From contig CAINDP010000043.1 of NCBI GenBank assembly GCA_903847405.1, positions 1 through 36,610 of the forward strand: DNA of 36,610 bases. The letters are read 5' to 3'. A program made the position numbers and the translations under genes. The DNA is from an uncultured Myxococcales bacterium. GTDB taxonomy: Bacteria > Myxococcota_A > UBA9042 > DTJE01. Positions 1 to 36,610 of the stretch are shown here, in pieces. The notes beneath the pieces were generated by a model. It saw only the letters and a program-made list of their open reading frames with translations, was not told the DNA's origin and did not search any database. The stretch's first letter is position 1. Every line of letters begins with the position of its first letter.

Positions 1-912
1 CACCGCCAGCACCTCCTCCCCGAAGCCCTGGCTGCACACGCCGACCCGCAGGCCGTGGGCATGCAGCCACGCCGCCAGCGAACCGGCCCGCGCCTCGCTG
101 AGGTTCTGGTTGTAGGCCTTGTCGCCCACGGTGTCGGTGTAGCCGCCCACGTACAGGCGCAGTTTCACCTGCTTGCCCAGCTTGTCCAGGGCCTCGTGGA
201 TCGCGGCCAGTGCCTTCTCCAGCTTGGGCTCCTCGGCAGGCGTCAGGTCCGACTTGTTGAACGCGAAGTTCACCTCATCGTGGGGGACCTCCAGCACGAC
301 GGGCGTGAATTCCACGGCCTTCACGAAGTCGTTTTCGTCGTAGGCGGCGATTTCGACCTTTACCACCGGGGCGGCCGGCGGCGGGAAGTCCAGCGACGTC
401 GGGCGGCCCGAGGGCAGGTCCATCCGCATCGACCGGTTGAACAGCGTCGCGCCGTCCTCGCCGGTCAGGCGCAGTTCCAGGCGCTGGACCTTGCCGGTCG
501 CCGCCATCCCGATGTGGCCCGCCGCCAGGTCCACGTCCTCGCCCTTGACCGACAGGTCGAACACCTGGGCGACCGCAGACGACCAGGCCATTTCGGTCGG
601 CTGCCGCTGGCCCGCATGGTGGACGACGGCCTTGTAGTAGGCCCGGCCCGGTTCCTGCGCCACGGACAGGCTGCGGGTTTCGCCGGCCTTCATCGTGCCG
701 ATCTTGAACGCCGTGGTGGCGCCGTCGATGCGCTCGATGGTCGCGTTCACGCCCGTCAGGGCCTTCGTCGCGATCACCGTGATGCCGGGCATGTCCGTGC
801 CGCCGGTCGCCCGGTAGCGCACGGAAACCTCGATGCCGGCGTCATCGGCCGCGGTGGCCGGCAGCGCCATCGCCAGCAGGAACGGCACCAGCATCAGCGC
901 GGTCGTTCGCAT
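1..912 (-). CDS. OmpA-family envelope protein, 3' end cut by window edge
   Basis: The frame is open from an ATG at 912 to the window edge (304 codons, no stop), so the C-terminus is missing. GGAGGG lies 4 bases before the ATG. The first 22 residues form a Sec signal peptide (MRTTALMLVPFLLAMALPATAA, then Asp-Asp at the mature end, broken here only for reading). A beta-rich, uncharacterised region of about 180 residues follows. From about residue 213 the sequence matches the OmpA/MotB peptidoglycan-binding fold: VNFAFNKSDL, then a helix, GGYTDTVGD and NLSEARAGSLAAWL. The Asp of GYTD and the Arg of LSEARA are the usual diaminopimelate-contacting positions. Known OmpA-like domains anchor the envelope to peptidoglycan, so a periplasmic or outer-membrane role is likely. 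The N-terminal part could instead resemble a VWA- or CarboxypepD-type domain; I cannot decide. Confidence 0.85.
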   Translation of the reverse strand, partial: MRTTALMLVPFLLAMALPATAADDAGIEVSVRYRATGGTDMPGITVIATKALTGVNATIERIDGATTAFKIGTMKAGETRSLSVAQEPGRAYYKAVVHHAGQRQPTEMAWSSAVAQVFDLSVKGEDVDLAAGHIGMAATGKVQRLELRLTGEDGATLFNRSMRMDLPSGRPTSLDFPPPAAPVVKVEIAAYDENDFVKAVEFTPVVLEVPHDEVNFAFNKSDLTPAEEPKLEKALAAIHEALDKLGKQVKLRLYVGGYTDTVGDKAYNQNLSEARAGSLAAWLHAHGLRVGVCSQGFGEEVLAV

Positions 913-980
913 GGTTCCCTCCGTCGGCGCCACGGTATCGCCGCGGACCCGGGGGCGTCAAGGGCGGCGGTGGGGTCGGG

Positions 981-2855
981 TCAGGTGCGGGGCGCGAGGT
1001 CGCTGTCCCGGTGCAGTTGGCGTTCGTCGAAGCGGAACTCCCACAGGTGGGCGTCGGCCGTCGAGGGCTGGATCGTCGGCAGGTCGGCGTCGAACACGTC
1101 CCGGTAGAAATCCAGCAGCCGGGACAGGCGCCCCTGGGTCCGCAGCAACCGCCAGGCCACCGAAAAGCCGCGCACATCGCCGGGGGCGACGGGGATTTCG
1201 ATGACGCGGATCACGTCGCAGATCAGTACGATGGCCGGACCCGCGGCCTCCTCGGGGGTGTCGAACAGCAGGGTGATGCCCTGGCCGGCGGCGGGCAGCC
1301 ACTGGGAGTGGACGAAGGCGCCGGCCTCGCTGATGTCGGCCACCAGGGCCCGGTGCCGGTGGCCGTCGGCCAGGCAGACCACGGCGTGCAGCCGGGGCGT
1401 CCGGGGGCGCGTGCGTCGCTCGGGGCCCCGGGACGCGGTCTTCGGGCGGTGCGGCAGCACGCGCCGGGGCGGAATGGGAGCCTCGACGGGTGGCGGCGGA
1501 GGCGGCGGCGGTTCCGGGGGCGCCTGCGGCGGCGGCGGTTCCGGGGGCGTCTGCGGCGGCGGCTCCAGGGGCGGTTCCTGAGGCTCCGGGGGCGGCTCCG
1601 GCAGGGGCGGCGCGGGTTCGAAGGGCTCCGCGGGCGGCAGCACCAGCGTCCCGAAGAAGGCGGTCGCCGCCTGTACGGGCTGCGGTTCCTGGACCGGCGG
1701 CAGGGGTTCCGGGTCCACCAGCGTCCCGAAGTACGCGGTGGCGTGGACCACGGGCTGAGGCTCCGCCACGTCATCCTCGCCCACGAACGGCGCAGGAACA
1801 CCGGACTCGGTCGGGATGTCCGCCTCGAACGGGAACTCCGCGTCGTCGTCCGGTTCCGCAGCCACGGGGGCGACGACGGGCTCCGGCTCCGGCACCGCTT
1901 CCGCCGCCGCGTCGCCGCGCCACGGGACCGGGTGCGGCCGGGGGCCGGTGGTCGCGTTGCGGACCGCGCGGTTCAGTTCCTCCCGGAAGGTTTCCACGTC
2001 GAAGGGCCGGTCCGCGGGCGTCGGGGACATCGCCCGGACCAGGAACGCGTCCAGATCGGGCACCGTTTCGGCGTCCGGGTTCACGTCCCGCAGCGACGGC
2101 AGCCGCCCCTCGTCCTTCCGGATCGCCATTTCCACCGGCGACGGTTCGTCCAGGGGCGGTTGTCCCGCGATCAGCTCGAACAGCATCACCGCCACGGCGT
2201 ACAGATCGGTCCACGGGCCCACGTCCCGGCCCATCATCTGCTCGGGGCTCATGTACACGGGCGTCCCGAACGTCAGGCCGGACAGCGTGGCGCCCGCCCG
2301 CGATTCGCCGACCATCTTGGCGACCCCGAAGTCCAGGACCTTCACGAAGTCCCGGGACCCGGCGCCCTCCAGCAGGAACACGTTGTCGGGCTTCAGATCG
2401 CGGTGCAGGATGCCGACGCCGTGGGCCTCCTCCATCGAGTCCAGGACCTGGTTGATCAGGCGCGTGGAGCGAACCATGCCGAAGGGCTTGCCTTCGTCCT
2501 GCAGCACCTGGGCCAGCGTGCGCCCCTCCATCAGTTCCATGGCGATGTAGAGGATGCCGTCCTTGGTGCGGCCGAAGTCGAACACGGTGACCGTGTGGGG
2601 GCTCTTCAGGCGGCTGGCCGCCCGGGCTTCCGTCAGGAAGCGGCGCACCGCCTGGTCGTCCTGGGTCGCATCGGCGCGCAGGACCTTCACGGCCACGTCG
2701 CGGTCCATGCTGTACTGCTGGGCGCGGTAGACCGTACCCATGCCGCCCGTGCCCAGCAACGATTTCAGCAGGAATCGTTCGTCGAGGACGGTTCCCAGGA
2801 ACCTGTCGGAGGCGTCACCCGGCGTCCCTGCGCCGCCTTTTCTTGCGTGGCTCAC
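981..2855 (-). CDS. Ser/Thr protein kinase with C-terminal PilZ-like domain
   Basis: This is a 624-residue cytosolic Hanks-type kinase with no membrane segment. Kinase domain residues 23-297: glycine loop GTGGMG (35-40), Lys57 in VAVKVL, catalytic HRDLKPDN (151-158), DFG (175-177) and activation-segment end GTPVYMSPEQ (197-206). All catalytic residues are present, so it should be active. Residues 300-465 are low-complexity Pro/Glu sequence ending in long polyproline, with two copies of an ATA(Y/F)FGTLV motif at 372-380 and 397-405. Residues 485-580 resemble PilZ: clustered Arg (RTRPRTPR) and then the DxSxxG signature as DISEAG (508-512 region), followed by a beta-barrel pattern. PilZ domains usually bind c-di-GMP, so phosphorylation may be tuned by c-di-GMP; that is inference. 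The start is GTG at 2855 with a weak GGGAA upstream. Confidence 0.9.
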   Translation of the reverse strand: MSHARKGGAGTPGDASDRFLGTVLDERFLLKSLLGTGGMGTVYRAQQYSMDRDVAVKVLRADATQDDQAVRRFLTEARAASRLKSPHTVTVFDFGRTKDGILYIAMELMEGRTLAQVLQDEGKPFGMVRSTRLINQVLDSMEEAHGVGILHRDLKPDNVFLLEGAGSRDFVKVLDFGVAKMVGESRAGATLSGLTFGTPVYMSPEQMMGRDVGPWTDLYAVAVMLFELIAGQPPLDEPSPVEMAIRKDEGRLPSLRDVNPDAETVPDLDAFLVRAMSPTPADRPFDVETFREELNRAVRNATTGPRPHPVPWRGDAAAEAVPEPEPVVAPVAAEPDDDAEFPFEADIPTESGVPAPFVGEDDVAEPQPVVHATAYFGTLVDPEPLPPVQEPQPVQAATAFFGTLVLPPAEPFEPAPPLPEPPPEPQEPPLEPPPQTPPEPPPPQAPPEPPPPPPPPVEAPIPPRRVLPHRPKTASRGPERRTRPRTPRLHAVVCLADGHRHRALVADISEAGAFVHSQWLPAAGQGITLLFDTPEEAAGPAIVLICDVIRVIEIPVAPGDVRGFSVAWRLLRTQGRLSRLLDFYRDVFDADLPTIQPSTADAHLWEFRFDERQLHRDSDLAPRT

Positions 2856-2978
2856 GATTCCCGGTCCCTGTGTGTTTCGGCGGAGAGAATAGCCGGAATT
2901 GGCCGGGGATCAAGCGGCGGGCAGCCGGACACCCTGCAACGTCGGATGAAGGCTGAAGTTCGGCAGCGCGGGCCGGCG

Positions 2979-3983
2979 TCAGGCGCCCAGCCAGAGGGTG
3001 GCCACGCAGGCGGCGGTGATCGGTACGGTGGCGTTGTCGTCCACGACGTCGCTGAACAGTTCGGCGGCGGCAGCGGCCATGGCGACGGTGAGGGCCATGC
3101 CGACCAGCGCCAGCGGGCTGAGGGTCGTGGACTTCGCCAGGGCCAGGCCGACGGTCACGAGGGTCGCGGCCACGACGAAGGCCAGCGTGCCCAGAACGCT
3201 CTTGCGGCGGTACAGCTTCAGTTCGCCCCACTTGCGGCCGACGATGCTGGCCGCCGGGTCGCCGAAGGCCAGGACCAGGACGCCAATCTCGGCGGCCAGT
3301 TTCGGCGTCAGCGCGCAGATGATCAGCAGCGCCATGGTGTACCAGGACGCCGAGTTCGGCCGGCGCTTTTCCCAGGGGCGGACGACGTCCCGGAACAGGT
3401 ACCGGATCAGGAACTTGTTCACGGCCGGCCAGATGCGCCGGCTGACCTCGAACGTGACCGCGATCGACAGCAGGATTCCCAGGATCAGCACGGCCTGCCC
3501 GGGCGTCAGCAGGAATTCATAGATGGCCGCGCCGCCCAGGCCCGTCAGGACGTGGAAGGCGTTGCGCCGGTAGTTGACCGGCTTCATGCGCTCCAGCAGC
3601 GGCGCGCGGATGAACGTCGGTCCCGAAACGCCCTTCAGGCGGCGTCGCAGGTCCTCGTAGGTTTCGGACATCGCCTGGGCCTTCGCCCGCAGACGGGCGA
3701 CCGGCGCGCCGGCGGTCAGTTCGGTCGAGTAGGCCTTCAGGCAGCGGGTCGTTTCCTCGAGGGCCGGACCCAGGGCCTCGTAGCCGTCCGACAGGGCCTG
3801 GCGCGCTTCCTGCGCCCGGGCGCCCAGTTCGTCACAGGCGTCGGCGATGTGCTTGCGCCACTCGACATCCCGCAGATGGGGGCGGTGGGCCTGCATGGCG
3901 AGGGATTCGAGGTCCTTTGCGAACTGAAACAGGGCAGCCTTGAGGGTCGGGTCCATGGCGACCGTCGCGTCCATCCGTCCCAT
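2979..3983 (-). CDS. CTP-dependent lipid kinase (dolichol/phytol/diacylglycerol kinase family)
   Basis: A 334-residue integral membrane protein. The C-terminal 200 residues hold several membrane helices and the family signature: GDPAASIVGRKWG (241-253), KS at 261-262 followed by GTLAF, and a final ExxSDVVDDNATVPI block (308-321). These motifs are typical of the SEC59/VTE5/DGK1 superfamily, which phosphorylates polyprenols, phytol or diacylglycerol using CTP. The actual lipid cannot be read from the sequence. Residues 1-130 are a charged helical extension not usual in the family; it looks cytosolic. The start chosen is ATG 3983 because GGGAGG lies 8 bases upstream; ATG 3974 is an alternative. 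The leader is one of two copies of an 81-bp repeat (3989-4069). The gene sits upstream of the kinase-PilZ gene on the same strand with a 123-bp gap. Confidence 0.85.
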   Translation of the reverse strand: MGRMDATVAMDPTLKAALFQFAKDLESLAMQAHRPHLRDVEWRKHIADACDELGARAQEARQALSDGYEALGPALEETTRCLKAYSTELTAGAPVARLRAKAQAMSETYEDLRRRLKGVSGPTFIRAPLLERMKPVNYRRNAFHVLTGLGGAAIYEFLLTPGQAVLILGILLSIAVTFEVSRRIWPAVNKFLIRYLFRDVVRPWEKRRPNSASWYTMALLIICALTPKLAAEIGVLVLAFGDPAASIVGRKWGELKLYRRKSVLGTLAFVVAATLVTVGLALAKSTTLSPLALVGMALTVAMAAAAAELFSDVVDDNATVPITAACVATLWLGA

Positions 3984-3988
3984 CCATT

Positions 3989-4069
3989 GTACCTCCCGAG
4001 CGCGCAGGCGCAGGCGATGGGTTTCCGCAGGAAACTCGCGCCGCAGCCGAAGCCGACTCGGGACGCTCC
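3989..4069 (-). repeat. 81-bp leader repeat, copy 1 (upstream of lipid kinase)
   Basis: On the minus strand this segment matches 15091-15171 of the plus strand at 76 of 81 positions. It starts immediately after the T-run of the terminator at 4070-4096 and ends with the Shine-Dalgarno GGGAGG of the lipid kinase gene. Its ends carry a perfect 7-bp complement: TCCCGAG (4063-4057) and CTCGGGA (4000-3994), the second overlapping the Shine-Dalgarno. Inside are GTTTCC-TGC-GGAAAC and an AGTCG-GCTT-CGGCT hairpin. It may be a structured 5' leader, a promoter-bearing module or a small interspersed repeat. Confidence 0.85.
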
Positions 4070-4096
4070 AAAAAAAATCGCCCTCCCGTCGGGAGG
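4070..4096 (-). terminator. Rho-independent terminator of TSP3 lipoprotein gene
   Basis: Read on the minus strand, a perfect 6-bp stem CCTCCC-GAC-GGGAGG (4096-4082) is followed by GCGA and eight T (4077-4070). It lies about 115 bases after the stop of the lipoprotein gene ending at 4213, and directly before the repeat that leads the lipid kinase gene. It should separate the two transcripts. Confidence 0.75.
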
Positions 4097-4212
4097 CCGG
4101 CAAGGGATTCCGTCCGGCGAAAAACAGGTCGTCGGCGGCGTGGATTGAACCACGTCGGACGCGTGCTGGCAAGGCGGGATCGACCTTCACGAAGGACCCG
4201 TGAGGCCGGTCG

Positions 4213-5343
4213 TCACTTGCCGCGAGTCGACACCGCGGCGCCCCACCACGCCTGCCCGTTCGCGGCCGTGACGGCCGTGGTCACCTTCTTCATCGCCAGA
4301 TCGTAGGCCAGGATCTGGCCGGACGCATCGAACGCGTAGATCACGCCCCCGACGCCCGCCAGGCCGTACACGCTGTCGGCGTTCAGCGCCGGGCTCAGCA
4401 CGCTCTTGACGTTGCCGTTCGACGGGTTCACCTCGACCAGGATCGTGCCACTCGTGTCGCCGGGATCCAGCACCGCGGCCCAGGTGCCCTTCTGCTCGAT
4501 GCAGAAGGCGTCGCCGGCCGACGAGTAGCCGTTGTAGGACCCCAGCGTCTTGAACGTGGCGGAGGTGCCCGTGACCGTCACCTGCACCCAGTTGCCCGCG
4601 TTGGAAATGGCGACCAGGGTTTCCTGGGCAGGGTCGATCTTGCCCCGTTCGATGACGGTCAGGCCGTTGAACTGCTGGGAAAGGACGCCCAGGGACCGGG
4701 TCTTGCCGGACGTGGCCGAAACCCGGTACAGGTGGTCGAATGAAATGCCGTACATCAGCCCGTCGCGGTCGATGGCGAGGTCGGTCATGTCCTGGTCGGC
4801 GATGCCCGAGGGCCAGGTGAAGTCGGCGACCTTCTGGGGCTTCGCGTCACCGACGTTCCAGGTGTACAGGGCACCGGCCGTGTGGGCGTAGATCAGGTTC
4901 ATCACGGTCACCCTGCCGGGCCAGTTCTTGTCCAGCGGGGCTTCGTCGGCATAGTCCGGGACGCCGTCGCTGTCGGTGTCGTCCGGGTCGCAGGCGTCGC
5001 CGTAGAGGTCGTCGTCCTTGTTCTCCTGCAGGGGGTTGGACACTCTGGGGCAGTTGTCCTCGCCGTCCTGCACGCCGTCCTTGTCGAAGTCCGGGGGCGC
5101 ATCCGGGACGTCGGGACCCGCCTCGCCCAGGTCGGCGTCGTCGGACGGCGTGTCGGGCAGAAGGTCGGGCGGCTGCGATTCGTCCGCTTCGCCGTCACTG
5201 GAATACGACAGGTCCAGCAGGTCCGGGCGGACATCCCGACTGTCGTCCCCGACGTCGTCGCCGCCCGTCGCGCCGCCGCAGGCGATCCCCAGGAACAGCG
5301 TCAGGATGGAAAGGGCCAGGGCAACCGGGAAGGCTCGCGGCAT
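4213..5343 (-). CDS. Secreted lipoprotein with thrombospondin type 3 repeat and propeller-like domain
   Basis: A 376-residue predicted lipoprotein. The signal peptide ends in lipobox LGIAC with Cys22. Residues 23-85 are an Asp/Pro-rich linker. Residues 86-131 form a TSP3-type calcium-binding repeat (DKDGVQDGEDNCP, then GDACDPDDTDSDGVPD), in which alternating Asp and a Cys pair chelate calcium. The remaining 240 residues contain recurrent strands such as MTDLAIDRDGLMYGI and VYGLAGVGGVIYAFD, which suggest a beta-propeller; no active site is recognisable. It is probably exported to the cell surface. The start is ATG 5343. A terminator follows at 4070-4096, so it looks monocistronic. Function unknown. 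Confidence 0.85.
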   Translation of the reverse strand: MPRAFPVALALSILTLFLGIACGGATGGDDVGDDSRDVRPDLLDLSYSSDGEADESQPPDLLPDTPSDDADLGEAGPDVPDAPPDFDKDGVQDGEDNCPRVSNPLQENKDDDLYGDACDPDDTDSDGVPDYADEAPLDKNWPGRVTVMNLIYAHTAGALYTWNVGDAKPQKVADFTWPSGIADQDMTDLAIDRDGLMYGISFDHLYRVSATSGKTRSLGVLSQQFNGLTVIERGKIDPAQETLVAISNAGNWVQVTVTGTSATFKTLGSYNGYSSAGDAFCIEQKGTWAAVLDPGDTSGTILVEVNPSNGNVKSVLSPALNADSVYGLAGVGGVIYAFDASGQILAYDLAMKKVTTAVTAANGQAWWGAAVSTRGK

Positions 5344-5412
5344 CGTCGTCTCCGGGGTCCGGGTCGCGGGAATTGTAGCCGGACCTGCGGCGACCTGCCA
5401 TGGGCCTCCCGT

Positions 5413-5420
5413 GCTAGACT
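5413..5420 (+). promoter_or_regulatory. Possible extended -10 promoter for Pmp3-type gene
   Basis: TGC followed by TAGACT (5415-5420) resembles an extended -10 element, about 30 bases before the GTG at 5449. No convincing -35 is seen, so this is weak. Confidence 0.3.
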
Positions 5421-5448
5421 TCGGACCAGGGATTTGTCGGAGGCCGAC

Positions 5449-5604
5449 GTGGGTTGCGGACGAACGTTGCTGTGCATCCTGCTTCCGCCGCTGGCGGTGA
5501 TGGACAAGGGGTGCGGCTCGGTGGTGCTGGTGACGCTGCTGACCCTGGCCGGTTGGGTGCCCGGGGTCATCGGCGCGCTGGTGATCAACAACCGGGGGAA
5601 GTGA
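5449..5604 (+). CDS. Pmp3/YqaE-family small membrane protein
   Basis: A 51-residue hydrophobic protein. It begins with GTG at 5449, preceded by GGAGG 5 bases upstream. Two membrane segments flank a short loop: TLLCILLPPLAVMDKGCG and then LLTLAGWVPGVIGALVI. The LPPLAV, KGCG and GWxPGxIxAL elements are the family signature (Pmp3/UPF0057). Homologues are stress-induced proteolipids that influence membrane potential; the bacterial role is poorly known. It is divergent from the TSP3 lipoprotein gene with a 105-bp gap. The family match is clear although the protein is short. Confidence 0.85.
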   Translation: MGCGRTLLCILLPPLAVMDKGCGSVVLVTLLTLAGWVPGVIGALVINNRGK

Positions 5605-5637
5605 TGCCCCGTGGGGGCGGGCGTTGGATCGTCCGGG

Positions 5638-6093
5638 TCAGTCCTTCGCCTTCTTCCAGTACTGCGTGCGGCCCAGCAGGGAAATCCCGATGTACCCGCG
5701 GACCTTCAGGCGCCGGCCGTCATCGATGACCTGGATCCAGCACTTGTAGGACTTGCCGTTTTCCGGGTCGAGGATCTTGCCGCCCGACCACTCGTCGCCG
5801 TCCTTCTTCAGGCCCCACAGGATTTCCAGGCCGATCACCGGCTGGTCCTTCTTTTCGTCCGGGCACTTGTCGCACTTCGGGGCCGGATCCTCGCCGGGAT
5901 CGAGGATCAGTTTCTCGATGTGGCCGTAGAGCTTGCCGTCCCGTTCGGTGACGGTGACGATCGACCGGTCCTTGCCGGTGTTGTCGTCCGTGGTGACCCA
6001 GCGGCCGACCGGGGTCAGTTCCTGGGCGCCGGCGACGGGGGCCAGGACCAGCACGGCCGCGACGGCGGCCAACAGCGAAAGCGCGCGGGTCAT
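5638..6093 (-). CDS. DUF2147 family secreted protein
   Basis: A 151-residue protein with a Sec signal peptide (cleavage after VAGA, mature start QELTPVG). The mature part carries the DUF2147 pattern: GRWVTTDD near the start, DGKLYGHIEKL, a CDKC pair, GLEILWGLK, WSGGKILDPENGKSYKC and finally VRGYIGISLLGRTQYW. The fold is a small beta-barrel whose biochemical role is unknown; it is expected in the periplasm. The start is ATG 6093 with GGAGG 6 bases upstream. It is divergent from the CoA-transferase gene. Its 3' end converges on the Pmp3-type gene with a 33-bp gap. Confidence 0.88.
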   Translation of the reverse strand: MTRALSLLAAVAAVLVLAPVAGAQELTPVGRWVTTDDNTGKDRSIVTVTERDGKLYGHIEKLILDPGEDPAPKCDKCPDEKKDQPVIGLEILWGLKKDGDEWSGGKILDPENGKSYKCWIQVIDDGRRLKVRGYIGISLLGRTQYWKKAKD

Positions 6094-6230
6094 CGGCAAC
6101 CTCCAGAGGATTCGATGGATGCGAGGATAACGCAGGGGGGGGTGCGGGGGCAATCGCGTGCGTCGTTCACCCCAAGTGGCATCCCGACCGGTTCGTGCGA
6201 GAATCACCCTCGACCGCGTCAGGAGGCACC

Positions 6231-7928
6231 ATGACCGTCTGGACCCGGGCCCGGCTGCTGGCACACTTCGCGAAGTGGCGTCTGACCTGGTCGCGCCACG
6301 ACCTGGACCATCGTCCCCCGGGACTCAAGAACCCGAAGTTCCTGTCCGCCCGGCACGCTGTGGCCCTGATGTCCGATGATGCCGTCTGCTTCAGCAGCGG
6401 CATGGCGGGAAACGGCCGGTGCTCGATCTTCTTCTGGGCGATCCGGGATCGCTTCCAGCGGACCGGGCATCCGAAGAACCTGACGTGGATCACGGTCGGG
6501 GCCCAGGGCGGCCGGGGAAAGGTGCCGGGCACGCTGGAGGAAATCTGCCTGCCGGGCCTGCTGAAGCGGCACATCGGCGGGCATCTGGAAACCAAGAAGG
6601 CCCTGCTGCGCCTGACCGACGCGGGGCATTGCCAGTTGCACACGATGCCCCAGGGCCAGCAGGCGTTCCTGCTGGAGGCCCAGGCGCGGGGGGAGGATTC
6701 GGTCGTCAGCACGACGGCGGTGGGCACCTTCCTGGATCCGCGGTGCGGGCCGGGGTCCATCGTCTGCGGTTCGGACACGGAGTCCTTCATCACGCCCGAG
6801 GGCGACGCGCTGCGCTTCCGCCTGCCGCGGATCCAGTGGGCCTTTTTCGTGGCGTCGTATGCCGACCAGGACGGCAACCTGTACGTGGACGGCGCCTCCA
6901 CGCTGACCGAAATCCGGGCGTCGATCCGCGCGGCACGGGCGAACGGCGGCAAGGTGATGGCCACGGTCTGCAAGGTGATCCCGTCGAATCCCGAACGCAT
7001 CTACGTGCCCGCGGCGGACGTGGATGCCATCGTCGTGAACCCGTTCAACGAGCAGACCGGTTCCGTGCCCATGCGGTCCTACTGGCCCATGTTCACGCTG
7101 CAGTCGGACATGCCCGCAGTGGAGGCCATCGCTCGGCTGAAGTTCATGAACCACACGGCGCGGATCACGCCGACCCGGGGGCCGGTCGAGGACGCGCTGG
7201 CCCGCCTGGGGGCCACGGTATTCACGTCGGCGTCGCATCCGGGGGCGCTGGTCAACATCGGCGTGGGCATGCCCGAGGAGGTCTGCCGCATCGTCTCCGA
7301 GGCCGGCCTGACCGACGACGTGACGTTCATGAGCGAAACGGGCGTTCTGGGCGGCCTGCCCGCGCCCGGCGTGTTCTTCGGCGCGGCCGTGTGCCCGACG
7401 AAGATGGTCACCAGCGGCGAGGTGTTCCACCTGGCCTACGAGTCCCTGGACACGACGATCCTGGGCGTGCTGCAGGTGGATTCCGACGGCAACGTCAACG
7501 TGTCCAAGCGGGGCCCCCGGGCCCTGGACTACGTGGGCCCCGGCGGCCTGCCGGACCTGACGGCGTCGGCGCGCAACATCCTGTTCGTCGGGTCGTGGCA
7601 GGCCGGGGGCCGGATGGCCGTGCGGGACGGCGCGATGGCGATCGTGGAACGGGGCGTGCCCAAGTTCATCGCGCGCGTGGACGAGGTGACCTTCAACGGG
7701 CGGATGGCGCTGGCCGCGGGCAAGAACGTGTTCTACGTCACGAACGTGGGCGTGTTCCGCCTGACGGAACGCGGCATGGAACTGGTGCGCGTGATGCCCG
7801 GCATCGACATCCGGCGCGACGTCCTCGAGGGCTGCCCCATGCGCGTGGTCCCGCCGGACCGGGACCCGCCCGTGGTGGACGCGTCGGTGCTGACGGGCCT
7901 GGGCTTCCGCCTGGCGTGGAACGGCTGA
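6231..7928 (+). CDS. Family I CoA-transferase (acetate/propionate CoA-transferase type)
   Basis: A 565-residue protein covering both halves (alpha and beta) of a family I CoA-transferase in one chain, as in YdiF and propionate CoA-transferase. The catalytic Glu is seen in SETGVLGG (Glu369), equivalent to the ESGPIGG-type motif of the family; it forms the glutamyl-CoA intermediate. TVGAQGGRGKVPG (N-terminal half) and GVGMPEEVCRIVSEAG (before the Glu) fit the two domains. It would move CoA between short- or medium-chain acids; the substrates are not determinable. The start is ATG 6231 with AGGAGG 4 bases upstream. It could feed acyl-CoA to the ACP-dependent operon 900 bp downstream, but a minus-strand gene lies between, so the link is only proximity. 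Confidence 0.87.
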   Translation: MTVWTRARLLAHFAKWRLTWSRHDLDHRPPGLKNPKFLSARHAVALMSDDAVCFSSGMAGNGRCSIFFWAIRDRFQRTGHPKNLTWITVGAQGGRGKVPGTLEEICLPGLLKRHIGGHLETKKALLRLTDAGHCQLHTMPQGQQAFLLEAQARGEDSVVSTTAVGTFLDPRCGPGSIVCGSDTESFITPEGDALRFRLPRIQWAFFVASYADQDGNLYVDGASTLTEIRASIRAARANGGKVMATVCKVIPSNPERIYVPAADVDAIVVNPFNEQTGSVPMRSYWPMFTLQSDMPAVEAIARLKFMNHTARITPTRGPVEDALARLGATVFTSASHPGALVNIGVGMPEEVCRIVSEAGLTDDVTFMSETGVLGGLPAPGVFFGAAVCPTKMVTSGEVFHLAYESLDTTILGVLQVDSDGNVNVSKRGPRALDYVGPGGLPDLTASARNILFVGSWQAGGRMAVRDGAMAIVERGVPKFIARVDEVTFNGRMALAAGKNVFYVTNVGVFRLTERGMELVRVMPGIDIRRDVLEGCPMRVVPPDRDPPVVDASVLTGLGFRLAWNG

Positions 7929-7962
7929 ACCGCCCCGGCGACCGTGGCCGAACCACCCGGCC

Positions 7963-8598
7963 CTAGCCCTTGCGGGGCGCCTTCGGCGGCGCCTTGGGGC
8001 TGCCCTTCGACGGGGCCGGCTGCTCCAGCTCCAGCACCTCGACCGGCTTTACCACCAGCGCGGGCCGGGCCGAGCCCAGGGCCTTCGCCACGGGCGACAC
8101 GGCGGAGGCCGTCGCGGGCTTGTAGGCCTTGGGCAGCGGCTTCCCCACGATCGCACCGGCCAGCGACACCACCCGCTTGAAGCAGGCGTCGCAGTAGTGC
8201 TCGTAGGAATGCTCGGTCTTCAGGGCCTCGAGGATGACCTCGACGAACCCCTGGCTGCTGCCCAGGGGCCCGGCCTTGGCGAACGTCGCCGCCACCGTTT
8301 CCAGCGGCAGGTGCTGGCCCTCGGCCTCGCCCGAGTGGTGCCACAGCGTCCAGGGCTCGCCGATGTCGCGCTTGCCGCAACGGTCACAATCGAACACGGT
8401 CCGCTTCATATAGTCCTCCTCGATGCCGTTACTGCGGAGGTATTGTTGGGGCGTCACGCCCCGTTCGCGGAAGAACGCCCAGAATTCCCGGCAGTGCTCC
8501 GGCTGGGGGCAGTTCCGCATGCACGCCACGATGTAGCGCTGGAACTTGCCCTCGCAGAGAATCTTGTCGGCCGGCAGGCCAGGGGGTCCTTCACCCAT
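7963..8598 (-). CDS. Cys-rich hypothetical protein, probable zinc-binding
   Basis: Unrecognised 211-residue protein. It has three Cys clusters: C15/C26/C30/C36 (VACMRNC then EHC), a CDRC pair at 71-74, and a YCDAC pair at 136-139. Spacing suggests one structural zinc site made from the two CxxC pairs, plus another N-terminal site. The last 45 residues are Pro/Ala/Lys-rich and probably disordered. No signal peptide is present, so it is likely cytosolic. I chose ATG 8598; GGA lies about 10 bases upstream, which is weak, and the frame stays open further upstream, so the start is uncertain. It converges on the CoA-transferase gene with a 34-bp gap and is divergent from the acyl carrier protein operon. 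Confidence 0.72.
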   Translation of the reverse strand: MGEGPPGLPADKILCEGKFQRYIVACMRNCPQPEHCREFWAFFRERGVTPQQYLRSNGIEEDYMKRTVFDCDRCGKRDIGEPWTLWHHSGEAEGQHLPLETVAATFAKAGPLGSSQGFVEVILEALKTEHSYEHYCDACFKRVVSLAGAIVGKPLPKAYKPATASAVSPVAKALGSARPALVVKPVEVLELEQPAPSKGSPKAPPKAPRKG

Positions 8599-8757
8599 CG
8601 CGCGGAATCCTAGCAGAACGGTGCGACGCGGGCTTGGGATATCCGTCGTTGGCGATCCTCTCCCTGGATCCCCCATTCCTTGTCGTCGTCGTGGACGCGG
8701 ACCCCGACGAACTGCGCCGAACCCCGTGCCCGCCTAGGCGAATCCACCGCGCCGCGC

Positions 8758-8785
8758 TTGACTTTTCGCCCTGCCCGGGCACAAT
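8758..8785 (+). promoter_or_regulatory. Sigma70-like promoter of the ACP operon
   Basis: TTGACT (8758-8763) and CACAAT (8780-8785) with a 16-bp spacer. This places the transcript start near 8792, giving a leader of about 60 bases before the ACP gene. It is the only good promoter match before the eleven-gene operon. Judged by eye against the consensus. Confidence 0.55.
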
Positions 8786-8854
8786 GACGCAGGCGCAACG
8801 ACATGGGTTGGAACCGGTCCATGGGCGCCATGGGCTTACGGAAGGGACTTCGGC

Positions 8855-9163
8855 ATGCGGGACATCGATCAGGCGACGACCCAGGAAATCCGTGATCTCG
8901 TGTACGCGTTCTTCGCCGCCGAGTGCGACCTGGACCAGGCCTCGCTGCATGACTCCATGCGCATCATCGAGGAACTGGAAGGCGACTCGCTGATGTTCCT
9001 GTCGCTGCTGGAAAAGGTCCGGAAGCGGTACGGGATCGGAATCGAACTGAAGACGCTGGCCCGTCACCTGATGAAGAAGCCAGCCAACACGATCGGCCAG
9101 GTGATCGACCTGTCACTGGCAATCGTCCGGCATGGGGATGACGTCGTCAACGTGGAACTCTGA
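8855..9163 (+). CDS. Acyl carrier protein
   Basis: A 102-residue ACP, first gene of the operon. The phosphopantetheine attachment site is Ser45 in EGDSLMF, matching the usual DSL motif. Helix II following it (LMFLSLLEKVRKRYGI) is typical. At 102 residues it is longer than the usual 75-85, with an extended N-terminus and a C-terminus ending DVVNVEL. It would carry the growing acyl chain for the synthases downstream. Its end overlaps the next gene (AcpS) by up to 32 bases, implying translational coupling. Sequence divergence from housekeeping AcpP suggests it is a dedicated carrier; that is inference. Confidence 0.9.
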   Translation: MRDIDQATTQEIRDLVYAFFAAECDLDQASLHDSMRIIEELEGDSLMFLSLLEKVRKRYGIGIELKTLARHLMKKPANTIGQVIDLSLAIVRHGDDVVNVEL

Positions 9164-9536
9164 GGCCTGCGGTCCCCTGCGCGGCGCCGGTGTGGACGCC
9201 GAGCGGATTGCGCGCTTCGCCCGCCCGAATGCATCCCCGAATCCCCTGCCCATGGTGTTCACGGAACGGGAAGCGGCCCACGCGGCGGCCTGCGGCGACC
9301 CGGCGCGAGCCCTGTGCGCGGCCTTCTGCGTGAAGGAGGCGCTGTTCAAGGCGGCCGGACGCCCCGTGGACGTGCGGGCCTGCGAGGTGTTCGCCCGGCC
9401 CGGGCAGCAGCGCCCGGAGGTCGTGATCGGCGAGGGCCTGGCGGCGGATCTGGGGGGCGCGGCGATCGAGGTGCGGCTGTTCGAGGACGGCGGGAACCTG
9501 ATCGCCGCCGTCGTCCTGACCGGGGAGGGAGCGTGA
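9132..9536 (+). CDS. Holo-ACP synthase (AcpS-type 4'-phosphopantetheinyl transferase)
   Basis: A 134-residue AcpS-like protein that would transfer 4'-phosphopantetheine from CoA to the ACP. The N-terminal GAGVDAERIARF (18-29) supplies the Mg-binding Asp22, and FCVKEALFKAAG (65-76) holds Lys68/Glu69 of the KEA motif. The third motif, SxSH in many relatives, is here VRLFED, similar to the VTLADE of E. coli AcpS, so activity is still plausible. ATG 9132 is the longest start and overlaps the ACP gene by 32 bases; ATG 9138, after GGGG, is equally possible. The stop overlaps the GTG of the thioesterase gene. A second, degenerate AcpS-like gene lies at 15176. Confidence 0.82.
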   Translation: MGMTSSTWNSEACGPLRGAGVDAERIARFARPNASPNPLPMVFTEREAAHAAACGDPARALCAAFCVKEALFKAAGRPVDVRACEVFARPGQQRPEVVIGEGLAADLGGAAIEVRLFEDGGNLIAAVVLTGEGA

Positions 9537-9940
9537 CCGAACCAGGGCAGACGACGCGGGTGACCGTCGAGTTCGAAGACGTGGATTCCTACGGCATCGC
9601 CCACCACGGGCGGTTCGTGGCGTACCTGGAGCGGGCGCGGTTGCGCTACCTGGAGTCGCACGGGCTGCCGGTCTATCCCCACGGTTGCGTGCCGGTGATG
9701 TACCACCTGGACTTGCGGTTCCGGAAGCCTGCGCGGTTGATGGACGCCCTGGACGTTTCCGTGGAAACCCTGGCCGTGGACGACTTCACCGTGACGCTGC
9801 GCTACCGTGTGCGACGCGCAGGCGAGGTGCTGGTCCGCGCCCGCAGCGTGATCGCGTTCTGGGACCCGGGGGCCGACGCACCGGCGCCCGTTCCCGAGTT
9901 GTTCCGGAAGCGGATGGCCGCCGAAGGTTCGGACCTGTAA
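9533..9940 (+). CDS. Hotdog-fold acyl-thioesterase (YbgC/4HBT type)
   Basis: A 135-residue protein starting at GTG 9533, overlapping the AcpS stop (GTGA), with GGGGAGGG just upstream. FEDVDSYGIAHHGRFVAYLERAR (read in two parts: FEDVDSYGIAHHG and RFVAYLERAR, residues 14-36) is the 4-hydroxybenzoyl-CoA thioesterase signature, including the catalytic Asp of the DVD pair. The rest follows the hotdog pattern, with strands around LDLRFRKPA and FTVTLRYRVRRAGEVLVRA. Members hydrolyse acyl-CoA or acyl-ACP. In this operon it may release the finished chain or edit stalled intermediates. Confidence 0.87.
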   Translation: MTEPGQTTRVTVEFEDVDSYGIAHHGRFVAYLERARLRYLESHGLPVYPHGCVPVMYHLDLRFRKPARLMDALDVSVETLAVDDFTVTLRYRVRRAGEVLVRARSVIAFWDPGADAPAPVPELFRKRMAAEGSDL

Positions 9941-9953
9941 AGGAAGGCTGGGC

Positions 9954-11180
9954 ATGCAGACGCGCGTGGTCGTGACCGGAACGGGGCTGATGACGGGCCT
10001 GGGCCTGGACCTGGCTTCGACGTGGCAGGGGCTGATGGAGGGGCGGCAGACCATCCGTCCCTACACGCTCTTCGACCCGTCGACGGTCGAGGTGCCCGTG
10101 GGCGTCCAGTTGCCCGACGGCGCGGACGAACTGTTCCGGGCGCGCATCAAGCCCCGCAGCCGGGCCCAGATGACCCGGGCCACGATGATCGCCCTGACGA
10201 CCGCCGAGGCGGCGCTGCAGGACGCGGGACTGGACGTGGCGACCCTCGACCGCGAACGGGTGGGCGCGGTGGCCGGGGCCACGGGAACGGGATACGCGCC
10301 GACCACGCTGGACGCCGACCCGAACCGCATCCTGCGGAACATGGCCAGCGCGTCCGCGGCGTGGATCAGCCTGAAGAACCAGATGCAGGGGCCCTCGATG
10401 GTGGTCAGCACCGCGTGCTCGTCGGGCGCCTACGCGCTGGCGGCGGCGTGGGAGTGGCTGGAGCGGGGCGAGTGCGACGTGGTGGTGGCCGGGTCCGCGG
10501 AATCGGCCCTGAACCCGCCGGACGTGCAGGGGTTCACGGCGCTGATGGCGCTGGCCGAGCCCGACGGGGACGTGGCGGGCCTGTCGCGGCCCTTCGACGC
10601 GACGCGGCGGGGCTTCGTGATGGGCGAGGGCGGCGGGTTCCTGGTGCTGGAAACCGAGGCCCACGCGGTGCGCCGGGGCGCGCGGATCCTGGCGGTGCTG
10701 CACCGGCCGGGGCTGAACAGCGAGGGCTACAACATCCTGTCGCCCGAGCCCGGCGGCCTGGGCATGGCGCGGGCCATGCGGAAGGCGCTGCGCAACGCGG
10801 GCCTGGCGCCGGAGTCCATCGGCTACGTGAACGCCCACGGCACCTCCACGCCGCTGAACGATCTGTACGAAACCCAGGCGATCAAGGAGGTCTTCGGCGC
10901 GCACGCGGCCCACCTGCCCGTGTCGTCCACCAAGGGGGTCACGGGGCACTGCCTGTCGGGCGCGGCCGGCGTCGAGTGCGTCATCACCGTGAAGGCGCTG
11001 GTCGAAGGCATGCTGCCGCCGACGATGAACCTGCATCACCCGGACCCGGAACTGGACCTGGACTACATTCCGAACGCGCCCCGGGCGTCCGCGGTCCAGC
11101 ATGCGATCAGCAACTCCTTCGCGTTCGGCGGACAGAACGGCGTGGTCGTGTTCAGCCGGTACCACCCGGCGGGGAAGTAG
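9954..11180 (+). CDS. Beta-ketoacyl-ACP synthase II (FabF-like)
   Basis: A 408-residue condensing enzyme of normal KAS II length. The complete Cys-His-His set is present: Cys155 in VSTACSSGAY, His295 in VNAHGTSTP and His332 in SSTKGVTGHCLSG, with Lys327 just before. The N-terminal VVVTGTGLMTGLG and C-terminal SNSFAFGGQN are standard. It should perform decarboxylative Claisen condensation of an extender-ACP with an acyl primer. It is the only condensing enzyme of the operon with all catalytic residues. It ends one base before the KAS III-like gene, so the two are probably translated together. Whether it uses malonyl-ACP is uncertain because the neighbouring acyltransferase is unusual. Confidence 0.92.
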   Translation: MQTRVVVTGTGLMTGLGLDLASTWQGLMEGRQTIRPYTLFDPSTVEVPVGVQLPDGADELFRARIKPRSRAQMTRATMIALTTAEAALQDAGLDVATLDRERVGAVAGATGTGYAPTTLDADPNRILRNMASASAAWISLKNQMQGPSMVVSTACSSGAYALAAAWEWLERGECDVVVAGSAESALNPPDVQGFTALMALAEPDGDVAGLSRPFDATRRGFVMGEGGGFLVLETEAHAVRRGARILAVLHRPGLNSEGYNILSPEPGGLGMARAMRKALRNAGLAPESIGYVNAHGTSTPLNDLYETQAIKEVFGAHAAHLPVSSTKGVTGHCLSGAAGVECVITVKALVEGMLPPTMNLHHPDPELDLDYIPNAPRASAVQHAISNSFAFGGQNGVVVFSRYHPAGK

Positions 11181-11181
11181 C

Positions 11182-12294
11182 ATGGCGCGGCCCGTCTACC
11201 TTGCCGGCACCGGGGCGTACCTGCCGGGCGAACCGATCCCGGTCCAGCGCGCGCAGGAGGTCCTGGGCCCGCTGACCGACGCCCCCCCGCGGATCCTCCG
11301 CTGGATGGAATCCATGGCGCCGGTCATGCACGAAATCCTGGACATCGAGGTCGTGCACTACGCCATCGACCCGGTTACCCGGGAGGTCACCGACGACAAC
11401 GTGACCATGGGGACGAAGGCAGCGGTCGCGGCCCTGGCGGACGCGGGGTTCGCGCCGGACGAGGTCGGCCTGATCACGTACGGCAGCGCCCACCAGGACC
11501 AGATGCCCACCGCGTCGGTCCGGATCCAGGCGGCCCTGGGCATCGAGGCGTGCGCCGAGTTCGGGATCCACGCGAACTGCACGTCGGCCTACAAGGCCCT
11601 GTACCTGGCCCACCGCCTCCTGGCCGCGGGCCAGTACGACACGGCACTGGTGGTGTCGTCGGGCATCTCGTCGTCGGAGTTGCGGGCCGAGTACTACAAC
11701 CAGGCCCTGGTGGACAAGGAATCCCTGTTCCTGCGCTGGTTCCTGTCCGACGGCGCCGGGGCGCTGGTCCTGACGACCGATCGGGCGCGGGCCCGGCCGG
11801 TCGAGGTCGAGTTCACCTACGTCGAATCGGTGGGCGGCAAGCGGCCGTCCCTGATGTTCAACGAACGCCCGGCGTACTGGATGAACCCGCGGGAGGAATA
11901 CGACCGCGGCCTGCACCACCTGCGGCAGCAGTTTCGCAACGAACTGGCCAGCGGCCTGTTCCAGGAACCGGGGGGGTCGGTCTTCTTCAACGGCTACCGG
12001 CGGATGATGGCGGCGGCGGGCATTGTCGCCAACGATCTGCGATGGTTCCAGGTGAACCTTCCGGCGAAGCACATCGTCGAGTCGGTGGTCGAGGAACTGG
12101 CGACCATCGGCGTGCCCCGGTCGGCCCTGTACACGCGGATGGATCGGATGGGCTACGCGGGACCGCCCATGGCGTTCATCGCCCTGGACGCGCTGATGCG
12201 CGAGGAGGCGCTGGCGCCCGGCGACCGCGTGGTGTCGTTCGTGACCGAGGTCAGCAAGTTCATGCAGGCAGGCTACGTGCTGCGCCGGCTGTAG
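11182..12294 (+). CDS. KAS III-like (FabH-fold) protein lacking triad His and Asn
   Basis: A 370-residue thiolase-fold protein of the FabH superfamily. Nucleophile Cys133 lies in HANCTSAYKAL. Against E. coli FabH the C-terminal part aligns through LxW and DRxG landmarks: the His of HQAN corresponds to Asn292 (FQVNLPAKHIV), and the Asn of DRHGN corresponds to Tyr325 (DRMGY). So the residues needed for decarboxylation are missing. His297 is nearby and might substitute. In known relatives such changes accompany acyl-transfer rather than condensation. It could load a starter unit onto the ACP or onto KAS II, or esterify the product. The start is ATG 11182 after GGGGAAG. The alignment was made by hand. 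Confidence 0.85.
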   Translation: MARPVYLAGTGAYLPGEPIPVQRAQEVLGPLTDAPPRILRWMESMAPVMHEILDIEVVHYAIDPVTREVTDDNVTMGTKAAVAALADAGFAPDEVGLITYGSAHQDQMPTASVRIQAALGIEACAEFGIHANCTSAYKALYLAHRLLAAGQYDTALVVSSGISSSELRAEYYNQALVDKESLFLRWFLSDGAGALVLTTDRARARPVEVEFTYVESVGGKRPSLMFNERPAYWMNPREEYDRGLHHLRQQFRNELASGLFQEPGGSVFFNGYRRMMAAAGIVANDLRWFQVNLPAKHIVESVVEELATIGVPRSALYTRMDRMGYAGPPMAFIALDALMREEALAPGDRVVSFVTEVSKFMQAGYVLRRL

Positions 12295-12309
12295 AACCCG
12301 GAGGCCACC

Positions 12310-13221
12310 ATGCATTCCCGCGTCGCCTTCGCCTTCCCGGGGGCCGGGGTCCAGGCGTCGGGGTACGAGGCGCCCTTCCTGGAACGCTACGCGGCGCTGG
12401 TGGGGCCTGGCCTGGCCCGGGCGTCGATCCGGGTCGGGGCCGACCTGTCGGCGGCCGCGGGCGGGGGATTCGAGGAACTGCCCGAACTGCCCCGGCAGGC
12501 CTTCACGTTCGCCTACGGTGTCGGCGTGGCGGCGGTCCTGCGGGCCCAGGGCGCAATCCCGACGGTCCTGGCGGGACACAGCCTGGGCGTGTACGCGGCG
12601 GCCGTCGCGTCCGGGGCCCTTTCGTTCGACGACGGGCTGACGCTGGTCGAGGTCGCCTGGCGGGCCGCATCGCGGTCCTGCGCGGGCCTCGGGGTCGGCA
12701 TGGCCGTGATTGCCGGGCTGGATCTGGCCGAGGTCGTGGGTCTGCCCGGGGTGGACGGCGTCGCCGTGCGGGTGGTCCTGGTGAACGCTCCCGGGTCGAT
12801 CGTGCTGGGGGGACCCGTCGCGGGCATCGAACGGGCGCTGCAGGCGGCCGAGGCTGCCGGCGCCGCCCGGATCGTGTGGCTGGACCGTTTCATCGCCTAC
12901 CATCACCCGGACTGCATGGCCGATGCGTCCGCGGCGCTGGGGGAGGCGGCTGCGGGGATGGTGTGGAAGGACCCGGCGGTGCCGGTGGTGTCCACGATCG
13001 ACGGGCTTGCGATCCACCGGGGCGACGAGGTCCGGGACTACGTCGTGGCGAACCTCCGCACCCCGATCGCCTGGCCTCTGGCCATCGCTGCGTTCGCGTC
13101 CCTGGACGTGCGGAACGTGGTCGAGTGCGGCCCGGGCCTGACGTTGACGCGGATGGCCCGGTTCCTGGAACCCGAAATGGCGTGGCGCAACGTGCGTCGC
13201 CTGGTGAAGGGCGACGCCTGA
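12310..13221 (+). CDS. Malonyl-CoA:ACP transacylase-like acyltransferase lacking the carboxylate-binding Arg
   Basis: A 303-residue FabD-fold protein. The nucleophile elbow is AGHSLGVYAA with Ser91, and the catalytic His is His198 in AYHHPDCM; the C-terminal GPGLTLTRMA is also typical. From Ser91 the sequence aligns with E. coli FabD without gaps through LVE, and the Arg that binds the malonyl carboxylate (Arg117 in E. coli) is Ala116 here, in VEVAWRA. Arg118 lies two residues later. Acyltransferases without this Arg usually prefer non-carboxylated acyl groups or act as acyl hydrolases. It sits between the KAS III-like and HAD genes. Substrate unknown; it may load a starter or proofread the ACP. 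Confidence 0.88.
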   Translation: MHSRVAFAFPGAGVQASGYEAPFLERYAALVGPGLARASIRVGADLSAAAGGGFEELPELPRQAFTFAYGVGVAAVLRAQGAIPTVLAGHSLGVYAAAVASGALSFDDGLTLVEVAWRAASRSCAGLGVGMAVIAGLDLAEVVGLPGVDGVAVRVVLVNAPGSIVLGGPVAGIERALQAAEAAGAARIVWLDRFIAYHHPDCMADASAALGEAAAGMVWKDPAVPVVSTIDGLAIHRGDEVRDYVVANLRTPIAWPLAIAAFASLDVRNVVECGPGLTLTRMARFLEPEMAWRNVRRLVKGDA

Positions 13222-13231
13222 GGGGAGCCGG

Positions 13232-14332
13232 ATGCGCATCCTGGTGGCGGGCGCGGGGAAGATGGGCCGGGACGTGGGACTGCGGTTCCTGCGGTCCGGG
13301 CTGGACGTGACCTGGGTCGAGCGGTCGCCGGACCGCAGCGCGGCCTTCGAAAAGCGTCTGGGGAAGGACATTCGCCGGGCGGTCGAGGAAGGCGAGATCC
13401 TCGGACGGGCATCGGTGCTGGTTCCCGGGACCCCGGTCGAACCCTTCGACGCCCTCTACGAAGCGGTGGACGAAGACCTGGACGCCAAGCGGGCGGTGGT
13501 CGCCGAGTGGGCGGGACACCTGGTCCCCGACGGCCTGATCCTGAGCAACACGTCGTCGATCCTGCCCTCGGAAATCGACCCCCGGTGCGTCGGGCTGCAC
13601 GCCTTCTACCCGACCGCCCTGACGGGATTCTGCGAGGTCGTCGTTCCGGCGGATTGTCCTGCCCAGCGGCGCCGGGCCGTCGTGGCGCTGGCGGCACGCC
13701 TGGGCCTGCGGCCGATCGTGCAGGACCAGACGCATGCCTTCGCGGTCAACCGCCTGATGCTGCCGGTGCAGGACTGGGCCCTCCGGGCGGTCGTGGCCGG
13801 GATCGACCCCGCGGCGGTGGACGCCGCCGCGGCCCATGCGTGGCCCAGTTGGGAGCCCCTGGGCATGATGGACGCGATCGGCCTGGACACCGTGGCCGCG
13901 TCCGTGGGCCGGTACCGGTTCCGCATGAACGCCGAGGAATCGGCCGCCTTCGTCGTGCTGGAAGAAGGCCTTGGGATCCTGGTGGCCGCGGGGAAGACGG
14001 GGGCGAAGGCCCACGATGGCATCCGGACGGGCGGCGCGCTGCCCTGGCCGTCCCTGGGCCGGATTCCGCCGGACCTCGGCGCCGACATGGAAGCCCTGTT
14101 CCGCAACGCCTGCGCCCGTGCGCTGGCGTTCCGTGACATCCCCGCGGGGGGGCTGGCGCTGGCGCTGTCCGGCCTGTTTGGTGTACCTTACCGCCCGGCG
14201 GATCGCGACCTTCTGACACCCGAAGCCCGGGAGCGGTGCGAGCGCCAGGCCCTGGCCACAGGCCTTGCATACTGGCGGCCCGCCCCCAGCGATCCAGGGG
14301 CCATCGACCCCTGGTCCGGCGACGGCGCCTGA
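13232..14332 (+). CDS. 3-hydroxyacyl-CoA dehydrogenase-like protein
   Basis: A 366-residue protein with the Rossmann GAGKMG motif (7-12) for NAD, SNTSSI (105-110), catalytic His123 in GLHAFYPT and Asn173 in AVNRLMLP. These are the 3HCDH signatures of FadB/PaaH-type enzymes. The C-terminal domain ends with GKTGAKAHDG, comparable to the family's KTGxGFY end, and then a longer tail. Family members interconvert 3-hydroxyacyl and 3-ketoacyl thioesters with NAD. No FabG-type ketoreductase is in the operon, so this enzyme is the best candidate for beta-keto reduction, working in reverse; this is inference. It begins 10 bases after the acyltransferase stop. Confidence 0.88.
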   Translation: MRILVAGAGKMGRDVGLRFLRSGLDVTWVERSPDRSAAFEKRLGKDIRRAVEEGEILGRASVLVPGTPVEPFDALYEAVDEDLDAKRAVVAEWAGHLVPDGLILSNTSSILPSEIDPRCVGLHAFYPTALTGFCEVVVPADCPAQRRRAVVALAARLGLRPIVQDQTHAFAVNRLMLPVQDWALRAVVAGIDPAAVDAAAAHAWPSWEPLGMMDAIGLDTVAASVGRYRFRMNAEESAAFVVLEEGLGILVAAGKTGAKAHDGIRTGGALPWPSLGRIPPDLGADMEALFRNACARALAFRDIPAGGLALALSGLFGVPYRPADRDLLTPEARERCERQALATGLAYWRPAPSDPGAIDPWSGDGA

Positions 14333-14363
14333 CCCCCGCTTGATCTGGATTCGGGAGGGCCGT

Positions 14364-15083
14364 GTGACGGTGCATTTGCAACGCGACGGTGATCTCGGTC
14401 GCCTGATCCTGGACCATCCCCCCGCCAACACGCTGCCCGACCCCGTGTTCGTCGATCCGGCCGCGCTGGCCGCCTTCCTGAACGCGCCCGATCTGCGGGG
14501 CGTTGTGGTGCAGGGCGCCGGACGCCACTTCTGCGGGGGCGCGGACATCGAGGGCCTCCTGGCGCGACTGCAGAACCCGGATGCACTGGGGGGCGCACTG
14601 ACCCGGGGCAAGGCCCTCCTGCGCCTGCTGGCCGATGCCCCGGTGCCGGTCGTTGCGGCGATCCGCGGCCAGTGCCTGGGCGCCGGCCTGGAAATCGCGC
14701 TGGCCTGCCACGCCCGCGTGGCCTCGGACGGCGCCATGTTCGGCTTTCCGGAATCGACCCTGGGCCTGCTGCCCGGCCTGGGCGGTACCGTCGGCGACGG
14801 CGATCGGGTCGAGCGGCGGGTCCGGGCGGACCTGCTGCTGACCGGGCGGCTGCTGGGTGCGGACGAGGCGCTGGCCCTGGGCCTGGTGGATCGGGTCCTG
14901 CCGGGCGGTGGCACGGTGGCAGCCGCCGAGGCGTTCCTGCGGACCTGGATCGACGGCCGCTCGCCGGCCCTGGTCCATGCCCTGATGGAAGCGATGCGCA
15001 ATGCCCGGCGATTGCCCCGGGACGAGGCCCTCCGGCGCGAAACGGATCTGTTCCTGCGCGTGGCCCGGGAGGCGCGAACGTGA
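14364..15083 (+). CDS. Enoyl-CoA hydratase/isomerase (crotonase), first of two
   Basis: A 239-residue crotonase-fold protein. GRHFCGGADIEGL (54-64) is the first oxyanion-hole loop and GQCLGAGLEIALAC (102-115) the second. Both catalytic acids are present: Glu110 (GLE) and Glu130 (GFPESTLG). It should add or remove water at the alpha-beta position of an enoyl thioester. The start chosen is GTG 14364 because GGGAGG sits shortly upstream. The gene is short at the C-terminus relative to the usual 255-265 residues. It is separated from the next gene by 92 bases containing the 81-bp leader repeat, the only large gap inside the operon. Confidence 0.88.
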   Translation: MTVHLQRDGDLGRLILDHPPANTLPDPVFVDPAALAAFLNAPDLRGVVVQGAGRHFCGGADIEGLLARLQNPDALGGALTRGKALLRLLADAPVPVVAAIRGQCLGAGLEIALACHARVASDGAMFGFPESTLGLLPGLGGTVGDGDRVERRVRADLLLTGRLLGADEALALGLVDRVLPGGGTVAAAEAFLRTWIDGRSPALVHALMEAMRNARRLPRDEALRRETDLFLRVAREART

Positions 15084-15090
15084 GTATTCT

Positions 15091-15171
15091 GGATCGTCCC
15101 GAGTCGGCTTCGGCTCCGGCGAGAGTTTCCTCCGGAAACCCATCGCCTGCGCCTGCGCGCTCGGGAGGAAC
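15091..15171 (+). repeat. 81-bp leader repeat, copy 2 (upstream of AcpS-like gene)
   Basis: This is 76/81 identical to the minus strand of 3989-4069. It fills the gap between the first crotonase gene and the second AcpS-like gene and ends in the Shine-Dalgarno GGGAGG of the latter. TCCCGAG (15097-15103) can pair perfectly with CTCGGGA (15160-15166), which covers part of the Shine-Dalgarno. The internal hairpins GTTTCC-TCC-GGAAAC and GAGTCG-GCTT-CGGCTC are also present. The five differences from copy 1 leave the 7-bp closing stem and the GTTTCC/GGAAAC stem intact. Confidence 0.85.
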
Positions 15172-15175
15172 TCTG

Positions 15176-15523
15176 GTGAGCCTCGCGCGGGTGCCCCTGG
15201 CCGATGTGGCCCGGGACCGCGCCGCCATCCTCCGCCAATCGTTCGACGTTGGCGAGCAGGCCGACCTGGAAGGTCGCCCCGATCGGACCGTGGCGGGCCG
15301 GCTGGCCCTGAAGCGGGCCCTGGTGGACCTGTGGGTGCGCCTGGCCCCGGGCGTTCCGGCGGCCGCCCGGGACTTCATCCTGTCCCGGGAAGCGTCCGGC
15401 GCCCCGGGCCTGCGGTCCGTGCCGGGTTCCATCGCGCCCGGGCAGGTACGGGTGTCCATCTCCCACTCCCCGGACCTCGCCGTGGGCCTTGCCGTAGCCA
15501 CCCAACCCGGGGGCGCGCCATGA
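15176..15523 (+). CDS. Degenerate AcpS/phosphopantetheinyl transferase-like protein
   Basis: A 115-residue protein starting at GTG 15176, placed 8 bases after GGAGG of the leader repeat. Its C-terminal VRVSISHSPDLAVGLAV (91-107) is the classic third motif of AcpS/PPTases. RLALKRALVDL (42-52) resembles the KEA helix but has Arg47 where the metal-binding Glu is expected. DFILSREASGAPGL (66-79) matches the strand before the third motif. No N-terminal GxD Asp motif is seen. On its own it is probably inactive as a transferase. It might act as a partner of the AcpS at 9132, or as an ACP-binding or regulatory subunit. Its stop overlaps the next start (ATGA). I am fairly sure of the fold but not of the function. 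Confidence 0.65.
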   Translation: MSLARVPLADVARDRAAILRQSFDVGEQADLEGRPDRTVAGRLALKRALVDLWVRLAPGVPAAARDFILSREASGAPGLRSVPGSIAPGQVRVSISHSPDLAVGLAVATQPGGAP

Positions 15524-16146
15524 CACACTCCCCCCTGGCGCTGGAACGGGACGGCGACGTCGCGCTGCTGGTCCTGGACGCGCCGCCCCGGAACGTGATG
15601 GACCGCGCGTTCTTCGAGGCCTTCGCGGCCTGCGTGCGGGACGTCCTGCCGGGCCTGGACGCGGCGGGCCTGGTGGTGCGTGCTCGGGGCCGGCATTTTT
15701 CCGCGGGGGCCGACGTGGACCAGTTGCGCCAGGTGGCCGCATCTGGGGACTCGGAAGCCTGCCGTTCGCTGCGGGAAAACGCGGCGGCGTTCACGGCCCT
15801 GGAGGCGCTGCCCTTCCCGACCGTCGCGGCGGTGGACGGCGCGTGCCTGGGCAGCGGCCTGGAACTGGCGCTGGCCTGCGGGGGGCGCGTCGCGACGCCG
15901 TCCGCGCTGTTCGCCGCGCCCGAGGCGTCGTTCGACCTGATGCCGGGGTGTGGCGGCACGGTGCGCCTGCCGGAACGGATCGGCGTCGGGGCCGCCCTGG
16001 ACCTGTTGCTGACGGGCCGGTACGTGGACGCCCAGGAGGCCCTGCACCTGGGCCTGGTGGATGTCCTGGCGCCCCGGGCCGAACTGCACGGTGCCGCCGT
16101 CCGCTGGGTGCGCCGCCTGGCAGCCGAACGGGGGAGGTTCCCATGA
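15520..16146 (+). CDS. Enoyl-CoA hydratase/isomerase (crotonase), second of two
   Basis: A 208-residue crotonase, shorter than usual because the C-terminal helices are largely missing. GRHFSAGADVDQL (58-69) and GACLGSGLELALAC (107-120) form the oxyanion-hole loops. Both acids are present, Glu115 and Glu135 (APEASFDLMPG). ATG 15520 overlaps the preceding stop and its own stop overlaps the next start (ATGA), so translation is coupled on both sides. Compared with the first crotonase it has the same core but a truncated trimerisation region. The pair could give dehydratase and isomerase activity in sequence, or form a hetero-oligomer. Confidence 0.88.
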   Translation: MTHSPLALERDGDVALLVLDAPPRNVMDRAFFEAFAACVRDVLPGLDAAGLVVRARGRHFSAGADVDQLRQVAASGDSEACRSLRENAAAFTALEALPFPTVAAVDGACLGSGLELALACGGRVATPSALFAAPEASFDLMPGCGGTVRLPERIGVGAALDLLLTGRYVDAQEALHLGLVDVLAPRAELHGAAVRWVRRLAAERGRFP

Positions 16147-17489
16147 AGGTCCTGCTGGTGAACCCGCCGCGATCGCCCCACAACGCCCTGCGGGACCACG
16201 CGCCGCCGGAAGCGCTCCGGTTCGTCCACTCGCGCCTGGTGGGCCCGCCCCTGGGCCTGCTGACCATCGCGGTCGCGGCCCGGGACGACGCCGACGTGTC
16301 GTTCATCGACCTGAAGGGCGAATACGACCTCCACCCGGACGCCCCGTCGCCGGCCGACTTCATCCGGTCCCGCATCCAGGCCGACCCTCCCGACCTCGTG
16401 GGCGTCACCTTCATCGCGTCCGAAACCCCGGCCGGCCTGGACATCCTGCGGGCGGTGAAGGCCGTGTCCCCCGGCATCGTCACGGTCGCGGGCGGGCTGC
16501 ACGCGACCCTGTGCCCCGAGGACTTCGTGGACCCGGCCGTGGACATCGTGGTGCCGGGCGACGGCGCCGTCGTCTTCCGGAACCTGGTCCGGACGCTGGC
16601 CGCGGGCGGCGACCTGGACACGGTGGGTGGACTGCTGGTCCGTGACGGAGATCGACTGCGCCCCACGCTGGCACCGGCGCCCCCGGTGGACCCGGCGGGT
16701 CGCGACTTCCTGGTCCCGGACCGGTCCTACCTCCAGCCCTGGCTGTCCACCTACACCGTGGGCGGGCGACCGCAGCCGGTGACGTACGTGTTCACGTCGC
16801 TGGGCTGCACCTCGCGCTGCTCGTTCTGCAGCATCTGGCCCCAGCGGGACGGCGCCTACCTGCAGCGGGACGTCGACAGCGTGGTCGCCGAACTGGCCTC
16901 GCTGACCGAGTACGAGGTGATTCGCTGGGCCGACGCGAACTCGGTCGTGGATCTGGAGTGGACCGCCCGCCTGCTGGACCGCCTGGAGGCCGAGGGCATC
17001 CGGAAGCACTTCGTGATGGACCTGCGGCTGGACACGGCCGCGAAGCACCCCGGCCTGATCGCGCGCCTGGCCCGGGGCGGGCTGAAGGTCGTCATCACCG
17101 GCATCGAGTCGCCCCGGGCCGAGGAACTGAAGCGGTACAACAAGGCCCTGGACACCCGATCGATCACCGAGGGGCTGAAGGTGTTCGCCGACAACGGCAT
17201 CCTGCTGCGGGCGAACTACGTGGTGGATCCGGACTACGGGCCGGACGACTTCGCGGCGCTGGCCGACTTCGCCACGGCCCACTCGACGGCGTACGCGGGG
17301 TACACGATCCTGACGCCCATGCCCGGGACCGGCCTGCACCGCCAGATGCGGCCCCGGATCGTCGATTCCGACCTGGCGAAGTACAACTTCTTCAACTGCG
17401 TCGTCGAAACGCGCCTGCCCCTGGATCGGTTCTACGAGGAGGCCGGGCGCCTGTGGGCGATCCGGACCGGGGATCACGTCATTTCGTAG
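16143..17489 (+). CDS. B12-binding-type radical SAM enzyme (rSAM1)
   Basis: A 448-residue protein with an N-terminal Rossmann-like domain of the cobalamin-binding type (MKVLLVNPPR..., GGLHATLCPEDF, VVPGDGAVVF) and a radical SAM domain starting about 215. The [4Fe-4S] cluster motif is GCTSRCSFC (Cys222, Cys226, Cys229). Related enzymes are methyltransferases or make C-C bonds and rings in lipids, natural products and hopanoids. It is the last gene of the operon, with ATG overlapping the crotonase stop. A tailoring reaction on an acyl chain is plausible but unproven. Its last 15 codons are duplicated as a relic at 19863-19908. It converges on the MopE-like lipoprotein gene. Confidence 0.9.
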   Translation: MKVLLVNPPRSPHNALRDHAPPEALRFVHSRLVGPPLGLLTIAVAARDDADVSFIDLKGEYDLHPDAPSPADFIRSRIQADPPDLVGVTFIASETPAGLDILRAVKAVSPGIVTVAGGLHATLCPEDFVDPAVDIVVPGDGAVVFRNLVRTLAAGGDLDTVGGLLVRDGDRLRPTLAPAPPVDPAGRDFLVPDRSYLQPWLSTYTVGGRPQPVTYVFTSLGCTSRCSFCSIWPQRDGAYLQRDVDSVVAELASLTEYEVIRWADANSVVDLEWTARLLDRLEAEGIRKHFVMDLRLDTAAKHPGLIARLARGGLKVVITGIESPRAEELKRYNKALDTRSITEGLKVFADNGILLRANYVVDPDYGPDDFAALADFATAHSTAYAGYTILTPMPGTGLHRQMRPRIVDSDLAKYNFFNCVVETRLPLDRFYEEAGRLWAIRTGDHVIS

Positions 17490-17521
17490 GCGCGAACCGG
17501 GGCCGCCAGACGCCGGGTTGA

Positions 17522-19723
17522 TCAGTTCGTGTCCCACACCAGCGTGTAGGGCTCGCAGCCCGGCTCCCCGCGGATCGACCACCAGACACGGCCTGATTCC
17601 TCGTTGAACGCGTCCGTGTCCAGGTCGTCCGCGTACACGCCGAAGGGGACCCAGACGGGGGTCACTTCGTCCTGCGGATCGGGAATGGGAGGCGGCACGT
17701 AGGTGCCGTCCTTGCACTTGGGGCCCTGGATGTCCCCCGCCCCCTCCGCCGGGTCGGCGCCTTTGCGCCACCATACGCAGATGTGGTACGCGCCGGTCCC
17801 GCCCGAAAGGTACGCGCCAGGCGACAGGGATGTATCGAGGAATCGATTCACTTCGGCCACGCGGAACGTGAAGAAGTCCTCCTCGTCCAACGCGTGGGTC
17901 CACCCGATCGTGTCGGCGATGTCATCCCTTTCATCGACGCTGCCCAGGTCCCTGGCGGTCTGGAACGTGTCGTTCGGCTCCTGTGCGTCCCTCTGCACGT
18001 CGCATTCGGCCGCCCATTCGCAGGTATCCAGGCAACGGAACGTCCCGCACCGGTTCGGGCACGGGTCCGTCGTCGCGGGTGCGCACGAACCGGGGTGGGC
18101 GCACTCGGACCACTCGGGCCAGGTGCAGTCATCGCCGCACGTACGCCGCCGCTCCCCGCAGAAACCGCAATCCTCCGCCGCCTCGACGCCGGAATCGCAT
18201 TCGTGGCCCTCGTCGACGACGTCGTCGCAGTTGTCGTCGATGAGGTTGCACTTCAACTCGGTCACGCGGGGGTTCCGGCTGTCGGACGTGTCGTCGCAGT
18301 CGCCGCCCGTCTTCGTCACCCAGTCGCCCGCCGCGAGGCACAGGCACCTCCCCGCGTCCCGCGCGCCGTAGGTGTCGTGGTCCGCGTCCGGGTACCACAT
18401 CTCGCACCCCAGCCGGTCCAACCCGTCGTCCGTGCCCAGGACGCAGTCGTCGTCCTTGCCGTTGCAGATTTCCGTCATGCCGGGGTTGACGTTCCGGTCC
18501 TGGTCATCGCAATCGGAGCCGTTGTCCACCAGGGTCACCGTCGGGTCCGCTCCGCAGCCGCAGCGTGTCGTCGCGGCATCGCCGTACCCGTCCTTGTCCT
18601 GGTCCACGTAGCGGACCTGGCACTCCCCCACGGTGGGCTCGTCGATCACGTCATCGCAGTCGTCGTCGATGTCGTTGCAGACCTCGGTCGCGTCGGGGCT
18701 CACCGCCTTCACGGCGTCGTTGCAGTCCCCCGCCCGCGAGGCGGTCCAGGGCACCCCCAGGCCGCACCCGCAGCGCGGCTCGCCCACGCCGTACCCGTCC
18801 CCGTCATCGTCCCGCCAGAAGGACGTGCAGTCCGCCGTCCCGTCCTCGTCCGTGTCGCCGTCGCAGTCGTCGTCGTACCTGTTGCAGATTTCGTCCTTCG
18901 GCGGTCCCGCCCTGCACACCTTCGTGCCGTGCTCGCAGACCCGGGGCCCGACGCAGATCGTGGTGCCCCACTGCAGCGCGCACTCGCCGAAGACGATCTC
19001 CTCGTCCGTCTGCCCGTCGCAGTCGTCGTCGAGGTCGTTGCACGTCTCCTCGACCGCGTCGGGCGCGTCGCACGCGGCCAGGCCGTCCGCCGTACACGTT
19101 CGCACGCCCGAGCACGTCGCCATCCCGTTCGTCCGCGTGCACGACGTCGCCAACTGCCGCTGCACCGCCGCAGCCGGGCACACGCACTCCGCCCCCAGCG
19201 ACGGCACGCACTGCTTCACCGACGAGGGCCGGTTCTCGGGCCGGATGCAGTCGTACCCGTCGGGGCACCCTTCGCCGATCCTGCAGTCGATCGCGCAGAA
19301 CTTCCCGGCCTGCGCCGTCCCGAGGCACAGGTCCTTCGTTTCCACCCCCTCCGGGCGGCAATCCGCATCCTCGTTGCACGGCGCGCACAGAAGGTCCGGC
19401 CCCGGCACGCAGGCCCGCACGTCGTCCCCGCCCAACCCCAGGGTGCGGCAGATCCGTCCCTCCGGGCAGGCCTCGTCCGTTCCACAGGGGGTGAACGCCG
19501 GCGCGTCCGGCTGGTCCCGGCCGGCTCCGTCGTCTGCCACGTCCCACGAAACGTCCCGGTCGTCGCCGTCGCCACCCCGGTCCAGGAGGTTCGAATCGGC
19601 CGGCACGTCCCGCGCGTCCGCGACCAGGTCCTCCCCGGGCGTCTGGCTGTTGCCGGTGCAGGCCCATTCCAGCGCGCACGCCCCGATCAGCACGCCCGTG
19701 AACACGCCCCGAAGGTTTCGCAT
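17522..19723 (-). CDS. Large Cys-rich lipoprotein with MopE-type metal-binding repeats
   Basis: A 733-residue exported protein. The start chosen is ATG 19723 because GAGG lies 6 bases upstream; ATG 19729 would touch the GAGG. Lipidation is likely at Cys16 (IGAC) or Cys22 (WAC). An Asp/Pro-rich linker and a Cys-rich region follow. There are five MopE-type motifs of the form (E/K)xCNxxDD(D/N)CDxxxDE at about 226-241, 278-293, 347-362, 418-433 (degenerate, DDDCVLGTDD) and 490-505, interleaved with DxDxDGYG calcium-type loops. After about 600 a non-repetitive beta-rich domain follows, with EPNDTFQTARDLG near its start, as in bacterial pre-peptidase C-terminal domains. MopE binds copper and sits on the cell surface; metal choice here is unknown. 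Flanked by a 46-bp duplication. Confidence 0.87.
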   Translation of the reverse strand: MRNLRGVFTGVLIGACALEWACTGNSQTPGEDLVADARDVPADSNLLDRGGDGDDRDVSWDVADDGAGRDQPDAPAFTPCGTDEACPEGRICRTLGLGGDDVRACVPGPDLLCAPCNEDADCRPEGVETKDLCLGTAQAGKFCAIDCRIGEGCPDGYDCIRPENRPSSVKQCVPSLGAECVCPAAAVQRQLATSCTRTNGMATCSGVRTCTADGLAACDAPDAVEETCNDLDDDCDGQTDEEIVFGECALQWGTTICVGPRVCEHGTKVCRAGPPKDEICNRYDDDCDGDTDEDGTADCTSFWRDDDGDGYGVGEPRCGCGLGVPWTASRAGDCNDAVKAVSPDATEVCNDIDDDCDDVIDEPTVGECQVRYVDQDKDGYGDAATTRCGCGADPTVTLVDNGSDCDDQDRNVNPGMTEICNGKDDDCVLGTDDGLDRLGCEMWYPDADHDTYGARDAGRCLCLAAGDWVTKTGGDCDDTSDSRNPRVTELKCNLIDDNCDDVVDEGHECDSGVEAAEDCGFCGERRRTCGDDCTWPEWSECAHPGSCAPATTDPCPNRCGTFRCLDTCEWAAECDVQRDAQEPNDTFQTARDLGSVDERDDIADTIGWTHALDEEDFFTFRVAEVNRFLDTSLSPGAYLSGGTGAYHICVWWRKGADPAEGAGDIQGPKCKDGTYVPPPIPDPQDEVTPVWVPFGVYADDLDTDAFNEESGRVWWSIRGEPGCEPYTLVWDTN

Positions 19724-19862
19724 GACCATCCTCGCGCCGATGAAACGGTCGGATCCTACTGAACGTTCGGCAACGAGGCAATCGGATTGACAAATCTACG
19801 GTCGGGACCCGTTTTTCCGTATCCCGGTGCAGTTTGTGCTTGACGCACGAAGGCTGTCCCCG

Positions 19863-19908
19863 GGCCGGCCGTCTGTGGGCGATCCGGACCGGGGACCACG
19901 TCATTTCG
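19863..19908 (+). pseudogene. Relic of the 3' end of a radical SAM gene (rSAM1-like)
   Basis: This 46-bp stretch matches 17441-17486, the last 15 sense codons of rSAM1, with three mismatches. In the rSAM1 frame they are GGG to GGC, CGC to CGT and GAT to GAC, all synonymous, so the peptide AGRLWAIRTGDHVIS is unchanged. The stop TAG of rSAM1 is GAG here. Upstream of 19863 the similarity ends abruptly. The stop codon of the minus-strand rSAM2 gene (19901-19903) lies inside this relic. Confidence 0.8.
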
Positions 19909-21340
19909 GAGCGGGTGTCGCGCCGGCGAACCGCGGCCAGGCCCGGCGCAGGCGCAGCAGCGTGCGGAACATCGGCTCGGCCAGGCCGTCCCGGGCGCGC
20001 ATCTCGACCGCCTGCCGCAGCATGTCCGGATCCGGGGTATTTTCGCCCGGAGGCAGGCAGTTCGGGCGCGTCGCGGCCGCCTGGACCAGCAACCGCATCA
20101 CGCCGTCGTACCCCAGGGGCGGCTGCACGTAGAAGGTCGGCGTCACCAGGTCGTCGTCCGGTCCCACCAGGCCCTCGCGCAGCGCGATCCGGTGCAGGGG
20201 CGTGGCGGGGTAGATCCGCAGGCCCACACCCATCAGCACCAGGTCGTCCGGCGAAATCTCGCGATCGATGAAGTCCAGGGACTCGGCGATGGTGGATTCG
20301 TCCTCGCCCGGCCCGCCGAACAGGAAGAACCACACCGTCGGCATGGCCTCGGTCCGGATCACTCGCGCCGCGCGCAGCAGGCCGTCGGGGGTGAAGTTCT
20401 TGCCCAGGCTGCGGATCATGCGCGGGGAAGCCGAGTCGGGCGTGCAGTCGATCTGGGCGAAGCCCGCGGCCTTCATCCGGCCCAGCAGGTCCGCGGTCAC
20501 GCCGCCCGGGTTGACGCCCATCGTCCGCAACCGCACGCCCGGCGCGGCCGCCACGATGGCGTCGCAGATGGCCTCGGCGTGCCCCGGGGGTTCGTTGAAG
20601 GTCGAATCCACGAACTCGAAGGTGGCGCCCGGCAGGCGCGCGGCCGCCTCCGCGATCTCGCCGGCGATGTCCGACGCCTCCCGGAGTCGGTACACCCGGC
20701 CCTCGACGTTCGGATAGGTGCAGTAGATGCAGCCGTGGGAGCACCCGCGGCGGGCCTGTACCGGGTACGAGCCCAGGCGCCGGTAGGGCGTGAAGTCGAT
20801 GTGCAGATCGACCTCGGCGCGGGGTGTGACCAGGGGCCCCGGCAAGCATCGGGGCGGGTTCACGACGATGCGCCCGTCCCGTCGCGATACCACGCCCGGA
20901 AGATCGCCCGGGTCGCGGCCGTCCCGCAGGGCCAGCAGCAGGTCGCGGAAGGCGTGCTCGCCCTCGGCCACCACGCCCCAGTCGGCGCCGTAGTCGTCCA
21001 TCAGGTGCGCCGGGAACAGGCTGAAGGCGCTGCCGCCCAGGACCAGCGGCACGCTCGTCAGGGCGCGCAGGGGCCGCACGAATTCGTCGCGGACCTGGTC
21101 CAGGAAGAACGTGCCCCCGCGGGCTATCAGGTCGTCCACGTTCCGGATCGTCAGGCCGACCACGTCCGGCCGGAACCCCTGGACGGCCTCGGCCAGCCCG
21201 GCGCCGCTGTCGAACGCCCCGTCGTGCACGCGCACCTCGAAGTCCTCCCGCAGGGCGCTGGCCAGCAGGCACAGTCCCAGGGGCGCAACGGGATACGGGA
21301 TGCGGCAGGTATTGGTGTTGATCAGCAGGACGCGCTTCAC
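19901..21340 (-). CDS. B12-binding-type radical SAM enzyme (rSAM2)
   Basis: A 479-residue protein with the same architecture as rSAM1: N-terminal cobalamin-type Rossmann region (MKRVLLINTNT, LGGSAFSLFP, VVAEGEHAFRDLL) and a radical SAM core with RRGCSHGCIYC (Cys200, Cys204, Cys207). Later elements such as DSTFNEPPGHAEAI, MGVNPGG and FLFGGPGEDE fit the TIM-barrel SAM contacts. About 30 residues longer than rSAM1 and clearly a different subfamily. It lies on the opposite strand to the ACP operon. The duplicated junction suggests the two radical SAM genes were once adjacent and convergent. It could act on the same product. The next gene downstream on the strand is the MopE-like lipoprotein. Confidence 0.9.
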   Translation of the reverse strand: MKRVLLINTNTCRIPYPVAPLGLCLLASALREDFEVRVHDGAFDSGAGLAEAVQGFRPDVVGLTIRNVDDLIARGGTFFLDQVRDEFVRPLRALTSVPLVLGGSAFSLFPAHLMDDYGADWGVVAEGEHAFRDLLLALRDGRDPGDLPGVVSRRDGRIVVNPPRCLPGPLVTPRAEVDLHIDFTPYRRLGSYPVQARRGCSHGCIYCTYPNVEGRVYRLREASDIAGEIAEAAARLPGATFEFVDSTFNEPPGHAEAICDAIVAAAPGVRLRTMGVNPGGVTADLLGRMKAAGFAQIDCTPDSASPRMIRSLGKNFTPDGLLRAARVIRTEAMPTVWFFLFGGPGEDESTIAESLDFIDREISPDDLVLMGVGLRIYPATPLHRIALREGLVGPDDDLVTPTFYVQPPLGYDGVMRLLVQAAATRPNCLPPGENTPDPDMLRQAVEMRARDGLAEPMFRTLLRLRRAWPRFAGATPAPK

Positions 21341-21388
21341 GGGCGAAGGATACGGGGCGTCCCCGCGGGCGTCAAGGTGTGGGGCGGG

Positions 21389-21826
21389 TCAGGAAAACCA
21401 CTCGCGGCGCGGGGGATGCAGGAGGATCAGGACCAGCGCGGCCAGGACCAGGAGCTGGCCGGTCCCGCCGATCAGCGACACGACCAGTCCCACGACGCCG
21501 ACCGACTCGAACAGGACCCACCCGGCGATCATCCGCGGCGGCAGGGCCAACCGGGGACCGGTGGGTTCCGGGGCGGGCTCGCCGGAGGGTGCCCGCGGCC
21601 CGGTCGGCCCAACGCGCCGGAACAGCCAGATGCCGGCCAGGACCAGCAGGCCCGCGATCCCGTGGAAGATCGCGTGAACCTCCCCGGGCAGGTCCATCGG
21701 GGCGATCTTGTCCCGCAGCACCATCGTGAGGACCCCGTAGAGCACCACGGAGGCGGCCAGGGCCAGCCGGAGGATCCGGGCCACGGCCAGGGCGGGCGGG
21801 GTGTCGGGGCCGGTGGGGTTCAGCAT
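21389..21826 (-). CDS. Small integral membrane protein, unknown function
   Basis: A 145-residue protein with about four hydrophobic segments: ILRLALAASVVLYGVLTMVL, IFHGIAGLLVLAGIWLF, MIAGWVLFESVGVVGLVVSL and LLVLAALVLILL, separated by a Pro/Gly-rich loop at about 73-93. I do not recognise the family. The start is ATG 21826 with GGAGG 6 bases upstream. It lies upstream of rSAM2 on the same strand with a 48-bp gap, so co-transcription is likely. A role as membrane partner of rSAM2 is possible but unsupported beyond position. Confidence 0.72.
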   Translation of the reverse strand: MLNPTGPDTPPALAVARILRLALAASVVLYGVLTMVLRDKIAPMDLPGEVHAIFHGIAGLLVLAGIWLFRRVGPTGPRAPSGEPAPEPTGPRLALPPRMIAGWVLFESVGVVGLVVSLIGGTGQLLVLAALVLILLHPPRREWFS

Positions 21827-22288
21827 CGGGGACCTCCGGGATTCGACCGTCCCGGCGAGGATACCACGTGCCTCACCGAGCCGATCCTGCGTGCCGTTCC
21901 GAGACAGGGGCGACTCGAAACGATACGAAGTGTGCCGCAGCGGATCACGCGGCGAATCGCGTGATTGCGGGGGGAAATGGCCCTCCCGAGCCCGTCCCGG
22001 GATGGGCTCGGCATACACGGATAAAAGTGGTCCGAGGCTTGCATTGCCTTCCTGGACCCAAGGGTGTGTCCGGCGGGATCCGGAATCGCGAATGGCCTGA
22101 AATCGCGAGTGCCCAGATGCGATGCGACAGCGACAGCGACGGCCTCTACCAGCGACAGCGACTCTGCGGCACGGATCCCGTCGGCACACCCGGGGGACAA
22201 ATCCCGGGGGTCTTCCGAGGCCCGCGCTTCTGCCGGTGAAGCGTGGCGGTACGGAGGCCACCCCTGGGCATCGACCTGGAGGTGCCTG
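21827..22288. other. 462-bp divergent intergenic region with stacked stem-loops
   Basis: No gene seen. It holds: an 8-bp perfect stem ATCACGCG-GCGAAT-CGCGTGAT (21944-21965), extended outward by CCGCA (21935-21939) with TGCGG (21966-21970); a 24-bp near-perfect palindrome at 21987-22010 (CGAGCCC, TCCCGGGA, GGGCTCG); and a bulged stem GGTCC...GGACC (22029-22058) with AGGC/GCCT inside. Further on are repeated CAGCGA hexamers (22125-22165) and two CCCGGGGG copies near 22190. It may hold promoters for both divergent genes and a long structured leader for the GH9 gene. None of the stems has a following T-run. Confidence 0.5.
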
Positions 22289-25003
22289 ATGCGTCATGTC
22301 CTGTTTGCCGCCTTGTTCCTTGCGATTGCGTCCTGCGGGGTTCCCCCGGCCGCGGATCCCACGGAAAGCGCCGCCAGCGCGTTGTATCCCCGGACGACCC
22401 TGCTGGCGAACCAGTCGGGCCTGTCGCGCAGCCTGGTGCCCTGGCTGCACCCGGCGGACGTGCCGGCCGTGGATTCGGGTTCGACCGACATCCCCTACAC
22501 CGAGCCCGACGTGCCCGCGACCCAGCCCGACGTGCCCGCCGTGGCCGACGTTCCCCGCGATGACGGTCCGGCGGTCCCGGGCCTGACGGTCCGCGTGGAG
22601 GACCAGACCTCGACGACCGTGCGCCTGTCGTGGGCCCCGATCCCCGGTGCCGCCGCCATTCGCGTGCTCCTCGGGGCCGAACCCCCTGCGTCGGCGTCCG
22701 CCTCCATGGCCGTGGAATCCGAACTGGAAGTCCTGGCGGGGAACGCGACCGAGGTGACGCTGGAGGGCCTGGCCCCGGCGGTGGACCTGTTCCTTCGCGT
22801 GTCCGCCGACACCGATGCCGGCACGTTGTCCGGTACCGTCCATGCCCGCACGATCGGAGGTCCCCGGGCGTCGCTGGACTCGCCGGTCCGCGAGGTCCAC
22901 GGCTACGCCCCGAAAATCCTCCAGGTGGTTCTGGCCAACGGCAACGGCGCCCAGTGGCAGGCGGGACCGTGGCAGGTCGCCCGCCACGACGGTTCGCCGA
23001 TCGGGGTCGTGGATGTCGCGCGCCAGTCCCTGCCCGTCGGGGCGCCGGCCTACACCGTGGGCTACGGCAAGGACTACGACGACAGCGTCATCGACGTGGA
23101 CCACCGGATCTACCTGGTCCTGGATTCCGCGATTGGCAGTCCCGAAATCCTGCGGGTCCGGGGACCCGGCGTCGATCTGCTGGTCCCGTTCAGCGATCGC
23201 TACCTGGAAACGCCGGTCGTCCAGTTGAACCAGGTCGGCTACAACCCCCGCGCCACCCGCCGTTACGCCTACGTGTCCGGGTGGATGGGCGACGGCGGAG
23301 CGTTGTCGCTGGCGGGCTTCCCTGCCACGGCCGAGGTCCTGTCCGAACCCGTCGATCCCCTGGCGCACCGGGATACCGTCCGCGCCGCCCTCCCGATCAC
23401 CCTGCGCTCGGCCGGCGACAAGGACGCGGCCACCGAGGTCCGCGAGATCGATCTGGCCCAGGTCCCGGCCGACGAGGCCGCGGCACTGCGCATCCGCATC
23501 CCCGGCGTGGGCGTGTCCTGGCGCACGGCGGTCAGCGAGAAGGCCGCGTTCGAGGCCTTCTACGTCGTTGTCCGAGGGCTGTTCTTCAACCGGTGGCACG
23601 GGGATCTGAACGCCGAGGTGACCGACCACGTGCGCCCCGCGGACCACGGCCAGGTCTACACGGCCGAGGGGACGGACTTCGATGCGAAGTTTTCGGAAAG
23701 CCAGCCGAAAACCGGTGCCCGCGCCCTGGTCGGCGGCTACCATGACGCCGGCGACTTCGATCAGCGCCCCATGCACACCGTGGTTCCGCAGTTGTTGATG
23801 CGCGCCTACGAAACGAACCCGGGCCGGTTCACCGACGGCCAGGCCCGGATCCCGGAAAGCGGCAACGGCATCCCGGACCTGCTGGACGAGGCCCTCTGGG
23901 GCGTCCAGGCCTGGGAGGCGCTGCAGGAATCCGACGGCGGCGTCCGCATGGGCGTCGAGTCCACCCGCCATCCGTGGGCGTTCTACCTGGCCTCGGACGA
24001 TCCGCTGACCTACTGGACCTATTCGCGGTGCCCGAAGACCAGCGCCCGGGCCGCGGGCATCTTCGCCCAGGCCGCCCGCCTGGTGGCCCCGTTCGACGCC
24101 GATCGTGCGGCGACCCTGCGGGATCGCGCGGTCCGGGCCTTCGCCTATGCCAAGGCCAACGGCGCCGGCGCGGCGTTCCTGTTGTACGGCGCCAGCGAAC
24201 TGTTCCGCCTGACCGGCGACGCCGCCTACAAGACCGCCTTCGGCAGCGCCTGGACGTCCATGGGCGCGTACGGCGCCTTCAACAACATGTCCGAAATCCA
24301 GCTGTTCTTTTCCGACTACAAGGCCGGCCAGCAGGCGATGCCTGACTACCTCCAGGGCTACTACGGCGCGGTGGGCGCCGATGCGGGCATCCGCGACACG
24401 ACGAAGGCGTGGATGACGACGCTGGCCAGGAACCACGTGGCCATCCTGGACGGCGACCACGCGCACCGGAACCCGCGGCCCTCCTCGTACCCCAGCACCT
24501 GGGGCCAGTTCGTCGGATCGGCCCGCTTCATGGATACCGTGATCGGCCGGATGGCGCTGGGCGGCATGACCGCCGCCGAGCAGCAGAAGAACTTCGACGC
24601 CCTCAGTCTGTCGGCGGACTTCGTCCTGGGCGGGAACCCCGACGGCCTGGTGTATTTCACGGGCCTGGGCAGCCGCCACCCTGAGGAGCCCCTGCACCTG
24701 GACTCCCTGGCGTTCGTGAAACTGGGGAAAGGCACGGTTCCCGGCATCCCCGTGTACGGGCCCGTGGACAACCTGAATGCGGCGCAGTACCAGTTGCCGG
24801 CCAAGAACGCGTTCTTCCCGTCCTTCGACCAGTTGCCCCTGGGGCGCCGGTTTGCCGACGTCCGGACGGTGGTGCAGTGCACCGAGTTCACCGTCTGGGA
24901 ATCCCAGGCGCCGTTCGCCGAACTGTTCGGGCTGCTGCTGGGACCGGGGATGACGGCCGACGTGCTGCCGATCGACCAGGGGCCCGACCTCGTCGCCCCC
25001 TGA
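22289..25003 (+). CDS. Glycoside hydrolase family 9 lipoprotein (cellulase-like)
   Basis: A 904-residue predicted lipoprotein (lipobox IASC, Cys16). An Asp/Val/Pro-rich linker is followed by a fibronectin type III domain at about 98-180, then a CelD_N-type Ig-like domain with VQLNQVGYNP. The GH9 catalytic domain begins around residue 440: GGYHDAGDFDQ contains Asp486 and the expected catalytic base Asp489, and CTEFTVWESQAPFA contains the expected acid Glu866. The usual HHR substrate-binding triplet after GNP and the SYVTGFG-like strand is replaced by LHLDS, so substrate preference may differ from cellulose. It would act on beta-glucans outside the cell. The start is ATG 22289 after GGAGG. It converges on the sugar transferase gene with a 3-bp gap. 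Confidence 0.9.
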   Translation: MRHVLFAALFLAIASCGVPPAADPTESAASALYPRTTLLANQSGLSRSLVPWLHPADVPAVDSGSTDIPYTEPDVPATQPDVPAVADVPRDDGPAVPGLTVRVEDQTSTTVRLSWAPIPGAAAIRVLLGAEPPASASASMAVESELEVLAGNATEVTLEGLAPAVDLFLRVSADTDAGTLSGTVHARTIGGPRASLDSPVREVHGYAPKILQVVLANGNGAQWQAGPWQVARHDGSPIGVVDVARQSLPVGAPAYTVGYGKDYDDSVIDVDHRIYLVLDSAIGSPEILRVRGPGVDLLVPFSDRYLETPVVQLNQVGYNPRATRRYAYVSGWMGDGGALSLAGFPATAEVLSEPVDPLAHRDTVRAALPITLRSAGDKDAATEVREIDLAQVPADEAAALRIRIPGVGVSWRTAVSEKAAFEAFYVVVRGLFFNRWHGDLNAEVTDHVRPADHGQVYTAEGTDFDAKFSESQPKTGARALVGGYHDAGDFDQRPMHTVVPQLLMRAYETNPGRFTDGQARIPESGNGIPDLLDEALWGVQAWEALQESDGGVRMGVESTRHPWAFYLASDDPLTYWTYSRCPKTSARAAGIFAQAARLVAPFDADRAATLRDRAVRAFAYAKANGAGAAFLLYGASELFRLTGDAAYKTAFGSAWTSMGAYGAFNNMSEIQLFFSDYKAGQQAMPDYLQGYYGAVGADAGIRDTTKAWMTTLARNHVAILDGDHAHRNPRPSSYPSTWGQFVGSARFMDTVIGRMALGGMTAAEQQKNFDALSLSADFVLGGNPDGLVYFTGLGSRHPEEPLHLDSLAFVKLGKGTVPGIPVYGPVDNLNAAQYQLPAKNAFFPSFDQLPLGRRFADVRTVVQCTEFTVWESQAPFAELFGLLLGPGMTADVLPIDQGPDLVAP

Positions 25004-25006
25004 CGC

Positions 25007-26164
25007 CTACCTCGCGCCCCGCCGCGACACCACGGCGCCCACCGTCTTGAACAGCAGGACCAGGTCCGTCCAGATCGATACGCGGTGCGAATAGCGCAGG
25101 TCCATCCGCATCCACTCCTCGAAGGGCACCAGGCACCGGCCGCTCACCTGCCAGATGCAGGTCAGGCCCCCGATGACCTCCAGGCGCCTGCGTTGCCAGG
25201 GCTGGTACTTCGGCACCTCGTCCAGGGTCGGCGGGCGGGGGCCCACCAGGGACATGTCGCCCTTCAGGACGTTCCACAACTGGGGCAGTTCGTCCAGGCT
25301 GGCCCGGCGCAGCATTCGGCCGAACGGGGTGATGCGCGGGTCATGCTCGATCTTGAACACCGGCCCGTCGGCCTCGTTCAGGTGCAGCAGTTCCTGCTTC
25401 CGCGCCTCGGCGTCCTCGTACATCGTCCGGAACTTGTAGAACCAGAACGGACGTCCGCCGATCCCGGCCCGGCGCTGCCGGAAGATCACGGGTCCCGGCG
25501 ACGAGGCCTTGACCAGGACCGCCAGGACCAGCAGCACGGGCGACAGGAGAACCAGCATGAACGCGGAGCCCCCGACATCCATCACGCGCTTCCAGCGGGG
25601 GATGGGTGCGATGAACATCCTGCTGAGGCCCCGCGGCGGCTCCTCCGAGGGGGCCACGTCCGTGTCCGGGGGTGGTTCGACCTCGGGCAGCCCCGCCAGC
25701 AGTGGGCCGTGGCGCGGTTGGATGCCGCCATGGCAGGCTCCGCCGCAGGCGACCTGTCCGCAGGCCTCGGGCTGGTCGCACTCGGGCTGGTAGGTATAGA
25801 AGCGGATCGCCACCGCGCAGGAGGCTGCGTCGAAGGCCGCCTTCAACTTCAGGCCGAAGAGGCGCGCGCCCTCCCGGTCGGTTTCGGGCAGCAGGATGCC
25901 CAGTTCCTCCGAATCGAACCAGCCCACGTCGTCGATTTCGCGGATGCAGCCCGCGATCAGCCCCGGCGTCCGATGCAGGATGGCAAGGCGCAGTTCGATC
26001 AGGTGCAGCACCACGACCGAGAACGGGCGGCGACTTCGATCGGACCGGGCGCGTTCGCGGTTGACCAGGCGGCGGAACAGGTCCTGCGGCAACAGGTTCG
26101 GCAGGCGCGACAGCACCCGGGCTCGGATCTGGCGGCGAAAGCGGCGGAGCCAACGAGCGACCAC
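25007..26164 (-). CDS. Polyprenyl-phosphate sugar-1-phosphate transferase with degenerate GGDEF-like N-terminus
   Basis: A 385-residue membrane protein. The C-terminal 200 residues are a bacterial sugar transferase (WcaJ/UndPP type): one hydrophobic segment at 191-210, then RQRRAGIGGRPF, YKFRTM, VFKIEHDPRITPFG, SLDELPQLWNVL and KGDMSLVGPRPP. These enzymes start exopolysaccharide or O-antigen chains by moving sugar-phosphate to undecaprenyl phosphate. Residues 45-125 look like a degenerate nucleotide-cyclase (GGDEF-type) fold lacking the GGDEF loop, with DDVGWFDSEELGILLPETD. A Cys-rich linker, with Cys at 129, 135, 140 and 144, joins the halves. GTG 26164 is chosen after GAGGAGG. The divergent neighbour is a small lipoprotein gene. 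Confidence 0.87.
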   Translation of the reverse strand: MVARWLRRFRRQIRARVLSRLPNLLPQDLFRRLVNRERARSDRSRRPFSVVVLHLIELRLAILHRTPGLIAGCIREIDDVGWFDSEELGILLPETDREGARLFGLKLKAAFDAASCAVAIRFYTYQPECDQPEACGQVACGGACHGGIQPRHGPLLAGLPEVEPPPDTDVAPSEEPPRGLSRMFIAPIPRWKRVMDVGGSAFMLVLLSPVLLVLAVLVKASSPGPVIFRQRRAGIGGRPFWFYKFRTMYEDAEARKQELLHLNEADGPVFKIEHDPRITPFGRMLRRASLDELPQLWNVLKGDMSLVGPRPPTLDEVPKYQPWQRRRLEVIGGLTCIWQVSGRCLVPFEEWMRMDLRYSHRVSIWTDLVLLFKTVGAVVSRRGAR

Positions 26165-26321
26165 GGACCTCCTCCTCGGTGGGCGGCGTGGAAGAACCGT
26201 CCCCGAAAACCCGGTGTGATTCGGCGGCCTCATTGTCCCGCATCCGGGGCGGCGGATCCATCCCCGGGGGGAGGAACTCCGCGTCAGGGTTGAGGATTCG
26301 CCAGCCGGTGATCCCCACAAC

Positions 26322-26349
26322 CTTGACATATCCGGCGGTTCGGGTAAAT
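26322..26349 (+). promoter_or_regulatory. Probable promoter of small lipoprotein gene
   Basis: TTGACA (26322-26327, perfect -35) with a 16-bp spacer before TAAATC (26344-26349). The rest of the 262-bp divergent gap holds nothing else I can name. Confidence 0.5.
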
Positions 26350-26426
26350 CTGCGGGTCGTCGGGAAATACGACGAGAATGGTCCGGGAAAGGGCCCGGGC
26401 ACGAACGAACACTACGGAGGAATCCC

Positions 26427-27122
26427 ATGCGCAAGACCCTGTTGTTCGGTGCTGCAGTGATGTTCCTGGTGGCGTGCGGCGGGAAGTCGATCAAGGAATT
26501 CACGCCGACCGAGCAGGACAAGCAGACCGCGATCACCGTCGTGAACGACACCAAGGGGCTCCAGGCCCTGAAGACGAACGCGAAGGACTCGAGTGCCCTG
26601 GGCGCGTTCGCGAAGATCCAGTCCGGGGCGAACTCGCTGATCGGGTCGGCCCAGGCCGCGAAGGCCTTGACGCTGGACAGCGTCCAGTCGGCCATCGACG
26701 AAACCTGCATCACCCAGTCCGGCGGCACGGTCACGTACAACAACTGCTCGGACGGCGGCCAGACGATCAACGGGACGATTTCGATCGTCGGCGACGTCTA
26801 CTCGATCAACCTGACGATCGGCTTCGCCAGCGGCGGGTATTCCGGCGACGTCACCTACGCGGGCTCGATCACGGCCACCGACAGCCTGGTCAACGGCCAC
26901 CTGTCGTTCGACTACGATTACAGCAGCGTCACGTACAGCGTGGACGTCACCTACAGCAACCTGGTGCTGGACGCGGGCTGCCTGCTGGGCCCGCTGGGCG
27001 GTTCCCTCGAGGTGGACTCCAGCACGAAGGTTTCCGGCTACGGCGGCCTGGGCTCCACCAGCCTCACCTTCCGCGCGGACTACGGCCCGGCATGCGGCGG
27101 TGTGAAGATGTTCGGGGGTTGA
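26427..27122 (+). CDS. Small secreted lipoprotein, unknown function
   Basis: A 231-residue predicted lipoprotein with lipobox LVAC (Cys17) followed by GGK. An N-terminal helical region (to about 95) contains repeated Ala, Lys and Ser, and is followed by a beta-strand-rich domain, with ITQSGGTVTYNNC, SITATDSLVNGHLSFDYDYS and similar strands. Cys92, Cys109, and two later Cys could form disulphides. No enzyme motif is recognised. The start is ATG 26427 after GGAGG. It ends in the hairpin at 27135-27161, shared with the convergent DUF507 gene. Confidence 0.82.
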   Translation: MRKTLLFGAAVMFLVACGGKSIKEFTPTEQDKQTAITVVNDTKGLQALKTNAKDSSALGAFAKIQSGANSLIGSAQAAKALTLDSVQSAIDETCITQSGGTVTYNNCSDGGQTINGTISIVGDVYSINLTIGFASGGYSGDVTYAGSITATDSLVNGHLSFDYDYSSVTYSVDVTYSNLVLDAGCLLGPLGGSLEVDSSTKVSGYGGLGSTSLTFRADYGPACGGVKMFGG

Positions 27123-27134
27123 TTCGGGTCGGTG

Positions 27135-27161
27135 CCTCGGGGTCCCTCGCGGGCCCCGGGG
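27135..27161. terminator. Bidirectional hairpin between convergent genes
   Basis: CCTCGGGG-T-CCC (27135-27146), loop TCGC, GGG-CCCCGGGG (27151-27161): an 11-bp GC-rich stem with one G-U pair and one bulge. It lies between two convergent stop codons. There is no T-run on either strand, so it is a terminator-like or transcript-end-protecting hairpin, not a classical one. Confidence 0.5.
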
Positions 27162-27172
27162 TGCGGTCCGGT

Positions 27173-27691
27173 TCAGTCCAGCTTCTTCGTCTTGCGCAGT
27201 TCTTCCATGACCTTGCGATACTGGACATCCCAGGCCATCGTCCCTTCGGTCAGGTTCTTGATGCGGCGGCGAATCTCGCCGTCCAGCTCCTCGTCGGCGC
27301 CCAGGTGCTTTTTCAGCACGGGGACCATCTGGACGACGAGTTCGTTGTCCATCCCGAAGACTTCCTCGACGTGGCGGCTGTGGATCAGCGCCTCGATCAA
27401 CTGGGCGATGAGGTATTCCTGCATCCCTTCGCCCATGCCGAAGCCGCGCTCGCGGGCGATCTGCGACTTGACCTTGTTCAGTTCACTGTAGTCGCGCTTC
27501 TGGGTCGCGATGACGTCCCGGGCGCGGTCGGTGATTTCGCGATCGAGGCGGATGTACTCCCGCAGGACGGACTCGATGTCCATCTCGACCTCGTGGATCT
27601 CGTCGGGCAGGACCTCGATCGCATTCGACGCGATCAGGGCGTCCACCAGGTCGTGTGCCACCGTGGGGACCTTGCCACTCATCAGCTTCAT
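27173..27691 (-). CDS. DUF507 family protein
   Basis: A 172-residue cytosolic protein that is almost all alpha-helix and charged. The N-terminal MSGKVPTVAHDLVDALI, the central EVEMDIESVLREY and C-terminal KNLTEGTMAWDVQYRKVM match the DUF507 family, whose function is unknown and which is widespread in deltaproteobacteria, Nitrospirae and Aquificae. The start is ATG 27691, with GGGAGG 4 bases upstream. It converges on the small lipoprotein gene and diverges from the YqeY gene. Confidence 0.88.
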   Translation of the reverse strand: MKLMSGKVPTVAHDLVDALIASNAIEVLPDEIHEVEMDIESVLREYIRLDREITDRARDVIATQKRDYSELNKVKSQIARERGFGMGEGMQEYLIAQLIEALIHSRHVEEVFGMDNELVVQMVPVLKKHLGADEELDGEIRRRIKNLTEGTMAWDVQYRKVMEELRKTKKLD

Positions 27692-27841
27692 GTCGCCTCC
27701 CTTGCCTTCCGCACGCGGGGTTCAGGACCCGCGAAAGTCGGGGGACTCTAGCATGGGAAACGGCCGCTATGCAATCAGAAATACGGGTTTTTGCGCGTCG
27801 ATCGGCGCGGTGATGGTCGTTCGGGGACGCGGCCTCCGTGG

Positions 27842-27847
27842 TACAAT
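27842..27847 (+). promoter_or_regulatory. Probable -10 box of YqeY gene
   Basis: TACAAT (27842-27847) differs from TATAAT at one base and lies about 25 bases before the ATG at 27873. No good -35 is visible. Confidence 0.4.
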
Positions 27848-27872
27848 CCCGCAGGCCGTCCGGGAGGGAACC

Positions 27873-28340
27873 ATGACGATCGAGGAACGCCTGAATGTCG
27901 AACTGGTCCGCGCGATGAAGGCGCACGACACCAACGTGCTGGACTGCGTGCGGATGGTGAAAAGCAAGCTGTCCGAAAGGCGGACCTCCCCGGGATTCAC
28001 GGGGGGGATCACGGACGTGGTGGCCATGGAGGTCATCGACGCATACAGCCGCAGCATCCGGAAGGCGCTGGGCGAGTTCGCCACGGGCGGGCTGACGGCC
28101 GGCCCGATGGTGGACAAGTACAAGTTCGAAATCGAGTACCTGGCGCAGTACCTGCCGCAGAAGCTGGACGAGGCCGCGACGCGGGACCTGGTGCGGCAGA
28201 CCATCGCGGAGCAGGGCATCTCCGGCCTGGCCAACGTGGGCCGGTTGATGGGCGCGATCATGAAGGGCCACAAGGACGTGGTCGATTCGGCGATGGTCAA
28301 GCGGATCGCCGAGGAAGAACTGCGGCCCCCGCCTGCCTGA
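27873..28340 (+). CDS. YqeY/GatB-domain protein
   Basis: A 155-residue protein similar to YqeY, the free-standing version of the GatB C-terminal tRNA-binding domain. MTIEERLNVELVRAMKAHD at the start and NVGRLMGAIMKGHKDVVDSAMV near the end are typical; the family binds tRNA or has unknown roles in translation. The start is ATG 27873 after GGGAGGG. The N-terminal part of the family usually contains a KxxxD... helical bundle, which is present. It converges on the PBP gene with a 36-bp gap. Confidence 0.88.
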   Translation: MTIEERLNVELVRAMKAHDTNVLDCVRMVKSKLSERRTSPGFTGGITDVVAMEVIDAYSRSIRKALGEFATGGLTAGPMVDKYKFEIEYLAQYLPQKLDEAATRDLVRQTIAEQGISGLANVGRLMGAIMKGHKDVVDSAMVKRIAEEELRPPPA

Positions 28341-28376
28341 TGCCCGGCGCGGTCGGAACCGTCACGCCACTCCCCG

Positions 28377-30890
28377 TCAGAACTCGCTGGTTTCCAGGTC
28401 CGGGGGCATTCCCGACATGCCTGCTGGCGGGGGTTCGGTTCCCGCGAGGTGGGGGACCGGGATGCCGCCCGTGGCCAGGGCCGCGCCCGTGACCGGGTCG
28501 ATGGCGACCATCACCACGCCCGCGGGCGGCGTCGCCAGGTCATCCACCACAGGCCGGCCGGCGGTTGCCGCGGCGACGAAGTCCTTCCAGACGGGCAGGG
28601 CGGTGTCGGCGCCGAACACCTTTCCGTTGGCCTTGGTGCGTCCCAGCCAGCGCTCGTGCCGGTCCTGGCCCACCCAGGCCACGGCGGCGATCTCGTGGGT
28701 CCAGCCCGTGAACCACACGTCGTAGGGCAGCGTGCCGGTCTTGCCGCATACGGGCCGGCCCAGGGAGTGGGTGGCCCTGCCGGTGCCGCGCTCGGCGACG
28801 CTGCGCAGGTTGGCCGCGACCACGTAGGCCGTTTCGGCGGATGCGGCGCGCCGGGCCGCGGGATCGGCGGATGCCACCTCCCGGGCGATGGCGTCCAGCA
28901 GGCCCACCGTGGGATCCCGGGGCGATCGGTTGTCCAGCAGGATGCGGCCGTCGGCGTCCCGGACCACCGCGACGCGCACCGGTTCCGGCGTGATTCCCCG
29001 GGCGGCGAAGGCCGCATAGGCCCGCAGCAGGTCGAACGCAGTGCCGTCGGCTCCCAGCGCCTCCGCCGGGAAGCCCTGGAACGGCCGGGTCCAGCCCAGG
29101 CGAACGGCCCAGTCGTTCAGGCCCTCCACGCCCACCCGGTCCAGGACCGTTCTAAAGACCCGCAGGGACACCGCGTTTTCGGATCGGGTCAGGGCCTCCC
29201 ACAGGGTCAGGTCCTCGGCGCTCTTGCCGGTTTCCGGTGTCCAGTCGCCCTCGCGGAAGGGGGCGCCGCTGAGGACGGCCGACGGCGCGATCCCCAGGTC
29301 GTAGGCCTTCGAGTAGTACAGGGGTTTGACGTTGCTGCCGGTCTGGCGGACGGACCGCGTGCGATCCACCTGGCTGTTGTCGAAATCCGTGCCGCCGGAC
29401 AGCGCGGGGACGTAGCCGGAGCGCGGCTCCAGGGCCAGCAGGGCCGCCTCGGGCCGCGGGAAGAGGTCCAGGTCGTACTCGTCCACCGCGGCCGGGGCCG
29501 GGTCCGGGGCGGCCTTTGGGGCGGCCTTCGGGGCGTCCAGGCGCCGGACCAGGACCACGTCCCCCGCGTGCAGGGCCCGGTCCACCGCATCCAGGCGCCC
29601 GTCCAGGGAAACCTTCCCGGACTCCCGGCGCTCGCCCGTCCGGGCGTTGATCACCGGGAACTCGTCGTAGGGGGTCGCCCAGCGCATCCGTTCCAGCGGG
29701 ATGCGTCCCGGGGTGCCGGTGCCGATGTCCAGCCGGGCTTCGGCCTTCGACACCGCGGTGACCAGCGCCAGGATGCCGGCGCCCACGGGCGGGCGCTCCC
29801 AGCCGCGCCGGGCCAGCCATGCCTGGTTGCGGGTGCGGAAGTCCGCCTGCCGCGGCGCGTCCAGGCGAGCGACCGGGCCGGGCCATCCCTGGCGGCGCGA
29901 CAGGGCCCGGGCGGCCTTCAGGACGGCCTCGTCCGCCACCCGCTGCAGGCCCAGGTCCACCGTGGTCCAGGCCGTGACCCCGCCGGCGCCCGTCAGCAGG
30001 CCGCCCTGGGCCCGGGCATCGGCCAGGGAGGCGATCGTGTCCAGCGCGTCCATCGCGGCGTAGGGCGCCCGGTCGCCCAGGGGATCCCGGACGGGGGTCG
30101 TCCGGACCTCCTCGGCCAGGGCCAGGCGTTCGACGGGTTCGGTGATCCGCCCGGTTTCCAGCATCCGCCGCAGGACCCGGTCCCGGCGCACCTTCGTTTC
30201 GACCGGGTCCGACCGGGGGTTCACCTTCCCGGGGGACTGGGGCAGGGCGGCCAGCGTGGCAGCCTCCCCGACGGTCAGTTCGTCCAGATCCTTCCCGAAG
30301 TAGACGCGGGAGGCGGCCTGGACGCCGTAGGCGCCGTTGCCCAGGAAGATCAGGTTCAGGTACAGCGTCAGGATCTGGTCCTTGGTGTAGATGTCCTCGA
30401 TGCGCCGGGCCAGGATGGCCTCGCGGACCTTGCGGGTAATGCTGCGTTCCCGTCCCAGCAGCAGGGCCCGCGCGACCTGCTGGGTGATGGTGCTGGCGCC
30501 CTCCTTGACGGAACCGGCCCTCAGGTTGGTCCACATCGCCCGCGCGATGCCCCGCAGGTCCGTGCCGCCGTGCTCGAAGAAGCGTTCGTCCTCCGAGGCC
30601 AGCACCGCGTCCACCAGCGCCTGGGGAAGGCCGTCCCGGGCGACCAGGTAGCGTCGTTCGCCGAAGCGCTCGGCCAGCAGCATGCCGTGCAGGGACCGGA
30701 CCTGCGACACCGCGCCGACGCGGATCGCTTCGTACGGCGGGATGGGGGGAAGGTCGCGCGCGAACCAGCCATAGGCGGCCGCGCCGACGATTCCGGCTGC
30801 CAGCCCGGCCACGACCAGGCCGAAGGTGGCCAGGCGCACCAGGATCGCGAGGGGGTGATGGGTGCGGGGATTGCCGACGGTCACGCGCAT
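28377..30890 (-). CDS. Class A penicillin-binding protein (bifunctional transglycosylase/transpeptidase)
   Basis: An 837-residue protein with one N-terminal membrane anchor (15-40). Glycosyltransferase domain: catalytic Glu100 in SEDERFFEHGG, then GASTITQQVARALLL, KVREAILARRIE and YLNLIFLGNGAYGV. Transpeptidase domain: Ser519-x-x-Lys522 in TGSNVKPL, SEN at 570-572 and KTGT at 717-720. All catalytic motifs are intact. It polymerises lipid II and cross-links peptidoglycan in the periplasm. The inserted stretch LDAPKAAPKAAPDPAPAAVD (451-470) is low complexity. The start is ATG 30890. I cannot say if it is PBP1a or PBP1b type. It lies alone on its strand, downstream of a lipoprotein gene (177-bp gap). 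Confidence 0.94.
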   Translation of the reverse strand: MRVTVGNPRTHHPLAILVRLATFGLVVAGLAAGIVGAAAYGWFARDLPPIPPYEAIRVGAVSQVRSLHGMLLAERFGERRYLVARDGLPQALVDAVLASEDERFFEHGGTDLRGIARAMWTNLRAGSVKEGASTITQQVARALLLGRERSITRKVREAILARRIEDIYTKDQILTLYLNLIFLGNGAYGVQAASRVYFGKDLDELTVGEAATLAALPQSPGKVNPRSDPVETKVRRDRVLRRMLETGRITEPVERLALAEEVRTTPVRDPLGDRAPYAAMDALDTIASLADARAQGGLLTGAGGVTAWTTVDLGLQRVADEAVLKAARALSRRQGWPGPVARLDAPRQADFRTRNQAWLARRGWERPPVGAGILALVTAVSKAEARLDIGTGTPGRIPLERMRWATPYDEFPVINARTGERRESGKVSLDGRLDAVDRALHAGDVVLVRRLDAPKAAPKAAPDPAPAAVDEYDLDLFPRPEAALLALEPRSGYVPALSGGTDFDNSQVDRTRSVRQTGSNVKPLYYSKAYDLGIAPSAVLSGAPFREGDWTPETGKSAEDLTLWEALTRSENAVSLRVFRTVLDRVGVEGLNDWAVRLGWTRPFQGFPAEALGADGTAFDLLRAYAAFAARGITPEPVRVAVVRDADGRILLDNRSPRDPTVGLLDAIAREVASADPAARRAASAETAYVVAANLRSVAERGTGRATHSLGRPVCGKTGTLPYDVWFTGWTHEIAAVAWVGQDRHERWLGRTKANGKVFGADTALPVWKDFVAAATAGRPVVDDLATPPAGVVMVAIDPVTGAALATGGIPVPHLAGTEPPPAGMSGMPPDLETSEF

Positions 30891-31017
30891 GGGTCGCTCC
30901 GGTTCGGCGCGATTGTACCCTGATGGGCGCGTTCGCGGGCACGTGCGTGTGGCGTGGGCGAAGTTCTTGATGCGGCGTGTTCGGGGTGGTTCATGGGGGA
31001 GGGCAGGGTTTCCGCAG

Positions 31018-31044
31018 GCCGCGGGCGCACGAGGCGCCCGCGGC
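31018..31044 (-). terminator. Strong GC hairpin after lipoprotein gene
   Basis: Perfect 11-bp inverted repeat GCCGCGGGCGC-ACGAG-GCGCCCGCGGC. It lies 24 bases after the stop of the minus-strand lipoprotein gene ending at 31068. There is no T-run after it on the minus strand, so it may stop RNA polymerase inefficiently or protect the transcript end. Confidence 0.5.
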
Positions 31045-31067
31045 CGCGGTGGGGAACCTTGTCAGAA

Positions 31068-32234
31068 TCAGGGCGCTACGGGCTCGAAGCCGGTGACCTT
31101 GGCCGTGGCCAGCGTGTAGGACAGGCACACGGAGGCGGCGTCGCCGGGGAGCTCCTTCGTCTTGGCAACGAAGGTCCCGTCGCCGACCTGGTGCAGGTCG
31201 AACAGCAGGTTCATGGCGGAGGTGGCAACCTTCAGGTAGGAGCAGAAGTCGGGCTTGGCGTTGGCGGGGGCCGCGTCGCAGGAAGCCTGCAGCTTGGCGA
31301 TCGCCGTCTCGAGCTGCTGCTTGGTCAGGACGCCGGACAGGACGCCTTCGGTCGCCGCGAAGCCGTTGGCAGTGCCGCCGGCGGTGAGGTTGGCCTTGAC
31401 CTTCGCCTGGATGAGGGTCGCGTCGATGACCAGGCCCTCGGAGATCGGAATGGACAGCTGGAATTCGGACGGACCGGCGGACATGGCGCCAGCAACGATC
31501 TTGGCACCGGGGAAGAAGATCATGGGCTGGCAGATTTCGGTGATGTAGGAGGTCTCCTGGACGAAGAAGTCGCCCGTGGTCGTCGGGGGCGTCGTCGAGG
31601 AGGCGCCCAGCAGGCCGTTCAACTGGAAGGAGGCGGTGTTCAGGAAGTCGGTCACGCCGGCCAACTCGAACAGGATGGCGATGTCGCCACCGCTGACGGC
31701 GTCGGCGAGGGGCCCATTGACCTGACCGGCCAGGCCCTTGAGGCCGTTGTCGCCGAGGGAGTCGCCGGTGTAGTCGAAGCACAGGGACTTGACGACCGCG
31801 GCGTCGGCCGGGGTGGTCAGGGAGGCGATGGCGCCCGTCGGGCCCCACGCGGTGGGCTTGTCAACGGCCCAGTCGCACTTGTCGACGCACGTGCCGGTCA
31901 GCTCGGAGCAGGCCTTGGTCGCGTCGCACGTGCCGCACGAGCCGCCGTCGCAGCCGTTGGAGCCGCACACGCGGTCGGTGCAGTTGGGGACGCAGGGGAC
32001 GTCGACGGGGATGTCTTCGACAACGGGGATGTCGGTGACGACCGGAACGTCGCTTTCGGGAACGTCGCGCTCGACGTCGGTTCCGGGGACGTCGACGGCC
32101 GGAACGTCGGTCGTCGGGTTGTCCACGGCCGGCGTATCGGTCGTGACCGTGGTGTCGTCGCTGCTGCAGGCCGCCCAGCCCGTCAGCGCCGCCGTCGCGA
32201 GCAGCACCGTGAACATTTTCGTAGCACGATTCAT
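31068..32234 (-). CDS. Secreted lipoprotein with DVP-rich linker and Cys-rich motif
   Basis: A 388-residue predicted lipoprotein; Cys23 (WAAC) is the likely lipidated residue. The linker to about residue 85 is built from repeated Asp-Val-Pro units (DVPAVDVPGTDVERDVPESD). Then comes CVPNCTDRVCGSNGCDGGSC, a Cys-rich motif frequent in secreted Myxococcota proteins, where it probably forms disulphides. The remaining 270 residues form a beta-rich domain without a recognisable active site. The start is ATG 32234 with GGGAGGG upstream; an upstream in-frame ATG (32249) lies before this Shine-Dalgarno and is less likely. A promoter is proposed at 32297-32324. Confidence 0.85.
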   Translation of the reverse strand: MNRATKMFTVLLATAALTGWAACSSDDTTVTTDTPAVDNPTTDVPAVDVPGTDVERDVPESDVPVVTDIPVVEDIPVDVPCVPNCTDRVCGSNGCDGGSCGTCDATKACSELTGTCVDKCDWAVDKPTAWGPTGAIASLTTPADAAVVKSLCFDYTGDSLGDNGLKGLAGQVNGPLADAVSGGDIAILFELAGVTDFLNTASFQLNGLLGASSTTPPTTTGDFFVQETSYITEICQPMIFFPGAKIVAGAMSAGPSEFQLSIPISEGLVIDATLIQAKVKANLTAGGTANGFAATEGVLSGVLTKQQLETAIAKLQASCDAAPANAKPDFCSYLKVATSAMNLLFDLHQVGDGTFVAKTKELPGDAASVCLSYTLATAKVTGFEPVAP

Positions 32235-32296
32235 GTAAAACCCTCCCAACTAGACTGACAAACGGTTCCCAAGCCCTGCCCGTGAACCGCGGAGAT

Positions 32297-32324
32297 GTTA
32301 AACGAATCGTGATCCACGTTGCAA
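32297..32324 (-). promoter_or_regulatory. Probable promoter of DVP lipoprotein gene
   Basis: Minus strand: TTGCAA (32324-32319), 16-bp spacer, TTTAAC (32302-32297), 4/6 matches each to the sigma70 hexamers. The transcript would have a leader of about 55 bases. The DNA around it is locally A+T-rich, unlike the flanks. Confidence 0.5.
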
Positions 32325-32486
32325 GCATATTTTCCTGCGGGGTCAGGCGGAATGCCGCGTTGCGGCTCAATTCCGTGTGGACGGCCCCCTTTCGGCGCGC
32401 CAATTGCTATCCTAGGGCATCTTCGACGGGCCTTCAGGGTGGCGCGGGATCCGGCAAAACACCTCGGCAGGTCGCCCGGTATTCGG

Positions 32487-35400
32487 GTGGTGCCGAATGC
32501 AGCGCGATTCGCCGCGCTGGTCCTGCTGGCGCTCCTGGCCGCGTGCGCTCCGGGTTCCGGGAATCCGGCCGGCACCGACCGCTGGTCATCCGGCGAGATC
32601 CCCGACGGGTCCGGGCCGGAAACGGCGGATCCGGGCATCGACACGCCGGCCGCCGATCCGGGGGCGGCATCCTTTGAAACGTTCGAACTTCCTGCGGGCG
32701 ATTCCGACGTGCCGGCTGCGGCCGACGCGGTGGCGGACGCTTCGGCGGGCCTGACCCTGGCCTCCGTGGCGCCGGCCGAGGGCCCGGCCCGGCAGTCCAC
32801 CACCGTGACGATCCGGGGCACCGGGTTCAAGGACGGGATGGAAGTCTTCTTCGGGACCCGGAAGGGGCTGTACCCGTTCGTGCTGTCGTCGAAATCCGCC
32901 AACGTGACCGTCCCGCCGGGGGATGCGGGCGTGATCGACGTTCGCGTGGTCCTGCCCGACGGCTCCGCGGCGGTCCTGCCCGGGGCGTTCCGGTACCGGG
33001 GTGCCTTGACCCTCGCCGGGATCGAACCCGCGACGGGTCCCTCGGGCGGCGGCACCCCGGTGACGATCCGGGGGGCGGGCTTCCTGGACGGCCCCACCTT
33101 CCTGTTCGGAGGCCGCGAGGCCCCTGTCGTCACCGTGATCGACGACGGGACGGCCCTCGTCGTGACCCCGCCCGGCGATCCGGGCCCGGTTCCCGTGGTG
33201 GCGCTGGCCGGTGAAGGCCGGGCGCGCCTGGAGGACGGCTTCACCTTCCAGTCCGAGGGCACGCCCCCCGCCGGCGCCGGGCTGGCCGTAGTGTCCTGCT
33301 CGCCGCCTTCGGGGCCGCCCCAGGGCGGGACGTCGATCACGATCGTCGGCACGGGCTTCCGTCCGGAGGCCTCGGTGCGCGTCGGCGCCCTGCCGGCCCT
33401 GGACGTCACGGTCGTTTCCCCGACGATGATCACGGCCCGCACGGCCCCGGGCAGCCCCGGTCCGGCCCGGATCCTGGTCCGGCAGATCGGGGGTGGCGCC
33501 TGGCGGGACGGCGCCTTCGAGTATTCCGCCCCGGGCGGTCCCGCCATCACGACCGTGGATCCCGACGAGGGTGCCTGGGCCGGCGGCACGCTGGTCCGCC
33601 TGCAGGGCCGGAACCTGGCCGGCGTGCGCCGGGTTTTTTTCGGGGGCGTGGAGGCCACGGATGTCCGGGTCGTGTCGTCGGTGCAGGTCCAGGTGCGGAC
33701 GCCGGCGGCCTCGGAAACGGGGCCCGTCGCGGTCATGGTCGTCGGTGACGGCGCGGACCTGGGCGCGAACTTCACGTATTTCGATCCCTACCTGCCCGGC
33801 GGCGGAACCTGGGGCGGCCCGGCGCGGGACGCGCTGAACGTCCACGTCACCAACGGGTTCACGGGAAGGGGCCTGGAGGACGCCTACGTCATCGTCGGCG
33901 ACGACCCCCATACCCGGTTCCAGGGCCGGACCGACCGTCGCGGCCAGATCACGCTGTCCGACGTCGGGCTGCGGGGGCCCCTGGTCGTGACCGTCGCCAA
34001 GGAAGCGTTCACGGTCGCGACGATCGCCGGGTTCGACGCCCGGAACGTGACCCTGACGATCAGCCCGGCCGCATCCCCCGAAAGCCCCGTGTCCCCGCCC
34101 GGCGTGATCGGCCCCAACAGCATCTGCACCGTCCGGGGCCGCGTGAAGGACTACGGGAAGTACCTGGTCAAGCCGCCGTGGGTCGAGGGCATCCCTTACG
34201 TGCAGTGCGGGATCACCGCCTCCAACCTGTTCGGCGGCGTGGCGGACCCGGGACCGAAGGCTTCCCCCGACGCCGAGGGGCGGTTTGAAATCCTGTCGCG
34301 TCCGGGGATCTTCGGCGTCCAGTGCCAGATGATGGTCGTGGATCCCTCGAAGGGGTGGGCCGCGCCGCTGCGCATGGGCCTGGTCCGTCGCGTGTCGTGC
34401 AAGGGCGGCGAAGTGGTCGAGGGGATCACCGTGTCGCTGGACGTCGAAACCGACGCCGAACTATGGGTCGCCACCAGTCCCCCGCCCCCCCATCCCATGG
34501 GCGCCGGCAGCCCGGTCTTCATGGGCGGCTGGGAGCTGGGCGAGGACGGCTGGCTGACCCTGCTTCAAAGGTACGTGCGCAAGGCGACCCGCACCCTGTT
34601 CGTCAGCCAGCCGCGTTCGTTCGACCCGCCGCTGGACGGTCCGGGCTACTCGTTCTACGTCACGTCCTCGTCGGCCACGCCGATGGGGATTCCCTACACC
34701 AGCGTCCTCGCCACGGGCGTGCCCGCCATCGGGCCCTGGCCGGTCCTGGTGGAGGACGGCCAGGGATTCGCGTCCGTGCCCACGGGCCTGCGCCGCCAGA
34801 TCACGGCGATGATCCCCCTGGCCGGGGGCCGCGCCCTGGCCGCCGACGCGGGCGGCGCCACCTGGGAGTTCGACGGCACGGCGTTCCAGGTGGGACCGTA
34901 CCGGACGTCCCGGTCGATCTACGGCCTGTGGGGCGACACGGCGTCGGACTTCTGGGTCGTGGGCGCCCGGGGGATGGCGCGGCACGTGGTGGACGGGGTG
35001 GCCAGCGACACGCCGGCGGCGGTGTCCACGGATTTCCTGGGGGTTTCGGGCGACGGCGCCGGCGGGGTGTCGATCGCCGCGGGGCCGCTGCTGCTGCGCT
35101 TGAACGGCGGCCAGTTCGTGCCGGAAAACCTGCCGGCGGGGACCGATGCCCGGGCCGTCCGGCGCTTCCCCGACGGCGAGATCGTGGCGGCGGGGAACGG
35201 CGGCTCGGTCCTGATGGGGCGTTCGGGGGACGTGTTCGGTGTGGTGCGGCCCATCGCCCGCGATCTGAAGGCCGTGGCGGGGCTGGATCGGGGGGAGGTC
35301 TGGATCGTCGGCGATCGCGGTGCGGTCATCCGGGTCGGCCGCGACGACATCACGGCCGTGACGGCCCCCGGCGAACCGGACCTGGCCGGCGTGGTCGTCC

Positions 35401-35921
35401 TGGGACCGTCGAACATCCTGGCCTTCGGTCCGGGGGGGACGATCCTCCACTATGACGGGACGCACTTCACGGACCGGTCGCGGCCGGACCTGGACGTTGA
35501 CCTGATGGCCGGCGCCTCGGCGGGAGGCCGGGTGGTCCTGGCCGGTCGGCACTACCTGGAGGTTCCGCGCTTCCTGCCCTTCCCCGACGTGCTGGCCCCG
35601 GCCGAGGGCGCCCCGTGGGACGGCCGGCGCCTGTCCTGGATCCTGGGGGGCGCATCTCCGGAGGCTTCCTATTCCCAGGCCCTGCTGACCAGCTCCAGCG
35701 GCGCCGGTTTCTGGGTCGTGTTCGCCGGAGGCGACGTGCGGGACGTTTCCCTGCCGGACCTGTCCTTCGTGCTGGGCAGGAGCCCCGTGCCCGCCGGGAC
35801 CAAGCGCATGAACCTGACGGTGGTCCGTGCCCCCGGGTTCGACATCGACCGGTACGGATACCAGGATTTGAACTTCTACGATCGCGAGGCCTTCGCCGTG
35901 GCCCTGACGACGTTCCCGTGA
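32487..35921 (+). CDS. Large secreted lipoprotein with four IPT/TIG domains and propeller-like C-terminus
   Basis: About 1144 residues. The signal peptide VPNAARFAALVLLALLAAC gives lipidated Cys20 if the GTG at 32487 is the start; an in-frame GTG at 32439 is possible but gives a long n-region, and the ribosome binding site is weak for both. Four IPT/TIG Ig-like repeats follow, each starting like (S/E)PxxGPxxGGTxVTIxGxGF, with the fourth more divergent (GTLVRLQGRNL). After these come two carboxypeptidase-regulatory-type beta domains (LNVHVTNGFTGRGLEDAYV; TVRGRVKDYGKYL). The last 400 residues have repeated W and G-rich strands such as IYGLWGDTASDFWVVG and GEVWIVGDRGAVIRVG, as in beta-propellers. 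It is probably a surface adhesin or scaffold; ligand unknown. Confidence 0.85.
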   Translation: MVPNAARFAALVLLALLAACAPGSGNPAGTDRWSSGEIPDGSGPETADPGIDTPAADPGAASFETFELPAGDSDVPAAADAVADASAGLTLASVAPAEGPARQSTTVTIRGTGFKDGMEVFFGTRKGLYPFVLSSKSANVTVPPGDAGVIDVRVVLPDGSAAVLPGAFRYRGALTLAGIEPATGPSGGGTPVTIRGAGFLDGPTFLFGGREAPVVTVIDDGTALVVTPPGDPGPVPVVALAGEGRARLEDGFTFQSEGTPPAGAGLAVVSCSPPSGPPQGGTSITIVGTGFRPEASVRVGALPALDVTVVSPTMITARTAPGSPGPARILVRQIGGGAWRDGAFEYSAPGGPAITTVDPDEGAWAGGTLVRLQGRNLAGVRRVFFGGVEATDVRVVSSVQVQVRTPAASETGPVAVMVVGDGADLGANFTYFDPYLPGGGTWGGPARDALNVHVTNGFTGRGLEDAYVIVGDDPHTRFQGRTDRRGQITLSDVGLRGPLVVTVAKEAFTVATIAGFDARNVTLTISPAASPESPVSPPGVIGPNSICTVRGRVKDYGKYLVKPPWVEGIPYVQCGITASNLFGGVADPGPKASPDAEGRFEILSRPGIFGVQCQMMVVDPSKGWAAPLRMGLVRRVSCKGGEVVEGITVSLDVETDAELWVATSPPPPHPMGAGSPVFMGGWELGEDGWLTLLQRYVRKATRTLFVSQPRSFDPPLDGPGYSFYVTSSSATPMGIPYTSVLATGVPAIGPWPVLVEDGQGFASVPTGLRRQITAMIPLAGGRALAADAGGATWEFDGTAFQVGPYRTSRSIYGLWGDTASDFWVVGARGMARHVVDGVASDTPAAVSTDFLGVSGDGAGGVSIAAGPLLLRLNGGQFVPENLPAGTDARAVRRFPDGEIVAAGNGGSVLMGRSGDVFGVVRPIARDLKAVAGLDRGEVWIVGDRGAVIRVGRDDITAVTAPGEPDLAGVVVLGPSNILAFGPGGTILHYDGTHFTDRSRPDLDVDLMAGASAGGRVVLAGRHYLEVPRFLPFPDVLAPAEGAPWDGRRLSWILGGASPEASYSQALLTSSSGAGFWVVFAGGDVRDVSLPDLSFVLGRSPVPAGTKRMNLTVVRAPGFDIDRYGYQDLNFYDREAFAVALTTFP

Positions 35922-35987
35922 TCGGCCTCCAGGGAAGACCTGTCGCATCCGTCTGCGCACTCGAAGGTGAAGGTCCAAAAGGGAATC

Positions 35988-36016
35988 TTGACAAGGCGTT
36001 CGCCGCTCGGTACTCT
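35988..36016 (+). promoter_or_regulatory. Probable promoter of RRM gene
   Basis: TTGACA (35988-35993), 17-bp spacer, TACTCT (36011-36016). The -35 is perfect, the -10 moderate. The transcript would have a leader of about 225 bases. Confidence 0.6.
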
Positions 36017-36247
36017 TTCTTCGATCATTGGAGGCGGACGTCTCAGCCTTGGCTCGGAATTCTCCCCCGAATCTCTCCACGACTCAGTTCTTCAGAAGCG
36101 ATAAGTCTTATCTTCGTTCGGGTTTGAAGGCGTTCCATCGGGCGTCGGATGTGCCGGAAGCCGCATCGTGCGGCGACCTCCAGGCTCGCGAAGGGCGGGC
36201 AGCCGACCGGGCGGCAGGGTTCCCGGGAGTGTTCCGCGGAGGGGTTC
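36017..36247 (+). promoter_or_regulatory. Long 5' leader of RRM gene with stem-loop
   Basis: Between the promoter and the ATG at 36248 no convincing gene is seen. A short palindrome GATAAG-T-CTTATC (36099-36111), flanked by GAAGC and TTCG, forms a stem-loop in an A+T-richer patch. Long structured leaders are common for cold-induced RNA-binding genes, where they act as thermal switches; this is by analogy only. Confidence 0.4.
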
Positions 36248-36610
36248 ATGGGTAACAAGCTGTTCTTCGGGGGCCTGGCGTGGGGAACGACCGAGGCGAC
36301 GCTGCGCACCGCGTGCGCCAGTTTCGGCGACGTCGAGGAAGTCCGCATCGTGAACGACCGGGAGACCGGGCGCTCCAAGGGCTTCGGATTCGTGACGTTC
36401 GCGACGGAGGAGTCGGCCAACAAGTGCAAGGCCGAACTCGACGGCACGATCCTCGATGGCCGGTCGATCAAGGTGGACCATCCGCGTGAGCGCGAAGATC
36501 GTCCGCGCGGCAGCTTCGGCGGCGGCGGCGGCGGCGGCGGGTACGGCGGCGGTGGCGGCGGCTACGGCGGCGGCGGCAGCAGCGGCGGCGGCGGCTACGG
36601 CGGCGGCAGC
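36248..36610 (+). CDS. Glycine-rich RRM RNA-binding protein, 3' end cut by window edge
   Basis: 121 codons are seen, no stop. The RRM domain has RNP2 as KLFFGGL (4-10) and RNP1 as KGFGFVTF (44-51), with the usual spacing. From about residue 87 the tail is RPRGSFGGGG and then Gly-rich with interspersed Tyr and Ser (GGYGGGG, GGSSGGGG). Such proteins bind single-stranded RNA and are frequently induced by cold; the tail promotes condensation. The start is ATG 36248, with GGAGGGG just upstream. The gene is preceded by a promoter and a 230-base leader. Confidence 0.92.
   Translation, partial: MGNKLFFGGLAWGTTEATLRTACASFGDVEEVRIVNDRETGRSKGFGFVTFATEESANKCKAELDGTILDGRSIKVDHPREREDRPRGSFGGGGGGGGYGGGGGGYGGGGSSGGGGYGGGS

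Follow-up and report, generated by a model that had tools for sequence, protein, structure and literature searches.

We identified an 84-bp palindromic repeat that is represented twice in the window, as we call the whole 36,610-nt stretch of DNA that was analysed, and is very probably a non-autonomous mobile element specific to one genus of uncultured Myxococcota. Its copies are dispersed through the source genome and occupy sites whose orthologues are empty in a sister species. They form a covarying hairpin, are arranged at several loci as tandems with a period of 84 and also reside in frame within genes.

The repeat unit and its hairpin

The two copies in the window occur where the initial annotation had placed them (15091–15171 on the plus strand and 3989–4069 on the minus strand) and are 91% alike over 90 nt. 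Both contain the two stems it had described, TCCCGAG/CTCGGGA and GTTTCC/GGAAAC. The unit corresponds to 84 bp and not 81 bp, as judged from the 84-nt spacing of tandem copies at several loci and from the size of the insertions when filled sites are compared with empty ones. It is composed of TGGATCG (7 nt), a stem-loop of 70 nt that begins with TCCCGAG and ends with CTCGGGA, and GGAACAN (7 nt). The core of the element, GTTTCCNNNGGAAAC, occurs 82 times in the genome versus 0 occurrences of the reversed control, which is far beyond chance. The features of the window and of one further locus are listed in Table 1.

Table 1. Positions of the repeat copies, their stems and the neighbouring features. 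Positions refer to the window unless a locus or contig is named.
Feature	Position	Strand	Basis or remark
Copy 1, 84-bp unit	15090..15173	+	Model match 15090–15172; empty site in G001 (C150)
Copy 1 outer stem, 5' arm TCCCGAG	15097..15103	+	Window sequence, covariation
Copy 1 outer stem, 3' arm CTCGGGA	15160..15166	+	Window sequence, covariation
Copy 1 middle stem, 5' arm GGCGA and 3' arm TCGCC	15118..15122 and 15143..15147	+	Window sequence, folding, covariation
Copy 1 inner hairpin GTTTCC-TCC-GGAAAC	15125..15139	+	Sequence, core search, covariation
Enoyl-CoA hydratase gene upstream of copy 1	14265..15083	+	Pfam ECH_1, 2e-33
GGGAGG upstream of the element, probable Shine-Dalgarno native to the AcpS-like ORF	15067..15072	+	Kept in G001
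AcpS-like ORF, 147 aa, includes copy 1 in frame	15080..15523	+	Start overlaps hydratase stop
Copy 2, 84-bp unit	3987..4070	-	Model match 3988–4070; empty site in G001
Copy 2 inner hairpin GTTTCC-TGC-GGAAAC	4021..4035	-	Sequence, core search, covariation
Inverted repeat and T-run, terminator-like, just before copy 2	4071..4097	-	Read directly
Membrane-protein gene downstream of copy 2	2979..3983	-	Start 3983 or 3974
Element in error-prone DNA polymerase gene	L102:2001-2083 = source-genome C170:10456-10538		

The element is a palindromic repeat that folds into a long stem-loop. Across 86 full-length copies, the 18 base pairs of the outer (7), middle (5) and inner (6) stems were formed in 98.6% of cells, and sliding the pairing register reduced the paired cells to 51% or less. 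Nine of the 18 pairs showed changes on both sides. This amounted to 75 double-change cells compared with 18.7 in shuffled alignments, a value that none of 500 shuffles reached; these counts represent sequences and not independent events, and subfamilies are present among them. At the terminal pair, the source genome shows T-A, G-C or C-G and the sister species also A-T; the inner stem exchanges GTTTCC/GGAAAC for GATTGC/GCAATC and other combinations. Compensatory changes, the lack of which the initial annotation had named as grounds for rejecting its proposal, are therefore present. Because the folding energy of single copies was only moderately unusual (z of -2.35 and -1.45), the case for this structure rests on covariation.

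Several copies depart from the full-length unit. Shortened copies of 44–50 nt (L004, L038, L091, L096, L124 and L138) keep the outer stem without the inner hairpin, and some of them adjoin a full copy. A 15-nt insertion in the 3' arm is common to three copies, L051, L136 and L100 (C44:65043, C266:13659 and C142:38358, respectively), and this small subfamily suggests that copies beget copies.

Copy number, range and empty sites

A DNA search identified 46 strong copies in the source genome, and a covariance model built from 43 copies raised this number to at least 124 at E ≤ 0.01 with the best 150 candidates scored. The same model identified at least 85 copies in G001, the sister species from the same genus, and one copy in G002, a third species of this genus; the element was absent from 50 other relatives. 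Among named GTDB species, an exact-pattern search for the core matched a single MAG, an uncultured Myxococcales bacterium whose contig numbers and positions agree with those of G001, and records of the source genome may be hidden in this set. Viral contigs contained zero matches to the core. The genomes are draft MAGs with home-made gene calls, and contigs end inside tandem arrays of the element in G001 (C135:1-243) as well as in the source genome (C45 and C182), so the arrays are probably longer and the copies more numerous than counted.

We compared the flanks of the source-genome copies against 1.2 Mb of G001 sequence and additional pieces of this genome. Both flanks could be aligned at 31 loci, 27 of which are empty in G001. 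The other four have element-like content, including one (C67, matched with a loose pattern) that is probably a false match by alignment. This comparison, together with the dispersal of the copies, bears out the suggestion in the initial annotation that the element might be a mobile repeat. The existence of subfamilies and deletion derivatives was also counted in favour of a mobile element. Precise loss from G001 would be the alternative to gain in the source genome; this is unlikely to have happened at 27 sites, and at single sites it could have.

The cleanest junction was found in a gene encoding a glycoside hydrolase 35 (GH35) enzyme, where the source genome reads GGCAAC, 84 bp of element and ATCATC, compared with GGCAACATCATC in G001. 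This junction is blunt, with no duplication and no loss. Likewise, a search for target duplications of 2–9 nt in many registers across 82 copies revealed none that was consistent, and the scattered small excesses were taken as chance because their offsets were inconsistent. Target preferences are weak and consist of a preceding pyrimidine and of GG at two to three bases past the 84th base.

Based on these features, we hypothesise that a trans-acting enzyme would recognise the hairpin, most likely in its single-stranded DNA form, and would insert a copy without target-site duplication. The head-to-tail tandems may arise because the left end of the element, TGG, resembles the weakly preferred GG beyond its right end. 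Effects on neighbouring genes, such as the 28-aa tag contributed by copy 1 and the Shine-Dalgarno possibly donated by copy 2, would be by-products of insertion.

Copies inside genes and next to gene starts

Whereas the examined loci are ~89% coding according to the home-made caller, approximately four-fifths of the copies are intergenic, which indicates that coding insertions are selected against or avoided. Many copies at random positions had been expected of a simple interspersed repeat; the copies are indeed many, but they avoid coding sequence and their placement is not random. Within predicted genes we found 26 copies. The net length gained in genes is divisible by three and in most cases amounts to 84 or 81, a result that is biased where it comes from genes called across the element, as these are in frame by construction. 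For this reason, the frame test was redone starting from sites that are coding in the element-free G001. All 12 sites located inside a G001 gene stay in frame and open in the source genome, and copy 1 represents a thirteenth in-frame site that the caller did not count in this set. The hosts include a TatD DNase, a radical SAM protein, the GH35 enzyme and an error-prone DNA polymerase (NCBIfam PRK05672). In the latter, the element is localised to the helix-hairpin-helix region, and G001 is without the element there.

The reading frame of these copies is non-random. In the sense orientation, nine out of 10 copies are read as x-PES/PEA, and in the antisense orientation 12 out of 16 are read as PPERAG. 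The frames never seen in genes are arginine-rich, so selection for tolerable linkers would be a simple explanation. Copies in genes would survive because the unit equals 28 codons and because the commonest frame of each orientation is predicted to encode a soft linker (LDRPESASAPARVSCGNPSPAPARSGGT or PPERAGAGDGFPQETLAGAEADSGRS). Direct reading of the consensus showed that it is stop-free in all six frames, as are 54 of 124 copies, compared with 1.4% of the sequences obtained by shuffling the composition of the consensus and 20% of 83-mers drawn at random from the genome. We tentatively suggest, at somewhat less than even confidence, that this 28-codon hairpin, spread by an enzyme without target duplication, has been shaped for tolerance inside proteins through its lack of stops, its whole number of codons and its linker frame.

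Copy 1 is located at the start of the AcpS-like ORF. The G001 orthologue of this ORF spans 119 aa and has a possible GTG start that overlaps the hydratase stop and is preceded by GGGAGG. The same GTG (15080) and Shine-Dalgarno are found in the source genome, where the product is exactly 28 residues longer. Given the shared start and this difference in length, copy 1 is most likely an in-frame insertion of 28 codons after codon 3 and not a leader, and the gene probably starts at GTG 15080. The proposal that each copy ends in the Shine-Dalgarno of the downstream gene thus most likely fails for copy 1, whose native GGGAGG is upstream of the element, and is possible for copy 2. Profile support for the description of this gene as a degenerate AcpS is weak (NCBIfam AcpS, E 0.013).

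Copy 2 lies between the terminator-like repeat and the start of the membrane-protein gene. The T-run noted in the initial annotation precedes this copy, at 3989–4069, and not the one at 15091. The GGGAGG of copy 2 is positioned eight bases ahead of an upstream in-frame ATG (3983), whereas the start in common with G001 is the ATG at 3974. Judging from this arrangement, copy 2 may donate or mask a Shine-Dalgarno for ATG 3983 and would be the only copy in the window to do so. The annotation of the gene product as a lipid kinase is suggested by a GFGDPAASIVGRKWG-like motif, and the product has no Pfam or NCBIfam match.

The initial annotation also considered that the element might act as a cis-acting RNA switch or thermosensor, with the outer stem masking the Shine-Dalgarno and co-regulating the lipid kinase and the AcpS-like gene. 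The stems exist and covary, and GGGA of the GGGAGG in copy 2 would be hidden by the outer stem; however, a conserved base-paired structure is as much expected of a DNA hairpin as of a cis-regulatory RNA. The copies, at least 124 in number, are found beside unrelated genes. Copy 1 is most likely within a coding sequence, neither window site is occupied in the sister species and an Rfam scan of the window returned no match. The element is also not always upstream of start codons. Either end can face a start, both orientations occur, and some copies are inside genes, so that a fixed position or orientation in gene leaders is not seen. A start codon is within 20 nt of the right end in 9 of 62 cases, a proportion no higher than the 12 of 67 for left ends, which lack a Shine-Dalgarno; supply of this signal is therefore not a general property of the element. 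We consider that a switch of this kind is extremely improbable.

Alternatively, the element could have originated as a mobile repeat of which many copies were then retained for a regulatory role at the 5' side of genes, such as that of an RNA processing hairpin or of a part of a promoter; we regard this as highly unlikely. Consistent with such retention, gaps that hold an element are rarely convergent (4 of 81, compared with 27 of 148 gaps without elements). However, convergent gaps are short and account for 1,653 of the 18,828 nt of element-free gaps, which leaves little sequence to insert into and by itself would predict few elements there. Moreover, both ends of the element face start codons equally, and the sites are mostly empty in G001. 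As insertions of a mobile element, these copies are a warning that an upstream element common to two genes can reflect insertion and not co-regulation. Start codons predicted immediately behind an element of this sort may likewise be misassigned.

Relation to known repeat families and the mobilising enzyme

Rickettsia palindromic elements (RPE) and Wolbachia palindromic elements (WPE) are small hairpin-forming repeats that occur between genes and, with the reading frame kept, within conserved genes unrelated to one another (PMC2229807, PMC10969869). The element described here shares these properties: it is a hairpin repeat that is present between genes and inserted in frame in unrelated conserved genes with element-free orthologues, and we found no mobiliser for it, as none is known for them. 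It differs in length (84 bp versus 105–146 bp), in being GC-rich and in belonging to another phylum. The likeness is one of functional kind and is drawn from descriptions of those repeats.

REPs, of the GTAG and CGTC superfamilies, are dispersed imperfect palindromes, some of which are intragenic and have been seen in DNA synthesis and repair genes (PMC3733652). They span 20–40 bp with a stem of 5–13 bp and a GTAG or CGTC tag, whereas the element spans 84 bp with three stacked stems. T-type copies have CGTC ahead of the outer stem; this tetranucleotide is not kept in G-type copies or in many of the G001 copies. We found neither a unit of 20–40 bp with a GTAG tag nor a cognate RAYT flanked by the repeat. 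The source genome has one Y1 (RAYT-like) transposase gene (L046, C82:35045-35383), and this gene is flanked by AAGTGGGACAGTCACCC inverted repeats, which are a separate small repeat.

A REP-type repeat moved by this RAYT would agree with the imperfect palindrome, the more than 100 copies, the lack of target duplication and the single Y1 gene in the genome. Nonetheless, we judge it very unlikely: the repeat flanking the RAYT is a different one with 23 copies genome-wide, G001 has no Y1 match in spite of its many copies of the element, and the unit is too long and lacks the GTAG tag. The RAYT was thus rejected as the mobiliser. A reverse transcriptase was likewise considered for this role, and the source genome has no RVT_1 match. 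CGTC-type REPs are known without a dedicated transposase (PMC3733652), and neither these nor RPEs have a known mobilising enzyme (PMC2229807, PMC3733652).

Several bacterial MITEs contain open frames that have been found joined to ORFs of the host (PMC2229807). The element resembles those of the ERIC, Correia/NEMIS, RUP and YPAL type in being a small non-autonomous repeat with terminal inverted repeats, which are represented by the covarying TCCCGAG/CTCGGGA arms located 7 bp from the ends. Several MITEs of this type leave target duplications, whereas none was detected for the element, either at the blunt GH35 junction or across the 82 copies. Exact matches to the left-end pattern comprised the known copies and one deletion derivative only, and no related insertion sequence was found in the portion of the genome screened.

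The element is best regarded as a new family within a known kind of repeat; it works like RPE and resembles REPs, and a limited search of the literature found no report of it. If the element has indeed been shaped for tolerance inside proteins, as tentatively suggested above, it would add to the selfish palindromes that code for protein a case from beyond Rickettsiales, in a distant phylum and with recent activity. Palindromic selfish DNA that sits in frame within genes is familiar chiefly from the small genomes of that order, and here it is found in a GC-rich myxobacterial genus, where a sister species with empty sites makes the insertion site, its size and the effect on the protein directly readable.

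The window contains a further feature of interest. A 49-bp direct repeat, 92% alike between its copies (17441–17489 and 19863–19911), brackets ~2.4 kb that contain a protein of 735 aa in which Cu-binding_MopE motifs (Pfam PF11617) are present. In G001 as well as in G002, the flanks are joined directly, with one copy of the repeat lying at the 3' terminus of a B12/radical SAM gene, and the region 17441–19911 therefore looks like an insertion or cassette.
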